Assembly (NCBI GenBank): GCA_028278645.1
Contig: JANQDZ010000025.1
Span: 1-64,000, forward strand
Length of the DNA stretch: 64,000 bases
Reading direction: 5' to 3'
From: Longimicrobiales bacterium
GTDB taxonomy: Bacteria; Gemmatimonadota; Gemmatimonadetes; Longimicrobiales; Gaopeijiaceae
The position numbers and the translations under genes are program-made. The notes beneath the pieces were generated by a model. That model searched no databases. It was not told where the DNA came from and saw nothing but the letters and a program-made list of their open reading frames with translations. Positions within the stretch are counted from its first letter, which is position 1; each line of letters opens with the position of its first letter. Of this stretch, positions 1 to 64,000 are shown one piece after another.

Positions 1-556
1 GCGGCGGGCGGCCTCGAACAAGGGCATGCCCAGGGAAAAAATGGCCATCCAGGATCCCTATGCGGGTACCGGTCCCCGAGATACCCAACTCGTGGACGGG
101 GGGAATAGCCAGCTTTCTCAGGATGGGCCAGAGCTGACCATAGGTGGTGTCCACCTGGGCCGGACCACTCAAGGCCCTGGATGGGGGCGTCTCGAGGGGA
201 ACCCAGGCGTCTTGGGAAGATCCGGGTGCCTTCAACCTCCGCACAGGCACCACCCGTCGCACACCCGGCACCTTGGCCAGGGCAGACACCCCGTCCGCCG
301 GGACATCGACGGTCAGAGCCTCCAACCATCGGCTCGTGACCCTGACCGTCCCTGGGATCTGGTCCAAAACCCCACCCCGAAGGACCTCGGCCCAACCCGT
401 GTCGGAGAAAAATACCCAGTAGGGAATCGAGGCGGTGGCCGACGGTCCAGGGCCTGAGAACCGCTCGGGATGGTCCGTTCCTACACTAGTTCCCGGGAGG
501 AGGAGAAAAAAAACTGAGGCGAGGAAGAAGCCCTGTTTGCGGCTCCTCCGATTCAT
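1..556 (-). CDS. Subtilase (S8 family serine peptidase), N-terminal part, cut by window edge
   Basis: Only the first 185 codons are in the window; the gene continues past position 1. The start is ATG at 556 with CAGAGGA a few bases upstream. The protein opens with a Sec-type signal peptide (MNRRSRKQ followed by a hydrophobic stretch to about residue 25), then a propeptide-like region whose segment around residues 85-105 resembles inhibitor I9-type prodomains. Around residue 160 comes the typical entry to a subtilisin catalytic domain, ending in GTRIGILDGHF with Asp170 at the position of the catalytic aspartate; the usual Asp-Thr-Gly is Asp-Gly-His here. The His and Ser of the triad lie outside the window. 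It starts 54 bp downstream of smc on the same strand. Probably an exported protease; the substrate cannot be told. Confidence 0.8.
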   Translation of the reverse strand, partial: MNRRSRKQGFFLASVFFLLLPGTSVGTDHPERFSGPGPSATASIPYWVFFSDTGWAEVLRGGVLDQIPGTVRVTSRWLEALTVDVPADGVSALAKVPGVRRVVPVRRLKAPGSSQDAWVPLETPPSRALSGPAQVDTTYGQLWPILRKLAIPPVHELGISGTGTRIGILDGHFFPGHALVRGRPP

Positions 557-610
557 CCGTATCCTCTGGGCTCGAGGGTGAGAAGTTCCAGCGGGGGCCC
601 GGGTTTTTCC

Positions 611-3600
611 CTACGCTGCCGAGCCACTGGCTTCCAGGGCGTCTTCCAGCTGGACGCCTACGATCCTGCTCACCCCCGGTTCCTCCATGGTCACACCGTA
701 GATCCAGTCTGCCGCTTCGATGGTTCTGGCATTATGGGTGATTACGATGAACTGGGATTGAGTCTTGAACTCCTGGAGAAGGCGAATAAAACGGTAGATG
801 TTGGACTCGTCCAAGGGTGCGTCTACTTCGTCCAGAACGCAGAACGGGCTCGGCTTCACCAGGTAAATCCCGAATAGGAGGCTCAGAGCCGTCAAGGCGC
901 GCTCGCCCCCGGAAAGGAGGTCGATCCGCTGGGTCTTTTTCCCACGGGGCGAGGCATGGATCTCAATAGCAGATTCCAGGGGGTCTTCCTCGTCCTCCAG
1001 CCAGATGGTGGCCTCCCCACCCTCGAACAGCCGCCGGAAGGTGCTTTGGAAGTTCTCCTGGATCTTCCCGAAGGTGTCATGGAATAGCTGGGTCGCCGTC
1101 TCGTTGATCTGTCGTATGGCGGCTCTGAGGTCGTCACGTGCCCCCCTGAGGTCCTCCCGCTGGGCCAGGAGGAATTCTAGGCGACTACTCTCCTCCTGGT
1201 GTTCCTCCACCGCCAACATGTTCACGAGGCCTATCTTCTCAAGCTTTTGCACGATCTCCAGCAGCTCTTCCCTCAGACCCTCGGGGTCTCCTTCAATAGG
1301 CTCGGCTTCGGCCAGAAGGACTTCCAGGGGTTTTCCCCATTCTCCCTCCAGTCGGTCCTGAATCCTGCCGATCCGGCCGGTGAGCTCCTGTTGCTCCAGC
1401 TCCTGGGAATGCCTCCTCTCGACGGCCTCCCTCTCCGCGGCCCTCGCCGCCCTCACTTTTCGGTCGGCCTCGGTGAGGGAGTCTGAGAGGCGTTCGACGG
1501 CTTCAGCCCTCTTCTGGAGGGAAGCTTCGGCATCGTCCCGCTGCCCGAAGAGAGCTTCGGTCGCCGTAGCCCCCTCCTCCCGCGTGGCTTTGGCCGCCTC
1601 GAGATCAGCCTCGAGCCCACCCTCTTCCTGAGCCAAGCCCTCGAGGCGGTCTCCCGCCTCTTTGGAGGCCCCCTCCACGTCGGTAAGGCGTTCGATGAGA
1701 CGGCTGAGGTCGCCTTCCTTCCTGGTCACCTCCAGGGCCAGCTCTGTTTCCCGGTCCCGAGCGGCCTCCCAAGCAGTCCGGGCCTGGGCTACCTCTTGAC
1801 GGGAGAATGCCTCTTCTTCTCGGAGGCGGTCCACCTCTTCCTGGAGCAACCCCCGGTCTTCGAGAGCGGTTCTCCGGCGCTCCTCCGCCCGAGCCTTGGC
1901 AGCCCTGGTCCCCTCGATCTGCCTGGCGAGTTCCTCCTGATGTCGATCCAGGTGAACACGACGGTCGGTCTGAGCTTGGACCTGGGCCGAGGCGGACCGG
2001 TAAGAATCTTCCGCCTCTCTCAGGAGCTGCCAGGTGTCCTCCAGCGTGGTCTCGGATTCCTCGGAAGCGGCCTCAGCCGCCTCTCTGGCCTTCCGGGCCT
2101 CTTTTGCCTCCTTCTCCGCATCCTTCAACTCCCCTTTGAGGACCTTCGCCTGCTCCCGTCGCTCCAGGATTCCCGAACTTCCAAGGGGATTTCCAATCCG
2201 TACCACGCCCTCCCGATCGATGGCATTCCCCGAGAGGGAAAGAAGCCCCCCTCCCGGGATCTCGTCAGAGATCGTTCCTTCCCGGTTTAGGCCCACCCCG
2301 GCGAGAAGGCGCTGAAGCCAGTTGGCTCCCTTGCCTTTCAGCTTTAAGGCTTGGAGGAGACTTCCCCCCTTTTCACTGGATCCGGAGGCTACACGATCGA
2401 GGGGGAAAAGAATCAGGCCGCCCCGGCCCTCCCAGGAGTTTCTGTGCCATTCCTCCAAGCGGCGGACAACAGATCCATCCTTGACCACCAACCCCTGAAC
2501 CAGGGGGCCTAGGTAGGACTCCACAGCGCGGATAACATCGGGGTCACCTGCCAGGGAATCACCCAGGGTACCCATGACTCCCGGATCATCCAGCGCCAGT
2601 GCAGCCTTTACGGCCGGTTCCAAACCCTCCTGGCTCCGCTCCATTCCCTCCAGGGCGTCGATGCGGGTTTGGAGGTTTGTCGCCCGGTCCGCGGCCACCG
2701 CTTCGGACCTTCGGGCGTCCTCGAGGGATACTCGTGTTTCTCTAGCCTGGTTCTTCGCCGCCTCCAGGGCCGCCTTCTGTTCCTCCACCTTCTCTTGATG
2801 GCGGGCCACCTCATCCGTGAAAAGATCACCCTGGGTTTCAACGTCCGAGAGTGCGTGGGAGGCCTCCTCCATCTCCCCCTGCACCCGTTCCAGATTCCGA
2901 GCCAGCTCGGCCGCCTGGGCCTCGGCCGAAGCGGCTTCCCCCTCCAAATGAGCCTGGCGGCGGGTGAGGTCCCGGAGCCTGGACTCTGATGTCCCCAGCT
3001 TCTCCCGGACCGCTTCCAGGATCTCTCGGGCTTCCCGAGCCGCATCCTCCCTCCGTCCCCGTTCCGCTTCGAGTCCCTCGAGCTCGGCGGCCATTCCCCG
3101 CTCTGTCTCCTTGAGCTTCAGGACTTCCCTCCCGAGCCGTTCCATCCGGCCCTTGACGTCCTCCCGCTCCTCTCCGATTTGGGAAAGCCGTTTCCCGGCA
3201 TAGTTCGCCCGTTCCAAAGCCACTGCCAGGTCCCGCTCCCACTTGATCAGCTCCTGCCGGATGCCGTCCACCTTCACAGCCGCCTCTCGACGAGCCTGCT
3301 CCACTTCGACCTGTCGGATCCGCAGTGTTTCGTGGTGGACCTCGGCGGCCTTGAGCTCCGCCACGAACCCCTCTCCCAGCTCCCGATCGCCAGCCAGTTC
3401 CTTCTCGACCTGATCGAGGCGGGTTCTCAGCCGGTCGAGGTCGTTCCTCACCACGGCCACCTCCACCGCCAGCCGGCGATCCCGAAGGGCGTGGTATCTC
3501 TGTGCCTTACCTTTTTGGCGAGCCAGAGACCGGACTTTCGACTCCACCTCTCCAATGACGTCGTCCAGGCGCTGGAGGTCCAACTCGGCCCTTTCCAAGC

Positions 3601-4138
3601 GCCTAAGAGCCGCCTTCCGCCGGTCCTTGTATTTTCCGATCCCGGCGGCCTCTTCGAACAACCCGCGACGTTCCTCCGCCCGGTCCGAGAGGATCGCGTC
3701 GATCATCCGGTTCTCGATGATCGCGTAGGCATTCGCCCCTAGCCCAGTGTCCCGGCAAAGGTCGAGAACATCCCGAAGGCGACATGAGGTACGGTTGATG
3801 GAGTAGTCACTCCCCCCGTCCCGGTATACGGTTCTCCCCAACTCCACCTCTTCAAAAGGAACCGGAAGAGAGCCGTCCTCGTTGGAAACGAGGAGGGAAA
3901 CGGAGGCGCGGTTTACCGGCCGACGATTTACGGTGCCCTGGAAGATGGCCTCTTCCATTCTGGCGCCCCGGATGGCCGTGGGACGTTGCTCCCCCAGGAC
4001 CCAGCGGACAGCATCGCTGATATTGGATTTCCCGCAGCCGTTGGGGCCAACGACGGCGGTGATCCCTTCGTGGAAGTCGATCTCGGTAGAATCGGCGAAG
4101 GACTTAAAACCGTGGACTCGGAGGGCTTTGAGCTTCAT
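611..4138 (-). CDS. smc: Chromosome segregation protein SMC
   Basis: A 1175-residue SMC ATPase, the normal length. The N-terminal head begins MKLKALRVHGFKSF and carries the Walker A motif GPNGCGKS at residues 31-38. Two long Glu/Arg/Ala-rich coiled coils flank a hinge around residues 490-680. The C-terminal head has the signature LSGGERALTALSLLF followed by the Walker B FCVLDEVDAPLD. SMC homodimers bind ScpAB and organise and segregate the chromosome. A longer reading from 4213 exists, but homology begins at the ATG at 4138, and that ATG overlaps the stop of the upstream SPOR gene (ATGA), so the two are likely translationally coupled. No scpA or scpB is nearby. Confidence 0.97.
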   Translation of the reverse strand: MKLKALRVHGFKSFADSTEIDFHEGITAVVGPNGCGKSNISDAVRWVLGEQRPTAIRGARMEEAIFQGTVNRRPVNRASVSLLVSNEDGSLPVPFEEVELGRTVYRDGGSDYSINRTSCRLRDVLDLCRDTGLGANAYAIIENRMIDAILSDRAEERRGLFEEAAGIGKYKDRRKAALRRLERAELDLQRLDDVIGEVESKVRSLARQKGKAQRYHALRDRRLAVEVAVVRNDLDRLRTRLDQVEKELAGDRELGEGFVAELKAAEVHHETLRIRQVEVEQARREAAVKVDGIRQELIKWERDLAVALERANYAGKRLSQIGEEREDVKGRMERLGREVLKLKETERGMAAELEGLEAERGRREDAAREAREILEAVREKLGTSESRLRDLTRRQAHLEGEAASAEAQAAELARNLERVQGEMEEASHALSDVETQGDLFTDEVARHQEKVEEQKAALEAAKNQARETRVSLEDARRSEAVAADRATNLQTRIDALEGMERSQEGLEPAVKAALALDDPGVMGTLGDSLAGDPDVIRAVESYLGPLVQGLVVKDGSVVRRLEEWHRNSWEGRGGLILFPLDRVASGSSEKGGSLLQALKLKGKGANWLQRLLAGVGLNREGTISDEIPGGGLLSLSGNAIDREGVVRIGNPLGSSGILERREQAKVLKGELKDAEKEAKEARKAREAAEAASEESETTLEDTWQLLREAEDSYRSASAQVQAQTDRRVHLDRHQEELARQIEGTRAAKARAEERRRTALEDRGLLQEEVDRLREEEAFSRQEVAQARTAWEAARDRETELALEVTRKEGDLSRLIERLTDVEGASKEAGDRLEGLAQEEGGLEADLEAAKATREEGATATEALFGQRDDAEASLQKRAEAVERLSDSLTEADRKVRAARAAEREAVERRHSQELEQQELTGRIGRIQDRLEGEWGKPLEVLLAEAEPIEGDPEGLREELLEIVQKLEKIGLVNMLAVEEHQEESSRLEFLLAQREDLRGARDDLRAAIRQINETATQLFHDTFGKIQENFQSTFRRLFEGGEATIWLEDEEDPLESAIEIHASPRGKKTQRIDLLSGGERALTALSLLFGIYLVKPSPFCVLDEVDAPLDESNIYRFIRLLQEFKTQSQFIVITHNARTIEAADWIYGVTMEEPGVSRIVGVQLEDALEASGSAA

Positions 4139-5982
4139 TCCGGCCAGATACCCTGCCGATCCACAAATGGGAGGTTTCGGAAGCCGTTTTCCCTGAGGTT
4201 CAGCTGCCACCATCTGGCGGCGACTGCCCCATCATAAGCACCTGAGAGGACCCGGTACCCTCCCGAGCCGTCCGAATAGGAAACCCGAACGATGTAACCG
4301 AGAGCCCCCTGAGCCTCCGCGTTCACCATAAATTCCTGGGCTTCGGCCAGGGTGTCCATCTCCCCTAAAAGAAAGGCCTTGGGCGTGACCCGGATTGGCC
4401 AGCTTTCAGGATCTTCTCGGTCAAAAACTTCGCCCAGGGGCCCCCTCAGGTTCTCCGCATCTACGGCGTCAGCGGCCGGGCCCATGTGGAGGGCATAGGA
4501 AACTGCGCCGTTTCTCTCCTGAGGGGTCAGGTGGAAGAGGAGATCCGGCAAGCGTCCCCTGAGCGTATTGCGCATCTCGATGGCGACACCCAGTTCGTCG
4601 GCGTCGTAGACCTCGTACTCCAACGAGAACCGGAGGTTTGGCTCCACCGGCTGAGGCCCGGAAACTCCCTCGGTTGGGAACGGTACACGTCCGAAAACAT
4701 CCTGGAGCCAGGTCAGGCCCGGGACATTAAAAGACCCTAGGGCTGTACCCACCACGGCCACGAGAATGCCCAACGCTGCTATCCCCCCGGCGACCTTGGG
4801 AGGGGTAAAGAGTTTCCGCCTCGGGCGCCGGCGGCTCGACAAAGGCCGGGGCCTGTCCCTCTTGAACTCGGGTTTCTCCTTCTTCTCGACGGCACCGTCG
4901 GATACCTCAGGGTCGTCCTCCACGTCCGGAGGCGGGGTTTGCATGTCTGCGTCGGACAGATGCCCCGAGCTGAATTCGTTTTCCAGGACGATGTCTCCGC
5001 CAACGAGGAGCTGCTCGGTAGGACCCTCCAGGCTCTCGAACCCTTCCTCGTCCTCGTCCTCCTCGATCTCATGCTCCAGAGCGGGCATGTCCGCGAACTC
5101 GGCTCCAAAGTCCGGTATCTCCAACCCCGTAACCGGATCCGTGTCCGCTCCTTCCAGAACGAGCTCGTCCTCGCCGGGATCCTCAGTGGGGTCACCTCCT
5201 TCGGTGAAGCTGGCCGAGAGGCTCAAGCCTCCGCCCAAAGCCACTTCGCCGCCTCCCGGCTCTTCCAAGGCCCCACCCTCGGGGATCAGGCCACCCTCCT
5301 CCATTCCTCCGAGCTCAGACCCGGCCAAACCACCGTCAGCAGCCTCCGATTCCCCAGCATCCGGACCGTGTCCCGCCGGGGCCACGCCTTCGGGGCCGAA
5401 ATTCCCCACCACCTTGACGGATGCTGGCCCCAAGTGGTCCTCAGCCGACTCTCCCTCCCCCGCCAAAAAGACGATATCTGTCGCCCAGGCCAGAATCTTC
5501 TCGGCCCCGGCAATATCGGTGGGGAGGTATAGCAGCAGCGTAGCGTCGGCTTCCGAGAACCCCCCAGCCAGGTCGTTCCATCGCGGGTGGCCGAGGATCT
5601 GTTGCGGGTCGGTTGTGGCCGTACCGGCCGGTGCAAAAAAGATGGCATCGTCCAATGCGGGCTGGGCGATGCGTTGAACCGAAGCCCCGTACAGGAAGGC
5701 GTCGGAAACGCCTTCCTGGTTCATGAGCCCCAGAGCTTTGTGGAGGGATGGTGAGACCAATCCGAGATCCATGAGGAAGATCCTCAGGTTCTCCTCGGCC
5801 CACCCTTTCGCAATGGCGATCACCGCCTTTGCAGCCCAGCCGTCGGCTTGGGCAAAGGGAGAAGCTGCAATGATGACCGTTCGGCCCACTCCCCCGCCTG
5901 GGAGAATGGACGGGCCGAATTCTTCCGAAAGACGCTCGGATTCGGCATCAAAGAAATGCCAACCTACGGTTCCACTGGCCAT
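4135..5982 (-). CDS. ParA/BY-kinase-like domain protein with transmembrane helix and C-terminal SPOR domain
   Basis: 615 residues in four parts. Residues 1 to about 190 look like a P-loop fold of the ParA/MinD/BY-kinase kind: a strand TVIIAASPFAQADGWAAKA stands where a Walker A should be but lacks the Gly-Lys-Thr/Ser, followed by IFLMDLGL and later strands ending DIVFLAGEG. Residues about 200-390 are a low-complexity, Glu/Asp/Gly/Pro-rich linker ending in a basic patch (RRRPRRK). A single hydrophobic helix lies at about 397-418. The last 75 residues are a SPOR domain (FLLGEMDTLAEAQEFM ... GGYRVLSGAY), a fold that binds denuded septal peptidoglycan. This suggests a cytoplasmic degenerate NTPase domain tethered to the septum. 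Its stop overlaps the smc start. Role in division or segregation is inference. Confidence 0.75.
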   Translation of the reverse strand: MASGTVGWHFFDAESERLSEEFGPSILPGGGVGRTVIIAASPFAQADGWAAKAVIAIAKGWAEENLRIFLMDLGLVSPSLHKALGLMNQEGVSDAFLYGASVQRIAQPALDDAIFFAPAGTATTDPQQILGHPRWNDLAGGFSEADATLLLYLPTDIAGAEKILAWATDIVFLAGEGESAEDHLGPASVKVVGNFGPEGVAPAGHGPDAGESEAADGGLAGSELGGMEEGGLIPEGGALEEPGGGEVALGGGLSLSASFTEGGDPTEDPGEDELVLEGADTDPVTGLEIPDFGAEFADMPALEHEIEEDEDEEGFESLEGPTEQLLVGGDIVLENEFSSGHLSDADMQTPPPDVEDDPEVSDGAVEKKEKPEFKRDRPRPLSSRRRPRRKLFTPPKVAGGIAALGILVAVVGTALGSFNVPGLTWLQDVFGRVPFPTEGVSGPQPVEPNLRFSLEYEVYDADELGVAIEMRNTLRGRLPDLLFHLTPQERNGAVSYALHMGPAADAVDAENLRGPLGEVFDREDPESWPIRVTPKAFLLGEMDTLAEAQEFMVNAEAQGALGYIVRVSYSDGSGGYRVLSGAYDGAVAARWWQLNLRENGFRNLPFVDRQGIWPE

Positions 5983-6153
5983 GGGACCCCGGGGGTATGG
6001 TCGGATATCAGTCCGAGGAACGGAAACCGGGGAACTGGGGGAGTGCCCTCAAGTTTCGCCCTTGGTCAAAAAGTAATGTGGGCCCCGGCGGGGGGGCAAT
6101 TACCTCATCTCCGGGCCCGCCCACCAAGGACAGAGACTCTGGATGGGGCTTTT

Positions 6154-6513
6154 TCAGGAGGAAAACACCTTGGTTGGTGCATCACCCCACAGGGTTTCCA
6201 GCTGATAGAAGTCCCGGGCCAGCGGGTGGAAGACGTGCACCACAAAGTCCACGAAATCCATCAAAACCCAGCGGGCGCGGTCCATCCCTTCGACGTGGAG
6301 AGGGCGAACGCCTGCCTGCGCCAACTCCTCAAGGACATGTTCCGCGATGGCTCGGACCTGGATGTCCGAGGTTCCGGTGGCCAGGAGAAAAAAGTCCGTG
6401 GCCGAGGAGACGCCCCGGAGGTCCAGGGCCACAACGTCCTGGGCCTTTCGGTCCAGGGCCGATCCGGCGGCTTGGGTAACCTCTTTCGGGAGTTTGTCCA
6501 AGGGACTATTCAA
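6154..6513 (-). CDS. rsfS: Ribosome silencing factor RsfS
   Basis: 119 residues matching the RsfS/Iojap (DUF143) family over the full length, including DVVALDLRGVSSATDFFLLA, DFVDFVVHVFHPLARDFY and the C-terminal YQLETLWGDAP. RsfS binds ribosomal protein L14 and keeps the subunits apart when nutrients are short. The only start that includes the family N-terminus is TTG at 6513, which overlaps the stop of rplI as TTGA, so translation probably depends on coupling to rplI. The shared operon with a large-subunit protein gene fits its role. Confidence 0.95.
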   Translation of the reverse strand: MNSPLDKLPKEVTQAAGSALDRKAQDVVALDLRGVSSATDFFLLATGTSDIQVRAIAEHVLEELAQAGVRPLHVEGMDRARWVLMDFVDFVVHVFHPLARDFYQLETLWGDAPTKVFSS

Positions 6514-6965
6514 CCCTCTTCACGCTCCACCTGGACGTCGATCTCGACTTCCACCTCGGCATGCAACCGAACGGTCACCCTGGAAGCACCCAGGGTTTTC
6601 AAAGGCTCCTCGAGCTGGACATGCTTCTTCTCCAGCTTGAAGTCCAACCCGGTCTCGGAGGCGCGATCGGCGATATCCCCGGGGGTTACGGACCCGAAGA
6701 GCTTCCCGTCCTCACCAGCTCGGGCATGGAAAGTCAGAGACATGTGGTCCAGCTGGGCAGCCCGTCGTTTGGCTTCCAGGTAGTCTCGGCGGGCCCGTTC
6801 TTCGGCCTGGGCCTTCTCATCCTCCAGCCGGCGGATATTGGCTTCACTTGCCTCATAGGCCAAGCCCTGGGGGAGAAGGAAGTTCCTGCCAAAACCCGGC
6901 GCCACGTCAACGATCTCACCGGGTTCACCCAGGTTCTCGACTGCTTTGCGAAGAATCAGCTTCAT
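6510..6965 (-). CDS. rplI: 50S ribosomal protein L9
   Basis: 151 residues, standard bacterial L9 length. The N-terminal RNA-binding domain begins MKLILRKAVENLGEPGEIVDV and includes the conserved PGFGRNFLLPQGLA. A charged connecting helix (about residues 45-75) leads to the C-terminal domain with DGKLFGSVTPGDIA. L9 binds 23S rRNA at the base of the L1 stalk and helps reading-frame maintenance. It lies between the DUF2232 gene and rsfS, overlapping the latter, in the usual rpsF-rpsR-rplI neighbourhood. Confidence 0.97.
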   Translation of the reverse strand: MKLILRKAVENLGEPGEIVDVAPGFGRNFLLPQGLAYEASEANIRRLEDEKAQAEERARRDYLEAKRRAAQLDHMSLTFHARAGEDGKLFGSVTPGDIADRASETGLDFKLEKKHVQLEEPLKTLGASRVTVRLHAEVEVEIDVQVEREEG

Positions 6966-6989
6966 GATCGGTTCCTCGATACGTATCTC

Positions 6990-7928
6990 TCAAGCCCCAG
7001 GTCGAGGAGAGGTCCTCGGCTTCCTGAGGTCGAACCAGGTGTCACCCAGCCCGATAAACAGCGCACCCACCAAATAGAGGGGCGCCAGAACAAAAAACCC
7101 CAACACAAAAAGAACACTGCCCAATACGGACAGCCCCCCCAAAATCGTGAGGACTACGGCCAACCCCCTCAAGGCGTAGAGAGCCCCCATAAAGAACACA
7201 GTGTTGATCCCGATTCGTTCCACCGCACCGGTGGAAAGCAGGAGGGTTATAACCCCAAGAATCAGGACCCACACCAGCTGGTCATTAAAGCGGAAGTCTC
7301 TTAACCGCCCAAGGCCGTCCCTCGAGCTTCTGCTAGCTTTCTGAAAGAGCCACCACGCCAGCCCGAGAGCAGATAGGGAGGAGAGGCCCATAAGCGCAGG
7401 GAAAAGGAAGCTCTGAGCGGCCATGGTTTCCAGAGCCCTTTCCTCGAAGCCCGCAGGCAGGGCATCCGGCCCAAAACTCGAATGAACTGCCTGGAGGAAT
7501 GCGCTGGCGGCAGAATCCAGTCTGGAACGGACCGCCCAGTCCACCACCAACCAGTCCCCCGGGCGGACGCCGAAGATGAGGGCGGCCCCCACGAAAGCCC
7601 CGAACACGGCGCCCAAACCTCGAGCCAGAAAACGGCCGTCCGGCCAGCGGAGGGAGAAAGCCAGAAAGCACCCCCCCACCAACAAGGCCCAACCCCGTTC
7701 CACGTACCAAAGCCCAGAGCTCGGGTCACCCCCGGCCACAATCAGGATTCCCAAAGCCGCCAGAACAAGGGAAAGGGGCCGTCGAGGGGGCAATACGACC
7801 ACGAGCAGAGCGAAGGGTACAGCCGCCAACACCCCAGGGTTCACCACCGCCAGACCGACGGTGGCCACCATCAGGCCGGTAGCCCGAAGCCACCCTCTTC
7901 CGCCGACGTCGGCGGTTCCTCCCATCAA
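6990..7928 (-). CDS. DUF2232 multi-pass membrane protein (YybS-like)
   Basis: 312 residues with about eight hydrophobic helices and short loops. The segment DFRFNDQLVWVLILGVI near residue 215 matches the hallmark of the DUF2232 family, members of which sit between rpsR and rplI in many bacteria; that is the arrangement here. It starts 3 bp after the stop of the S6-S18 gene and is 24 bp from rplI, so it is in the ribosomal operon. Biochemical function is unknown; the fold resembles small-molecule transport components, but no substrate can be named. Confidence 0.8.
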   Translation of the reverse strand: MMGGTADVGGRGWLRATGLMVATVGLAVVNPGVLAAVPFALLVVVLPPRRPLSLVLAALGILIVAGGDPSSGLWYVERGWALLVGGCFLAFSLRWPDGRFLARGLGAVFGAFVGAALIFGVRPGDWLVVDWAVRSRLDSAASAFLQAVHSSFGPDALPAGFEERALETMAAQSFLFPALMGLSSLSALGLAWWLFQKASRSSRDGLGRLRDFRFNDQLVWVLILGVITLLLSTGAVERIGINTVFFMGALYALRGLAVVLTILGGLSVLGSVLFVLGFFVLAPLYLVGALFIGLGDTWFDLRKPRTSPRPGA

Positions 7929-7931
7929 ACT

Positions 7932-8591
7932 CTACGCCTCGTGATCCCGGATGTACGGGAGTAGAGCCAGGTACCGGGCCCGCTTGATGGCCGTTCCAAG
8001 CTGGCGTTGAAAGCCGGCCGTTACCTTGGTGGTCCTCCGCGGGAGGATCTTCCCTGATTCCGTAAGAAACCGGGAAAGGGTGCTGACATCTTTGTAGTTC
8101 AGCAGCTGGATCCGGGGACCTTCAACCCTGCGCCGCCGACCGCGGCCCCCGGAAAACTCCGGCGGGCTGGTCCGATCGGCTTCCCCCTCGGGCGCATCTT
8201 CCTCTTCCTCCTCCACCCGATCGTCGTCTTCGTCATCATCATCATCCCCGGAGCGACCGACATGCTCCGGCTGCGGCGCGAGGATGGACATTCCCGTGGT
8301 GGGCTCGCCCTCGTTCAGGACGACCAGATAGCGGAGAAGACCATCGTCGAGCTTCAAAGCCCGCTCGAACTCCGGGAGTGCCGTGGGGTCCCCGTTGAAC
8401 TGGGCCACTACGTAATACCCGGTTTTTTTCTTCTCGATTGGGTAGGCAAGCTGGCGATTTCCCCAGTGGTCGATAGAGGTGACTTCGCCGTCATTCCCAG
8501 TCACCAGGGCGTGGTACCGGTCCAGCTTCTGGTTGATGGCCGTCTCGTCGAGGACGGCATCGAAGATATAGACTGCTTCGTAGAGTCTCAC
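7932..8591 (-). CDS. Ribosomal proteins S6 and S18 fused in one polypeptide
   Basis: One uninterrupted frame of 219 residues. Residues 1 to about 95 are S6 ([15 protein letters not shown] ... [14 protein letters not shown] ... [13 protein letters not shown]). Residues about 96-150 form a linker with an extremely acidic block at 116-138 and then a basic GRGRRRRV stretch. Residues about 155-219 are a complete S18 ([31 protein letters not shown]-type [13 protein letters not shown]). No stop, start or Shine-Dalgarno site separates the halves and no ssb gene lies between. The start is GTG at 8591, preceded by GAGGG seven bases upstream; the frame reads further up without homology. S6 and S18 are direct partners on the 30S platform, so a tethered pair is structurally plausible. 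A proteolytic cut in the linker cannot be excluded. Confidence 0.9.
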
Positions 8592-8656
8592 GTTTGATCC
8601 CTCGGACCGTTGTGAACACGGGCCCCGCCGTTTTCGCGGAGCAGGATTAGCCAGTA

Positions 8657-8685
8657 ATTGTAGTCTGATTGGGCGGTTTCGACAA
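8657..8685 (-). promoter_or_regulatory. Sigma-70-type promoter of the S6-S18 / rplI operon
   Basis: Reading leftward, TTGTCG (8685-8680) and TACAAT (8662-8657) are separated by exactly 17 bp. This lies in the 109-bp gap between ychF and the ribosomal gene and would give a 5' leader of about 60 nt. The quality of both hexamers supports it; no other comparable match is in the gap. Confidence 0.7.
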
Positions 8686-8700
8686 CCGGAATGGGGAGGC

Positions 8701-9816
8701 TTAAACGTTGAACCGAAAGAGGAGGATGTCACCGTCCTGAACGATATAATCCTTTCCCTCCGAGCGGATGGCCCCCAGATCACGGGCGGCTCTCATGCTC
8801 CCCAATTCCTGGAAATCGGAAAAGGCGATGGTCTCGGCACGGATGAACCCTCTCTGGAAATCGGTGTGGATGACCCCGGCTGCCTCGGGCGCCGTTGAAC
8901 CCTTGGTTATCGGCCAGGCGGTCGTTTGTTTGTCGTTTGCGGAAAAGAAGGTGATGAGGCCCAGTAACTCGTAGGCGGCACGGATTATTCGGACGGACCC
9001 CTCACCCTCGAGCCCGAGTTCCTCCAAGAACTCCTGGCGCTCCTCGACCTCCAGTGAAGAGATCTCGGCCTCGATCCCCAAAGACATGGGAACCACCGTG
9101 TTCCCTTCCTGACCTCGTCCTTCGAGGGCCGCATAAAGGTCCCTTGCGCCTGGTATGGCAGAGGGTACCCCATTCAGGCTCTGGCCTTCCCCGACATTGG
9201 CGATGTAAAGAACGGGTTTCAGGGAGAGAAGATTCAGCCCTTGAACGATTGGGAGCTCCTGGGAGGAAAAAGACGAACCCGAAAGGGCTTCAGCACCTTG
9301 GTCCAGCACACGGGAGAGTCGGTCTAGGACCGCGACCTCTGCAATTGCGTCTTTTTCGCCCGATCGCGCCCTCTTCTCCACCCGCTCCCGCCGGCGGTCC
9401 AAGGTTTCGAGGTCCGCCAAGGCCAACTCGGTCTCGATGGTTTCCAGGTCTCGTACGGGATCGATCGAACCCACGACGTGGGTGATGTCCGGGTCCTCGA
9501 AACACCGGACAACATGTGCGATGGCGTCGACTTCCCTGATTTGCCCCAGGAACTGGTTCCCCAAGCCCTCACCTTTCGAGGCCCCCCTCACCAAGCCCGC
9601 GATGTCCACGAACTGTATATGAGCCGGAACACACTCGGAGGAGCCCACGAGCTCCTGGATCCGCCTGGTCCTCTCGTCTGGAACCTCAACGATCCCCAGG
9701 TTGGGTTCGACGGTACAGAAAGGGTAGTTCTCCGCGGCGGCGCCCGCCGAGGTGAGTGCGTTGAACAGAGACGATTTGCCAACGTTGGGGAGGCCGATTA
9801 TCCCGACCTGAAGCAT
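8701..9816 (-). CDS. ychF: Redox-regulated ATPase YchF (OLA1 family)
   Basis: 371 residues, normal for YchF. The G1 motif GLPNVGKS is at residues 8-15, G3 is [16 protein letters not shown], and the G4 position reads NVGE, the altered motif that makes this Obg-family member prefer ATP to GTP. A coiled-coil insertion follows at about 130-190 and a TGS domain ends the protein with [16 protein letters not shown]. YchF binds ribosomes and is implicated in stress and translation control. It is upstream of, and on the same strand as, the S6-S18 operon, which has its own promoter. Confidence 0.97.
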
Positions 9817-10083
9817 GGCTCTACCGTGAGAATATGCTCGGGGAGACGGAGTTCACGGGGAGAAAACTAGCTGGCGGTCGGCAACGGGGTCAAAGGAGAC
9901 AGAGGGGCCAGGGCCTTGCGCCGGAGCCAAAAACTCAAACACCTTGGGCCACTTGTGCCAGTGTAGACGGCCGGCACTCTCCGAATGGGATCACTTTCTG
10001 GACTGTGGATCCCGGTTTTGTCGTCAGGCGAGTTTTTACTTCCGTTGGTTCTTCCGGCCCGATGGTCCGGGAAGGGGATGGGT

Positions 10084-11163
10084 ATGGAGTATTCGTTCAT
10101 TGGTCCAGAAGTTGGGCGGTTCGATTGGTTCCGGTCAGGGCTCCAGGACGTCCTCGAACAAAACGGGCACACGCTCGTGGAGGATCCATACCAGGCCTCT
10201 TTGGTCGTGAATTTCGTGGACGCGCAGCGTCCCCGTCCATTTCGCCGGAAGGCCCAAGCCGTCTTCGTCGCGACAGTCACCGACGTGGACCCCCCTTTCG
10301 GTGGGCCGATGGAAAAAGGGTACCCCCTCCTTGTCAGATCGCTGTGCAATCTGCTCATCGGCCTTGTGGACGAGGGCCATTCGGTGCCGACGGCTCACTT
10401 CGTCACGCCGGAACAGGGCCACTACGTGGTAGAGGGAAACGAGGATCCTGAGGCGTATATGAGGGCTGTTTACGACCGGATCCGGCCTCTTGCCACCAGC
10501 CGTCTGGTCCTGAACAACGTCTACGACCCCGACCTTGAAGAGGACCTTTGGGCAGGGGACAAGATCACAGCCGCCATATCCGAGGCTGGGAGGAAGCTGA
10601 ATGAGCTGGACCTCCTTCCCACCCCTTTTCCCATGGAGAAGTACCTCACCGAGAGGGATCAGCGACACATCAAGCTCCTCTACGGTCTGGGCGGGTTGAG
10701 CTACGGAAACCTATCTGCCCGTTTGGACGCGGATCGGTTCTGGATGAGCGCGTCCGGCGTGGACAAGTCCAGCCTCGAGGAAGTGGGGCGGGACATCCTG
10801 CTGGTGAAGGGATACGACCCGGATCAAAACGCCATGATCCTGAGCGTCCCCCCCAACGTGGAGCCGCGGCGAGTATCCGTGGACGCCATCGAGCACTGGA
10901 TGGTCTATCAGGAACACCCTGAGGTCGGAGCGATCCTTCACGTCCACGCATGGATGGACGGGGTTCGTTCAACCGAGTTCAACTACCCGTGCGGAACGTA
11001 CGAGCTGGGTACGGCCGTTGCGGAGATCGTTCGGGAATCACCGATCCCGAAGGAAGCGGTGGTGGGTCTGAAGAACCACGGACTCACCATCGTGGGTACG
11101 TCCATGGAGGACATCTTCCGTCGGGTGGAGGGCGCGCTCTACCAGCCGGTACCCATGTCTTAG
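10084..11163 (+). CDS. Class II aldolase/adducin-domain protein with an uncharacterised N-terminal domain
   Basis: About 359 residues from ATG 10084, preceded by GGGAAGGGG at good spacing; an ATG six bases upstream is also possible. The C-terminal ~170 residues are a class II aldolase/adducin fold: GGLSYGNLSARLD (substrate loop), HVHAWMDG (two metal-binding histidines) and KNHGLTIVG (third histidine). The N-terminal ~185 residues (SFIGPEVGRFDWFRSGLQ ... LVVNFVDAQRPRPFRRKAQA) match no family I can name. The enzyme likely acts on a phosphorylated or acidic sugar-like substrate with a divalent metal, but which one is not visible. It stands alone, diverging from ychF and converging on the M20 gene 22 bp downstream. 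Confidence 0.75.
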   Translation: MEYSFIGPEVGRFDWFRSGLQDVLEQNGHTLVEDPYQASLVVNFVDAQRPRPFRRKAQAVFVATVTDVDPPFGGPMEKGYPLLVRSLCNLLIGLVDEGHSVPTAHFVTPEQGHYVVEGNEDPEAYMRAVYDRIRPLATSRLVLNNVYDPDLEEDLWAGDKITAAISEAGRKLNELDLLPTPFPMEKYLTERDQRHIKLLYGLGGLSYGNLSARLDADRFWMSASGVDKSSLEEVGRDILLVKGYDPDQNAMILSVPPNVEPRRVSVDAIEHWMVYQEHPEVGAILHVHAWMDGVRSTEFNYPCGTYELGTAVAEIVRESPIPKEAVVGLKNHGLTIVGTSMEDIFRRVEGALYQPVPMS

Positions 11164-11185
11164 AGGCCCGACTCCCAGGGTATCG

Positions 11186-12382
11186 TCAGCCGAGTGCCCG
11201 CTGAACCGCCAGGATCAGATCGGTGTGCCGTGAGAATGCCCAGCGGGCCTCTTCGACGTCGAGGCGCTCCCGGTTCGTATGGGCGAAACGCTCCTCCCCG
11301 GGCGCGAATCCCAAAGTAGGAATCCCGAATACGCCCTGGCTCCATCCACCATCGGTGGCGAAGGTCCAGGGCCGGACGGCGGCGGCCCCCTCCCCGCTCC
11401 TCCGGCCGACCGCGGCAGCGGCAGCCAGGATCACCGGGTCCTCGGCGTCCATGAGAAATCCCGGAGTGTAGAGATCCCTCAACTCCGTGTGACCGGTGTA
11501 TGCCGTCTGGGTTTCCTTCGCCATCCGAACCTCGACGCTCAACCCTTCGGGCATCTCACCGACGGACTGGATCAGGACCTCCCTCACCTCTTCCAACGAC
11601 TCCTCATCGGTGCTCCCCGGAAGGACCCGCCAGTCTAACACCACCACCGCCTCATCGGGCACCACGTTCCGGCTTTCCGGGAGGATGTCGATACCGGTCG
11701 CAACCAGAGAGGCGGCACCCAGAACCGGATCCTGCCTCTGCCGGCCGGAAAGATCTCCTATACCTCCCAACACCCCGGGAACCAGGTCAAGAGCGTTTCG
11801 GGCCCTCTCGGGCGCGCTGGCGTGGCCCGCCAGGCCGGATATGACCACCTCGACCTCGGCTCGGCCGCGATGGCCGGTTGTGATGTCACCGGCGGTGGCC
11901 TCTCCGATGATGACCGCAGCCGGTTCGACCTCTTTGTTTTCCAGCAGGTATTCCATCCCCCAGCCACCCCGCTCCTCGAAGACAGTGTGGGCCACCACCA
12001 CGTCTCCCGGAGCCTGTTCGCGAAGGGCGGCGGCGGCATAGGTCTGGAGAGCCAGTTGGCCTTTGATGTCCATGGATCCCCTGCCGTGGAGGAATCCATC
12101 GACCACCTCGGCGGCGAAGGGGGGGTACTCCCACGCCGAGTGGTCCCCCTCGGCCACTACGTCCATATGGCAATTCAACATCACAGTGGGTCCGCCATCG
12201 GTACCTTTGACCACACCGATGGCATTCCCCAAGCCATCTATCCAGGTTTTGTCATATCCTAACTCGTTCATTTCCAACAAAATACGCCTTGCCACCTCAC
12301 CTTCTTTCCCCGAGAGAGAAGGGATTCTGATTAGGTCCTGTGCGAAGGCAATGGCGTTTTCGAAACCTGGGTCTTTCGGCAC
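11186..12382 (-). CDS. M20 family metallopeptidase (ArgE/DapE/CPG2-like deacylase)
   Basis: 398 residues from GTG 12382, chosen because GGAGG lies five bases upstream and homology begins just after it; the frame is open for another 66 codons without homology. Metal and catalytic residues are all visible: NCHMDVVAEGDHSAW (metal His and catalytic Asp), GRGSMDIKGQLA (bridging Asp), VFEERGG (catalytic and metal Glu), IIGEAT, and the last ligand in ERFAHTNRERL. A dimerisation (lid) domain sits in the middle (GHRGRAEVEVVISGLAGHAS). Such enzymes remove acyl groups or cleave dipeptides; a deacetylase role in amino-acid synthesis is possible but the context gives no pathway. Confidence 0.9.
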   Translation of the reverse strand: MPKDPGFENAIAFAQDLIRIPSLSGKEGEVARRILLEMNELGYDKTWIDGLGNAIGVVKGTDGGPTVMLNCHMDVVAEGDHSAWEYPPFAAEVVDGFLHGRGSMDIKGQLALQTYAAAALREQAPGDVVVAHTVFEERGGWGMEYLLENKEVEPAAVIIGEATAGDITTGHRGRAEVEVVISGLAGHASAPERARNALDLVPGVLGGIGDLSGRQRQDPVLGAASLVATGIDILPESRNVVPDEAVVVLDWRVLPGSTDEESLEEVREVLIQSVGEMPEGLSVEVRMAKETQTAYTGHTELRDLYTPGFLMDAEDPVILAAAAAVGRRSGEGAAAVRPWTFATDGGWSQGVFGIPTLGFAPGEERFAHTNRERLDVEEARWAFSRHTDLILAVQRALG

Positions 12383-12505
12383 TGGAACCTCCGTTTGGTT
12401 CTCGCTGCGACGGGTGTCCAAGGGGGCAAACCTAGAGGGTTTCCCCGCCGGAGGACACCGCCGAAGACCACCGCCCGGGAACATCGTAGGCCACTTCAAA
12501 CCGAA

Positions 12506-12535
12506 GAGGCCCGGCTCCAACTCGAGCCGGGCCTC
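12506..12535 (-). terminator. Hairpin downstream of hppA, likely terminator
   Basis: A perfect 12-bp inverted repeat (GAGGCCCGGCTC at 12506-12517 and its complement at 12524-12535) with a 6-nt loop, 62 bp past the hppA stop. Reading leftward it is followed by TTCGGTTTGAAG, so the T tract is weak. Confidence 0.6.
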
Positions 12536-12597
12536 CTCTCCTGTTTCGATCCACCGCCTCTTGGCCGACTCAGCGACCAAGCCTGGCGGCTGGCTCC

Positions 12598-14712
12598 TTA
12601 GCTGAAGAAGCTCCTGATGGTCTCAACCAGCCAGGAAACCTCCAGCTCGTGTACCGCAACGAACCAGGGAGCCAACACGAGCGATACCACGCTCATGAGC
12701 TTGATGAGGATGTTCATGGAGGGGCCGGAGGTGTCTTTGAAGGGATCACCCACCGTGTCACCGACCACGGCAGCCTTGTGGGGCTCGGAACCCTTCCCTC
12801 CCAGCGCACCCTTCTCGATGTACTTCTTGGCGTTGTCCCAGGCTCCACCGGCGTTGGCCATGAAGAGGGCCATCAGAACGCCAGTCACTGTGGCACCAGC
12901 CAGCATGCCGCCCAGAGCCTCCACGCCAAGGAAGTAACCGACGATGACCGGAGCCAGAACCGCGGTGAGGCCGGGCAGGATCATCTCCCTCAGGGCAGAC
13001 TCGGTGGAGATGGACACGCAACGTGCTGAGTCGGGCTTGCCCGTGCCTTCCATGATCCCCGGGATCTCCCGGAACTGACGACGGACCTCTTCCACCATTC
13101 CCTGGGCTGCCTTACCCACGGCGGTCATGGTGAAGGCCGCAACCAGGAAGGGCAGGATGCCACCCAGGAAGAGACCGATGACCACGATGGGATCGACGAT
13201 GTTAATCCCCGTAACCTGGAGGCCCACCTTCGATGAGTAGGCGCTGAACAGGGCCAGGGCGGTGAGAGCGGCCGACCCGATGGCGAAACCCTTTCCGATG
13301 GCTGCGGTCGTATTCCCGATGGCGTCCAGGGAGTCGGTGACGGCCCTGGTCTCGGGTCCCAGCCCACCCATCTCACTGATTCCGCCGGCGTTGTCAGCCA
13401 CCGGGCCGTAGGCGTCCACGGACATGGTCACCCCGACGGTGGCAAGCATCCCGACGGCCGCGATCCCGATGCCGTAGAGGCCGGCGGTCTCGAAGGCGAC
13501 GAAGATGGCGACACAGATGAGAACAAGAGGAATTGCGGTGGACTCCATCCCGATGGCCAGGCCGGTGATGATGTTGGTGGCCGGGCCGGTCTGGCTGGAG
13601 TCGGCGATCTTCCGGATCGGGCCGGCGGCGGTGTAGTACTCCGTGACCAGTCCGATGAAGATGCCTACCAGACTACCGGCCAGGATGGCCCAGAAGGGAC
13701 CGGAGGTGGGCAGCATGTTTCCGGTCTCTGTGTCATAAATCTGAACCCCCATCTCCTGGACCACGAACCACATGGCCACTAGGAAGATCCCGGCCGCGAT
13801 GAAGGTCACGTTCCTCAGGGCTCCGGCCGGATCGGTCTTCTCAAGGACCTTCATCATGAAGATGCCGAGGAGGGAGGCCAACAGCCCAACGGCCACCGTG
13901 ATGATCGGCAGAGCAACGGCTTCGAGAGAGGTGGTGGCCAGAGTAACGGAGGTCGCGGCAATGGCCATGGTGGCCACCACGGAGCCTACGTACGACTCGA
14001 AGATGTCGGCTCCCAGACCTGCAACGTCACCCACGTTGTCGCCGACGTTGTCGGCGATGGTGGCGGGGTTCCGCGGGTCGTCCTCGGGGATCCCGGCTTC
14101 CACCTTACCCACCAGGTCGGCCCCCACGTCCGCAGCCTTCGTATAGATACCACCCCCAACACGGGCGAAGAGGGCGATGGAGCTGGCGCCCATGGCGAAT
14201 CCAGCGATGATCTCCGAGAAGTCCGGGAGATCGCTGGTGCCCGGCACGGCGTCGGCAGCGAAGATGAAGTAGAAAATGCCCAGGCCGAAGAGACCCAGGG
14301 AGGCCACGGCTAGGCCCATGACGGCTCCGCCGAAGAAGGCGATCCGGAGGGCCTTCCCCGCCCCGTCGGTGTTGGCGGCGGCAGACGTCCGGACGTTCGC
14401 CCGGGTGGCGGCTTTCATCCCAAAGAAACCCGCCAGGATGGAGCTGAGGGCCCCGGCAACGTAGGCAATAGAGGTTTGGTAGCTGATGGCCAGTCCAAGA
14501 AGGACAGCCACGATGACCACAAATACCATCAGGAAGGTGTATTCCTTCCTCAGGAAGGCCATGGCCCCATCATGGATCTGATCCGCAAGGTCCTTCATGA
14601 GGTCGGATCCGGAGGGCTGGCGCTTCACGTAGCCATAGATCCCGAAGGCGACGACAAGACCGATGACGCCGATGATCCACGACCATTCGGTAAAGCTGAC
14701 GATTTGACTCAT
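12598..14712 (-). CDS. hppA: Membrane-bound ion-translocating pyrophosphatase
   Basis: 704 residues with about 16 transmembrane helices. The PPi-binding signatures are intact: [20 protein letters not shown] near residue 220, [13 protein letters not shown] near 425, and [19 protein letters not shown] near the C-terminus. In the motif [10 protein letters not shown] the residue after GNTTA is alanine; K+-independent enzymes carry lysine there, so this belongs to the K+-dependent subfamily, which includes both H+ and Na+ pumps. Which ion is moved cannot be decided by eye. The enzyme couples hydrolysis of PPi, made by reactions such as the tRNA charging and PRPP use seen nearby, to building an ion gradient across the inner membrane. 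Confidence 0.97.
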
Positions 14713-14765
14713 GGGCGGTGCTTTCCCCCGCTAATCGGTTGACTTCTTCTCCTGGGGCGAACGGC

Positions 14766-15329
14766 TCATCGATTGAAGTCGTTCATAGCCGTTTCCATCC
14801 CCTCAATGCCCCAGACTTCCACCCCCCGTACCAACTCGGGGAGAAGCCCAAGGATGACATCTTCGTCTTCCATGCTCATGGGCGAAAGAACCCAGTCTGA
14901 CAGGTCCTGATCGTCTTCTGGAGGCCCAACACCGATCCGAAGACGACCATAGTCGTCGGATCCCAGAGCTTGGGAGACGGATCTTAGTCCTTTGTGACCC
15001 CCAGGTGACCCCTGGGGCCTAAAACGAACGCGGCCCACATCCAGGGCCGCGTCGTCTACGACAATCAACAAGTCCTCTTCTGGTTGGAACTCGGAGAGGT
15101 CAGCCAGAGCTGTGAGAGCCTGGCCGCTTCGATTCATGAAGGTGGTGGGTTTCATGAGCCGAAACACCTCTTCGTCCCTAGATCCTTCCGTCACCAGAGC
15201 CCTTCCCTTCCTCTCGAACACGGGAAGGTCCCATTCGTACGCCAGGCGATCTAGAAGCCACCAGCCCACGTTGTGCCTGGTGGCATCGTATTCGGACCCG
15301 GGATTTCCGAGCCCGACAACAACTTTCAT
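14766..15329 (-). CDS. pth: Peptidyl-tRNA hydrolase
   Basis: 187 residues. The N-terminus MKVVVGLGNPGSEYDATRHN contains the catalytic His in RHNVGWW; other Pth signatures are MKPTTFMNRSGQA and DDAALDVGRVRFRPQGSPGG. Pth recycles peptidyl-tRNA released from stalled ribosomes. It starts 12 bp after the rplY stop in the widely conserved order prs-rplY-pth. Confidence 0.97.
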   Translation of the reverse strand: MKVVVGLGNPGSEYDATRHNVGWWLLDRLAYEWDLPVFERKGRALVTEGSRDEEVFRLMKPTTFMNRSGQALTALADLSEFQPEEDLLIVVDDAALDVGRVRFRPQGSPGGHKGLRSVSQALGSDDYGRLRIGVGPPEDDQDLSDWVLSPMSMEDEDVILGLLPELVRGVEVWGIEGMETAMNDFNR

Positions 15330-15341
15330 GGCCGGAGCGCG

Positions 15342-16028
15342 CTACCCCTCTTCGCCAGTCGAAGCTTCGTCGTCGGCCGCAGCCTCGGTCGGAGCTTCGC
15401 CTTCGACCTCTTCCACACCCTCTTCCAGCTCTTCCTCCGGAACTTCCTCTTCCACCTCGATGACCTTCGGGATCTGGACGGAACACACGGTCCGTTCCGG
15501 GTCCACCAGGATGTCCACGCCCTCACCGAGGTCGAGATCGGAAACGTGAAGGGAGTCCCCTACGGCCAAGCCGGTCACATCCAGCGAGGCCACCTCCGGG
15601 ATCTTGGAGGGGATACACTTCACACGGATCTCGTTGATGATGGTTTCCAGGATTCCACCAGCTTCCCTCACGCCGATGGGCACACCTTCCAAGCTGACAG
15701 GGATCTCCACCTCGACGGCGACACCCTTCTGGATCCGAAGGAAGTCGACATGAAGGAGCCCCGGCTTGTGGGGATAGGACTGGATCTCACGAATCAGGGT
15801 CCGGACGGGTCCGTCGTCACCCTCGATTACGAGGTCCAGGATGGTGTTCTCAACCGAGATCCTCTGGAAGAGGTACTCGGTCTCCTGGAGGTCCAGGGAC
15901 AGGCCCCGAGGGTCCATGTCCTTCCCGTATATGACGGCTGGAATTCGCCCGGCCGCCCGAAGCTTCCGAGCGGCTTCCTTCCCCGTATCGACCCGTGGCT
16001 GGGCCTTCAATTCCGTTGTCTTTGACAT
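15342..16028 (-). CDS. rplY: 50S ribosomal protein L25, long (Ctc/TL5) form
   Basis: 228 residues. Residues 1 to about 95 are the L25 5S-rRNA-binding domain (KLRAAGRIPAVIYGKD, LLHVDFLRI), followed by the TL5/Ctc C-terminal beta domain (about 100-185) and a 40-residue tail almost wholly of Glu, Ala and Val. It binds 5S rRNA and, in the long form, is often tied to general stress. It lies 80 bp downstream of prs and just upstream of pth. Confidence 0.95.
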   Translation of the reverse strand: MSKTTELKAQPRVDTGKEAARKLRAAGRIPAVIYGKDMDPRGLSLDLQETEYLFQRISVENTILDLVIEGDDGPVRTLIREIQSYPHKPGLLHVDFLRIQKGVAVEVEIPVSLEGVPIGVREAGGILETIINEIRVKCIPSKIPEVASLDVTGLAVGDSLHVSDLDLGEGVDILVDPERTVCSVQIPKVIEVEEEVPEEELEEGVEEVEGEAPTEAAADDEASTGEEG

Positions 16029-16108
16029 TCTTTATTTCCTACGTCCGGTGGAGGCCCTACTGCCGCCCGTCCACCGGCGGCTACCTCATAGGCCAATATT
16101 ATCGAGCG

Positions 16109-17077
16109 CTAACTCTCTTCTTCCGGAACCTCGAAGAGTGCGCTCACCGACTCATTCGAGTGGATATACTGGATGGCGTTGGCCAGAAGCCCCGCCACCG
16201 AGAGGACCCGCAGCTTCTCGAAGCGCCGCTCCTCAGGGACTTCAATGGTATTGGTGACCACCAGTTCCTCCAAGGGCGCCTGCGAAAGTCGTTCCACTGC
16301 AGGCCCTGAAAGGAGGGGGTGGGAAGCAGCCGCATAGACACATTTCGCGCCCCTGTCCAGCAGGGCGTGGACTGCGTTCACCAGTGTCCCACCGGTGTCC
16401 ACCATGTCGTCGACGAGGAGGCATGTCATGCCTTCCACGTCTCCTACCACGTTCACGACCTCCGCCACGTTGGGGGCCGGACGCCGCTTGTCGATGATAG
16501 CAAACCCGGCCTTCAGTCGCCGGGCATATCCTCGCGCCATTTTCGCCGAGCCAACATCCGGGGCCACCACGACCAGATCATCCAGCCCCATGTCCCGGAA
16601 ATAGCGAACCAGCACCGGCGCGGCGTACAGATGGTCCACCGGGATGTCGAAGAACCCCTGGATCTGGTGCTGGTGAAAATCAATGCTCACCACCCGATCC
16701 GCACCCGCCGCCACGATGAGGTTCGCCATGAGCTTCGCCCCGATGGCCACCCGCGGCTGGTCCTTCCTGTCCTGCCGTCCGTACCCGAAATAGGGGATTA
16801 CCCCGGTAACCCGGGCGGCCGACGCACGCTTCGCCGCGTCGATGAGGAGAAGAAGCTCCAGAATCTTGTCCCCCGGGGACGCAGTGGGTTGGACGATAAA
16901 CACGTCCCTACCCCGGGCGTTCCGGTCGATCCTGGCAAAGATCTCCCCGTCGGCAAAATCCCTGATCGTTGCCGAATCGGGCGATTTGCCTATGAGCTCA
17001 CCAATTTCTTCGGCCAGGGGTCGGTTCGCCCGGCCGGAGAGGAGAAGAAGTGGACCGCGTTGATAGGTGTCGTCCAT
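16109..17077 (-). CDS. prs: Ribose-phosphate pyrophosphokinase (PRPP synthase)
   Basis: 322 residues of class I PRPP synthase: DFADGEIFARIDRNARGRDV, the flexible loop YGRQDRKDQPRVAI, the Mg-PPi site SIDFHQHQIQGFFDIPVDHL and the PRPP-binding loop LLVDDMVDTGGT. Where many enzymes have DLHADQ this one has DFHQHQ; the metal-binding histidines are kept. It makes PRPP from ribose 5-phosphate and ATP for purines (purD is in this window), pyrimidines, His, Trp and NAD. A well-placed promoter lies 41 bp upstream of its start. Confidence 0.97.
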   Translation of the reverse strand: MDDTYQRGPLLLLSGRANRPLAEEIGELIGKSPDSATIRDFADGEIFARIDRNARGRDVFIVQPTASPGDKILELLLLIDAAKRASAARVTGVIPYFGYGRQDRKDQPRVAIGAKLMANLIVAAGADRVVSIDFHQHQIQGFFDIPVDHLYAAPVLVRYFRDMGLDDLVVVAPDVGSAKMARGYARRLKAGFAIIDKRRPAPNVAEVVNVVGDVEGMTCLLVDDMVDTGGTLVNAVHALLDRGAKCVYAAASHPLLSGPAVERLSQAPLEELVVTNTIEVPEERRFEKLRVLSVAGLLANAIQYIHSNESVSALFEVPEEES

Positions 17078-17117
17078 GGGACGTTACCGTTGAATTCCAG
17101 TGCTGTGACAGCGCGAG

Positions 17118-17146
17118 AATCTAGATATGACCCCATAAAAGGTCAA
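17118..17146 (-). promoter_or_regulatory. Sigma-70-type promoter of prs-rplY-pth
   Basis: Reading leftward, TTGACC (17146-17141) and TAGATT (17123-17118) are 17 bp apart, within the 106-bp gap before prs. The -35 matches five of six consensus bases and the -10 four. Confidence 0.65.
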
Positions 17147-17183
17147 CTCGTGATGAAAGTCTCGAATAGACTGATAGATGCCG

Positions 17184-19037
17184 TTAGGAAACGGTAATTC
17201 GCCGGTTTGTCACGACCTTCGATCGGTAGGGAATCGCCATCTCCAAACGGAGTAGGTAACCGCCCTCATCCAGGCGGGGCAGATTCACATCGACGGCTCG
17301 AAAACGAGGACCCAGGTCGGTCAGCCCTTCTTCGACCCAGGTGATTGTCAGCACGGGGGGTTTCCGGAACAGTCCGATCCGTTCCAAGGCCCGCCGGACC
17401 AAGCTTCCTTCCTCTTTCACCAAGCTCAGGGAGAAGGTGAGGGTTTCCCCCCTACGGCCCAGGCCGTAGACCTCCCACCCGACGGTCACCCGGTCCTCAG
17501 ATTGGAGGGAGGTGGAGGGACGCATCCGGGGAACCGCCGCGTCAAGCGATTCGGGGACGTCATCCTCTGCGTCGAGCAAGAGGAGGTCGGAAAGGTGGGG
17601 GACGTCAGGGGGGAGGACCGGTCCTTGAACCCCCTGTCGGACCCTGGAACCCCATCGGCCAGTGGGGCACCACTGTTCGACGCTTAGGAGATACGCCCCA
17701 GGGGGAGCGTCCACCTTCAACACCCCCTTCCCGCCGTTCCCATAAGCCACAAGGGGCACCGAAGAACTGGTGTCCGCCAGAAGGAACAGACCTGAAAGCG
17801 TATCGGAGGTGAATCCCTCGATGGACGGTTCCCAGAGTGGGCGATGGGTTGGGGTCCTGTCCGGAATCAGGAAGCCGAAGCCGGGGACAGAATCGGGCTT
17901 GACTCGCCTCTGCTGCAACACGGTGTCTTTGGGTACCCCGTAGGACGCCAGGACCAGGAGGTTCCTGCCCCGCCTGAACACCGCAGCTTGAGCTTCTCCT
18001 TCTGCGATCAGGGGTGCCCGGACAGGGGCGCTGGCCGTTCGAGGACGTTCGTCCTCGGGCTTCCAAACCCCTTCCGGAAGGCCACCTGGGTCTTGCAACG
18101 CCTCGAACGGAGGGAGGAGCCCTCGACTCTCGGGATGGTGGTGCTCAACGACCCGCCGGCTCCCTACCTCTCCCTCTTCAGGCGGCGCCCGTTCCCACCC
18201 AGCGATGAAGCCGTACCGCATCAGGAGCTGCTCGAAGGCGCTGCCCCAAGGAAGGCCCATGGTGAGGGTGGTATCATCATAGAGGGTAGCCGCGAACAAG
18301 CGGGAATAATGCTCCGAAAGGCGTTCATTTCCTGGTGTGAGGAACAGGGGATCGGCCAAAGCCCAGAATCGGTCCACGGCCTGGGCCTGCTCCAGGTCCC
18401 CAGGATCTCGAAGCCAGCGACTGGCGGGGTATTCCAAGAGGGGATAGGGGTCCCTCCATTCCGCCGCCCGTTCCGGATCCATGCTCTCCATCGCACGTGA
18501 AAACGCCTCCAGAGACTCCACCACCTCTCCGGACCGGTGAAGCACGTAGCCCAGCAAGCCGTGGCACCACCAACCGGTTCGGTCGGGACATTCCCGAGCA
18601 AGGCGCTCGGCCTCGGGCCACAGGCCCATGTCTCCCAGGTACCGGACACGTTGCCCCAGGATCCATCTGTCTCCGGGAATCTGAGCTCCTACGCGGGCCA
18701 GGACCGCCAGGAGCTCCTCCCGCTCCGACAATACCCGAGGGGCCTCCTCTGACGGTTCCCACCACGGGTCGCCCTCAGTGAGACAGAGGCGCCCGATCAC
18801 CTCGTCGCATTGGGTCCCTGGGAAAGCCTTTCCTTGGGGCAGGAGGGTGCGATGGACCTGTTCAAACCGCCTCTGTGCTCGCCGGGCTTCTTTGACCAAT
18901 TCAGACGAATCCGGCGGGGCCAGGGAATCACCGGATTCTGGCTCCTGAGAGAGAAGTGCCAGAGGGACGGCAAGGAGACACCCCGAGGCAAAGGCCGAGG
19001 TGACGGCCCTTTTTCCGGATAGACTGTGGGGAAGCAT
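17184..19037 (-). CDS. Exported TPR-like protein of unknown function (GWxTD-like)
   Basis: 617 residues from ATG 19037; the frame reads on through the tRNA gene, but that part is antisense to nothing coding and has no homology. It opens with a signal peptide (SGKRAVTSAFASG then LLAVPLALLS). Residues about 90-190 look like TPR helices (WILGQRVRYLGDMGLWPEAE, HGLLGYVLHRSGEVVESL). Residues about 190-260 (FWALADPLFLTPGNERLSEH ... LMRYGFIAGWER) resemble the start of a GWxTD domain, a fold known from exported proteins of Acidobacteria and Gemmatimonadota. The C-terminal third is predicted beta-rich. The start codon is 3 bp after the tRNA-Gln 3' end. Function not recognised. Confidence 0.75.
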   Translation of the reverse strand: MLPHSLSGKRAVTSAFASGCLLAVPLALLSQEPESGDSLAPPDSSELVKEARRAQRRFEQVHRTLLPQGKAFPGTQCDEVIGRLCLTEGDPWWEPSEEAPRVLSEREELLAVLARVGAQIPGDRWILGQRVRYLGDMGLWPEAERLARECPDRTGWWCHGLLGYVLHRSGEVVESLEAFSRAMESMDPERAAEWRDPYPLLEYPASRWLRDPGDLEQAQAVDRFWALADPLFLTPGNERLSEHYSRLFAATLYDDTTLTMGLPWGSAFEQLLMRYGFIAGWERAPPEEGEVGSRRVVEHHHPESRGLLPPFEALQDPGGLPEGVWKPEDERPRTASAPVRAPLIAEGEAQAAVFRRGRNLLVLASYGVPKDTVLQQRRVKPDSVPGFGFLIPDRTPTHRPLWEPSIEGFTSDTLSGLFLLADTSSSVPLVAYGNGGKGVLKVDAPPGAYLLSVEQWCPTGRWGSRVRQGVQGPVLPPDVPHLSDLLLLDAEDDVPESLDAAVPRMRPSTSLQSEDRVTVGWEVYGLGRRGETLTFSLSLVKEEGSLVRRALERIGLFRKPPVLTITWVEEGLTDLGPRFRAVDVNLPRLDEGGYLLRLEMAIPYRSKVVTNRRITVS

Positions 19038-19040
19038 GAA

Positions 19041-19111
19041 TTGGCCCGGGTGGATTCGAACCACCACCGCCGGTTCCAAAGACCGGTGTCCTGCCATTAG
19101 ACGACGGGCCA
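19041..19111 (-). tRNA. tRNA-Gln (anticodon UUG)
   Basis: A 71-nt cloverleaf on the minus strand: acceptor stem TGGCCCG/CGGGCCA, discriminator A, anticodon stem CCGGT/ACCGG around the loop CTTTGGA (anticodon TTG), and the T-arm GTGG-TTCGAATC-CCAC. The 3' CCA is not encoded, so the CCA-adding enzyme at 25.7-27.1 kb is needed. It sits 27 bp after ispE and 3 bp before an exported-protein gene, all on one strand, and may be transcribed with them. Confidence 0.95.
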
Positions 19112-19138
19112 GGGAAACCCTTCTACGTGGTATCGTAC

Positions 19139-20050
19139 CTAATCACCCACCTTCGATTCAAGCCCCTCCCGATCCTGGAGGTCCCCGGTTCGGGATTCCG
19201 TCCGGGTCACCAGGAATTGTGTTTCCGGGAATCGCTCCGAAAGGGCCAGCTTCGCACTGACGGCTTTGGTCTCGTCGGCATATACACCAAACAGTGTTGA
19301 TCCGCTGCCGGACATGAGGCTGATCAGGGCCCCTGAGTCCCGGATCGCCCGGCGGATCCTCTCGAGGAGAGGGAACTCCGAGAAGATCACCTCTTCGAAG
19401 TCGTTCTCAGCCAGCTCCGCCAGGCCTTCCCAGGTGGAGAAGTCTTCGGAGGAATACTCTCGGCTAGCGCCGGCCGGCGTCCTACCCTCCCTCGTCTGAG
19501 CCAAAAGCCGGTATGCTTCCGGCGTGGCGACGGACAGCGGAGGGACCGCTAGCAGGACAGGCACCTCCGGGAGCGGCGGGAGTGGCTGGATGATGTCACC
19601 CCGGCCCCTGGCCATTGCCAGGGAGGCCCGATAGAGGAAGAAAGGAACGTCGGAACCCAGGTCCCCTGCGATCTGCAGGAGCTGGCTCCCGCCAACCGTC
19701 CCTGGAAAAAGATCCGTCAGGCCCCGAAGGGTAGCCCCTGCATCGGACGATCCTCCACCCAACCCACCGCCCATGGGAATCCGCTTTTGGAGGTGGATTT
19801 TTACCCCCTCTCCCGGCCCCCGCAGTTTGAAGAACGCATCAGCCCCGCGATAGACCAGGTTCTCTTGAACGGCACAGATCTCCGGCCCATCAACGACGAG
19901 GCTGATCCCCGGATCCGCTTTTTCCAGGGTAAGACGGTCCCCGAACTCGAGGCTGGCGAAAAGAGATTCCAACTGGTGGTACCCCGATGATTCCCGGTCC
20001 AGGACCCTCAGGAACAGATTCACCTTCGCCGGGGCATTGAGCTCCACCAT
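19139..20050 (-). CDS. ispE: 4-diphosphocytidyl-2-C-methyl-D-erythritol kinase
   Basis: 303 residues of the GHMP kinase superfamily. The N-terminus ELNAPAKVNLFLRVLDR, the ATP-binding loop IPMGGGLGGGSSDAGATLRG (about residues 92-110) and the C-terminal LMSGSGSTLFGVYADE are diagnostic. IspE phosphorylates CDP-methylerythritol in the MEP pathway to isoprenoids, so this organism uses the non-mevalonate route. It lies 13 bp downstream of the flippase-like gene. Confidence 0.96.
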   Translation of the reverse strand: MVELNAPAKVNLFLRVLDRESSGYHQLESLFASLEFGDRLTLEKADPGISLVVDGPEICAVQENLVYRGADAFFKLRGPGEGVKIHLQKRIPMGGGLGGGSSDAGATLRGLTDLFPGTVGGSQLLQIAGDLGSDVPFFLYRASLAMARGRGDIIQPLPPLPEVPVLLAVPPLSVATPEAYRLLAQTREGRTPAGASREYSSEDFSTWEGLAELAENDFEEVIFSEFPLLERIRRAIRDSGALISLMSGSGSTLFGVYADETKAVSAKLALSERFPETQFLVTRTESRTGDLQDREGLESKVGD

Positions 20051-20063
20051 GTTCGAGGCGCCT

Positions 20064-21125
20064 TCAGTCCGACGCTTCGGGGAGAGGCTTGGCGTCCGTG
20101 GCCCCCCCGGCGCCTCCGTCTACCCGAGTCTCACTGTCTCGAACCTCGTCGAAGGAAATCCCGACCTTCCAAGCGTAGTAGAGGCCGATCACCGTGACGG
20201 GGATAAACCCCCCAATGTGAAACCCAGCCGCCAATCCCAGGGCTGCCGCCGGTGGGGCGGAATAGACGGCCAACCCGGCCACCACCCCGGCGTGGAAGGT
20301 CCCGAAGAACCCGGGGGCGGCAGGAGCGGCCACTGCCAAAGCGACCGTACCGTTCACGAAAAGCGCCACATCAAAACCCACCCGGATGTCGAAGGCCATG
20401 AAAGCCACCCAGAACGCAAGACTCTGGATCAGCCAGACCACGACACTCCATACGGCCGCATTGAGGAGGAGCCCGGGGCTTTTGAACACACCCAGGCCCT
20501 CTAAGAACGACTCCAGGACTTCTATTAGGAACCGGGATACTCGGGAAGGGAAGATGCCGAGGAACTTCTCTACCACCCTTACCAGGGGCGTCGGAAAAAT
20601 GAGGAGGAGGACCATGAACACCAGGAGGCCTCCCACGACGATGAGGAGGCCACGCATCCACACCTCCAGCGACACTCCTCGGACCATGGCCTGATCCGGG
20701 AAGGTGGGCGCCGCCAGGGCCACAAAAACCAGGGCCAGAATGGTCAGGCTGTCCAGGAACCTCTCCACCACCAACGACGCGAACCCTCCACTCGTGGAGA
20801 CGGGCTCCATGCGGGAAAGGGCGTACGGCCGAACGAATTCCCCAGCCCGAGCCGGGAGGAGGTTGGTGGCCATGAACCCGATGTTGATGGCTGCGAACCG
20901 AGACCGGAAAGAGGTCCCTGGGTGAATGGGGTGAAGGAGGTACGCCCAACGGAAAGACCTGGTGATGTAGTTTCCCGTGCCGATGGCAACGGCAAGCCCA
21001 AGGAGCCAGAAGTTCGCTCCCTGGATCTCAGTCCAGACCTCTGGAAGATCGGTGTCCCTGAAGACCCACCAGATGAGGACGGCCGTGACTCCGAAGCCGA
21101 GGATCGCCCGCCAGGTTTTCTTCAC
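20064..21125 (-). CDS. Lysylphosphatidylglycerol synthase-type transmembrane protein (UPF0104)
   Basis: 353 residues with about eight transmembrane helices and no soluble catalytic domain. The family signatures ITRSFRWAYLLHPI and NLLPARAGEFVRPYALSR are present, followed by VVERFLDSL and, late, APAAPGFFGTFHAG. These integral domains resemble the flippase part of MprF (DUF2156-less) and are thought to move lipid-linked substrates. It is closely packed between pdxJ (12 bp) and ispE. Substrate unknown. Confidence 0.85.
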   Translation of the reverse strand: MKKTWRAILGFGVTAVLIWWVFRDTDLPEVWTEIQGANFWLLGLAVAIGTGNYITRSFRWAYLLHPIHPGTSFRSRFAAINIGFMATNLLPARAGEFVRPYALSRMEPVSTSGGFASLVVERFLDSLTILALVFVALAAPTFPDQAMVRGVSLEVWMRGLLIVVGGLLVFMVLLLIFPTPLVRVVEKFLGIFPSRVSRFLIEVLESFLEGLGVFKSPGLLLNAAVWSVVVWLIQSLAFWVAFMAFDIRVGFDVALFVNGTVALAVAAPAAPGFFGTFHAGVVAGLAVYSAPPAAALGLAAGFHIGGFIPVTVIGLYYAWKVGISFDEVRDSETRVDGGAGGATDAKPLPEASD

Positions 21126-21137
21126 ATGAAGTCCCGG

Positions 21138-21905
21138 TCAAAAGCCCATGGGTGGAGACCAAACGCCTGGCTCTTCGACGAGGTGGGGGGCCCGCCGAAG
21201 CAGATCCCCCATTTCCCGCACGGCCCGTTCCAAGCCCACGAACACGGACCTGGAAATGATGCTGTGACCGATGTTCAGCTCCTCGATCTCACGGATGGCC
21301 GCCACCGGGACCACGTTCTCATAGGTCAGGCCGTGGCCGGCGTGGACGGCTAGCCCCATCTCTGTCCCCTTACGGGCCATGTCCGCCAATCTCTTCAACT
21401 CCTGGGCTCTGGCTTCGCCTGAGGCGTTGGCATATTCACCGGTGTGGAGTTCGACCGCGTCGGCTCCGAGCTCCACCGACCGCTCCAGAGCCGATGGCTC
21501 AGGATCGATGAATAGCGATGTCCGGATCCCGTGGCCTTCTAGCTTCGCCATGGCGGCTGCGAGGGCTTTCCGGTTTTCCGTGGGCTCCAGGTCCAGTCCT
21601 CCCTCGGTGGTGACTTCCTCTCTCTTTTCCGGCACCAGGGTGGCTTGGAGCGGCTGTAGCTCACAGGCCAGATCGAGGATCTCGGAACTGGCGGCAAGCT
21701 CGAAGTTGAGCCCCGTTCTGATCGTCTCCTGGAGAAGTCGGACGTCCCGATCCTGGATATGCCGCCGATCCTCTCGAAGATGGACCGTGATCCCGTGGGC
21801 ACCGCCGAGTTCAGCCAGCACGGCGCCCCGCACAGGGTCCGGCTCATCGGTCTTCCGGGCCTGCCGGACGGTGGCGATATGATCGATGTTTACGTACAGC
21901 CTCAT
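21138..21905 (-). CDS. pdxJ: Pyridoxine 5'-phosphate synthase
   Basis: 255 residues; [20 protein letters not shown] carries the conserved N-terminal loop, [18 protein letters not shown] the substrate-binding region, and [29 protein letters not shown] and [14 protein letters not shown]-like ([18 protein letters not shown]) the TIM-barrel signatures. It condenses 3-amino-2-oxopropyl phosphate with deoxyxylulose phosphate, so vitamin B6 is made by the DXP-dependent route that shares DXP with the MEP pathway gene ispE close by. It overlaps the DUF2520 gene by ATGA. Confidence 0.97.
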
Positions 21906-22771
21906 TTTTCCCTCTCGAACAGCTCGTTCAACTCGTCTCTGAGGTCTTCGTCCAAGCCGGATTCGCTAGCCAGCCGGAGAATCTCTGAACCTAGTGAAGC
22001 ATAAAGGGCCCGCTCCCTGGGCTCCAGGGTTCGGAGGTGCAGGCGAACCGTTTCTATGTCCCCTCGGGAAATGGGGCCGGTGAGGGCCCGGACAGGCCCA
22101 AGCCGCCCCAGGTTTTCCAGGCTCCCACGAGCAAGCGGCAAAATGGCTTGGACGGCCTCCTCTTCTGGAATGCCGGCCTGAACCATGAGGCGACCTGCGG
22201 CCGCGATGAGCCCAGCCAGGTAATTCGAAGCGAAGACTGCCGCTGCGTGGTACAAAGGCCTGCGGGCAACCGGGATTGTGAGGACGGACCCTCCGATGGG
22301 GTTTAGGATCCTCCGGGCGGTTGAGATGGCCGCCGGTTCTCCGGATACCGCGAAGTAGACGCCCTCGAGCTGCTCCGGCCCCAGGAGGGGATCGGCGAGA
22401 CTCTGGAGGGGATGGAGAGTACCCACTGAGTACCCCCGTTCCATCAAGGGAGCCAGCGGATCCGTCCCCAGGGCGCCTGAGAGGTGATAGGCCACGCAGC
22501 CAGATGGGGCATCACCCTGGGCCGCCAGAGCCATGGAGATCTCCGGAAGCATCTCATCTGGGACGGCCAGGAAAACCACGGTGGATCCGGGGCCGGGTCT
22601 TTGGAGGCCGAACACATACTCTGAAATCCCGTCAATGAAGAGCGGGTGGGGTGGCGGATCATGTCTCCTGCCGCAGAAGGTGATGCTCTCGACCCCCCCT
22701 GCCCGCCACAGCGCGTAGCCAAGGGAAAGGCCGGCTCTTCCGGGTCCTACGATCAAAATGCGTTCTGCCAT
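21902..22771 (-). CDS. Rossmann-like and DUF2520 domain protein
   Basis: 289 residues. The N-terminal domain has the dinucleotide-binding loop [14 protein letters not shown] at residues 5-18 and the strand [11 protein letters not shown]. The all-helical C-terminal DUF2520 domain carries [18 protein letters not shown], the region equivalent to 6-phosphogluconate-dehydrogenase-type C-domains. Members are assumed to be NAD(P)-dependent reductases related to ketopantoate reductase, but no substrate is established. It starts 5 bp after hflX and overlaps pdxJ. Confidence 0.85.
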
Positions 22772-22776
22772 GACAT

Positions 22777-24006
22777 TCAGGGAGCCGCCAGGATCCTGAT
22801 CCCGGGCCTTTGCTCCAGTCGGCCTCTCAATGAGGCCGGGATCCGCGCCTCGACCTCCACCTGAGAGCCGTTCGACTGCTGGCTCACCACCTCTCCCTCT
22901 CGGTGAAGGGTCGCCATCGTCTCTCCGTCGCCTGCGGGAACCGAGACCACCAGGTGCTGGAGTCCGGCCCGCAGGCGGGCTTTCATCGCGTCGCGCACCT
23001 TGTGAAGTGTTTCGGTCCTGTGGGCGGACAGGAACACTGCCGGTGTTCGGTCGGTGTTCCGTACCCTTTCGCGGAGTCCGTCCTCTTCCCCGTGGGTGAG
23101 GCGATCGATCTTGTTGAATACCAGTAACTGTGGCCGCTGGGTCAATTCCAACTCATCCAAGACCTGGTGGACCACTTCCCTGTGCTCTTCCCAGTCTGGG
23201 TCGGACGCATCGATGACGTGAAGGAGCAGGTCCGCCTCCCGGGCCTCCTCCAGGGTCGATCGGAACGAGGCGATCAAATGGTGAGGGAGTTTCCTGATGA
23301 ACCCCACCGTGTCCGTGACCAGCGCCTGGTGTCCTGATCCGAGGTCCACCATACGGGTGGCCGAGTCCAAGGTCGCAAAAAGACGGTCCTCGACGAACAG
23401 GTCCGACCCGGAGAGTGCCTTCAGAAGAGACGACTTCCCGGCGTTGGTGTACCCGACCAAAGCCGCCCGGAACTCTCCCTCTCGGGCTTTCCGCTGGACC
23501 GCCCGTGCTTTTGCCACGTCGCGGAGTTTGGCTTTCAGGTCGGAGATCTGCGTCCCGATGAGTCGGCGGTCGGTTTCCAGCTGGGTCTCACCGGGTCCTC
23601 TCAATCCGATCCCACCCCGAATACGGGAGAGGTGGCTCCACATGCGTCGGAGCCTCGGTAGCAGGTACTCCAACTGGGCCAGCTCGACCTGGAGTTTGGC
23701 TTCACGGCTCCTGGCACGGGTAGCGAAGATGTCGAGGATCAACTCTGGACGATCCAGGACCCTGACGCCAAGAAGGTCTTCCAGGTTCTTGCCCTGGGCC
23801 GGGGTGAGCTCCTCGTCAAAGATCACGAGGTTTCCGCCTGTATCCCGGAGGAGGTCCTTCAGCTCTCGAGCTTTACCCTCACCGATGAAGTACCGGGGAT
23901 TCGGGGAGTCGATGCGCTGACGAAGGACCGAAGACACCTCACCACCGGCCGTGTGAGTGAGCCGTTCCAACTCTTCCAGGTGCTCATCCAGCACCCGCTG
24001 GCTCAC
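22777..24006 (-). CDS. hflX: GTPase HflX
   Basis: Coordinates use the first ordinary start codon (GTG 24006), giving 409 residues. The HflX domain has DSPNPRYFIGEGKARELK and VFDEELTPAQGKNLEDLL; the GTPase domain has ALVGYTNAGKSSLLKAL, DTVGF and NKIDRL. A long coiled helix with RIRGGIGLRGPGETQLETD links them. HflX splits stalled 70S ribosomes under stress. Conserved family residues KAILVGAPTREVSQR continue upstream of the GTG in the same frame, which contains no ATG, GTG or TTG before a stop; an ATT at 24078, ten bases after AAGGAG, is the best real start and would give 433 residues. Confidence 0.93.
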   Translation of the reverse strand: MSQRVLDEHLEELERLTHTAGGEVSSVLRQRIDSPNPRYFIGEGKARELKDLLRDTGGNLVIFDEELTPAQGKNLEDLLGVRVLDRPELILDIFATRARSREAKLQVELAQLEYLLPRLRRMWSHLSRIRGGIGLRGPGETQLETDRRLIGTQISDLKAKLRDVAKARAVQRKAREGEFRAALVGYTNAGKSSLLKALSGSDLFVEDRLFATLDSATRMVDLGSGHQALVTDTVGFIRKLPHHLIASFRSTLEEAREADLLLHVIDASDPDWEEHREVVHQVLDELELTQRPQLLVFNKIDRLTHGEEDGLRERVRNTDRTPAVFLSAHRTETLHKVRDAMKARLRAGLQHLVVSVPAGDGETMATLHREGEVVSQQSNGSQVEVEARIPASLRGRLEQRPGIRILAAP

Positions 24007-24179
24007 CTCCCTGGTCGGAGCGCCGACCAGGATCGCCTTATCAATGGGCGTTCGGTTTTCTATGAGTTGAGTAGGAATCGGAAACGATCTCCTTCGGTCT
24101 TCTTCAACTGGTTACCCCGGACTGCACTCCGCCAGACCCCTTCTACGGTAGCAAGATTCCCTCGCTACGGAATGGGACA

Positions 24180-24195
24180 TCGGAACTCGTTCCGA
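24180..24195. promoter_or_regulatory. Perfect dyad between rarA and hflX, possible operator
   Basis: TCGGAAC-TC-GTTCCGA is a perfect 7-bp dyad about 100 bp upstream of hflX. The 2-nt centre is too short for an RNA hairpin loop, so a protein-binding dyad is more likely than a terminator. It differs from the known LexA boxes (GAAC-N4-GTTC) by the spacing. Confidence 0.3.
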
Positions 24196-24236
24196 ACCGG
24201 CGTACCGACACCCTCCCGTAAACCCGGGACTTCTCA

Positions 24237-25673
24237 TCACCCTTCCCCTTCCCCTTCCCCTTCCCCTTCGGCTTTTTCCTTCGCCTCGGCCCTCTTTTCC
24301 GCCCACCACTCCAGACGCTTCTGGATCGTCGCTTCATGACCGTAAGGGCCCGGTGTGTAGAAGGCTTCCCCCTCAACCTCGTCGGGCAAGTAGGTCTGGG
24401 GGGCGACGCCGTGGGCTTCGTCGTGATCGTAGCGATACCCGGCACCGTAACCCAGGTCCTTCATCAAGTCCGTGGGGGCATTCCGAATGGTGAGGGGCAC
24501 GGGGGCTCCCGGAGTTTCTCTCGCGGCCCTCTGGGCGCCCTTCCAGCCGAGATAGATCCGATTGGATTTCGGACAGGTAGCCAGGTAAACGGTCGCCTCC
24601 GCCAGAGCCAGTTCCCCTTCGGGGGATCCCAGGAAGTGGTAGGCGTCCCGGGCAGCCACAGCAACCTGGAGAGCCCCAGGTTCCGATAGCCCTATGTCCT
24701 CCGTGGCCATCCTGATCAAGCGCCGGGCGAGGTAGAGCGGGTCCTCCCCTCCCTCCAGCATCCGGGCCAGCCAATAAAGAGCCCCGTCCGGATCACTCCC
24801 TCGGACCGCCTTGTGCAGAGCCGAGATCAAGTTGAAGTGTTCTTCGCCTGATTTGTCGTAGATCGCGAAACGGAGCTGGGCCGCTTCGGTCACGAGTTCC
24901 GGCGTGAGGGTCCCGCCCTGCCCCGCCAGGTTCGCGGCACCCTCCAGAATTCCCAGAGCCCGCCTTGCATCCCCGTCCGACTCCTTTGCGAGGAAGGCCA
25001 GGACATCATCGCCACATAGGAGGTCCATTGAAGCCAACCCCCTGTCAGGATCTTCCAGGGCCGTCCTCAGGATCACCGAGATGGACGCTTCCGAAAGGGG
25101 CTCCAGGAGGAATACCGGAGCCCGGGAGAGTAGTGGACGTACCACCTCGAAAGAGGGGTTTTCCGTGGTCGCTCCCATGAGGATGATGGTGCCGTCCTCG
25201 ACGTGGGGGAGGAACGCGTCCTGTTGGGCCTTGTTGAAGCGGTGAATCTCGTCACAGAACAGGATGGTCTTCCGGCCCGTCGCCCTTTGCCGCTCCTTCG
25301 CCTCTCCAATGATCTCCCTGACCCTGGCCACTCCCTCCGTCACGGCGGAAAAAGACTCGAACCGGGCGTCTGTCCCCTCGGCAAGTAGTCGAGCTAGCGT
25401 GGTCTTTCCTGATCCCGGGGGGCCCCAGAAGATCATGCTCCCCACCTCCCCCCGATCCAACATCGCCCGAAGCACCCGCCCCGGGCCGAGGAGGTGAGAC
25501 TGACCCTGGAACTCCGACAGAGACCTAGGCCGCATCCTAGCGGCCAGGGGCCGATCAGACTCGGGGACACCGGCCGGAGATCCCGGGGTTTCCGTCCCCG
25601 ATCCCGACTTCGGTGCCGGTCCCGCGTTTTTGTCCCCGGGGAATAGGTCAAGTTCGTCGCCTGGAGCCCGCAT
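24237..25673 (-). CDS. rarA: Replication-associated recombination protein RarA (MgsA)
   Basis: 478 residues from ATG 25673, which overlaps the stop of the CCA enzyme gene as TGATG. After a Pro/Gly-rich leader of about 45 residues comes the AAA+ core: Walker A WGPPGSGKTTLARLLA, Walker B ILFCDEIHRFNKAQQDAFLP and sensor 1 ILMGATTENPSFEV. The C-terminal tetramerisation part has ISALHKAVRGSDPDGALYWL and GYGAGYRYDHDEA. RarA acts at stalled replication forks with RecA and SSB. The protein ends in an odd run of Gly-Glu repeats encoded by a CCCCTT microsatellite. Confidence 0.95.
   Translation of the reverse strand: MRAPGDELDLFPGDKNAGPAPKSGSGTETPGSPAGVPESDRPLAARMRPRSLSEFQGQSHLLGPGRVLRAMLDRGEVGSMIFWGPPGSGKTTLARLLAEGTDARFESFSAVTEGVARVREIIGEAKERQRATGRKTILFCDEIHRFNKAQQDAFLPHVEDGTIILMGATTENPSFEVVRPLLSRAPVFLLEPLSEASISVILRTALEDPDRGLASMDLLCGDDVLAFLAKESDGDARRALGILEGAANLAGQGGTLTPELVTEAAQLRFAIYDKSGEEHFNLISALHKAVRGSDPDGALYWLARMLEGGEDPLYLARRLIRMATEDIGLSEPGALQVAVAARDAYHFLGSPEGELALAEATVYLATCPKSNRIYLGWKGAQRAARETPGAPVPLTIRNAPTDLMKDLGYGAGYRYDHDEAHGVAPQTYLPDEVEGEAFYTPGPYGHEATIQKRLEWWAEKRAEAKEKAEGEGEGEGEG
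24240..24268. repeat. CCCCTT microsatellite at the 3' end of rarA
   Basis: Four perfect CCCCTT units and one partial unit in tandem, coding for the Gly-Glu tail of RarA on the minus strand. In-frame hexamer gain or loss would only lengthen or shorten this tail. Confidence 0.8.
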
Positions 25674-27052
25674 CAACCGCCCTCCTCCGCCTTCCTCGCC
25701 GGGGTTTCCACGAGTTCGAGAAGGCGGTCTCTGGTGTTGAGGGAGGGGTCCTCCAGGACTCGGTCGATGAGACCTCCGAGGATCCTCCCGAAGCTCGGTC
25801 CGGGCTTGAGACCCATTGAGATAAGGTCTCTTCCGTCCAAGGCCAGGTCGCCGATCCCAAGGGGGTGACCGGCATGAACCTCCTCACGGATACGTTGCAG
25901 AAGCTCCAGGACCGGAGTGGGATCCGATCCGAACCGACGGGCATCGATGCGGGCTTTGCCCAACCAGACCCTGCCGAACGCCCGGAGTCGGGACGGGTCG
26001 GCTTTGTGGAGCCAGCGCCGGAGGGAAGGGCCATCGGGAAGGGCCAGTGGGGGTTCCAGCCCCGTCCAGAGCATTTCGGAAACCTCCCGGATCTCCACAT
26101 TGGAATACCGCCCCCGGATCAGAACCGCGGCAGCCCTCTCTCTGGCCCGGGCTTGTGGGTCTTCCTGGACCTCCCGACCCGGAGCCATCTCCCCACCCGC
26201 CGCCTCGGAGTCAGGAGAGTTCGGCACCCCGATCCCCTGGAAAAGAGCGGCCAGGCGCAGGATGGGCCGCCTGGCTGAGAGCTCGTCGACCAGGCGCAGG
26301 GAGTGTTCCCAGAGGTCCTCGTCGCGCCCCGTCCGATGGCACCCCATCACCGCCGCGAGCTCAGGGTACAAAGCCCGCAAAACGCCTGATTCTGCATACA
26401 GGCCCAGGGCCCCCGAAGGTGCTGCGTCCTCTGTCAGAACCTTAAGGAGTTCCTCCCGAATCCGCTCCGGGGACAGCTGGCCGAGGCTTCCAGCACAGGC
26501 GCAAAGGGCTTCCCAGGTCGGGGCGTGGATCTGGAGGTCGAACCTCCCTGAAAAACGGAGGGCCCGGAGGACTCGTAAAAAGTCTTCGCTGAAGCGCTCT
26601 TCGGGCGTCCCCACGGTCCTCAAGATCCCTTCCTTCAGGTCCTCTCGACCGGAGAAGGGGTCCCTGAATTCCCGGCGGACGGGGTGCCAGGCGACGGCGT
26701 TGACCGTGAAGTCTCGCCGGGCCAGATCTTCCTCGAGCGTCTCCGCGAACTCCACGACGGCGTGGCGGCCGGTAGTCTCGATATCCTTGCGAAATGTGGT
26801 TACTTCCAGGAGGGTGCGTTGTTTGGTAAGGACCCCTACCGTGCCGTGCTCGACACCAACCGGGATCGTTCTAGGAAAGAGGTCTTGCACTATCCGGGGC
26901 GGAGCCCGAGTGGCCAAATCCCAGTCCCCGGGTGGGAGGCCAAGGAGAGTGTTCCGAATGGCTCCGCCCACCGTCCAGGTTTCGTACCCGGCCCGCTCCA
27001 GGGTTTCGACCGCCCATCGGACGTAATCCGGAACCAGAGGCGTCGGATCCAT
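25673..27052 (-). CDS. cca: CCA tRNA nucleotidyltransferase / poly(A) polymerase family
   Basis: 459 residues from ATG 27052, overlapping the SDR stop (TGATG); an open frame upstream has no homology. The class II nucleotidyltransferase head has WTVGGAIRNTLLG and the catalytic pair Asp43/Asp45 in PPGDWDLAT; EEDLARRDFTVNAVA holds the template residues, and FSEDFLRVLRALRFSGRF the neck. The body region DLWEHSLRLVDE ... LRLAALFQGIG lines up with the HD domain of the bacterial enzymes, but the metal-binding His-Asp is Gln-Gly. It would add CCA to tRNAs such as the tRNA-Gln at 19.0 kb, whose gene lacks CCA. A poly(A) polymerase role cannot be excluded. Confidence 0.9.
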   Translation of the reverse strand: MDPTPLVPDYVRWAVETLERAGYETWTVGGAIRNTLLGLPPGDWDLATRAPPRIVQDLFPRTIPVGVEHGTVGVLTKQRTLLEVTTFRKDIETTGRHAVVEFAETLEEDLARRDFTVNAVAWHPVRREFRDPFSGREDLKEGILRTVGTPEERFSEDFLRVLRALRFSGRFDLQIHAPTWEALCACAGSLGQLSPERIREELLKVLTEDAAPSGALGLYAESGVLRALYPELAAVMGCHRTGRDEDLWEHSLRLVDELSARRPILRLAALFQGIGVPNSPDSEAAGGEMAPGREVQEDPQARARERAAAVLIRGRYSNVEIREVSEMLWTGLEPPLALPDGPSLRRWLHKADPSRLRAFGRVWLGKARIDARRFGSDPTPVLELLQRIREEVHAGHPLGIGDLALDGRDLISMGLKPGPSFGRILGGLIDRVLEDPSLNTRDRLLELVETPARKAEEGG

Positions 27053-27816
27053 CACCCCACCAGAACGGCTCCCCCATTGACGTTCATGATTTCCCCGGTG
27101 ATATGCCGCGCAAGGTGGGAGCAAAGGAAGACGATTGGCCCGGCGATGTCCTCTGCCGGCGGTACCCTTCCAATGGGAATGGTCGCGGCGATGGCCGCTC
27201 TCCCGCCTTCTCCATAGGCCGGTTCCGCCATCTCGGTGTCCACCCAACCCGGGGCCACACAGTTGACCGTGGCGCCCTTGGGTCCAAGTTCCACGCACAG
27301 CCCCTTCACCATGGAGATGATCGCGCCTTTGCTCGCAGCATAGTCCACGTGGAAGGCCTCCCCCCGCTGCCCCGCAGTGGAGCTGACGAGAACAATCCGC
27401 CCATCATCTCGGACGCGTCTGGCGGCTTCCTTCGTCGTGAAAAAGATTGAATCGAGGTTCGCTTTTAAGGTCCCCCGCCAACGGCCTTCGTCCATGTCGG
27501 CGATGGGAATGTCCTCCGGAGGCCAAATCGCGGCGTTCCCCACGAAGATGTCCAAGCCTTCGAACTCCTCATCGGCCCTCCGGAAGAGCCTTCGAGCGTC
27601 CACCGGATCAGCCAGGTCTCCCGACTCCGCCCAGGCATGGACGCCCAGGCTCTTCACCGCTTCCACCGTCTCATCTGCATCCTGGGTTCGACTGTGGTAC
27701 CCGATCCCCACCGATGCGCCGGCCTTGGCGAGGAGAAGAGCGGTGGCTCGTCCGATTCCCCTGGAGCCGCCCGTCACAACAGCGGTCTTCCCCCGAAGGT
27801 CGATGAGGTCACTCAT
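27052..27816 (-). CDS. SDR family oxidoreductase (FabG-like)
   Basis: 254 residues of a classical short-chain dehydrogenase: cofactor loop VVTGGSRGIGRA at residues 13-24, DIFVGNAAIWPPED (NNAG-type motif), catalytic Ser in VLVSSTAGQRG and the YAASKG triad Tyr and Lys, then VAPGWVDTEM. Loss of the basic residue pattern after the second strand is not evident, so NADP is likely. Substrate unknown; a 3-oxoacyl reductase is possible. It overlaps gmhA upstream (ATGA) and the CCA gene downstream. Confidence 0.9.
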   Translation of the reverse strand: MSDLIDLRGKTAVVTGGSRGIGRATALLLAKAGASVGIGYHSRTQDADETVEAVKSLGVHAWAESGDLADPVDARRLFRRADEEFEGLDIFVGNAAIWPPEDIPIADMDEGRWRGTLKANLDSIFFTTKEAARRVRDDGRIVLVSSTAGQRGEAFHVDYAASKGAIISMVKGLCVELGPKGATVNCVAPGWVDTEMAEPAYGEGGRAAIAATIPIGRVPPAEDIAGPIVFLCSHLARHITGEIMNVNGGAVLVG

Positions 27817-28397
27817 GCTTTTCCCTCCATCACTTTTTCTTCCGCAAGCTCACAGATGATGTGACCGAGGGCCAGATGCATCTCCTGGGCCCTCGGGACC
27901 GAATCCGTGGGAATCACGACCGCCTGGTCAACCATGGATAGAAGCCGGCCCCCGCCCCGAGCCAAGAACCCAACGGTCCGGATCCGGCATGCGGTGGCGG
28001 TTTCGGCGGCCTGGAGCAGGTTCTCGGACTCGCCGCTGGTGGAGTGCAGGAACAGTATGTCCCCATCACGGCCGAAAGCCTCCAGCTGTCGGGAGAACAC
28101 CTCCTCGAACCCCAGATCGTTGGCTCCTGCAGTCAGGACCGAAGTATCAGTCGTGAGAGCCAGCGCCGGCATGGGTTTTCGCTGATGGTGGAACTTGATC
28201 ACGTACTCGGCAGCGAGGTGCTGGGCGTCGGCTGCCGAGCCACCATTCCCGCAAAAGAACACCTTTCCACCGCTGAGGAGGACCCGAGCCACCTCCGACG
28301 CCAGGCCTTCGATTTCCGCGCCCCACCTTTCCGCCACAAGATCCGCCAGCTCTTTCAGCTCCCCTAATCGCTGTCGGACGATGTTTCCATCGTTCAT
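27813..28397 (-). CDS. gmhA: Phosphoheptose isomerase-like SIS domain protein
   Basis: 194 residues of a GmhA/DiaA-type SIS protein: VFFCGNGGSAADAQHLAAEY, ALTTDTSVLTAGANDLGFEE, LFLHSTSGESENLLQA and the C-terminal EMHLALGHIICELAE. His and Glu residues expected at the active site (QHLAAE; HLALGH) are present, so it probably converts sedoheptulose 7-phosphate to heptose 7-phosphate for lipopolysaccharide. No gmhB, hldE or waaC gene is in the window, so the DnaA-binding DiaA role is an alternative. Confidence 0.85.
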   Translation of the reverse strand: MNDGNIVRQRLGELKELADLVAERWGAEIEGLASEVARVLLSGGKVFFCGNGGSAADAQHLAAEYVIKFHHQRKPMPALALTTDTSVLTAGANDLGFEEVFSRQLEAFGRDGDILFLHSTSGESENLLQAAETATACRIRTVGFLARGGGRLLSMVDQAVVIPTDSVPRAQEMHLALGHIICELAEEKVMEGKA

Positions 28398-28403
28398 CTG
28401 GGC

Positions 28404-29231
28404 TCACCGCCTCTCTCGAGATTGGAAGGCACCGCGGATTCTGTCCCATACTCCGGACTTTATCGCCAGCTCTTGGACCGGTAGAGGGTCCTCACCCCTC
28501 AGGATCCTCTTGGGATTCACGTCCGCCAAGAGGCCGAACTGCCCTCCCCCTCCCCATCCGGCCATGGCCTGCCTCGCCTCGGTCAGGCCGGGAGACAGGT
28601 GGGGGCGCCCATGGAAGTCGGACGCCAGGAGGTCCACCCAACCCCTCTCCAGGAACATGAGGGCCCGTCGCCGCGGGAGGTCCCCATAACGTCCCACCAG
28701 GGATCCGTGGTTGACCTGGAGGAGCGCGCCTCGCTCCCTCCATTCGCCGGCCATATACCCTTCCCGGTCCAGCCCTCGGTACCGCTCGGGATGGGCGATG
28801 ATGGGTCTCACGCCACCGGCACCGATTCTTTCCAGAACCGGGCCGGTGGAAGGGGGAACCTGTAGGCCGGGCCACTCTACCAGGACATAGGTGGTGCCGG
28901 CCAACCTGAGCCTGGGATCCGACAGGTCGGGATCGGGGATATCCAGCATGATCTCCTGGCCCCGATGTACCTCTAACCCGGGGAATTCCTCCTCGGCAAA
29001 CGTCTTCAGGCGGTGCCATCCCTCGTCCATCTCAGCCAGCCGAGATGAGAGCAGTGTTTTTTCCTTGGTCAGGCTACCGTCGAAATGGGGCGTGGTGACG
29101 ATCCTTCGAATCCCCGCCTGCCACATCTTCTTGAGGGAGGCTCGCACGTCTTCCAGGTTCCTGGCCCCGTCGTCCACACCCGGTACCAGGTGGCTGTGGA
29201 GGTCGGTGAATCCTCTGGAATTCCCTCGCAT
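28404..29231 (-). CDS. CpsB/YwqE-type PHP-domain phosphotyrosine phosphatase
   Basis: 275 residues from ATG 29231, which overlaps the stop of the gene upstream (TGATG). Metal-binding PHP motifs are FTDLHSHLVPGVDDGA, VTTPHFDGS, RGQEIML, RPIIAHPERYRG and LLASDFHGRP. CpsB/YwqE enzymes are manganese-dependent phosphatases that strip phosphotyrosine from BY-kinases controlling exopolysaccharide export. No BY-kinase or Wzz gene is beside it; the degenerate P-loop protein at 4.1-6.0 kb is too far away to link. Confidence 0.88.
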   Translation of the reverse strand: MRGNSRGFTDLHSHLVPGVDDGARNLEDVRASLKKMWQAGIRRIVTTPHFDGSLTKEKTLLSSRLAEMDEGWHRLKTFAEEEFPGLEVHRGQEIMLDIPDPDLSDPRLRLAGTTYVLVEWPGLQVPPSTGPVLERIGAGGVRPIIAHPERYRGLDREGYMAGEWRERGALLQVNHGSLVGRYGDLPRRRALMFLERGWVDLLASDFHGRPHLSPGLTEARQAMAGWGGGGQFGLLADVNPKRILRGEDPLPVQELAIKSGVWDRIRGAFQSRERR

Positions 29232-29554
29232 CACCCGAAGTGTTTCCCGAACCGGGCCAACAACGCCTCGAGCTCGCCCGGAAGGTTGTCCTTCGATGGC
29301 TCCTCTGCCGCGACCTCACAGGCGTAGGTGAGGAAGGCGTCGGCGGCCAACAGATGAAAAGCCGCCTCCCTGCCTATTCCCGATCCCTGAAGAGCCCGGC
29401 TCAAAGACTCCTCGGCTTTCTCAACCAACACGTCCGGGCTGAACGGAGTCCCCTTTTCTGCCAGAAGGAAAGGGAGAAAAGGCTCTGGGATGTCAGGGAC
29501 CCTCTCCGAAAACCACTCCTCAAGTGTTTTGTGCTTTGACGGTGTCTTAGTCAT
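29231..29554 (-). CDS. Small protein of unknown function
   Basis: 107 residues, mostly helical, acidic, with no membrane segment: KTLEEWFSERVPDIPEPFLP, a middle LVEKAEESLSRAL and AFHLLAADAFLTYACEVAAE, ending LLARFGKHFG. The start is ATG 29554, 20 bp after alaS. Its stop overlaps the CpsB-like start, so it is a genuine member of the operon. I recognise no family. Confidence 0.7.
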   Translation of the reverse strand: MTKTPSKHKTLEEWFSERVPDIPEPFLPFLLAEKGTPFSPDVLVEKAEESLSRALQGSGIGREAAFHLLAADAFLTYACEVAAEEPSKDNLPGELEALLARFGKHFG

Positions 29555-29574
29555 TTATTTTTATGGATTTATGA

Positions 29575-32256
29575 CTATTCCGACATCAGGTCTTCCAGAA
29601 GTCCTGGACCGGCCTTCAAGGCCGCATCCAGGCCTGACGGATCACCGACCCCGGCTTGGGCCATATGGGGTCGCCCTCCTCCTTTTCCACCGACCTCTTT
29701 GGCCACTTCTCTGATGAGTGAATCCGCCCGGATACCCCTGGGAATCAGGTCGTCCGACACGAAGACGAACAGGCTGTGCTTCCCATCCGGAAGCTCGGCC
29801 GCCACAACCGCCACACGACCCCCTCCCGCGCCTCGGTACCCGTCACCCCAATCCCTGACGTCGTTCGGGCTCCTGGCTTTGAGCCTGACACCCCGATACT
29901 GGACGGGCCCCTCAGCAGTCTCCACGGTTCTTTCTGCCACGAGGGTTTCCCCTCCCCCGCTTCCCCCTTTGCGGAGATCGGCCAATAGACCTTCCACCTC
30001 TTCCTTTTCCTTCACCAGCTGGAAAACCCTCCCCGCGGCTCCCTCTGGCTTGGCCTTGAGAAGCGCTGCCACCTCATGGAGCCGGTCTTCCGCAACCTGG
30101 AAGTGCTGATAGGCCCCCGGCCCGGTAACTGCCTCGATTCGCCGTACCCCCGCCGCCACCCCGGTCTCCGCCACGATCTTGAACAGCCCGACCTCTCCGG
30201 TGTGCCTGCAATGGGTGCCCCCACAAAGCTCGAGGCTCACCCCTGGAATCTCCACGGCCCTGACCTCGTCGCCGTATTTCTCCCCGAAAAGGGCCATGGC
30301 TCCTCTGCCGATGGCGTCCGCGTATGAAAGGTGGTGAACCTGGACAGGGTGGTCGGCCCAGATCCCACGATTCACGATGCCCTCAACCTCTCTCTTTTCC
30401 TCTTCCGACAGCGGTGCGGCGTGGGCGAAGTCGAATCGGAGCCGGTCAGGAGCCACCAGGGACCCCCTCTGTACCACGTGTTCTCCAAGCACCTGCCTCA
30501 ACGCCGCGTGAAGCAAATGGGTGGCGGTGTGGTTTCGCTCAGTGTCGTGCCTCGCGATACCGGCCACCCGGGCCTGAACCTCGGGGGGGCCCCCGGTACT
30601 CGCGGGAGCGGGGCCTTCCGTCACGGATCCAAATACCGCAACCTGACCATCGATGCGCCCGACGTCCTGCACGGACAGGGTCCACCCGTCACCACTGACC
30701 GTCCCGCCGTCCGAGACCTGTCCACCGGCCTCCACGTAGAACGGATTGTCCTTCAGAACCAACCCCAGCCGTTCCCCGTCCAGCCGCATGGCCAGAACCT
30801 GGGTATCGACCTCCCGGGCGCTGTAGCCCTTGAACTCCTGCGCCTCGGACGAGAAGACGGTCCAGCCCTCCAGAGTCTCGTCCTCGATGGCAGAGAGCCC
30901 GGACTGGGCCCGGTCTGCCCGGCTCCTCTCCCGCTGAGCGTCCAAAGCTGCCTGGAAGCCCTCCACGTCCACACCGAAGCCTTTTTCCTCTGCCATGAGC
31001 TGGGTGAGGTCCATGGGGAACCCGAAGGTGTCATAAAGACGGAAGACCTCATCCCCTGGGATCAAGGCGCTGCTTTCTTCAGCGTCGCCCCGGGAAGCCG
31101 GGGCCCCCGGTCCGCCGGTGAGCTCCTCGAACCGGGCCATCCCTCCCTCGATGGTTGTCAGGAACCGGTCTTCTTCGGCTCTGGTCGTCCCCAACAGGTG
31201 GTCACGGCGTGATCGGAGTTCGGGGAAGGCGTCCGCCATCTCGTCGATGACGGCGTCCACAACCTCAACCAGCGTGGGCTCTCGCCTCCCTAGGATCCAA
31301 GCGTGTCGGACCGCCCGACGCAAAATCCGCCGCAAGACGTACCCTCTACCCTCGTTGGACGGGAAAACGCCGTCCGCCAGGAGGAAAGCGACTGCCCGTG
31401 CATGATCGGCCAAGACCCTATAGCTCGTTCCCTCTTCCGTTTCGGTCTCGTACGGACGACCCACCACCTCCGCCACGCGGTTCAACAGGGGAATGAACAG
31501 ATCGGTGTGATAGTTCGATGACACGCCCTGGAGGACTGAGGCGATCCTCTCCAGCCCGGCTCCGGTGTCGATGGAAGGGGCCGGGAGCGGGTTCAAGGTC
31601 CCTTCCTCGTCCCGGTCGAACTGCATGAAGACCAGATTCCAGAGCTCGAGGAAGACGCCCTGCTCTCCCAACTCTTCAAACTCCTCCACGGGAAGCGTCC
31701 GCCCTCGATCCTCTTCACCACGGGTATCGTAGTGGAGTTCGGAGCAGGGGCCGCACGGACCCGTGTCGGCCATCTGCCAGAAGTTGTCCTTGTCCCCAAG
31801 GCGATAGATCCGGTCCGGTGGGAGGCCTACGACCTCTTCCCAGAGTTCAGCTGCCTCATCGTCGGTATGGTGTACCGTGGCATACATCCTCTCCGGGTCC
31901 AAGCCCAGGTCTTCGGTAAGGAATTTCCAGGCGAAATCAATGGCATCCCTCTTGAAATAATCCCCGAACGAGAAGTTCCCCAGCATCTCGAAGAACGTGT
32001 GATGTCGGGCGGTTCGACCCACCTCCTCCAGGTCGTTGTGCTTACCCCCGGCGCGGACACATTTCTGGGAAGTCACTGCCCGAAGGTAGGGCCGCTCCTC
32101 AGCCCCGGTGAAAACCTTCTTGAACTGCACCATGCCGGCGTTTGTGAACAGGAGTGTCGGGTCCTCTTCTGGGACAAGGGGGGAGCTCCTCACCACCTCG
32201 TGATCCCGGTCCGAGAAGAAGTCCAGAAACCTTTGCCGGATCTCGTTCGCTTTCAT
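29575..32256 (-). CDS. alaS: Alanyl-tRNA synthetase
   Basis: 893 residues, full length. The class II core begins MKANEIRQRFLDFFSDRDHE and contains PLVPEEDPTLLFTNAGMVQF, GRTARHHTFFEMLGNFSFGD (motif 2) and DTGPCGPCSELHYD. The editing domain has ERNHTATHLLHAALR and the zinc ligands in VSLELCGGTHCRHTGEVG. A coiled region leads to the C-terminal DHHA1 domain with GKGGGRPHMAQAGV. It charges tRNA-Ala and hydrolyses Ser/Gly-tRNA-Ala. It heads the leftward operon that ends at rarA and has its own promoter. Confidence 0.98.
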   Translation of the reverse strand: MKANEIRQRFLDFFSDRDHEVVRSSPLVPEEDPTLLFTNAGMVQFKKVFTGAEERPYLRAVTSQKCVRAGGKHNDLEEVGRTARHHTFFEMLGNFSFGDYFKRDAIDFAWKFLTEDLGLDPERMYATVHHTDDEAAELWEEVVGLPPDRIYRLGDKDNFWQMADTGPCGPCSELHYDTRGEEDRGRTLPVEEFEELGEQGVFLELWNLVFMQFDRDEEGTLNPLPAPSIDTGAGLERIASVLQGVSSNYHTDLFIPLLNRVAEVVGRPYETETEEGTSYRVLADHARAVAFLLADGVFPSNEGRGYVLRRILRRAVRHAWILGRREPTLVEVVDAVIDEMADAFPELRSRRDHLLGTTRAEEDRFLTTIEGGMARFEELTGGPGAPASRGDAEESSALIPGDEVFRLYDTFGFPMDLTQLMAEEKGFGVDVEGFQAALDAQRERSRADRAQSGLSAIEDETLEGWTVFSSEAQEFKGYSAREVDTQVLAMRLDGERLGLVLKDNPFYVEAGGQVSDGGTVSGDGWTLSVQDVGRIDGQVAVFGSVTEGPAPASTGGPPEVQARVAGIARHDTERNHTATHLLHAALRQVLGEHVVQRGSLVAPDRLRFDFAHAAPLSEEEKREVEGIVNRGIWADHPVQVHHLSYADAIGRGAMALFGEKYGDEVRAVEIPGVSLELCGGTHCRHTGEVGLFKIVAETGVAAGVRRIEAVTGPGAYQHFQVAEDRLHEVAALLKAKPEGAAGRVFQLVKEKEEVEGLLADLRKGGSGGGETLVAERTVETAEGPVQYRGVRLKARSPNDVRDWGDGYRGAGGGRVAVVAAELPDGKHSLFVFVSDDLIPRGIRADSLIREVAKEVGGKGGGRPHMAQAGVGDPSGLDAALKAGPGLLEDLMSE

Positions 32257-32343
32257 ACTACCCGTCAGGGGTTGAGTTTACAGGGAGTCACCGCCCATTC
32301 CTCCGACCATCCAGAATACCGCATCGACCTCTGGGCAGCCCGG

Positions 32344-32373
32344 AGTATAACCCGGTTTCCCGATCCTCCTCAA
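32344..32373 (-). promoter_or_regulatory. Sigma-70-type promoter of the alaS operon
   Basis: Reading leftward, TTGAGG (32373-32368) and TATACT (32349-32344) with an 18-bp spacer, between the recA terminator and alaS. The -10 matches five of six bases. The leader to the alaS ATG would be about 80 nt. Confidence 0.6.
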
Positions 32374-32420
32374 CCGATGAGGAACCCCCGGAAACACCGG
32401 GGCTTATTCCCGGGGTGCCG

Positions 32421-32453
32421 AGAAAAAGAGGGCCCGATTCTCATCGGACCCTC
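32421..32453 (-). terminator. Rho-independent terminator of recA
   Basis: An 11-bp stem with one mismatch (arms 32443-32453 and 32428-32438) and a 4-nt loop, followed in the leftward direction by TTTTTCTC. It is 50 bp past the recA stop. Confidence 0.85.
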
Positions 32454-32502
32454 CACGCCCCACTCCGTTCCCCGGATCGGGCTTTGATTCCCCGCCCTTC
32501 TC

Positions 32503-33558
32503 TCAGTCTTCACCGCCCACGTCGCCCTCTTCCAGAGAACTTCCCTCCTCCACCCCGATCCCCAGCGCGGCACAGAGTCTTTCCTCGATCTCCTGGGCAA
32601 TATCCTGGTTTTCCGCCAGGAACTCTTTCGCGTTCTCCTTCCCCTGCCCCATGCGCAGGTCCCCGTAGGAGAACCAGGAGCCGGACTTGGTGATGATCTC
32701 GTGGTCCACACCCAGGTCCACCAGCAGGCCCAAGTGGCTGATCCCTTCGTTGTAAAGGATATCGAACTCGGCTTGTTTGAACGGTGGAGCACACTTGTTC
32801 TTCACAACCTTGACCCGAGTCCTATTCCCGACCACGTCCTGACCATCCTTTATCGCACCAATGCGTCGGATATCCAGACGGAGGGAGGAGTAGAACTTCA
32901 GAGCCCTGCCGCCGGTGGTGGTCTCCGGGTTCCCGAACATTACCCCGATCTTCTCCCGGATCTGGTTCGTGAAAATGACGGCGGTGTTCGATCGGTTCAC
33001 GGCTCCGGTGAGCTTCCTGAGTGCTTGGCTCATGAGCCGAGCCTGGAGACCCACGTGGGAGTCCCCCATCTCCCCCTCGATCTCGGCACGGGGGACCAGG
33101 GCCGCCACCGAATCCACAACGACGACGTCAACGGCGTTGCTGCGGATCAGGACCTCGGCAATCTCCAAGGCCTGTTCACCGGTATCCGGCTGCGACACCA
33201 GGAGGTTGTCGACGTCAACACCCAGCTTCCCGGCGTACTGGATGTCCACCGCGTGTTCTGCGTCCACGAAAGCAGCAATCCCACCCTGGCGTTGGGCGTT
33301 GGCGATGACGTGGAGGCAGAGTGTGGTCTTCCCACTCGATTCAGGGCCGAAGACTTCAGTGATCCGCCCCCGGGGGATCCCGCCGACACCGATGGCGGAG
33401 TCCAGATTGAGGGCCCCAGTGGGGATCCCGTCGATCTGAACCTTCGCCCCCTCCAGCCCCATTCGCATTATCGAACCCTTCCCGTACGACCGTTCGATCT
33501 GGGTCAAAGCGGTTTGAAGGGCTTTCTCCTTTTGTCCGTTCTTCTCCGGGGTGGACAT
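32503..33558 (-). CDS. recA: Recombinase RecA
   Basis: 351 residues from ATG 33558, eight bases after AGGAG. Typical Rec[14 protein letters not shown], Walker [36 protein letters not shown], Walker [21 protein letters not shown], and the L2 region [20 protein letters not shown]. The C-terminal domain ends in an acidic tail. It forms the ATP-dependent strand-exchange filament and triggers LexA cleavage. No recX follows; alaS is next. I find no clear LexA box in the 249-bp upstream gap. Confidence 0.98.
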
Positions 33559-33810
33559 CACAACCTCTCCTTACGGGGATCGATCCTGGTCCTGATGGGA
33601 GTCCTTCGCCTCGGACCACAAAGTACAAAAACCGAAGAGAAAGCGAAAGTCCCCCGTTTCGCCATGAATGTAGGGGTGTGGAAGGGACCGGGAAATGCCC
33701 CGTTGGGTCCCGGCTGACCGGGCTGGGCCGTCCCACTTTATTACTTCTGCGGCCACCCTGGGGATCGACACAGAGCCTCGGAGAGGTTCTGTTTTCTCTT
33801 CGAAACCGTC

Positions 33811-35058
33811 ATGAACTCTCAGCCGAAACGACCACTCCAGGCGATGATTCCATCCCTCATCTACCTCGACCGTTACCGGAATGAAGGCACACGGACCTAC
33901 AGCTCCCATGCGGATTACTCGGAGGCCGAAGAGCGGTTTCGGCCCGAGACCGGGGTCGAACATTTTCCGGTGCCCGCCTATTTCGTCCCGAGGGAGGAGG
34001 TCAACCTATACCTGGCTGATCCCCACCCACGCCTCCTGAGCCTTTTCTCCCGAGGAGGGGAAGTCGTCTTCTGCGTCCACCCCCAGTTGTCGGCCCGGCC
34101 CGGAGTCGATCCTTACCTGGATCGGCTTCTCTCACTCCCTGAGGCTCCAGGGATCATCGAAGCCTCACCCAGCTCCTCCACTCGGACAGTTTTCGTCAAG
34201 GATTCCGAGCCCCCTCACGCATTAAAACTGCACTTTCCTTTCCGGGTTTCCCGTTACGGGCGACGGATGAGGGACGAAGTGGTGGAACAGGCTGTCACCG
34301 TGTCCCGGGAGCTGGAAGAGGGGATCCGGGCAATGGATCCGGACTTCGCCTTCCTCCGGGAAGTCCTGGGAGTAACCTTTAAGAACCTCCAACCTGAAAC
34401 CCCCCGGGGAGAGAACTGGGGCTTCCTGGTGAGGGAGCTCACCCCCTTCCCGTCCGCCGGTGCCGAAGGAGCCTTGGTTCCTGGCTTCGCCCTTTACGGG
34501 AGGGATTTCCTCGAACCATCCGCGGACCGCTTGATCCATACGCTCGTTGGAGAACAGGATCCCAATGCCTTCCTGCTGAATCAGATCATGCTTCCCATCG
34601 TCCGGCACTGGGTGACCTGTTTCCTGAAATTCGGGTTGTTACTGGAGCCCCACGGACAGAATGTGCTGCTGGAGATGGGCCCCGACGGTACCGTGGACCG
34701 AATCGTCCACCGGGACCTGAACCTGGGAATCGACAACCGGCGAAGAACGGACCTGGGTCTCTCCGTCGGCGGCACGAATACTTACAACCAGATGGAGACC
34801 GGCGAGTTCTGCAGCATCACCTACGACAAATTCATGGGGGGCCACTTCTTCGACTACCTGGCGGCCTGCGCCGTGGAGCGCTACTCGACCCTGGATCTGG
34901 CCGGCCTGAGGGAGGCATGTAGGGAGGAATTCCTCCGCCTCTTTCCTCACCATGAGGAGTATCTCCCCCGGACCGTCCAGTACTTCAGCGAAACGAGGGA
35001 CCGGTTCGGGAAACCGACCTTCATGGATACCGGAAAAGCACCGGAATGGCGCCCATAG
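33811..35058 (+). CDS. IucA/IucC-like (NIS synthetase family) protein, stand-alone
   Basis: 415 residues. It lines up with the ATP-binding core of NRPS-independent siderophore synthetases: SSSTRTVFV with Ser123, Arg125 and Thr126 in the place of the SxRT motif, Lys139 and Arg145 in ALKLHFPFRVSRYGR, and LLLEPHGQNVLLEMGPDG (His281, Gln283, Asn284) followed by VHRDLNLGID. The N-terminal domain is shorter than in IucA/IucC (about 580 residues). Such enzymes form amide bonds between a carboxylate and an amine through an adenylate. No transporter, receptor or second synthetase gene is nearby, so a siderophore product is unproven. It diverges from recA. Confidence 0.65.
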   Translation: MNSQPKRPLQAMIPSLIYLDRYRNEGTRTYSSHADYSEAEERFRPETGVEHFPVPAYFVPREEVNLYLADPHPRLLSLFSRGGEVVFCVHPQLSARPGVDPYLDRLLSLPEAPGIIEASPSSSTRTVFVKDSEPPHALKLHFPFRVSRYGRRMRDEVVEQAVTVSRELEEGIRAMDPDFAFLREVLGVTFKNLQPETPRGENWGFLVRELTPFPSAGAEGALVPGFALYGRDFLEPSADRLIHTLVGEQDPNAFLLNQIMLPIVRHWVTCFLKFGLLLEPHGQNVLLEMGPDGTVDRIVHRDLNLGIDNRRRTDLGLSVGGTNTYNQMETGEFCSITYDKFMGGHFFDYLAACAVERYSTLDLAGLREACREEFLRLFPHHEEYLPRTVQYFSETRDRFGKPTFMDTGKAPEWRP

Positions 35059-35108
35059 TGGCTCCAGACCGGCGCCCCTGCCGGCCTACCTAGATCCTCC
35101 AGCAACCT

Positions 35109-35975
35109 TCAAACGATGGTATCCCGGAGCCTCCGTAGCTCCTCCCGCCCCTCTTCGCTCACCCGTGGAAATTCCAGACCGAGGGACAAAATGGAGCCCT
35201 CCACGATCCGGGCCACGGTGTGCCGCAGGAAAGGTTTGTCGTCGGCGGGAATCGAGTACCAAGGAGCCCACGGCTTGGAGGTCCCGTTCAAAGCCGCCTC
35301 GTAGGCCTCCATGTAGTGATCCCAGAGTTCCCGCTCCGCCAAATCCCCTTCCGAGAACTTCCAGTTTTTGTCCGGTCGGTCGATGCGGCGCCTGAAGCGC
35401 TCAGCCTGCTCTTCTCGAGAGACGTTCAGAAAAAACTTCAAGACCAGGTACCCGTTCCGGGCCAGATGCTCCTCGAAATTCCGGATGGATTCGAAGCGTT
35501 CTTTCCAAAGATCCGGCGAGGAAACGTCTCGGGGGATGCGCTGGCCACCCAGGTACTCGGGGTGGACCCTGACTACCAGGACCTCCTCGTAATGGCTCCG
35601 GTTGAAGACGCCGATCCTTCCCCTTTCAGGAAGGGCAGAGTTGATCCTCCAGAGGAAGTCGTGGTCCAACTCCCGTTTGGAGGGTTGTTTAAAAGACGAG
35701 ACCTGACACCCCTGGGGGTTGATACCTCTGAGGACGGCTCGAATCGTGGAATCCTTGCCTGCGGCGTCCATGGCTTGGAACACCAGCAGGACGCTCCAAC
35801 GGTCGTCCGCATACAATCGCCTTTGGAGGTCGTCCAGACGGTCCACCGTCTCCTCCAGCCGGTCCTTCAGCTCTCCTTTCCCCGGGGTACCGTCCGGGGG
35901 GGCGGTAGGGGCGGAACCGACCCTGAAGCTTCCGTCGAAGGGAACGAGATATGGGCTCTTAATCGCTTCGAACAC
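35109..35975 (-). CDS. Polyphosphate:nucleotide phosphotransferase, PPK2 family
   Basis: 288 residues from GTG 35975 with GGGAGGG just upstream; an open frame before it has no homology. The N-terminus SPYLVPFDGSFRV is typical of the PPK2 subgroup annotated as polyphosphate:nucleotide phosphotransferases. Walker A is FQAMDAAGKDSTIRAVL (Lys74), the lid/Walker B region GVFNRSHYEEVLVVRVHPE, and NVSREEQAERFRRRIDRPDK follows. It uses polyphosphate to phosphorylate AMP or ADP. It starts 13 bp after the Gfo/Idh gene and converges on the NIS-like gene. Confidence 0.9.
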   Translation of the reverse strand: MFEAIKSPYLVPFDGSFRVGSAPTAPPDGTPGKGELKDRLEETVDRLDDLQRRLYADDRWSVLLVFQAMDAAGKDSTIRAVLRGINPQGCQVSSFKQPSKRELDHDFLWRINSALPERGRIGVFNRSHYEEVLVVRVHPEYLGGQRIPRDVSSPDLWKERFESIRNFEEHLARNGYLVLKFFLNVSREEQAERFRRRIDRPDKNWKFSEGDLAERELWDHYMEAYEAALNGTSKPWAPWYSIPADDKPFLRHTVARIVEGSILSLGLEFPRVSEEGREELRRLRDTIV

Positions 35976-35988
35976 GCTTCCCTCCCTC

Positions 35989-37356
35989 TCAGGACAACGC
36001 CAGAGTTCCAGGGTCCCACCGAACGATCCGCTCTTCGAAATAGCTGTTGTTGCACGCCAGGGCCGGTGCGGCGGCCCTAAGGCCGAAAACCGCGTCCTCC
36101 GCCACTGGTGAGCCGTCCCTGACACCGGAAAAGAAATTCATGAAATGGTCGAAGTGAGCGCCCCGGTACCCCCGTTCGGCCATGTATACACTTTCGGCGG
36201 GAGGCAACATCTGCTTCCGGGCGGAGGTCATGGCCTCCATCTCGTCGGCTTTCCTTCGGGCGAATACGTCCGTGGGGCCGCTCACCTTGTTGCGCCTCAG
36301 GATCACCTCGGTCCACGTCACGTCCATGGCACCCTCGTTCCCCACCAACCGGAGGAAGGTGCTTCCGGAGGTGCCGTCAACGAAGTTCACGCGCAGGGAG
36401 AGATTAAACGGCGGATGGGCGGGAGTTTCGGGGTAGTCGAACATCCCCAGGAGCACGTCCGGGACCTCCCGTCCGTCCTTCCAGTACCGCAGACCCCCTT
36501 GAGCCATGATCGTTGAGGGCCCCGGCGACGACACGATGAAGTGCAGGCTGGAGAAGAGGTGGACGAAGAGGTCTCCGGACACACCGGTTCCGTAGTCCCT
36601 GTAGTTCCTCCATCTGAAAAACCTGACCGGATCGAAGGGTTTGGGGGGTGCGTGCCCCAAGAACCGATCCCAATCCACCGTGTCCTCCGAAACGTCATCT
36701 GGAATGGCGTACTGCCAGGCGCCTACAGGATCGTTTCGCGCCCAGAACCCCTCTGCGTAGTTCAACTCCCCGATGGCACCCTCCTCGAAGAGCTCCTTTG
36801 CCTTCTCGTTCCCCAGTGAGCTCATGCCCTGGCTGCCCACCTGGAACGTTCTCCCGGTTCCCCTCTGCGCCTCGATAATCTCCTGGCCCTGGGGAATGGC
36901 ATGAACCATGGGCTTCTCGCAGTAAACACCCTTGCCGGCCCGAAGCGCATCGGACGAGATCTTGGAGTGCCAGTGGTCAGGGGTCGCAACGATCACGGCG
37001 TCCACGTCCTCCCTATCCAGGACCTCACGATAGTCTCGAGTCGTGAACAGATCGGTCCCGTGTCTCTCTCGGGCGGAGCTCAGACGACCATCATAGAGAT
37101 CGCAGGCGGCAACCAAACGCACCCCGGGAATCTGAAGGGCAGTGTCCACGTCGGACATTCCCATTCCGCCCGCGCCAATGACCGCTACCTGAATCTGGTC
37201 GTTCGCCTCCCTGGGCCGCCGGATAGGAAGGACCTCCACCCCCCGCTCCGAGGAAGCAGAAAGAACGTGAGGTGTTGCCCCGGCCGCCAGGGCCGCGGTT
37301 GCCATTTTTCCCAGGAATTTCCGGCGGGTCGTACCTGTCTTCGAGCCGGGGTCCAT
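35989..37356 (-). CDS. TAT-exported Gfo/Idh/MocA family oxidoreductase
   Basis: 455 residues. The N-terminus has a twin-arginine signal (TTRRKFLGKMATAALAAGA). The Rossmann domain carries VAVIGAGGMGMSDVDTAL, VIVATPDHWH and the EKP motif in GVYCEKPMVH with the lysine that usually takes part in catalysis. The C-terminal beta-sheet domain follows from about residue 190. Exported members of this family are common in Planctomycetes, Bacteroidetes and Gemmatimonadota and act on sugars or sugar derivatives; the substrate is not visible. Cofactor NAD(P) must be bound before export, consistent with TAT. Confidence 0.88.
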   Translation of the reverse strand: MDPGSKTGTTRRKFLGKMATAALAAGATPHVLSASSERGVEVLPIRRPREANDQIQVAVIGAGGMGMSDVDTALQIPGVRLVAACDLYDGRLSSARERHGTDLFTTRDYREVLDREDVDAVIVATPDHWHSKISSDALRAGKGVYCEKPMVHAIPQGQEIIEAQRGTGRTFQVGSQGMSSLGNEKAKELFEEGAIGELNYAEGFWARNDPVGAWQYAIPDDVSEDTVDWDRFLGHAPPKPFDPVRFFRWRNYRDYGTGVSGDLFVHLFSSLHFIVSSPGPSTIMAQGGLRYWKDGREVPDVLLGMFDYPETPAHPPFNLSLRVNFVDGTSGSTFLRLVGNEGAMDVTWTEVILRRNKVSGPTDVFARRKADEMEAMTSARKQMLPPAESVYMAERGYRGAHFDHFMNFFSGVRDGSPVAEDAVFGLRAAAPALACNNSYFEERIVRWDPGTLALS

Positions 37357-37532
37357 ACAGTACCTCTCGGTTGAGATGAGTGGGTGCTCCGGGACCCAAA
37401 ATCCGTGGAGGAGAGACCCGGGGCAAGCCGCGGAAACGATTCTCTTGCAAGCACCTTCGTCGAGTTCTCATTATGCGAATAAGGGGTTTCTAGCCGGAGT
37501 AACCCCTCGGTCCCGAGAACCATGGAGGCCCG

Positions 37533-37967
37533 GTGTCAGAGAATCCAATTTCCGGGTATGACGAGAGCCGGAGGCGTCTGAGGTTCGAAGACTTCGAGCT
37601 CGTTCGTTTCCCCAATGGCAGGAGCAAAGTCCGCGTTCGGATGGACTGGACGCAGGGGAGGAGTTTCTCGGGAGAGTCCGAGGGTAATCAAACCCTGGAA
37701 GGGGAGGTCAGGGCCGCGGCGGAAGCGGCCCTGGAAGCGGCGGCCGGAGCCACGGGCGGCCGTCTGGACCTGGCCCTGAGGGGAACCAAGGCCTTGAGGG
37801 TTTTTGACGCCTGGGTCGTGGTGGTGATGGTCCGGGCCTGGACAGGGGAGGATCCCATGCAGCTCCTTGGAGCCTATCCCTGCCCCGACGACGACACGGC
37901 CCGGGGCGCCGTGCTGGCCGTCCTGGACGCCACCAACCGGGTCATGGCCCGGTTCCTGAGAGATTAG
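37533..37967 (+). CDS. Conserved small protein of unknown function
   Basis: 144 residues from GTG 37533, five bases after GGAGG. An N-terminal beta-rich part (RFEDFELVRFPNGRSKVRVR) is followed by a helix (EGEVRAAAEAALEAAAGA), the hydrophobic strand AWVVVVMVRAW and a final helix AVLAVLDATNRVMARFL. The order resembles small alpha/beta domains fused to or regulating metabolic enzymes, such as the LeuA regulatory domain, but I cannot assign a family. It diverges from the Gfo/Idh gene and ends 13 bp from the converging threonine aldolase gene. Confidence 0.7.
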   Translation: MSENPISGYDESRRRLRFEDFELVRFPNGRSKVRVRMDWTQGRSFSGESEGNQTLEGEVRAAAEAALEAAAGATGGRLDLALRGTKALRVFDAWVVVVMVRAWTGEDPMQLLGAYPCPDDDTARGAVLAVLDATNRVMARFLRD

Positions 37968-37980
37968 GAACCCCCCGGGC

Positions 37981-39021
37981 TCAAGACGGCCCTTCCACAG
38001 CCCTCCGCAAGGCAGCCACGGCTCGTTCTACTCCCTCGTCGTCCGCGTCCAAGTGGGTCACGGCCCGGATTCTGCGAGGACCGAACCTCACCATCATCAC
38101 CCCGTCCCCGAGCATGGATGCCAGGACCTCATCGACGGAGACGTCGGAATCCTTCAGGTCCAGCATGACGATATTGGTCTCGGGAGGGACGACCGACACC
38201 CCTGGGACCTCTGCAGCCGCTTCAGCCAACGCCCGGGCTTTGGCATGGTCCTCGGTCAGGCGCTCCATGTGATGGTCCAGAGCATGGATACCCGCCGCCG
38301 CCAGGAATCCCGACTGGCGCATCCCGCCACCCAGCCGTCGTCGCACCCGCCAGGCCTTCTCCATGAGGTCCCCCGGCCCCGCCAGGAGCGACCCCACCGG
38401 GGCTCCCAGGCCTTTGGACAAACACACCATGACGGTGTCCGCCATGGACCCGTAGTCCTCCGGTGACAGTCCGGTTTCAACGCAGGCGTGCCAGAGGCGC
38501 GCCCCGTCCAGGTGGACGGGAAGGCCGGCCTCTCTTGCTAAGTCCCTGATTCCCTGCATTGCCACATAAGGGAGAATCTTCCCGCCTGCACCGTTGTGGG
38601 TGTTCTCGAGAACGATAAGGCTGGTGGGATGGATGTAGGGGGAATCAGGTCGTATGGCCTCCCTGACCAGGTCCGGCGTCAGGAGGCCATCGTCCGTGCT
38701 CACCGGACGGAGTTGGAGTCCGCTCAGGGCGGAACCGGCTCCTTCTTCGTAGTTAAAAATGTGGGCCCCGGCATCCAGGACTACCTCTGTTCCGGGCCGG
38801 CCGTGGACGGCGAGCGCGGTCTGGTTGGCCTGGACACCGCTGGGAAAAAAAAGCGCCGACTCCTTTCCAAGAAGAGAAGCCACCTTCTCCTCGAGGGACC
38901 TTGTCGTGGGATCATGGTCCAGGACATCGTCCCCGACCTCGGCCTCGAACATGGCCTTCCGCATCTCTGGGGTCGGACGAGTTACGGTGTCGCTCCGAAG
39001 ATCAACCAGTGGCGCCACCAT
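37981..39021 (-). CDS. ltaE: Low-specificity L-threonine aldolase
   Basis: 346 residues from ATG 39021 with AAGAGGGAA upstream. PLP-dependent fold type I: DLRSDTVTRPTPEMRKAM, ALFFPSGVQANQTAL, LENTHNGAGG, VHLDGARLWHACVETG and the PLP lysine in VCLSKGLGAPVGS. It splits threonine or allo-threonine to glycine and acetaldehyde. It sits 25 bp after the CcmD-like gene and is probably read through from the cytochrome maturation operon. Confidence 0.93.
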   Translation of the reverse strand: MVAPLVDLRSDTVTRPTPEMRKAMFEAEVGDDVLDHDPTTRSLEEKVASLLGKESALFFPSGVQANQTALAVHGRPGTEVVLDAGAHIFNYEEGAGSALSGLQLRPVSTDDGLLTPDLVREAIRPDSPYIHPTSLIVLENTHNGAGGKILPYVAMQGIRDLAREAGLPVHLDGARLWHACVETGLSPEDYGSMADTVMVCLSKGLGAPVGSLLAGPGDLMEKAWRVRRRLGGGMRQSGFLAAAGIHALDHHMERLTEDHAKARALAEAAAEVPGVSVVPPETNIVMLDLKDSDVSVDEVLASMLGDGVMMVRFGPRRIRAVTHLDADDEGVERAVAALRRAVEGPS

Positions 39022-39046
39022 GGTTCCCTCTTTTTGTGACACCCTT

Positions 39047-39277
39047 CTAATCCCCGAGCGCTCTCTCCACCTTCCCAAGCCGCCGGGCGATGGATACCGC
39101 CCAGCCCAGAATCAGCAACCAGGCAATGAAGTAGGCGATGAACATGTGGGTGTGACCCCGCAGGTTCTGCCCCGCTATGGCGGCGGGATCGGGCAGCCCT
39201 TCTTGGGCCATCACACCCTCTGGAAGGAGGGCTACGAAGAGGGTGACCACGACGATTGACAGAAAGAGTTTTTTCAT
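39047..39277 (-). CDS. ccmD: CcmD-like small membrane protein
   Basis: 76 residues from ATG 39277, which overlaps the ccmC stop (ATGA). It has an N-terminal signal-like helix (MKKLFLSIVVVTLFVALL), a short periplasmic stretch, then a helix MFIAYFIAWLLILGWAVSI and a basic C-terminal tail IARRLGKVERAL, the layout of CcmD-family proteins that hold heme-loaded CcmE to CcmABC. The position right after ccmC supports this; the sequence itself is short and variable. Confidence 0.75.
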   Translation of the reverse strand: MKKLFLSIVVVTLFVALLPEGVMAQEGLPDPAAIAGQNLRGHTHMFIAYFIAWLLILGWAVSIARRLGKVERALGD

Positions 39278-39990
39278 GACGCGACTCCGTTCGCTACCGG
39301 ACCTCCGGGGCGTCCTGCCTCCCGGAGAACCAGGGCATGCCTCATGCGCTCCAGGCCGTATCGAAGGAGAAAGAAGCAGAAGAACAGGCAAGTGAAGGCC
39401 GCCACTCCGGTGAACAAAGTGATGAGCATATCCGGGGGCGCCGTGGGACCGTCGGGGTTCATTACCACAGGCTCGGGGTGAAGTGACCGGAACCACTTTA
39501 CGCTGATATGAATCAGGGGAATGTCCAGAGCCCCCACGATCCCCAAGACGGCGGCGAACCGTTTTCCCTTTTGGGGGTTCTCGGTGGATTTCCTTACGAG
39601 GAAATACCCCAGGTAGATGAACCAAAGCAGCAGGGTGAGCGTGAGTCTCAGCTCCCATTCCCACCAAACGCCCCATGCCACCTTGCCCCAGAGTGGACCG
39701 GTGAGGAGCACGATGGTGGTGAAGAGCATTCCCCCCTCGGCAGCGGAGAGCGCGGCCTGGTCAAGGCGATCATCTTTGAGCCACAGATACCCTGCGCCGC
39801 AAAGAGCCACGATTCCAAATGCCATGAAGGCGACCCAGGCCGCCGGGACGTGGATGTAGAAGATCCGCTGAACCACGCCCATACTGCGTTCCGTCGCCAC
39901 CCAATAGAAGACTTGCCAATGAAGGACCAAAACCAGCAGGACGCCTAGGAACCCTAGAACCACGCCCAACGAACGCAGCCTGTTGCTCAT
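39274..39990 (-). CDS. ccmC: Heme exporter/attachment protein CcmC
   Basis: 238 residues from ATG 39990, overlapping the ccmB stop (TGATG). Six transmembrane helices; the periplasmic tryptophan-rich heme-handling motif reads WGVWWEWELRLT, and the flanking histidines are in IFYIHVPAAWVAF and IPLIHISVKWFR. CcmC places heme on CcmE. The motif has WEWE where proteobacterial proteins have WVWD. Confidence 0.94.
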   Translation of the reverse strand: MSNRLRSLGVVLGFLGVLLVLVLHWQVFYWVATERSMGVVQRIFYIHVPAAWVAFMAFGIVALCGAGYLWLKDDRLDQAALSAAEGGMLFTTIVLLTGPLWGKVAWGVWWEWELRLTLTLLLWFIYLGYFLVRKSTENPQKGKRFAAVLGIVGALDIPLIHISVKWFRSLHPEPVVMNPDGPTAPPDMLITLFTGVAAFTCLFFCFFLLRYGLERMRHALVLREAGRPGGPVANGVAS

Positions 39991-40667
39991 CACTCCTCCA
40001 CTACGAACCGGAAAAGTCCCGCTCCCGACGCAAGAGCCACCAGGGCGAAAGCAGCCAACATACGGATATTTCCATCAACCTCCGACACCGGGAGACCCTG
40101 GAGGAGGGAACTCGTAGCCGTTGCCCCATAGATCACAACCGGAATCAGAAGAGGAAAGACCAAAATGGGTAACAGGGTCTCCCCCATGGTGGTCCGAGCC
40201 GACATGGCGCTGAAGAGGGTCCCGACAGCCACGAAGCCCAGAACGCCCAGCAGAACCACCGCCGCCAGCGCCAGGGGATGGTCCCCAAACCCAAGATCGA
40301 AAAACAGGGCGAACACCACAAAAACCAGGGCCGTGACGACGGTCAGGAGGATGAAGTTCGCGATCACCTTCCCTAGGAAAAGGGCGTCCCGAGGGATGGG
40401 GCTCAACAGCACGCATTGGAAAGCCCCGTCGTCCTCTTCCAGATGGAAGGTTCTTCCCAGGCCCAACATTCCGCCGAAGATGACCGTCATCCAGATCAAA
40501 CCCGACGCGATGTCCTGGGGTTGGACCACCGAGGGATCGATGGCAAAGCTGAACAGGATCCCCACCAGGACGGTGAAGGCCCCCATTGCCGCGACACGCT
40601 CCCGGGTCCTGAGCTCTACGACCAGGTCCTTCCAAACCAGGGCCCCGACTTGGCGCAGGTAATCCAT
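39990..40667 (-). CDS. ccmB: Heme exporter protein CcmB
   Basis: 225 residues, six transmembrane helices, start MDYLRQVGALVWKDLVVELR. Family hallmarks are FGGMLGLGRTFHLEEDDGAF and LLSPIPRDALFLGKVIANF. CcmB is the membrane partner of the CcmA ATPase; together they release holo-CcmE from CcmC. Its start codon overlaps the ccmA stop (TGATG). Confidence 0.93.
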   Translation of the reverse strand: MDYLRQVGALVWKDLVVELRTRERVAAMGAFTVLVGILFSFAIDPSVVQPQDIASGLIWMTVIFGGMLGLGRTFHLEEDDGAFQCVLLSPIPRDALFLGKVIANFILLTVVTALVFVVFALFFDLGFGDHPLALAAVVLLGVLGFVAVGTLFSAMSARTTMGETLLPILVFPLLIPVVIYGATATSSLLQGLPVSEVDGNIRMLAAFALVALASGAGLFRFVVEE

Positions 40668-41383
40668 CAGCCTGCCTCCTCGACCCGTTGCCGGTAGGTC
40701 CGCTCGAAGTTCTCGACTTCAACCTCGGCCCTGTCCTGAAGGAGGACGAACCGGCCCCGGACCTGGACGGCCACCCGGTCGGCGAGCTCCAACCCCTGGG
40801 AGATGTTGTGGGTCACCAGCACTACGGTTCGGCGGCCGTCCTTCAGCGTGGTCAGGACCTCCCGGAGTACCGAAGCCGCGTGGGCATCCAAACCCGTGTA
40901 GGGTTCGTCCAACAGGACGAACTCCGGATCATGGAGAAGGGATCTGGCCAGAGCCAGGCGTTGCCTCATGCCTCTCGAGAGCGTCCTTGCGGGGCTTCCT
41001 GCTCGTGAGGCCAGTCCCACCTGTTCCAGCCGGTCCGGTACCCGTGTGGAGAGGTCCTTCAGACCGAACAGGCGCCCGAAAAACCGGAGATTCTCGTCCA
41101 GTGTCAGGTGCCCGTAGATGAACGACTGGTGGGAGAGAAAACCCACTCTCCGGTACCATTCCGGGTCCCCGGATTTCTGCTCCAACCCCCGTAGGGACAC
41201 AACGCCCTCCGTGGGTTGAAGTCCACCCGAGAGAATCCTCAGGAGGGTGGTTTTCCCAGCGCCGTTCGGGCCGAACACCGTAAGGAGCTCCCCCTCGCCG
41301 AGGGAGAACCCTACTCCGTCAACCGCCCTGAGCGGCCCGAAGTCTCTAGTGAGACCCGACGCCCGTAGGACGGGATTATTCAC
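40667..41383 (-). CDS. ccmA: Heme exporter ATP-binding protein CcmA
   Basis: 238 residues from GTG 41383, which overlaps the stop of the zinc-ribbon gene (GTGA); a TTG at 41401 is an alternative. ABC ATPase: Walker A VFGPNGAGKTTLLRIL, Q-loop SHQSFIYGHL, signature TLSRGMRQRLALARSLL, Walker B FVLLDEPYTGLDAH and switch His in VLVTHNISQG. The signature has LSRGM in place of LSSGQ, as usual for CcmA. Confidence 0.94.
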   Translation of the reverse strand: MNNPVLRASGLTRDFGPLRAVDGVGFSLGEGELLTVFGPNGAGKTTLLRILSGGLQPTEGVVSLRGLEQKSGDPEWYRRVGFLSHQSFIYGHLTLDENLRFFGRLFGLKDLSTRVPDRLEQVGLASRAGSPARTLSRGMRQRLALARSLLHDPEFVLLDEPYTGLDAHAASVLREVLTTLKDGRRTVVLVTHNISQGLELADRVAVQVRGRFVLLQDRAEVEVENFERTYRQRVEEAG

Positions 41384-41811
41384 GAGAGTGCGGCCCCGCA
41401 ATCACCGCAGAATCGGCTTCCGGAGGGGTTCGGGTGACCGCACTGGGAACAAAAAGCTCCCCCGGTCAGGCGTGACCTGACCTTGGCGATCTCGTCCTCC
41501 AGATCGGCGTCGGTAGGACCTTCAAACCGGGGTTCAGTTCCAGAACTTTCGGCTTCTTCCGCCCGGATGGCTGCCAGGGCCTCCGCCGAGATCTCCTTTC
41601 GGAGGGTTTCGTAATCCTCCTCCCCCAGCTTCCCCATGGCATACTCGTACTCGGCGTCCCTGAGCTGGAGGAGGGAGACCCTTTTTCGGAATTGGGCATC
41701 CGTTGGATCGTCCTTCGCGCTCCAGAGAGGGGCCTCCTCACCCGAAATAACCGGCTGGAGGATCAGAAATACCGTGATCCCGACCAGGAGGAGGGCTCCG
41801 GCTATGACCAT
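41380..41811 (-). CDS. CcmI/CcmH-like membrane protein with C-terminal zinc ribbon
   Basis: 143 residues: an N-terminal transmembrane helix (GALLLVGITVFLILQPVI), a helical segment LLQLRDAEYEYAMGKLGEED that resembles the N-terminus of CcmI (heme lyase assembly factor, where a membrane helix is followed by the GKLS..DY motif), and a zinc ribbon with Cys121, Cys124, Cys135 and Cys138 (CSQCGHP ... FCGDCG). It lies between ccmF and ccmA, where other System I clusters carry ccmH/ccmI genes. A role in handing apocytochrome c to CcmF is inference. Confidence 0.6.
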   Translation of the reverse strand: MVIAGALLLVGITVFLILQPVISGEEAPLWSAKDDPTDAQFRKRVSLLQLRDAEYEYAMGKLGEEDYETLRKEISAEALAAIRAEEAESSGTEPRFEGPTDADLEDEIAKVRSRLTGGAFCSQCGHPNPSGSRFCGDCGAALS

Positions 41812-41860
41812 GGTTCACCTCAGTGGAATGGATCAGACCTGCCAGCCATTTGACCGGTCG

Positions 41861-43915
41861 TCAGGCCGAAACCGCCCCGACGGCGGCGGGCTTTTCAGAA
41901 TCACCGGCCGACTGGGATGTTGGACGTTTTCTGACTTCCGCCGCCGGCCAAAGGCCGATGAGGGCTCCGATGGTAAGGATCACTCCTCCGTACCAGATCC
42001 ATCCCACGAGAGGATTCACCTGGACTTCCACGATTATACGCTGGGCCCCAGGATCGTTGGCAACAATTCCCTCGAAGTCTTCAGCCTCAGCCAGGATTAC
42101 ATAGAGATCCTCCAGAAGGGTCGATCGGACCCCCACCTCCTTCGTACTCATCTGACGGCTCGGATACCACCGGAACTCTGTGCTCAGAGAGCCTACCGGC
42201 TCACCGTTCCGGTCCACTGACATCAGGGCTACCCAGCGGTCAAAGTTAGCTTCCCTCGCCGAAGAGATGCCTTGATAGGTGAGGGTGTAGTCATGGCCGA
42301 AGGGAGAAGCCACCGAAACGGTATCCCCCGGCTCCAGGGTATCTGTCAGCTTCACTTCGAAAGCCCGCCCCGCAAAAGCCGTAAAGATCAAAACAACCCC
42401 CACGTGGACGATATACCCTCCCCAACGCCGCCGATTCCTGCTTATAAGGTGCAGGAAGGCCGGAAGGACTCCTTCCCCCTCGATCCGGGCTCGTGCCCGA
42501 GTCCCCTTCCAGAACTCGACGAGAATGATGGTGAGGACGAAGGAGGATAGGCCGAAGGTGATCAAGGCATACCCGTCCCGGGCACCCACGCCGAAGAGAA
42601 ACGCTGCTACCGCAAGACCGACGAGTACCGGGATAGCAAAGTTCCGCTTCAGGTTCCGCCTGGTCGCCCTCCTCCAGGCGATCACGGGACCGATTCCCGT
42701 GAGTGCCAGGAGGACCAGGCCGATGGGGATGTTCACCCGGTTAAAGAAGGGTGGCCCGACAGCGATTTGGGTCCCGGTGAAGCCTTCGCTGATCAGTGGA
42801 AATATGGTCCCCCACAGCACTGCAAAAGCCGCCCCCAGGAGGATCAGGTTATTGAGTAGGAAGGCCGCTTCACGGGAAAGGAACGACTGAATCTGGTTTT
42901 CCGCTTTCAGGACGGGGAGCCGGTACACGATGAGGACCACAGACGCGACGAAGATGCTCCCCATGAAAGCCAGGAAGATCATGGCAATCCGGGTGTTCTC
43001 GGCGAACGTGTGAACCGATTCGATCAACCCGGACCGGGTGAGGAACGTGGCGAAGATCGTGAGAAGGAAGGTGAGGAGAACCAGAGACATGTTCCAGATC
43101 TTCAACATGCCGCGGTTTTCCTGAATCATGATCGAGTGGAGAAATGCCGTCGCCGTAAGCCATGGTAACAGGGAAGCATTTTCCACCGGGTCCCAAAACC
43201 AGTACCCGCCCCACCCCAGCTCCTCATATGCCCACCTCATCCCGAAGATGATCCCGTTGGAAAGGAAGAACCACGAAAGAAGGGTCCATCTCCTGGTCAA
43301 TACGATCCAGCGGGAATCAGTTCTGCCTGAGAGCAGGGCCGACATCGCAAAAGCAAACGGGATAGAGAAGGCGGTAAAGCCCAGATAAAGAACCGGTGGG
43401 TGGATCGTCATCCAATAGTTCTGCAACTGTGGGTTGAGCCCCGCCCCGTCCGGCGGTACAAAACCCAATTGTTCAAATGGGTTCACGTCCGCGAACAACA
43501 GAACCACGATGAAGAAGCCGAGTATCCCCTGGAGGATCCCCACCACATAAGGCATGAACTCCCGGTTCCGACGCCGGTTCAGGAAGACGCAGACCGAGGA
43601 AAAAAGGGCCAGCAAGACCGCCCAGAACACCAAGGAACCCCGCTGGCCCGCCCACAGCCCTGAGATCTTGAAAAAGACATCGAGCTGACGGTTGGAGTAG
43701 TTAGCCACATACCAGTATTGGAACTGGTCGGTCAGGAAGGCGTTGATGATCCCCAGCGAGGCCACCACGAGGAGGGCGAACACAATGTGGACGCTCCTCT
43801 CGGCGCTTAGAACGAGGTCGCCTCGTCCCTGGCGTCCACCCACGAACCCCATGGTCATCCCCCAGAAGGAGACCGGCAGGGCGATCCAGAGGGCGAACTC
43901 GCCCAGAGCAGTCAC
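41861..43915 (-). CDS. ccmF: Cytochrome c heme lyase subunit CcmF
   Basis: 684 residues with about 14 transmembrane helices. The tryptophan-rich WWD-type motif is GWGGYWFWDPVENASLLPWL near residue 240; histidines for heme are in MTIHPPVLYLGF, ATAFLHSIM and GGYIVHVGVV. A periplasmic domain near the C-terminus is followed by a last helix. CcmF transfers heme from CcmE to apocytochrome c. It overlaps ccmE by ATGA. Confidence 0.96.
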   Translation of the reverse strand: MTALGEFALWIALPVSFWGMTMGFVGGRQGRGDLVLSAERSVHIVFALLVVASLGIINAFLTDQFQYWYVANYSNRQLDVFFKISGLWAGQRGSLVFWAVLLALFSSVCVFLNRRRNREFMPYVVGILQGILGFFIVVLLFADVNPFEQLGFVPPDGAGLNPQLQNYWMTIHPPVLYLGFTAFSIPFAFAMSALLSGRTDSRWIVLTRRWTLLSWFFLSNGIIFGMRWAYEELGWGGYWFWDPVENASLLPWLTATAFLHSIMIQENRGMLKIWNMSLVLLTFLLTIFATFLTRSGLIESVHTFAENTRIAMIFLAFMGSIFVASVVLIVYRLPVLKAENQIQSFLSREAAFLLNNLILLGAAFAVLWGTIFPLISEGFTGTQIAVGPPFFNRVNIPIGLVLLALTGIGPVIAWRRATRRNLKRNFAIPVLVGLAVAAFLFGVGARDGYALITFGLSSFVLTIILVEFWKGTRARARIEGEGVLPAFLHLISRNRRRWGGYIVHVGVVLIFTAFAGRAFEVKLTDTLEPGDTVSVASPFGHDYTLTYQGISSAREANFDRWVALMSVDRNGEPVGSLSTEFRWYPSRQMSTKEVGVRSTLLEDLYVILAEAEDFEGIVANDPGAQRIIVEVQVNPLVGWIWYGGVILTIGALIGLWPAAEVRKRPTSQSAGDSEKPAAVGAVSA

Positions 43916-44346
43916 GCAGACACCTCCGACCCCATAAGTTCCTCGGGGGAGGCCTCATACCTGCTCCCGCATTTCGTTAGGAGGGTGTGAGCTCGAAAAA
44001 CGCCGTCCTCACCAAACTGGCCTTCGAGGACGACCTCAATCTCATCCGTGAAGGTATCGGGCAGAACGCCTTCATACGTGGCGGGAAAGGCGACCTCTGC
44101 GTGCTCGAGGTCATGGACTTCGAAACGGTGTTCCAGCTCCCTTTCGCCTCTTGAGTAGGTGCCCGAAACCACCCTGCCGCTGACCTTCACTCCAACCGAA
44201 TGGAAGGCGGGATCTTCGGCCACCTTGGCCACCAGTTCAGTGGGGGTGAGGTAGTACACCATGCTGTCACTAACCCCAGTCCACACCAAATAGGCTACGA
44301 CCAGCCCAACGCCAACCAGCCCCACATAAAATCTTCCGTTTTTCAT
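43912..44346 (-). CDS. ccmE: Heme chaperone CcmE, cysteine (CxxxY) type
   Basis: 144 residues: an N-terminal membrane anchor (FYVGLVGVGLVVAYLVW) and a beta-barrel OB domain with VKVSGRVVSGTYSRGE and ITVxxxG-type EIEVVLEGQFGEDGVFRA. In most bacteria heme is bound by a histidine in an HxxxY motif; here the place is taken by Cys126 with Tyr130 (TLLTKCGSRYEASP). Cysteine-type CcmE is known from archaea and Desulfovibrio, where it also binds heme covalently. First gene of the maturation operon. Confidence 0.93.
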   Translation of the reverse strand: MKNGRFYVGLVGVGLVVAYLVWTGVSDSMVYYLTPTELVAKVAEDPAFHSVGVKVSGRVVSGTYSRGERELEHRFEVHDLEHAEVAFPATYEGVLPDTFTDEIEVVLEGQFGEDGVFRAHTLLTKCGSRYEASPEELMGSEVSA

Positions 44347-44585
44347 CCGTACCGCCCCTCCGATGGACCCAAGTCGGCCAGGCCAGGCTCTACAATCTTG
44401 GGAGAAATTGAATGGAACAACCTAAAACAGAGCCCCCTGCGTCTCAATCCGATCCCGGTTACGACGCACCCCTGGAAACCCCACGGAAGACGAAAGTTCC
44501 CTCATCGGGGCCCGGAAATACCCTTAGATCGGCCGGGGAGACCTGGGTGTAGTCCTGGTGCCGGGGAACGGCTCTCAGTTCTGGC

Positions 44586-45059
44586 TCAAAAGCCACCTCT
44601 CACACTGGTCCGAGCAACCCGAAGCGCCCAATCGGCGGCTTCCTCACCGGTGGACATTCTCGGCAGTTGCAGATCGCAGGGAGGGTCACCCAACAGGCCC
44701 ACCTCCCTCCCTATCTTCTTGGCCAAAGCGATCTCGGAGAGGGTTCCCCACTCGCCCCCAACGGCCACGACGGCTTCTCCGATCCGGACGACCAGGGCAT
44801 TCCGAGTTTCCCCCAGGCCCGTGGCCAGAGGGATCTCCACCCATGGGTTTGCGGCGCCGGGATCGGTGCCCGGCAACACACCCACCGTGCTGCCGCCAGC
44901 CTCCAGACACCCTCGGGACGCGGCTTCCATCACGCCCCCAAGGCCTCCGGTCACAACAATGGCCCCTGCCCTTCCCAAAGCCGCTCCCAGGGATTCAGCC
45001 AACGCCAACTCCTTTGGGGAGGCGTCCCCTGCACCCACAACCGAGACCCGGGGCTTCAT
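44586..45059 (-). CDS. LOG-like (TIGR00725 type) nucleotide-binding protein
   Basis: 157 residues from ATG 45059, which overlaps the glpK stop (ATGA). The Rossmann-like fold shows VSVVGAGDASPKELALAES, IVVTGGLGGVMEAASRGCLE and AVGGEWGTLSEIALAKKIG; the GGxGTxxE pattern marks the SLOG/LOG superfamily. The short form annotated as TIGR00725 lacks proven activity; cytokinin-type phosphoribohydrolases are longer relatives. It probably binds a nucleotide or molybdenum-cofactor-like ligand. Confidence 0.8.
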   Translation of the reverse strand: MKPRVSVVGAGDASPKELALAESLGAALGRAGAIVVTGGLGGVMEAASRGCLEAGGSTVGVLPGTDPGAANPWVEIPLATGLGETRNALVVRIGEAVVAVGGEWGTLSEIALAKKIGREVGLLGDPPCDLQLPRMSTGEEAADWALRVARTSVRGGF

Positions 45060-46603
45060 GGCCCTGGCTCCCCATCCGGAGCTTCCGGTTCGGAAGCTTT
45101 CTGGGGAGCCAGCTCGGACCAGGCCTTCGTTGTTTGCAGGGCTCTTTCCCACCCCAGCATCGCCGCCCTCCGATCCCCCTCCGACATCCTGGGCTCAAAA
45201 ACGGTCGCCTCCCCCAGGGCACCCCTCAGCTCTCCCCCGTCCGTCCACACGCCAACGGCCAATCCCGCCAGCCCGGCTGCACCCAGGGCCGTGGTCTCTA
45301 CCAAGGACGGCCGCCGAACGGGCACGTCGAGAATGCCCGCCTGGAAGTCCATGAGCCAGTCGTTCATGGCGGCGCCCCCGTCCACACGAAGTTCATCCGT
45401 CTCCACCCCCGAGTCGGACTCCATGGCCCGGATCAGGTCGGCTGTGGAATAGGCCATGGCTTCCAGACCGGCCCGGGCCAGGTGAGCGGCCGAGCTGCCC
45501 CGGGTGAGGCCAACGATGGTCCCTCTGGCTCGGGGATCCCAGTGGGGAGCGCCGAGGCCCACAAATGCTGGCACAAAGTAAACCCCGTCGTTGGATGGAA
45601 GAGAGGCAGCCATCTCCTGCGATGCCTTGGCGGAGGCCAAGATCCCAAGGCCGTCCCTCATCCACTGGATGGCAGCGCCAGCCACAAAAATTGACCCCTC
45701 CAGGGCATAGGCAGGGCCACCTCGCTCGTCGCAGGCCATGGTTGTGAGGAGGCCCGAGCGAGACTCCACGCGGTTCTGCCCGGTATGAAGGAGAAGAAAG
45801 GCACCGGTCCCATACGTGTTTTTGGCCAGTCCCTCCGCCCAGCACCCCTGCCCGAACAGGGCCGACTGCTGATCCCCTGCCACGCCGGCAATTGGCACTT
45901 CCAGCCCCAGATCCTCACCCCTGGTGTGGCCGAATCCTCCGGAGCTCCGCCGGACTTCCGGGAGGATCCGTGCCGGGACTTCCAAAACGTCCATGAGCTC
46001 GGGGTCCCAACTCTGATCCTCGAGATTGTAAAGGAGCGTCCGGGAAGCGTTCGTATGGTCGGTGGCGTGGACGGTACCATGGGTGAGACGGGCGATCAGC
46101 CAACTGTCCACCGTCCCGACAGCAAGCTCGCCCGTTTCAGCCCGATCCCTGAACTCCGGATGTTTTCGGAAAAGCCAAGTGAGCTTTGTCCCCGAGAAAT
46201 AAGGATCGAAGAGCAATCCGGTCCGGCGTCTTATGTCGTCCTCTAACCCTCGGCCTTTCAGCTCCTGGCAGATCGGAGTGGTGCGGCGATCCTGCCAGAC
46301 AATGGCTCGATGGACGGGTTGGAGGGTCTCCCGGTCCCACAGGACCACCGTCTCTCTCTGGTTCGTGATTCCCACACCCTCCACCACCGCTTCCTGGCCA
46401 GCTTCCTCCAGGGCCGCCCGGGCTACACCCCGCGTCACACCCCAGATCTCAGAAGCATCGTGCTCCACCCATCCAGGGTTGGGGAAATGCTGAGTGAACT
46501 CCGAATAGGCGCGAGAAAGCACGCGGCCATCCTGGGAGACAACCAGGGCCGTCGTGCCGGTTGTACCCTGGTCGAGGGCCAGAATGGCTGAAACTGAGCT
46601 CAT
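45056..46603 (-). CDS. glpK: Glycerol kinase
   Basis: 515 residues of the FGGY family: ILALDQGTTGTTALVV (phosphate 1), GWVEHDASEIW, GITNQRETVVLWDRETLQPV, IVWQDRRT, FSGTKLTWLFR, the GAGDQQ-type VAGDQQSALFGQG and NTYGTGAFLL, and LRVDGGAAMNDWLMDFQAGI near the C-terminus. It phosphorylates glycerol for phospholipid synthesis or catabolism. No glpF or glpD is near; it follows mtnA by 15 bp. Confidence 0.95.
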   Translation of the reverse strand: MSSVSAILALDQGTTGTTALVVSQDGRVLSRAYSEFTQHFPNPGWVEHDASEIWGVTRGVARAALEEAGQEAVVEGVGITNQRETVVLWDRETLQPVHRAIVWQDRRTTPICQELKGRGLEDDIRRRTGLLFDPYFSGTKLTWLFRKHPEFRDRAETGELAVGTVDSWLIARLTHGTVHATDHTNASRTLLYNLEDQSWDPELMDVLEVPARILPEVRRSSGGFGHTRGEDLGLEVPIAGVAGDQQSALFGQGCWAEGLAKNTYGTGAFLLLHTGQNRVESRSGLLTTMACDERGGPAYALEGSIFVAGAAIQWMRDGLGILASAKASQEMAASLPSNDGVYFVPAFVGLGAPHWDPRARGTIVGLTRGSSAAHLARAGLEAMAYSTADLIRAMESDSGVETDELRVDGGAAMNDWLMDFQAGILDVPVRRPSLVETTALGAAGLAGLAVGVWTDGGELRGALGEATVFEPRMSEGDRRAAMLGWERALQTTKAWSELAPQKASEPEAPDGEPGP

Positions 46604-46618
46604 TGGATCTCCTCCGAT

Positions 46619-47749
46619 TCAGGCGGTGTTCCCCGGTCCGGTACCGAGAAGTGATGCCACCGCAGGCCCGAAAGGCGGTCGGAGGACCCCTCCGTCCGTT
46701 ACAAACGCGGTAACCAGGGCGGCGGGAGTCACGTCAAAAGCCGGGTTCCAAACCCCCACACCGTCCGGCACCCCCCGTCCGTCGAACGCTCCCTCAACCT
46801 CGATCCCGTTCCGAACCTCGATCCCGTCCCGAACCTCGATGGGGATCCGCCCCCCGTCAGGCGCCTCGGGATCGAAGGTACTCCGGGGAAGAGCCACATA
46901 AAACGGCAAGCCGTGATGTTTGGCCAGGACAGCCAAAGGATAGGTCCCGATCTTGTTGGCCACGTCCCCGTTGGCAGCAACACGGTCCGCTCCCACGATG
47001 ACCAGGTTGATGGCTCCCTCCTTCATCAGGGCTCCCGCCATGGAGTCGGTGATGACGGTCACATCGACGCCTGCCCGGCGCGCTTCCCATGCGGTAAGGC
47101 GAGCCCCCTGGAGCAGGGGGCGGGTTTCATCCGCAAACAGCCGGACGGGATACCCTCTGGCATGGGCGGTGTAAACGGGAGCCAGAGCGGTGCCGATTCC
47201 GCCGGTGGCCAAGGCCCCGGCGTTGCAGTGGGTAAGGACCCCGGCCCCATTCTCCGGGATCAGTTCCACCCCCGCTTCTCCGATCCGCCGACACATCTCT
47301 CGATCTTCCGCCGCGATCAGATCGGCCTCTCGAGCCAGAGCGTCCCCTACCTCCGAAGGAGACCCTCGGCTCACCGACTCCTTGAAAACCCTTTCCATGC
47401 GAGCCAACGCCCAGGGGAGGTTAACGGCCGTGGGCCGGGTACCTCGCAGTAGGTCGGCGTCCTCACGAAAACCGTTTACCAACTGTGACCGGGAGGGAGG
47501 CTCGGGGTCTGCTTCGATGCGGAGGAGCGTCCCCATGGCCAGGCCCATGGCCGCTGCGATCCCGATGGCCGGAGCCCCCCTGACCCGGAGGGAGGAGATG
47601 GCTTCCGCTACCGACTCTACCGTCTTGAGACGGAGAAACCGTTCTTCCCTCGGGAGGAGGGTTTGATCCAGGAGGTCCAAGGCTCGCCCATCCGATGTCC
47701 AGCGGACCGGAACGGGGATTTCAGAAGGAAGGAGTTCTATGTCGTCCAT
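46619..47749 (-). CDS. mtnA: S-methyl-5-thioribose-1-phosphate isomerase
   Basis: 376 residues. MtnA/eIF2B-alpha family with SLRVRGAPAIGIAAAMGLAM, the catalytic Cys in VLTHCNAGALATGG, RPLLQGARLTAWE, and the catalytic Asp in VGADRVAANGDVANKIGTY. It isomerises methylthioribose 1-phosphate to the ribulose form in methionine salvage. A loop near residue 300 holds a short duplicated motif (IEVRDG/IEVRNG) produced by an 18-bp tandem repeat. No other mtn genes are in the window. Confidence 0.95.
   Translation of the reverse strand: MDDIELLPSEIPVPVRWTSDGRALDLLDQTLLPREERFLRLKTVESVAEAISSLRVRGAPAIGIAAAMGLAMGTLLRIEADPEPPSRSQLVNGFREDADLLRGTRPTAVNLPWALARMERVFKESVSRGSPSEVGDALAREADLIAAEDREMCRRIGEAGVELIPENGAGVLTHCNAGALATGGIGTALAPVYTAHARGYPVRLFADETRPLLQGARLTAWEARRAGVDVTVITDSMAGALMKEGAINLVIVGADRVAANGDVANKIGTYPLAVLAKHHGLPFYVALPRSTFDPEAPDGGRIPIEVRDGIEVRNGIEVEGAFDGRGVPDGVGVWNPAFDVTPAALVTAFVTDGGVLRPPFGPAVASLLGTGPGNTA
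46796..46849. repeat. 18-bp tandem repeat inside mtnA
   Basis: Two units differing by one base (46796-46813 and 46814-46831, starting AACCTCGATCCCGT) and a third decayed unit. The repeat stays in frame and encodes repeated IEV-(R)-(D/N)-G in a surface loop. Confidence 0.75.
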
Positions 47750-47824
47750 GCCGACCTCGGGAGATTTGCCCTCGATGTCCGACCCGGGCCTCCCCAGGAG
47801 GATGACTGCCTCCGAGGGTAAGGC

Positions 47825-48442
47825 TTAACCGTTTGGGAGGGTCACCCCACCGAAGTCGTAACGGCACCCACCTTCCCGGAGGAGATCCAAGAGAAGGGGA
47901 AGGGGCAACCCCATGACGGTATGGTAGTCACCCTTGATCTCTTTCACCAATGCGCTCCCCAGGCCCTGGATCCCGTATGAGCCGGCTTTGTCCAGAGGTT
48001 CCCCGGTTAGGACATAGGCCCGGGCCACCTCTTCCCCGAACCGTCGGAATGTGACCTTGGTGGCCAGGTGCCCCGACCGGACCATGCCCCCCGGAAACAC
48101 CACCGCCAAGCCAGTGACCACTGTGTGGCTTCGACCTGACAACGAGGTGAGCATCTCCACGGCTTCCGCTTCACCCTGGGGTTTCCCGAGGACGTCGCCG
48201 TCCCGAACCACCACGGTGTCGCCCCCGATCACCAGGGCCTCTGGGTGGGCCCCGGCCACCTGGAGGGCTTTTTCCATCGAGAGACGCTCGGTGTGGGATT
48301 CGGGGGTCTCGCCTCCTGTCCACTCCTCGGGGATGTCGGCGGGGATTACCTCGAACGTCAAACCCAGGCGCGTAAGGAGCTCGGCCCGTCTGGGGGAAGC
48401 CGACGCCAGGATGAGACGTGGTTGAGTGAGAGGCCCGGTCAC
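47825..48442 (-). CDS. maf: Maf-type nucleoside triphosphate pyrophosphatase
   Basis: 205 residues from GTG 48442, which overlaps the dtd stop (GTGA). Maf signatures: [19 protein letters not shown] at residues 10-28, [30 protein letters not shown] and [20 protein letters not shown] with TVMGLPL. It hydrolyses dTTP/UTP or modified NTPs as a house-cleaning enzyme. The subtype (YhdE or YceF) cannot be fixed by eye. Confidence 0.94.
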
Positions 48443-48879
48443 CGTTCCAACACCAGTGTGACCGGCCCTGCGTTCACCAAAGCCACGTCCATCATGGCCC
48501 CGAACTCACCACTTTCAACCCTACCCGGGGCTCGTTCCCTGAGGAGCTGGAGGAACCGTTCGTACAGTGGAATGGCCACGTCCGGATGGGCGGCGTGGAC
48601 GAAACTCGGCCGGCGACCCTTCCGTGTATCCCCGTAGAGAGTGAACTGGCTGATGACCAGGACGTCGCCGTCGGTATCGAGAAGGGACAGGTTCATCTTC
48701 CCCTCTTCGTCCGAGAAAACCCTGAGCCCGAGGACCTTTTCGGCCATCCACCGAAGGCGATCTTCTTCGTCGTCCTGGGTGAACCCAACGAGAAGAACCA
48801 GACCGGGCCCGACTTCGCCGACTACCTCGCCGGCTATGGAAACGCTGGCTTCGGACACCCGCTGGAGAACGACCCTCAT
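48439..48879 (-). CDS. dtd: D-aminoacyl-tRNA deacylase
   Basis: 146 residues from ATG 48879, overlapping the glmS stop (ATGA). [17 protein letters not shown], the SQxT motif in [20 protein letters not shown] and the GPVT-type cis-Pro motif [10 protein letters not shown] near the C-terminus are diagnostic. DTD removes D-amino acids and glycine from mischarged tRNAs, including Gly-tRNA-Ala made by AlaRS (alaS is in this window). Confidence 0.96.
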
Positions 48880-50714
48880 TCCACCGTTACGGACTTGGCC
48901 AGGTTCCTTGGCTGGTCGACGTTGCATCCCCTGAGCACCGCCATGTGATAGGCAAGAAGCTGAAGGGGGATCGTGGTGAGGACGGCTTGGACCAAGGGGA
49001 GGCTGGCGGGCACCGAGATCACATGGTCGACCTTCCCGGCGATCTCCATGTTCCCGTCCGTGACGACGGCGATTACCCGCCCCTGCCGCGCCCTGACCTC
49101 TTCGATGTTGGAGAGAACTTTGGCATAGATCGGGTCGGTGGGAGCTAGAGCCACCACCGGCATGTCGTCGTCGATGAGGGCGATGGGCCCATGCTTCATC
49201 TCCGCCGCTGGGTACCCTTCGGCGTGGATGTAGCTGACCTCCTTCAGCTTCAACGCCCCTTCCAGGGCTACGGGGAACTGGTACCCCCGGCCGAGATACA
49301 GGAAGTTCCTGCATTCCAGATACTTCTCTGCCAGGGCCCGGATATCCCCGTCCTTCCCCAGGACCCGTTCAACCTGGTTGGGTAGGGCCGAGAGTGCCCT
49401 GACGATACGGTGGCCGGCTTCCAGGGAGAGGCCCCTGCGGCGGCCCAGGTACAACCCGAACAGTGCCAGGGCCACCACCTGACTGGTGAACGCCTTGGTG
49501 GACGCCACACCGATCTCCGGCCCCGCGTGGAGGTACACCCCGAAGTCCGTTTCTCTGGCGATGCTGGACCCTACGGCGTTGACGATCCCCATGGTCGGCG
49601 CGCCACGGCGCTTGGCCTCCCGGAGGGCGGCAAGGGTATCCGCCGTCTCTCCGGACTGGCTGATGGCGATCACCAGCGTCGTCTCATCCACCAGTGGGCT
49701 CTTGTACCGGAACTCCGAAGCATACTCCACCTCTACCGGTACCCTGGCCAATTCCTCGATCATGTATTCGCCCAAAAGGGCCGAATGCCAGGATGTACCG
49801 CAGGCAGTGATGATGATCCGCTTGATCCGGAGGAGCTCCAGGTCGGAAATGGTGATGCCCCCGAGCTTCGACACCCCCTCATCCACAAGCAGCCGTCCCC
49901 GGAGGACGTCCCGTAGGGAGGAGGGCTGCTCGAAGATCTCCTTGAGCATGAAGTGCTCGAAGCCCTCTTTTTCGATGGCTCCGAGATCCCAGGTGACCCG
50001 GTGGATGGGCCGGTCCACCGCTCCCCGCTCGAGGTGGAAGGTCCAGTGCCCGTCCCCATTCAGAACGGCCACATCACCGTCGTCGAGGTAGACCACATCC
50101 CGAGTGTGGGTCACCAGGGCCGCCGCGTCGGACCCCACCAGGTATTCCCCGTCTTTTCCGATCCCCAGAAGGAGAGGACTACCATGCCGGGCGGCCACGA
50201 TCTTCCCAGGGTCACGGCTGCTTATGACCGCGATGCCGTAGGCGCCTTCGACCTGGAGCAGGGCGGCGGCAACGGCGTCTTCTAGGGCTTGGTTCCCTTT
50301 GAAGGCCTCGTCGATCAGATGGATGATGACTTCGGTATCGGTCTCGCTACGGAATTCGTAACCCAACTCTTGGAGGTCCTCGCGGAGCTCGTCAGCGTTC
50401 TCGATGATGCCGTTGTGGACCAGCGCGATGTCCCCATCGGCGCTGAAGTGTGGGTGGGCATTGACCTCTGTCGGCCCGCCGTGAGTGGCCCAGCGAGTAT
50501 GGGCGATTCCGCAATGGCCCACAGGCCTGTTCCCGTCCAGCGCCTCCTCCAGGATGGCGATTTTCCCCGGCTTTTTGACTGTCTTCAGTTCCCCATCAGC
50601 GGTGATGACGGAGACACCGGCCGAGTCATAACCCCGATATTCGAGGCGACGCAGGCCCTCCAACAACACCGGAGACGCATCTCTGGGGCCCAGATACCCA
50701 ACAATTCCACACAT
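48876..50714 (-). CDS. glmS: Glutamine--fructose-6-phosphate aminotransferase (isomerizing)
   Basis: 612 residues. The glutaminase domain starts with the catalytic Cys2 in [13 protein letters not shown] and has [18 protein letters not shown]; two SIS domains follow ([60 protein letters not shown]) and the protein ends NLAKSVTVE. It makes glucosamine 6-phosphate for UDP-GlcNAc; glmM for the next step is just upstream. The leader holds a hairpin at 50738-50756 and the large palindromic element. Confidence 0.97.
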
Positions 50715-50728
50715 TTCGTTCTCGTCTT

Positions 50729-50944
50729 TTATCTCGTGCCCGAAGAGGATTCGGGCGCAATAGTCTCTGAAGGGGCCTCTGCGCGAGTGGGGCGAGCCGC
50801 GTTACGAGCGCCACGGGGCCAGATGTAAGGCAGGGGTTCGAAGGCATAGCCCAGCGTTACGCCGAGAACGCCTAACGCGGCAGATGGCCCCGTGCCGTCG
50901 TAACCCGAAGGGCGCATGGGGAATGCGGCGCCATACTGCGTCAT
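50729..50944 (-). CDS. Doubtful small open frame inside the glmM-glmS gap
   Basis: 71 codons from ATG 50944, preceded by a fair GGGGAGGAG. The product (MTQYGAAFPMRPSGYDG and onward) has one mildly hydrophobic stretch and resembles nothing I know. The whole frame lies within and across the arms of a large palindromic structure, whose base pairing explains the sequence better than coding does. Listed only so that it is not overlooked. Confidence 0.2.
   Translation of the reverse strand: MTQYGAAFPMRPSGYDGTGPSAALGVLGVTLGYAFEPLPYIWPRGARNAARPTRAEAPSETIAPESSSGTR
50738..50756 (-). promoter_or_regulatory. Hairpin in the glmS leader
   Basis: A 7-bp perfect stem (GCCCGAA/TTCGGGC) with a 5-nt loop, 23 nt upstream of the glmS start. 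It is not followed by a T tract, so it is unlikely to be a terminator; it may influence glmS translation or RNA stability. Confidence 0.4.
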
Positions 50945-51046
50945 GGCTCCTCCCCGATACTTCAGCATCGCTTTCGTCGCCCTTCCTTGTCTTGCATCCG
51001 CAGGCCCCATGCGCGCGGCCGCACCCCACTCGCGCAGAGGCCCCTT
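50770..51046. repeat. 277-bp palindromic element folding into a three-way junction (ncRNA, leader RNA or MITE-like)
   Basis: The outer arms 50770-50792 and 51024-51046 are a perfect 23-bp inverted repeat (AAGGGGCCTCTGCGCGAGTG plus GGG). Just inside, 50796-50800 pairs with 51015-51019. Directly next, hairpin B pairs 50801-50807 with 50898-50904 and 50812-50821 with 50885-50894. After 7 nt, hairpin C pairs 50912-50928 with 50998-51014 (15 of 17). The element therefore closes into a three-way junction with almost no unpaired linker. It fills most of the gap between glmM and glmS. Strand and nature (structured RNA or small palindromic mobile element) are open; no target-site duplication is evident. 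Confidence 0.75.
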
Positions 51047-51063
51047 TATAAACTGTGTCCCTT

Positions 51064-52449
51064 TTATACCACTCCGTCCAGTATCTTCGCGGCTCTAGCC
51101 AGTACGGCGTCAGCCTCCTGGTCGGAAGGTCCCTCCGCGATCAACCGGACCACCGGCTCGGTCCCGGAAGGCCTCACGTGTAACCAGACTCGCTCCTTCG
51201 GCCAACTGACGCGGAGGCCGTCGGTCTCGTCGATCTGAGGTGGGGCGAGATCTTCCTTCAAGGCGGCATAGGCCCCTCCCAACGCCTCCCTCGGGAACGA
51301 CACCTTCTGCTTCACGATCTTATAGACCGGCCAACGGTCCGCTGCGTCACGTAACCCCACTCCCAGATCGGCCAGATGTTGAAGGATCAAAGCCGCCCCC
51401 AACGGCGCGTCTCTGGTGGCGTGGAGTGCCGGAAGGATGACACCGCCATTTCCTTCACCCCCCACAACCGCGCCTTCCTTCTGCATTCTCCTGGCGACGT
51501 TGATCTCCCCCACGGGAGCTCTGACGACCGACTCTCCGAAGGAGCGGGCCACATCTTCCACCACCTGGCTCGTGGACAGGTTCGCCACGACCATGCCGGG
51601 TTCCCGCTGGAGGACCACCGCCGAGGCCAAGGCCAGGGTCAGCTCCTCCCCTAGAGGCACCCCGTCCCCATCCACGAGTGAAAGACGATCCACGTCGGGA
51701 TCAACAGCCATCCCGAGGTCGGCCCCGCTTGCCCGAACCGCATCTCCCAACTCCGAAAGGTTCTCCGCCGTGGGCTCTGGATCCCTCGGGAAACGTCCAT
51801 GGGGCTCGGTGTTCACTCCCACGACCTCACACCCCAGACCCTCCATGAGCTGGGGCATGATGACCCCTCCGGCACCGTTCACGCAGTCCAAGGCGACGCG
51901 GAAGCCCCTGAGCTTCATCTCCGGGACATCCAGGACGGGTAGCGTGAGGATCCGTTCGATGTGACGCTCGACCGCCCCCGAGTCCGACTTCAGGGAGCCG
52001 ATCTCTTGCCAGCCAGCCCTGGGCGGATCCTGGGTCAGGAGGTATTCCTGAAAGCGGCTCATGACGGAGGCGTCAAGGAAAAGGCCTTCTCCGGAGGAGA
52101 ACTTCAACGCGTTCCACTCGCCGGGGTTGTGGCTGGCGGTCACGCAGATCCCTCCCGAGGCGCCTCTCTCCTCTACAGCCAACAAAAGCGTCGGGGTGGG
52201 GACTATGCCCAACTCCACCACGTCACACCCCACGGACTGGAGCCCTGCCGCCGCGCTCTGCAAAAGCATGGGTCCTGAGGTACGGGAGTCCCTGCCCAGA
52301 AAGACCTGATTCCCCTTGCCCGATTCCATCAGGAACGCGCCGAAACCGGCCGCCAAGGAGGTAACCAATTCTGGTGTCAGGGGACGGCCTACTTTTCCGC
52401 GAAACCCGGACACGCTCACCATGAGCTCCGGGGGGAAGGCGATGGGCAT
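51064..52449 (-). CDS. glmM: Phosphoglucosamine mutase / phosphomannomutase family
   Basis: 461 residues from ATG 52449; ATG at 52422 (MVSVSGFRGKVG) is a possible later start. Alpha-D-phosphohexomutase with the phosphoserine loop VTASHNPGEWNALKF (Ser106), metal loop VDPDVDRLSL, sugar-binding VVGGEGNGGVI and phosphate-binding HVRPSGTEPVVR. The sugar loop reads GEGNGG, different from the GEQSGH of typical GlmM, so mannose/glucose specificity cannot be excluded; adjacency to glmS argues for glucosamine phosphate mutase. Confidence 0.88.
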   Translation of the reverse strand: MPIAFPPELMVSVSGFRGKVGRPLTPELVTSLAAGFGAFLMESGKGNQVFLGRDSRTSGPMLLQSAAAGLQSVGCDVVELGIVPTPTLLLAVEERGASGGICVTASHNPGEWNALKFSSGEGLFLDASVMSRFQEYLLTQDPPRAGWQEIGSLKSDSGAVERHIERILTLPVLDVPEMKLRGFRVALDCVNGAGGVIMPQLMEGLGCEVVGVNTEPHGRFPRDPEPTAENLSELGDAVRASGADLGMAVDPDVDRLSLVDGDGVPLGEELTLALASAVVLQREPGMVVANLSTSQVVEDVARSFGESVVRAPVGEINVARRMQKEGAVVGGEGNGGVILPALHATRDAPLGAALILQHLADLGVGLRDAADRWPVYKIVKQKVSFPREALGGAYAALKEDLAPPQIDETDGLRVSWPKERVWLHVRPSGTEPVVRLIAEGPSDQEADAVLARAAKILDGVV

Positions 52450-52610
52450 CGTTCGAACGTTGATGAGGGAGAAAAGGTACCTTCTCACAAGCTGGAAAAA
52501 GCTAGCGGCGTCAACGGCAAAGGGTCAATGAAACCTGTCACCTCGGCCCGGCGTAGGATGATACATTGAGGGAGTAGTGCGCACGCATCTCATGCCAGGA
52601 GTTGGCGTCC

Positions 52611-53633
52611 ATGAGCGATGAAGGAAGCGGGAACGGCCAGGAATTCGGGGGCGAAGAGGCCCGGGCGAAGAGGGTCCTCACAGATATCTCCTCCCGAGCC
52701 TGGGAGCACCCGGCCGATCGGGCGGCCCTCCAGGCCCTTCGAAAGATCCCGGTTTTTGACGACGTGCTCCGCAGCATGTTCGGCTTCTTCGGGGAAAAAC
52801 CCATTCGACTGGCCTTCCAGGCCAACGCGGTGAAGGTGTCAGAAACCCAGTTTCCTCACATCCACGCTCTCTACAAAGAGGTCTGCAAAACCCTCGATCC
52901 GGAGAGGGAGTATGACCTGTTCATCTCCCAGACCCCCATCGTAAACGCAGGGGCATACGGGATGGATGAGCCGTTCATCATCCTGAACTCCGGAACGATC
53001 TGGCTCCTGAACGATGACGAGATCTCGTTCATCCTGGGCCATGAGCTGGGTCATATCATGAGTGACCACGTCCTTTACCGGACGATGACGGTTCTTCTCA
53101 TCCAGCTGGCCCAAATGGGGTTTCCTGTGGTGGGCTTGGCAGCCCGGGCCGTCTTGGTGGCATTGCTGGAGTGGTATCGAAAGAGTGAACTCTCCAGCGA
53201 CCGTGCTGGCCTCCTGACCGTCCAGGATCCTGAAGTGGCGATGATGGCTATGCTCAAGATGGCCGGCGGTATCCCCAATGGAGGAAAATGGGATACGGAG
53301 TACTCCCTGGACGAGTTCATCGTCCAAGCGGAAGAATACCGCAGTGGTGGAGACGTGGCGGACCAGGTTTACAAAGTGCTGAACCTCATGGCCACCACCC
53401 ACCCATTCTATGTGCTGCGGGTTTCAGAAATCCGGGATTGGATCGAAAGCGGAGATTACGACCGGATCATCAGGGGAGAATACGCCCGGAGGGGGGATCC
53501 TGACCCGGCGATTCAGGAAGATCTCAAAGCCGCGGCGAAGGCTTACGCCGACGGGGCCAAAGACATGGTCGGGAACATGGCCGATGCCGCCCGCCGGATG
53601 GGCGAGGCCTTTCGGGAGGGGTTCAAGAGGTAA
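52611..53633 (+). CDS. M48 family metallopeptidase
   Basis: 340 residues from ATG 52611 (AGGAG ten bases upstream). The zinc motif HELGHIMSDH follows the edge strand FIILNSGTIWLLNDDEISF, and the third ligand is likely the Glu in SELSSDRAGLL. A hydrophobic segment (VLLIQLAQMGFPVVGLAARA) suggests membrane association, but there is no signal peptide. The C-terminal ~60 residues are a charged amphipathic helix (AAAKAYADGAKDMVGNMADA). M48 members (HtpX/BepA-like) degrade misfolded envelope or membrane proteins. It diverges from glmM and is followed by a strong terminator. Confidence 0.9.
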   Translation: MSDEGSGNGQEFGGEEARAKRVLTDISSRAWEHPADRAALQALRKIPVFDDVLRSMFGFFGEKPIRLAFQANAVKVSETQFPHIHALYKEVCKTLDPEREYDLFISQTPIVNAGAYGMDEPFIILNSGTIWLLNDDEISFILGHELGHIMSDHVLYRTMTVLLIQLAQMGFPVVGLAARAVLVALLEWYRKSELSSDRAGLLTVQDPEVAMMAMLKMAGGIPNGGKWDTEYSLDEFIVQAEEYRSGGDVADQVYKVLNLMATTHPFYVLRVSEIRDWIESGDYDRIIRGEYARRGDPDPAIQEDLKAAAKAYADGAKDMVGNMADAARRMGEAFREGFKR

Positions 53634-53691
53634 CCGACCCACCTTCCCGGCGATGGCATTTCGGCCGGGATCGGGGATCCACCGACGGCAC

Positions 53692-53730
53692 AAAGGGGGG
53701 TGATCGAGGCGTACCGGTCACCCCCTTTTG
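53692..53730 (+). terminator. Rho-independent terminator after the M48 peptidase gene
   Basis: A 12-bp stem (AAAGGGGGGTGA at 53692-53703 with TCACCCCCTTTT at 53718-53729, one G-U pair) and a 14-nt loop, 59 bp past the stop codon. The right arm ends in the T run. It also argues that purD starts downstream, at 53823. Confidence 0.85.
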
Positions 53731-53822
53731 ACATCCTGTCCAGCCGCCCCGTACTCTTCGTTTCAATTCCACGATTTCGGGGAGGGCGGGCCCTCCCCTG
53801 GACCCTTTTCCCTGGGCCGGTT

Positions 53823-55115
53823 ATGCGGATTCTCATGGTGGGAAACGGAGGGCGGGAACACACCCTGCTTTGGAAGCTGAAGGCGGACGCACCTTCTGCT
53901 GAGTTCTTTGCCACCCAGCCGAATGGGGGTATGGCCAGCTTGGCGGAGGGGGTGGAGATCTCCCCCGGAGACACGGAGGCACTCGCCGGTTGGGCTGCGT
54001 CCAGGTCCATCGACTTGACCGTGGTGGGCCCGGAAGCTCCCCTTGCCGCTGGAATCACCGATCGATTCCGTGCTAAAGGCCTGCCAGTTTTCGGACCCTC
54101 GGCCGCTGCCGCTCGCATCGAGTCGTCCAAGTCCTACGCAAAGGAACTCATGCGTGACGCCGGCGTTCCCACGGCCGATTTCCGTGTCTTCAGAGATCTC
54201 TCGGCGGCCCAGGACTACGTCAGGGAGCAGGGGGCGCCCATCGTCGTTAAAGCCTCCGGCCTAGCGGCAGGAAAGGGCGCCATCGTCTGCGAACGGGAAG
54301 AAGACGCACTTCAAGCAGTCAAAGAGATGCTCGAGGACCTCAGGTTCGGGGAGGCGGGGCGAGAGGTTGTCGTCGAGGAGTGCATGCGGGGCGAGGAACT
54401 GTCTGTTTTCGCCCTGACGGACGGCAGAGAGGTCCTCACCCTCCTCCCTTCCCAGGACCATAAACGGGTCGGCGAGGGAGACACCGGACCGAACACAGGT
54501 GGGATGGGAGCGTACGCTCCCGTATCGCTGGTGAATCCTGAGCTGATGCGGGAGGTGGAGGAACGTGTGCTTTTCTCGACGCTACAGGCCCTTGAAGCCG
54601 ACGGATCGGCATTCCAGGGGCTCCTCTACGCCGGCCTCATGCTCACGCCCGAAGGGCCAAAAGTGGTGGAGTTCAACTGCCGGTTCGGGGACCCTGAAAC
54701 CCAGGCCATCCTACCTCTCCTCACCAGCTCTCTTCTCGAGCCCATGGCCACCATCGCCGAAGGCGGATCGGTGGCGGGGATGGAGGCCCGATGGCACTCG
54801 GGAGGGGCTGTGACCACAGTCCTGGCGTCGGACGGTTACCCCGGCGGTTACGAAAAGGGAAAAGCAATCCATCTCCCCTCGTCCCTGGCCGAAGACCCGG
54901 AGCTTTTTGTCTTCCACGCCGGCACCCGAACCTCCGGCGGAGAGCTGGTCACCTCCGGAGGCCGAGTTCTGGCTGTCACCGGCCTTGGAGGCTCCCTCGG
55001 CGACGCCTCGAGGAAAAGCCTGGTGGGCGCGGACACGGTGGATTTCGAGGGGAAGTATTTCAGGACGGACATCGGCTGGAGAGAATTCGCTCGGGACGAA
55101 GCCGGGCGTCCCTGA
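53823..55115 (+). CDS. purD: Phosphoribosylamine--glycine ligase
   Basis: 430 residues from ATG 53823; the open frame extends 41 codons upstream through the terminator without homology. ATP-grasp enzyme with MRILMVGNGGREHTLLWKL, DLTVVGPEAPLAAGI, ESSKSYAKELM, IVVKASGLAAGKGAIVC, SQDHKRVGEGDTGPNTGGMG and EFNCRFGDPETQ. It makes GAR from phosphoribosylamine and glycine in purine synthesis. It is not next to other pur genes; mutM follows after 21 bp. Confidence 0.96.
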   Translation: MRILMVGNGGREHTLLWKLKADAPSAEFFATQPNGGMASLAEGVEISPGDTEALAGWAASRSIDLTVVGPEAPLAAGITDRFRAKGLPVFGPSAAAARIESSKSYAKELMRDAGVPTADFRVFRDLSAAQDYVREQGAPIVVKASGLAAGKGAIVCEREEDALQAVKEMLEDLRFGEAGREVVVEECMRGEELSVFALTDGREVLTLLPSQDHKRVGEGDTGPNTGGMGAYAPVSLVNPELMREVEERVLFSTLQALEADGSAFQGLLYAGLMLTPEGPKVVEFNCRFGDPETQAILPLLTSSLLEPMATIAEGGSVAGMEARWHSGGAVTTVLASDGYPGGYEKGKAIHLPSSLAEDPELFVFHAGTRTSGGELVTSGGRVLAVTGLGGSLGDASRKSLVGADTVDFEGKYFRTDIGWREFARDEAGRP

Positions 55116-55136
55116 TCCACAGGCGGCCCCGTTGTC

Positions 55137-55982
55137 ATGCCCGAGCTCCCCGAGGTCGAGACCGTCGTCCGCCAGTTGGCCGAAGTGCTGCCCGGGCTCA
55201 CGGTGGGCGAGGTCGATGTAGTCCAACCCGACCTCCTGAACCGGGCGCCGGACTCCTTCCGGGCTCCCCTGGTGGGCTCAACCATTCGGGCGGTGACCCG
55301 CCGGGGGAAAAACATCGTCCTGGCCCTGTCCGGCCCGCGAATCCTGGCGGTCAACCTGGGGATGACCGGCCAACTCCTTTTCATACCCACTGAACCAGGT
55401 CAGGACCCGAAAAAAACCCCGGTGTGGCCTTCCCATCCAGGGGTGCTCCTCCATCTGGGACCCACCGGCGCCCTGGTGTACGCCGACGTGCGCAGGTTTG
55501 GATCGCTCCGGCTTTATTCCCCTGAGGGTTGGAAAAAAGAGTCGGCCCGGCTTGGTCCGGAACCCCTCGATCCAAGCCTCGACGGGAGGGCTTTTTGGCA
55601 AGCCCTCCAGAGATCTCGATCTCCAATCCGATCGTGGCTCCTGGACCAAACCAGGATCGCCGGGATTGGGAACATCTATGCCCTCGAGGCCCTATTCAGA
55701 GCAGAGATCCACCCACAGGCTCAGGCCAGGTCCCTGACAAAAAATCGGTCGGAGCGGCTCCTCGAAGGGATCCGAGCGGTACTCTCCGAAGCCATCGCGG
55801 CCAGGGGAACAACACTGCGGGACTACCGAACGGCTTCGGGAGATTCGGGTGGATTTGGGCCATCCCTGCTGATTTATGGTCGGGAGGGAGAGGCCTGCCC
55901 GGGGTGTAACACACCGATCCAACGGGTCGTATTCGCAAACAGGTCAGCCTTTTTTTGTCCGAGTTGTCAGAAGGGGTCATGA
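55137..55982 (+). CDS. mutM: Formamidopyrimidine-DNA glycosylase
   Basis: 281 residues. The catalytic N-terminal proline and glutamate are in MPELPEVETVVRQL; the helix-two-turn-helix region has QTRIAGIGNIYALEALFRA, and the C-terminal zinc finger CPGCNTPIQRVVFANRSAFF is completed by CPSCQ. Fpg excises 8-oxoguanine and nicks the strand. It overlaps the next gene as ATGA. Confidence 0.96.
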   Translation: MPELPEVETVVRQLAEVLPGLTVGEVDVVQPDLLNRAPDSFRAPLVGSTIRAVTRRGKNIVLALSGPRILAVNLGMTGQLLFIPTEPGQDPKKTPVWPSHPGVLLHLGPTGALVYADVRRFGSLRLYSPEGWKKESARLGPEPLDPSLDGRAFWQALQRSRSPIRSWLLDQTRIAGIGNIYALEALFRAEIHPQAQARSLTKNRSERLLEGIRAVLSEAIAARGTTLRDYRTASGDSGGFGPSLLIYGREGEACPGCNTPIQRVVFANRSAFFCPSCQKGS

Positions 55983-57505
55983 GGGGTTTCTCATTCTTCA
56001 TCCCAGCGCTCGTATTCCTCTGCGCATCTCCACAGGGGATCGGTGCCCAAGATCCGTTCGAGCGGTCTTTGGAGGTCCAGGAGCACACTCTTGAAAACGG
56101 GCTCCGACTCTTCATCATTCCCCGCCCAGGGGCGCCTATTGCCTCCTTTGTGGTCCAATACAGGATCGGGGGTGTGAACGAGCGCCCGGGAAACACGGGG
56201 ATTGCCCACCTCCTCGAGCACCTTCTCTTCAAGGGAACTACCTCGATTGGGACCTCCGACTACGACATGGAGAGGGTGTTCCTGAACCAGATGGACCGCT
56301 TATTCGACGCCATCCTCGTCCTCCAGGACCTTTCCCCGCCGGACACGGCAACCATCTCCGTTCTGGAGGGCCGGATAAAAGACCTGGAAGACCAGGCTTC
56401 GGCGTACGTGACCAGCAACGAGTTCGATATCATCCTGTCGGAAAACGGATCCAGAAACCTCAACGCCACCACCACCGCCGAGTCCACCACCTACTTCGTA
56501 GAGCTCCCCTCCAACCGGGCCGAGTTATGGTTCATCCTTGAAGCTGACCGCATGCAGAACCCGGTATTCAGGGAGTTCTACGCCGAGAGGGACGTGGTGG
56601 CCGAGGAGCGCCGTCTCAGGTTGGAGAACAGCTCGGCCGGCCTCCTTTACCAGGCGCATATGGCCGAGGCCTTCCAGACTCACCCCTACGGAAAACCGGT
56701 GGTGGGCTTTATGGAGGACATTCAGCGCCTGACGCGTGAGGAGGTCAGGTCGTATTTCCGTCGATTCTACGGCCCCAACAACGCAGTCGTGGCCATCGCT
56801 GGAGACGTTGATCCCGGCCAGATTCTGCGGTGGGCCCAGGTGTACCTGGCACCCATCCCGAGGGGAGAGGATCCGCCTCCGGTCCTCATTCAGGAGCCGC
56901 CACAGGACGGGGAGCGACGGGTGGAGGTTACCTACGATGCCGAACCGCACCTTCGGATCGGATGGAAGGTCCCGGAAAGCCAAAGCGAAGACGGCCCGGC
57001 GTTATACATGTTGACCTCCCTCCTCACCGGAGGCAGGAGTTCCCGCCTTTATCGAAGGCTGGTGCTATCGGATCGCCTGGTTTCCACAGTTCTCTCCTCC
57101 ATCGAGCCGGGCCAGCTCTACCCTGGCCTCTTCACCGTCCAGGCCAGTCCTCTGGCCCCCCACACAACGGTCGAGGTCGAGGAAGCGATCTACCAGGAGT
57201 TGGACCGACTCCGCCTGGTGCCGCCGGAGGAGCAAGAGCTCCAGAGGGTCCGAAACCAACTGGAAGCCTCGGAGGTCCGTCGGTTACGGTCGAACTTCGG
57301 CCTCGCCGTTCAGGTTGCGGGTTCAGCTACCCTTTACGGGGACTGGGAAACCACCTTCCGGTTCACAGAAAGGCTCCTGGCGGTCACACCGTCCGACATT
57401 CAGAGGGTGGTGGCCAAGTACTTCACGGTGGAGGCTAGGACCGTGGCCACCCTGGTCAAACCCTCCCAGCAAAAGGCCCCAGGCGGGACGGACGGGAAAG
57501 AATGA
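55979..57505 (+). CDS. M16 family zinc peptidase, catalytic partner, exported
   Basis: 508 residues from ATG 55979. A signal peptide (MRGFSFFIPALVFLCASPQG) ends near AQ. The inverted zinc motif HLLEH is at residues 77-81, with the third ligand likely in DVVAEERRLRLEN. Between them a roughly 50-residue charged insertion (ILVLQDLSPPDTATISVLEG and on) enlarges the domain compared with mitochondrial processing peptidase beta. The second M16 half (FYGPNNAVVAIAGDVD) follows. It overlaps the next M16 gene (ATGA); the two should form a heterodimeric periplasmic peptidase. Confidence 0.93.
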   Translation: MRGFSFFIPALVFLCASPQGIGAQDPFERSLEVQEHTLENGLRLFIIPRPGAPIASFVVQYRIGGVNERPGNTGIAHLLEHLLFKGTTSIGTSDYDMERVFLNQMDRLFDAILVLQDLSPPDTATISVLEGRIKDLEDQASAYVTSNEFDIILSENGSRNLNATTTAESTTYFVELPSNRAELWFILEADRMQNPVFREFYAERDVVAEERRLRLENSSAGLLYQAHMAEAFQTHPYGKPVVGFMEDIQRLTREEVRSYFRRFYGPNNAVVAIAGDVDPGQILRWAQVYLAPIPRGEDPPPVLIQEPPQDGERRVEVTYDAEPHLRIGWKVPESQSEDGPALYMLTSLLTGGRSSRLYRRLVLSDRLVSTVLSSIEPGQLYPGLFTVQASPLAPHTTVEVEEAIYQELDRLRLVPPEEQELQRVRNQLEASEVRRLRSNFGLAVQVAGSATLYGDWETTFRFTERLLAVTPSDIQRVVAKYFTVEARTVATLVKPSQQKAPGGTDGKE

Positions 57506-59055
57506 GTTTCCCCCGGCACCCGTTCCCTCACCGGCCCCGGGCCTTGCTCCGGGCACCCCTCTTGACCGCCGTGATCCTGGTCTCCTTCGCGCCCTGGACG
57601 ACCGGGGCAAACGCCCAGGACAAAAAAGCCATTGGCCGGGACGCGGCAATGGGTCTCAACTTCCGGGAGGTGGCGTTCGATCCTCCGCAGGTTCAAAAGC
57701 GAACGTTGGACGCTGGGGTCCCGGTGTTTCTCCTCGAAGATCACTCCCTTCCGTTGGTGACGTTTTACGCCCGGTTCCGGGGAGGATACGCCATCCTGCC
57801 TCGGACCTCTTACGCTGCCGCTTCCGCCCTCTCCGGTCTTCTTCGGGCCGGGGGCACCACCGTACTTCCCCCGGACTCTGTGGATCATCTGGTGGACTTT
57901 TACGCGCTCCAGCTGGCGTTCGGCGGTGGTGGCGAAAGCACGTTCAGCAGCATGAATACCCTCACCAAACACCTCGAACCCGCCATGGAGCTTTGGGGGG
58001 AGATCCTTCGACATCCCCGATTCGATTCGTTGGAGATCGAGATCTGGCGAGATCGCCAAACCGAGTCTGTGCGGCGGAGAGACGACGACCCAGGCCGGCT
58101 GGCCGTCTCCGAGTTCAACCGCATCATGTTCGGAGACCACCCAATCGGGTGGGAGTTTACCCCGGAAGACCTTTCCCCGGAGCGGCTGAACACTCAGGCC
58201 GTGTTTGATGTCCATTCCCGGGTATTCTGCCCGGAGAACCTCATACTGGGCGTGGTCGGGGACGTCCGGTGGTCCGACGTACAGCCCCAGCTCGAGCGGC
58301 TGGTGGCCGGCTGGCCCTCCTGCTCGGAGCCCCTCCTGGAGCCCAGAATCCCCGAGCTCCTGGAAGGACCGAAGGTCTTTCTCATCCCGAAAGACCTGAC
58401 CCAAAGCACTATCGTCATGGCCGGACCCGGTGGTGTCAGGCAGGGCACGAGTCAGGAGTACTTTGCCTCGAGAATCGGAAACACGATCCTTGGAACCGGC
58501 GGGTTCAGCAGCCGCCTGGTTTCACGGGTGCGGACCGATATGGGGTATGCCTACTCCGCATCCTCCTTTTGGACAACGCCTTCCAGGTCCGAGGGGATCG
58601 TGGGAGCTACCACCCAGACGAAGAGCGAATCCACCATCGAAGTCATCCGTCTCATGCAGGAGATCATGGACGAGATGGCCCTGAATCCGCCGCTTCAAGA
58701 GGAGGTGGATCGGGTGATCGACCAGATCGTCAACGGCTTCGTCTTCAACTTCCAGGACTCCTCCCAGATCGTATCGCGGCAGATGTTCTACCTATCCCAG
58801 GACCTCCCGGAGGACTGGCTGGAGCGCTACGTCCGGGGGATCCAAAGGGTGGACCCGGAGGACGTCCAACGCGTCTTCCGTCGACACGTCCGACCGGAGG
58901 ATATGGTGATCCTGATCGTCGGGGATCCGGAGGATTTCGACTTGCCTCCCGAGGTGTTGGGAGAGGTGGAGATCTGGGACGTGGGAAGCCACACCCCCCT
59001 TTCCGCTCAGGCTTCTAGCGTGTCCCAACGTGCAGAGCGGCGACCCCACCGCTGA
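57502..59055 (+). CDS. M16 family protein lacking the zinc site, partner subunit, exported
   Basis: 517 residues. Signal peptide RALLRAPLLTAVILVSFAPW ending near ANAQ. The fold is M16, but where HxxEH belongs the sequence reads AAASALSGLLRAGG, so it cannot bind zinc. It keeps the Arg/Tyr region of the non-catalytic half, RVRTDMGYAYSASSFW, which in paired M16 peptidases completes the active site of the partner. Its last 41 bp overlap the opposite-strand menG gene. Confidence 0.93.
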   Translation: MSFPRHPFPHRPRALLRAPLLTAVILVSFAPWTTGANAQDKKAIGRDAAMGLNFREVAFDPPQVQKRTLDAGVPVFLLEDHSLPLVTFYARFRGGYAILPRTSYAAASALSGLLRAGGTTVLPPDSVDHLVDFYALQLAFGGGGESTFSSMNTLTKHLEPAMELWGEILRHPRFDSLEIEIWRDRQTESVRRRDDDPGRLAVSEFNRIMFGDHPIGWEFTPEDLSPERLNTQAVFDVHSRVFCPENLILGVVGDVRWSDVQPQLERLVAGWPSCSEPLLEPRIPELLEGPKVFLIPKDLTQSTIVMAGPGGVRQGTSQEYFASRIGNTILGTGGFSSRLVSRVRTDMGYAYSASSFWTTPSRSEGIVGATTQTKSESTIEVIRLMQEIMDEMALNPPLQEEVDRVIDQIVNGFVFNFQDSSQIVSRQMFYLSQDLPEDWLERYVRGIQRVDPEDVQRVFRRHVRPEDMVILIVGDPEDFDLPPEVLGEVEIWDVGSHTPLSAQASSVSQRAERRPHR

Positions 59056-59743
59056 GGAATCGCCAGCTGGTCTCCGAAAAGCCTGCCGCCCGCAGCATCT
59101 GCTCCAGCCCGTCAGGACCAGGGAACTCCTTCACCGACTGGGGGAGATACGTGTACGCCCAGGGGTGGCCGGAAACGATCCGGCCCAGGACGGGGAGGAT
59201 GTTCCGGAAATAGAAGAGGTAGAAGCGGCGGAGCACCGGGTTCGGTGGCTCGGTGAACTCCAAAACCACAAGCTTCCTTCCGGGCTTCAGAACTCGTAGG
59301 AATTCCCCGAATCCCTTCCCCAGGTCAGAGAGATTCCTGACGCCAAAAGCGACCATTGCGCCTTCGAAGGACTCGTCGGGGAACGGGAGCTCGAGGGTGT
59401 CGCCACACACGGGGAACACCGGCGCATCCTTAACCTTGGCCATCCCCTCGAGCAGCATGGGCCTGGCGAAGTCGGAAGCCATCACCCGTCCTTCGAAGCC
59501 ATTCCGTCGGGTCAGCTCGAGACTCAGATCGAACGTCCCCGCGCAGGCGTCCAGATACCAGCCACGGGGTTTCCCTTCCCAATGGAGTTGATCTACCGCC
59601 AACCTTCGCCACCGACGATCGATGTTCAAGCTCAGAAGGTGGTTCAGGAGATCGTACCGAGGGGCGATCTCGGAAAAGATGGTCCTTACCTGTCGCTCCC
59701 GGGCGGGTCCCTTGTCGGGTTTGGCTTCGTTCGGGGCAGGCAT
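59015..59743 (-). CDS. menG: Demethylmenaquinone/ubiquinone C-methyltransferase
   Basis: 242 residues of the UbiE/MenG family: IFSEIAPRYDLLNHLLSLNI, the SAM site YLDACAGTFDLSLEL, LELPFPDESFEGAMVAFGVR and VVLEFTEPPNPVLRRFY. The SAM loop has DACAGTFDL where the usual form is DVGTGTGD. It methylates the quinone ring at the end of menaquinone or ubiquinone synthesis; menaquinone is more likely for this type of organism. Its 3' end overlaps the convergent M16 gene by 41 bp. Confidence 0.92.
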   Translation of the reverse strand: MPAPNEAKPDKGPARERQVRTIFSEIAPRYDLLNHLLSLNIDRRWRRLAVDQLHWEGKPRGWYLDACAGTFDLSLELTRRNGFEGRVMASDFARPMLLEGMAKVKDAPVFPVCGDTLELPFPDESFEGAMVAFGVRNLSDLGKGFGEFLRVLKPGRKLVVLEFTEPPNPVLRRFYLFYFRNILPVLGRIVSGHPWAYTYLPQSVKEFPGPDGLEQMLRAAGFSETSWRFLSGGVAALHVGTR

Positions 59744-59874
59744 TACTCCAAGTCGGGTTCGGGATCACCCCGGGGATTCCCTTCGGCATGCGTCGTTTGT
59801 CTTCTTCATACCGAGTGGGGCCGCCTCGCGGGATAGGTCACGGGGCTGGAAGAAACGAAAAAAACGGTACCCGC

Positions 59875-59902
59875 GAAACCCTTTCCGTTCCAATCTTGTA
59901 CC
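59875..59902 (+). promoter_or_regulatory. Candidate ECF-type promoter in front of the sigma factor gene
   Basis: GAAACCC (59875-59881), 16 bp, GTACC (59898-59902). It has the same layout as the candidate at 60649, which suggests autoregulation. Inference from two sites only. Confidence 0.35.
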
Positions 59903-60023
59903 TTAGGGTGTGTTGCGAAGGAGGTGCCCAACCCTCTTCCAGCGCCGGTGGCGGCTGGCGGCCAAGCCCGTTTCGACGCCTGCCAGAGATCATATCCCGT
60001 GGACCAACGGAGGGCTGTAGGTC

Positions 60024-60614
60024 GTGGACTACGCCCAAATGGAGGACAAAGAGCTCGCCCTCTGGGCGGCGAAGGGCCGGGAGATGGCCTTCCGAGAGCT
60101 CTTGGGCCGATATGAGCGGCCCCTCTTCTCGTTGGTCTACCGTATGGTCCGGGATCGTACCTTGGCGGAAGACCTGGCCCAGGAAGCGTTCATCCGGGCG
60201 TTCAACGCTATCAGCACCTACAAACCCCGCTACAAGTTCAGCAGCTGGATCTTCAAGATCGCCAACAACCACACGATCGACTATCTCCGGAAGCGCAAGC
60301 TGGACACGGTTTCCATCGACGGGTCACCCCACGCGAGAAATCCCGAGGAGGAAGCCCAGACCCGACTGGTGGTTGAGTCCAACGAGGAAGCCCCCGATCG
60401 GTACGTGGAGTCCAAGGAACTCGGCGGCCAGATCGAGGAAGCCATCGGCCGGCTCCGGCCTGAGTACAGGGCCGCCGTCCTGCTCCGTCACGTAGAGGGA
60501 TATACATACGAAGAAATCGCCGACATCATGGACCTCCCCTTGGGGACTGTGAAGACGTATCTCCACCGTGCGAGGGGGGAGCTAAAAGCCCTTTTGGCCC
60601 ACGTGGATTCGTGA
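60024..60614 (+). CDS. ECF-type RNA polymerase sigma factor
   Basis: 196 residues from GTG 60024; ATG 60039 is a possible start. Region 2 has DRTLAEDLAQEAFIRAFNAI and YKFSSWIFKIANNHTIDYLR; region 4 has GRLRPEYRAAVLLRHVEGYT and DLPLGTVKTYLHRARGEL. Only sigma2 and sigma4 are present, as in RpoE-type ECF factors. The 94-bp-downstream gene encodes a zinc-finger anti-sigma factor, so it is held inactive at the membrane until an envelope signal arrives. The stretch 59744-60023 before it, between the divergent menG and this gene, holds a candidate ECF promoter and an unused AAGGAGG. Confidence 0.95.
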   Translation: MDYAQMEDKELALWAAKGREMAFRELLGRYERPLFSLVYRMVRDRTLAEDLAQEAFIRAFNAISTYKPRYKFSSWIFKIANNHTIDYLRKRKLDTVSIDGSPHARNPEEEAQTRLVVESNEEAPDRYVESKELGGQIEEAIGRLRPEYRAAVLLRHVEGYTYEEIADIMDLPLGTVKTYLHRARGELKALLAHVDS

Positions 60615-60648
60615 CCTCGAAAGGGATTGGGACAGGGCCAGAAATGTT

Positions 60649-60676
60649 GAAACTTCTAAATGATTCCGGCCGTAGT
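60649..60676 (+). promoter_or_regulatory. Candidate ECF-type promoter in front of the anti-sigma gene
   Basis: GAAACTT (60649-60655), 16 bp, GTAGT (60672-60676), in the 93-bp gap before the anti-sigma gene and with spacing identical to the site at 59875. Confidence 0.35.
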
Positions 60677-60707
60677 GGAATCGAGAACCTCATGGGAGTA
60701 GAAAAGC

Positions 60708-61652
60708 GTGGCATTTGAAGGCGATCCGAGGCATTTGACCTCCGAGCAGATCCAGGAGTTCCTGGACCGACAGCTGACTCGAGAAGAGGAAGCGTCGGTG
60801 CAGGAGCACCTCTCTGCTTGCCCTCACTGCCAGGGGGAGTTGGAAGGTTGGAAACTCCTGTTTTCCGACCTCGGGTCCCTCCCGGAATTGGATCCGGGTA
60901 GGGTATTCCACCAAGAGATAATGGGACAGGCTCCGGTCCTCGCACCCGAAAGAACTCCCGGCCGACGGGCTGCCCGGAAGGCCAGGAAACTGGCGGAAGC
61001 CCATATCCCACATGGGAGCATTCAAGACTACCTGGAGAATCTCCTTCCCCCCCAACCAGCGGCCCGGGTGGAAGCCCATCTGGCTTCCTGCGACTCCTGC
61101 CAATCCCGGGTTCAAGAATGGCAGGCGCTTTTGGGGGCGTTCCCACGTTTGGGCCATTTCGCGCCGAAACCCGGCTTCGCCGAGCGGGTCATGGCTCAGG
61201 TTATGGTTCCGGCTCCGGTCCCCGTCAGGGCCGGGGGGTTGTCCTCCATTCCTGGGAGGGCCTTGAACTGGGTTCGCGGTGTCCTTCCCCAAACCAGACA
61301 CGGCTGGGCGGTGGTGGGAGGTATGGCCTCCGCGCCAACCATTACCGTCGTGACCCTGGTTTACCTCCTTTTCTCCCGTCCTCTCCTTACGCCGGGGAAC
61401 TTCGTCTCCTACCTACTCTGGAAGGGGTCATCCTTCCTTGATGTGGCAGCAGGCACGGTTTCGAGCTTGGTAACGGAGAGCGGGACCCTGTTAAGGCTCG
61501 TGACATTCTTGGAGCCAGTAACCCAGTCCCCACTTCTCATGGGCCTGGGTGGGCTGGTCTTCTCTCTTTTCAGTGCAGGCGCTCTTTGGGTTCTCTACAG
61601 GAACCTCATCGCCACTCCACCGGATGATCGTTATGCGCGTGCTCGGGTTTAG
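60708..61652 (+). CDS. Anti-sigma factor with two zf-HC2 domains and membrane helices
   Basis: 314 residues from GTG 60708 (GGGAG ten bases upstream). Two zinc-finger anti-sigma (ZAS/zf-HC2) modules are present: His34, Cys38, Cys41 in VQEHLSACPHCQGELE and His124, Cys128, Cys131 in VEAHLASCDSCQSRVQEW, each with an aspartate/glutamine-rich helix before it. A Pro-rich linker leads to about two transmembrane helices (TITVVTLVYLLF near 210 and LGGLVFSLFSAGALWVLY near 285). The first module should bind the sigma factor encoded just upstream; the purpose of the second is unclear. Confidence 0.88.
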   Translation: MAFEGDPRHLTSEQIQEFLDRQLTREEEASVQEHLSACPHCQGELEGWKLLFSDLGSLPELDPGRVFHQEIMGQAPVLAPERTPGRRAARKARKLAEAHIPHGSIQDYLENLLPPQPAARVEAHLASCDSCQSRVQEWQALLGAFPRLGHFAPKPGFAERVMAQVMVPAPVPVRAGGLSSIPGRALNWVRGVLPQTRHGWAVVGGMASAPTITVVTLVYLLFSRPLLTPGNFVSYLLWKGSSFLDVAAGTVSSLVTESGTLLRLVTFLEPVTQSPLLMGLGGLVFSLFSAGALWVLYRNLIATPPDDRYARARV

Positions 61653-63333
61653 GCGACTCCCTCTTGCGCCGATCCTAGCGTTCCTCGCCCTGGCGCCCCC
61701 GGGAGCCCAGGGGCAGCTCCGGACCGTCGTCTCGAATGAGATCGGCGTCTCCCCCGGGGAAGCCACGCTGAGAATCGGCTTCCAAGACCATGGGGAGCTA
61801 TCCATCTCCTTCCAGGAGGGGCAGGTCCTCGTGGACGGGGAAACAATCGGGAGCTACGAGAGGCGCGACGCCCTGGATTCCGCCTGGCGTTCGCTCCTGA
61901 GCGAGGTCATCACCCTGGACGACGGTCCTTTGGCCGAGGCGCTGAACGACTGGGATCCACCCCGAAGCCTGACGGGATCGGCGGCTGACCTCGCTGCTCG
62001 CATCGACCAGGTCCTGGAATCCTCCCTTGCCAAAGGCGATGTCACCGACGCAGCCACCGACCAGGGTGAGATCACCGTATCCATCGGTGGGGAGGAAGGT
62101 CTGCTTTCTGCCCTCCTCAGCCGAACGGGCGCACTCAGTAGCCTAGCCGAGGCGATGGAGGGTGCCCCCCTCAGCGACTTCATCCTCAAGATCGGAGAGG
62201 ACGTCGTAATCGAGGAGGGCGAGTCGCTAGAGGGTAGCCTGGTCCTCGTAGACGGGGATCTGCATGTAAGCGGCTCGATCGAAGGAGACGTGGTTGTCAT
62301 CGGCGGGACGGTTCACCTCCTGGAAGGGGGTGAGATCACCGGCAACCTACGGATCGCAGATGGAGGGCTGGAAGACAGTGGCGGTTCGGTGGCGGGCTCT
62401 CTCCTCGACCTCCAAACCGGGGACCTCCTCGAACAGGAACGGGAAGACCTTCGCCGTGAGCTGGAGTCGGAGCTTCGCCGTGATATCCGGGCTTCAATGG
62501 AGAAGGAGAGGCGCCAGAGCCCCAACGTGTTCTTTGGGTTCATGGGGAACGTTGGGGATGCCATCGCCGGCCTTTTAGAGAACCTGGTGACCTTCCTGAT
62601 CCTCTCCATCCTGGGGGTCCTTGCGGTCCATTTCCAACGCGAGCGCCTCGAGGTGGTTGCCACCACGGCATACCGGGCACCGGTCCGGTCCGGAGTCGTA
62701 GGGCTGGCCGGAGGGTTCTTCATCGCACCCGTGTGGATCGTAGGAATTATCGCCCTGGCCATCACCATCATCGGAATCCCGGTCCTGCTGGCGTGGGTGC
62801 CCTTGTTCCCCATCGTGGCTGGCCTGGCAATCCTGTTCGGATACCTGGCTGTGGCGAAGAACGTCGGGGAGTGGGTAGCTGAGCAGGAATACAAAGGCCT
62901 CGAGTGGATTCGAGGCTCCAATATGTTTTATACGGTTGTGGCCGGCGTGGGAGCTCTCCTTCTCCCCAAGATCGCGGCCAATGTCAGCCAGATCCTCGGG
63001 ATCCCCTTCCTTACCGGGCTGCTTGGATTCGCCGGATCAATGGTGACCTTCATCGCAGGAGCCGTGGGGCTCGGGGCCGTCCTCCTGACCCGGGGTGGGA
63101 AAATCCGACCGCTGGAGTCTTATTACGACTTCGAGGAGGAGTACTGGGCCGATGCTGAGCCTGCTCCCCGTTCGGCGGAGGAAGCCCCGCCGCAGGACCA
63201 TGAGCAGCCGGCTGAGGCCGTGGTGGAGGAGTCGGCGGAAGCCGAGGCAGAGGAACCGGCTGAGGACGGCCCTGGGGACGCGGGAGACGCTCAAGCGGAG
63301 CCTGAAGCTCCCGGGGAGGAAGAAAATGTCTAG
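61633..63333 (+). CDS. Exported membrane protein with bactofilin-like beta-helix segment
   Basis: 566 residues from ATG 61633, overlapping the anti-sigma gene by 20 bp; ATG 61624 is an alternative. A signal peptide (RRLPLAPILAFLALAPPGAQ) is followed by an extracytoplasmic region. Residues about 200-270 are short Gly-rich repeats (GSLVLVDGDLHVSGSIEGDV, VVIGGTVHLLEGGEITGN) like the bactofilin/polymer-forming beta-helix. A charged coiled coil and about five transmembrane helices follow, then an Ala/Glu/Pro-rich acidic tail. Function unknown; its place in the sigma operon suggests an envelope role. Confidence 0.75.
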   Translation: MRVLGFRRLPLAPILAFLALAPPGAQGQLRTVVSNEIGVSPGEATLRIGFQDHGELSISFQEGQVLVDGETIGSYERRDALDSAWRSLLSEVITLDDGPLAEALNDWDPPRSLTGSAADLAARIDQVLESSLAKGDVTDAATDQGEITVSIGGEEGLLSALLSRTGALSSLAEAMEGAPLSDFILKIGEDVVIEEGESLEGSLVLVDGDLHVSGSIEGDVVVIGGTVHLLEGGEITGNLRIADGGLEDSGGSVAGSLLDLQTGDLLEQEREDLRRELESELRRDIRASMEKERRQSPNVFFGFMGNVGDAIAGLLENLVTFLILSILGVLAVHFQRERLEVVATTAYRAPVRSGVVGLAGGFFIAPVWIVGIIALAITIIGIPVLLAWVPLFPIVAGLAILFGYLAVAKNVGEWVAEQEYKGLEWIRGSNMFYTVVAGVGALLLPKIAANVSQILGIPFLTGLLGFAGSMVTFIAGAVGLGAVLLTRGGKIRPLESYYDFEEEYWADAEPAPRSAEEAPPQDHEQPAEAVVEESAEAEAEEPAEDGPGDAGDAQAEPEAPGEEENV

Positions 63334-64000
63334 GGCCGGCGCTTCGTCCATGTTGCTGGGGGTGGTTTCGCTCCTGGTCTCCCTGCCCCAGGTGGCCGAA
63401 GCCCAGAGCTGGCGCTCGGTCACCATGTCTCGGCAGGTCTCCGGGGAAGAAGAGATCGACGTCCGGATCCGGTTTGGAGCCGGGCGCCTCACCATCCAGC
63501 CGGGGGAACCAGGGACGCTCTACAGGATGCGGCTCCGGTACGACGAGGAAGCTTTCGAACCGGTGGCGGAGTACGAAGACGGGCGGCTGGACCTTGGCGT
63601 GGACGGCACCCGCCACAAATTCCGATGGAAAAAGGACGATTCCCAGGAAATGGACCTCTCTCTCGCGAGGGGAGTCCCGATGAACCTGGATTTGGAATTC
63701 GGCGCCGTCCGAGCCGAAATAGACCTTGGCGGGCTTCAAATCACCGGATTGGAGCTCCAAACCGGGGCGTCCGAGTCCAGGATTGATGTATCGGCCCCGA
63801 ACCCCATCCGGATGTCCGAAGCGAGCATGGAAGTCGGAGCAGCCGATTTCCACGCCCGGAACCTGGGGAATCTGAACACCGAAACGCTCGAGGTGGATGC
63901 AGGCGTGGGGAATGTGGTTTTGGATTTTCGTGGCGAGTGGCAAGGAAACGCCGACGTATCCGTCGATATGGGCCTGGGTGCGCTGGAGCTGCGATTCCCG
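63326..64000 (+). CDS. Exported DUF4097/toast-rack-like protein, cut by window edge
   Basis: 225 codons without a stop up to the window end. ATG 63326 overlaps the previous stop by 8 bp and has GGGGAGGAAG upstream. A signal peptide (MLLGVVSLLVSLPQVAEA, from residue 9) precedes repeated beta strands of the pattern seen in DUF4097/DUF2154 proteins: DVRIRFGAGRLTI, MNLDLEFGAVRAEIDLGGL, MEVGAADFHARNLGNL, LEVDAGVGNVVLDF, VSVDMGLGALEL. Such right-handed beta solenoids occur in envelope-stress loci. It completes the sigma/anti-sigma/bactofilin-like series. Confidence 0.8.
   Translation, partial: MSRAGASSMLLGVVSLLVSLPQVAEAQSWRSVTMSRQVSGEEEIDVRIRFGAGRLTIQPGEPGTLYRMRLRYDEEAFEPVAEYEDGRLDLGVDGTRHKFRWKKDDSQEMDLSLARGVPMNLDLEFGAVRAEIDLGGLQITGLELQTGASESRIDVSAPNPIRMSEASMEVGAADFHARNLGNLNTETLEVDAGVGNVVLDFRGEWQGNADVSVDMGLGALELRFP

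Follow-up and report, generated by a model that had tools for sequence, protein, structure and literature searches.

A probable non-autonomous transposable element (MITE) with a conserved two-hairpin core in the glmM-glmS gap of a Longimicrobiales bacterium

The window analysed here (64,000 nucleotides of a Longimicrobiales contig) exhibits a large palindrome between the genes glmM and glmS. Several lines of evidence give good support to its being a non-autonomous transposable element bounded by terminal inverted repeats (TIRs), that is a MITE, and not a leader RNA of glmS. This MITE of about 273 bp, which carries a conserved two-hairpin core, was probably inserted at a YTAR/CTAG-like 4-mer by an IS1182-type DDE transposase acting in trans.

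An inserted palindrome between glmM and glmS

Folded on both strands, as a first-pass annotation of the window had proposed, the 277 nt from 50770 to 51046 reach -164.6 kcal/mol on the + strand (z -8.6) and -173.1 kcal/mol on the - strand (z -8.7), energies that none of 200 shuffles matched on either strand. The nested complementarity which that annotation noticed is present as it was described. In the outer stem, 50770-50794 is paired to about 51020-51046; inside it lie a first arm, a mini-hairpin and a second arm (Table 1). Most of the 7-nt linker proposed at the junction is the conserved mini-hairpin. No Rfam family matches the element, and no phage, plasmid or viral match was found. The open - frame of the element shows no coding constraint (174 synonymous versus 516 nonsynonymous; no third-position excess). 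Neither a promoter nor a terminator site (GC stem plus U tract) was found between 50650 and 51150.

Table 1. Positions of the element, its parts and its neighbouring genes in the window
Feature	Position	Strand	Remarks
Whole element	50772..51044	+ (as set by arm 1 in its R1 orientation)	273 bp between outer TIR ends; 277 bp if the 4-bp flank unit is counted
Left flanking 4-mer	50768..50771	.	TGAA; probably what is left of a target-site duplication (usual form YTAR/CTAG); net insertion 277 = 273 + 4
Right flanking 4-mer	51045..51048	.	TTTA; probably a decayed target-site duplication
Left TIR	50772..50794	+	GGGGCCTCTGCGCGAGTGGGGCG; relatives' type GGAGCCTCTGCACAAGTAGGG
Right TIR	51022..51044	-	inverted partner of the left TIR
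Arm 1	50800..50906	+	covarying hairpin of ~107 nt; covariance model R1, 111.9 bits
Mini-hairpin CCC-GAA-GGG	50904..50912	.	between the arms, conserved
Arm 2	50910..51015	-	inverted homologue of arm 1, better fold on the - strand; R1 36.7 bits on the - strand
glmS, downstream neighbour	48876..50714	-	start ~55 nt from the element; ORF list, identity by sequence and gene order
glmM, upstream neighbour	51064..52488	-	stop codon ~17 nt from the element; ORF list, identity by sequence and gene order

Joined glmM/glmS flanks were used as a query against 44 genomes. In the sister species G001 of the same genus they align over their whole length (80%), and near the junction the alignment is gap-free at 83% (319 for 319), so that the window holds exactly 277 bp extra, corresponding to the 273-bp element plus 4. 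The site is also empty in a second congener, G002, to which the joined flanks align end to end (69%). With R1, our covariance model of arm 1 (107 nt), no copy was detected in any of 29 relatives' glmS-region loci, and only the window's own locus matched.

The element is dispersed in its own genome. The assembly (4.9 Mb, 103 contigs) exhibits 37 BLAST matches on many contigs, all but the window itself at 72-97% identity, and a 26-nt motif of arm 2 occurs at 22 sites, against none for the reversed control. These amount to about two dozen dispersed copies, adjoining many other genes and not glmS alone. Contig ends lie inside element copies (contigs C2, C3, C29, C33, C37, C60, C87 and C89 of the window's own assembly, G000), so that the copy number is probably an undercount.

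These results bear directly on the glmS-specific reading of the first-pass annotation, a cis-regulatory glmS leader RNA or an ncRNA of the glmM-glmS gap. The location, the transcribed direction and the extreme fold would suit it. However, neither congener nor any of the other tested relatives has the element at this site, the copies stand beside many other genes, and no Rfam family corresponds. Multiple scattered copies, which the annotation itself had named as refuting this reading, are found in the own genome, and the reading falls; its probability is very low, and a conserved glmS feature is refuted. What stands of the structured RNA proposed there is a property of the mobile core only, not a control of glmS. 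Co-option at glmS of this single copy is possible.

Terminal repeats, candidate movers and known elements

The outer stems vary in sequence from copy to copy, yet remain complementary within each copy, while the core is common to the copies. We distinguished the TIR types AAGGSTGTTGAAGAAGTAC, CAGGTCGCTGAAAAA, CAGCCCGTGGTAGAAG, GGAGCCTCTGCACAAGT (the window's type), GAGCCTGTCCGAGTAA, AAGGGTGATCGG and others. The 4-mers just outside the TIRs conform to YTAR, being mostly CTAG: among 66 TIR pairs, YTAR is found on the left in 40, on the right in 39 and on both sides in 29. The two flanking 4-mers are identical in 24 of the 66, including CCAG/CCAG twice. As the identical 4-mers are mostly the palindromic CTAG, a duplication is hard to tell apart from merely palindromic ends; non-palindromic 4-mers are identical in 5 cases (CCAG, CTAA, TTAG) versus 3 that are only complementary. 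These flanks make a 4-bp target-site duplication likely. In the window copy they are unequal (TGAA/TTTA).

Most copies are 270-385 bp long and lack a transposase gene, and internally deleted copies of 39-57 bp retain the outer stem. Palindromes of 39-49 bp with the element's TIRs and little or no core are found at L059 (193-234), L060 (197-246), L062 (198-237) and L066 (246-293); they are either deletion remnants or minimal elements.

Four relatives hold IS1182-like insertion sequences, 1.2-2.0 kb long, with the TIRs and flanks of the short elements resident in the same genomes. The one in G022 (L202/L204, G022:C88; 1.47 kb), located via PF01609 and inspection of inverted repeats, has CTAGGAGCCCGTGG ends that agree with the resident TIR at 12-13 of 15 positions. 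Its transposase (472 aa) matches the IS1182 model NF033551 (E-value 3.4e-48; 164.7 bits, under the 270 cut-off) and PF05598. A protein search of 34 genomes gave further partners: in G017, with AAGGCTGTTGAA ends (14-15/15 against the resident TIR) and CTAG/TTAG flanks; in G031, with the CAGGTCGCTGAAAAA ends of its resident element and CTAG/CTAG flanks; and in G237, with AAAGGTGATCAGAAAC ends (11-14/15) and CTAG/CTAG flanks. The transposases of these other partners are 24-30% identical to that of G022. The Acidimicrobiia genome G317, whose element has the CAGCCCGTG end type, holds a broken relative (L205); over 70 residues it is 64% identical to the transposase of G022. The R1 hairpin is absent from all the TIR-sharing insertion sequences.

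In the carriers, the models PF13751 (IS1182), PF13340 (IS5/IS427) and PF01797 (Y1) gave little or nothing; PF13751 alone missed most of the partners, which were found with PF01609 and the protein search. An IS5/IS427-type DUF4096 transposase was also considered as the mover and rejected on this outcome of the model search. The window's own genome yielded no mover with PF13751, PF13340, PF01609 or the G022 transposase as query, and a pattern search of nine genomes for an autonomous element with type-A ends returned none among the matches listed.

Shared TIRs and flanks make mobilisation in trans by IS1182-type transposases likely. A transposase of this type, supplied in trans, would recognise terminal repeats of ~15-20 bp and insert the element by cut-and-paste at YTAR/CTAG-like 4-mers, leaving the 4-bp flank repeat. 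The MITE-like element that the first-pass annotation had offered as an alternative is supported by the TIRs, the YTAR 4-mers and the partner insertion sequences, whose ends match.

Two inverted hairpins, a strand-specific fold, an intergenic location and many copies are equally the marks of a REPIN, in which two inverted REP hairpins are moved by a Y1/RAYT transposase. However, no genome of family f1, in which the element reaches its greatest abundance, yielded Y1_Tnp (PF01797). The arms, at ~107 nt, are far larger, and the complementary TIRs are outermost, of DDE type and common to the partner elements. We rejected a REPIN on the absence of Y1 genes from these carriers, and regard it as highly improbable.

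The element belongs to the MITE kind, its closest known counterparts being RUP, YPAL/RU-2 and the CIR elements. RUP of Streptococcus pneumoniae (107 bp) is a MITE of IS630-Spn1 with a TA target and a proposed mobilisation in trans (PMC2229807). It is likewise a small gene-less element with TIRs matching a resident insertion sequence, but its mover is of IS630 type and no conserved two-arm fold has been described for it, whereas here the target is YTAR/CTAG, the likely mover is of IS1182 type and the TIRs are exchanged. YPAL/RU-2 of Yersinia (168 bp) is a palindromic mobile repeat with filled and empty sites, as here, and may affect the stability of the upstream transcript (PMC2229807); it differs in its internal inverted repeats, its variable duplications of 3-26 bp and the lack of a named mover. 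The CIR elements of Caulobacter and Brucella share with the present element dispersal and a conserved structure of two arms and a linker (PMC2229807), but have no listed TIR, are tied to the GANTC methylation motif and have no partner insertion sequence. Reported to target and replace a stem-loop without duplication (PMC5678879), the 1.9-kb autonomous element IS1272 represents the transposase family of the likely movers and shares the interest in palindromic targets; in contrast, ours is a short element with 4-mer flank repeats, and the glmS site has lost nothing.

The usual view of bacterial MITEs is that of decayed insertion sequences whose interior is irrelevant. Here the interior is conserved with heavy compensatory change, the exchanged ends resemble those of different resident transposases, and copies lie on stop codons. 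If true, this would be a clean example from nature of a non-coding passenger changing vehicles. The open papers searched gave no description of this element family, of its deeply covarying double-arm core or of the end exchange.

Distribution and gene context

Of 298 Gemmatimonadota genomes, 33 gave R1 matches, the window's family accounting for 25. The positive genomes often have 10 or more matches each, at most 13 candidates per genome having been scored. An Acidimicrobiia MAG (L050) and an Omnitrophota MAG (L053) each hold a single copy with the full anatomy, MAG contamination being possible for both.

Within a genus, arm-1 identity is 0.89 between copies with the same TIR type and 0.87 between copies with different types; between genera the values are 0.74 and 0.73, respectively. 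As judged from these sequences, the core tracks genus rather than TIR type. In the genus g21, for instance, L074 and L118 have cores 90% identical and agree at 18 of 36 TIR positions, and L043 and L109 have cores 93% identical and agree at 23 of 36. Both ends change together, so that the ends have been exchanged and the core kept.

With arm 1 taken as +, and with genes called by a simple codon-usage script, the neighbours of 16 full own-genome copies are oriented '--' in 11, '-+' in 2, '+-' in 2 and '++' in 1. The corresponding numbers at 39 loci of other genomes are 15 '--', 11 '+-', 6 '-+' and 5 '++', with one side uncalled at 2. The tandem orientation is biased (26 '--' versus 6 '++'; binomial p about 0.0005, the loci being treated as independent). 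In 38 of 59 cases, a gene 3' end that faces the element is no more than 5 nt from its edge, and convergent gene pairs often stop on both edges. The TIR supplies TAG and TGA stops in two frames. Because overlapping convergent TAA/TAG stops spell YTAR, and given the stops of the TIR, this siting is explicable by the target without selection: YTAR/CTAG-like 4-mers are often at stop codons, and copies would settle at or just past gene ends.

Edges at stop codons, together with the outer stem kept by internally deleted copies, might also suggest a bidirectional terminator or mRNA-end element, selected by the host and spread by recombination without transposition. This is unlikely, as the TIRs match resident insertion sequences, the window has no U-tract terminator and the commonest context is between co-directional genes.

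The two-arm core

The alignment of arm 1 comprises 77 distinct homologues, in which 95.4% of pair cells are standard pairs and double-sided compensatory changes occur at 33 of 37 pairs. These changes confirm that the complementarity is not due to chance, as the first-pass annotation had held. The covariation score is 0.506, versus 0.145 ± 0.007 for shuffled and at most 0.07 for slid alignments, the alignment being fitted to the model, which favours the score. The compensatory changes span Gemmatimonadota and one MAG each of Acidimicrobiia and Omnitrophota.

R1 also matches arm 2 on the opposite strand, with 54-61 bits at several relatives' loci. Since any hairpin is in part similar to its reverse complement (30.6 bits under R1 for arm 1 of the window), the window alone would be insufficient to establish the homology of the arms, and it is the relatives' loci that prove it. 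By these model matches, arms 1 and 2 are inverted homologues joined by the mini-hairpin. Read on the + strand, arm 1 exhibits 144 G-U against 24 A-C. In the consensus fold of the own-genome set, arm 1 folds better on the + strand and arm 2 on the - strand, arm 2 being less clear in the divergent set. Each arm is thus better folded in a transcript that reaches the element from the side on which that arm lies.

We favour a role of the core as an RNA module at the 3' end of messages (3'-UTR). A transcript from either neighbour would first meet the folded orientation, so that an insertion behind a gene would be tolerated. Against this, the tandem context found most often has arm 1 transcribed in the sense that it favours less. 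More tentatively, the two-arm core may be the persisting unit, as RNA or single-stranded DNA: selected across phyla, it would swap TIRs to exploit successive IS1182-type transposases and act in both directions at the 3' ends of host mRNAs, being so tolerated or useful wherever inserted.

The main rival to the RNA role competes with it on the arms and leaves the MITE reading intact: the hairpins may act as DNA, cruciform or single-stranded arms guiding the transposase to the ends or targets. Single-stranded DNA tolerates G-T wobbles and G-A mismatches just as RNA folds do, and the arms are symmetric and inverted. Moreover, IS1272, a relative of IS1182, inserts at inverted repeats (PMC5678879). 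On the other hand, the presumed autonomous insertion sequences have no arms, and the gap-free alignment of the empty glmS site indicates that nothing was replaced there. Complementarity of the flanks beyond the 4-mer is not above that of shuffled pairs (8.62 versus 8.37 ± 0.26), and on this value we also rejected the retention of target hairpins in the flanks. A DNA role is possible, though we lean against it; the R1 covariance model makes either role testable.

Several copies exhibit additional hairpins or inserts. A small hairpin of ~25-30 nt (ACCACCGC..GCGGTGCCC) is found at differing points within the element in several genera (L019, L025-L027, L051, L052, L074 and L118; in L025, for example, within 412-766), and looks like a separate, REP-like repeat. 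A hairpin insert of ~68 nt (GAGCCGAGCGGCCTGCCC...CGCAGGCG) precedes the mini-hairpin, always at the same point, in several copies of the own genome (L018, L021, L022, L024-L027), and an insert of ~44 nt lies within arm 1 at L019, L017, L030 and L031. In G037 (L094, 1780-1877), an extra arm-2-like hairpin stands just beyond the element, perhaps as a nested or partial second copy.
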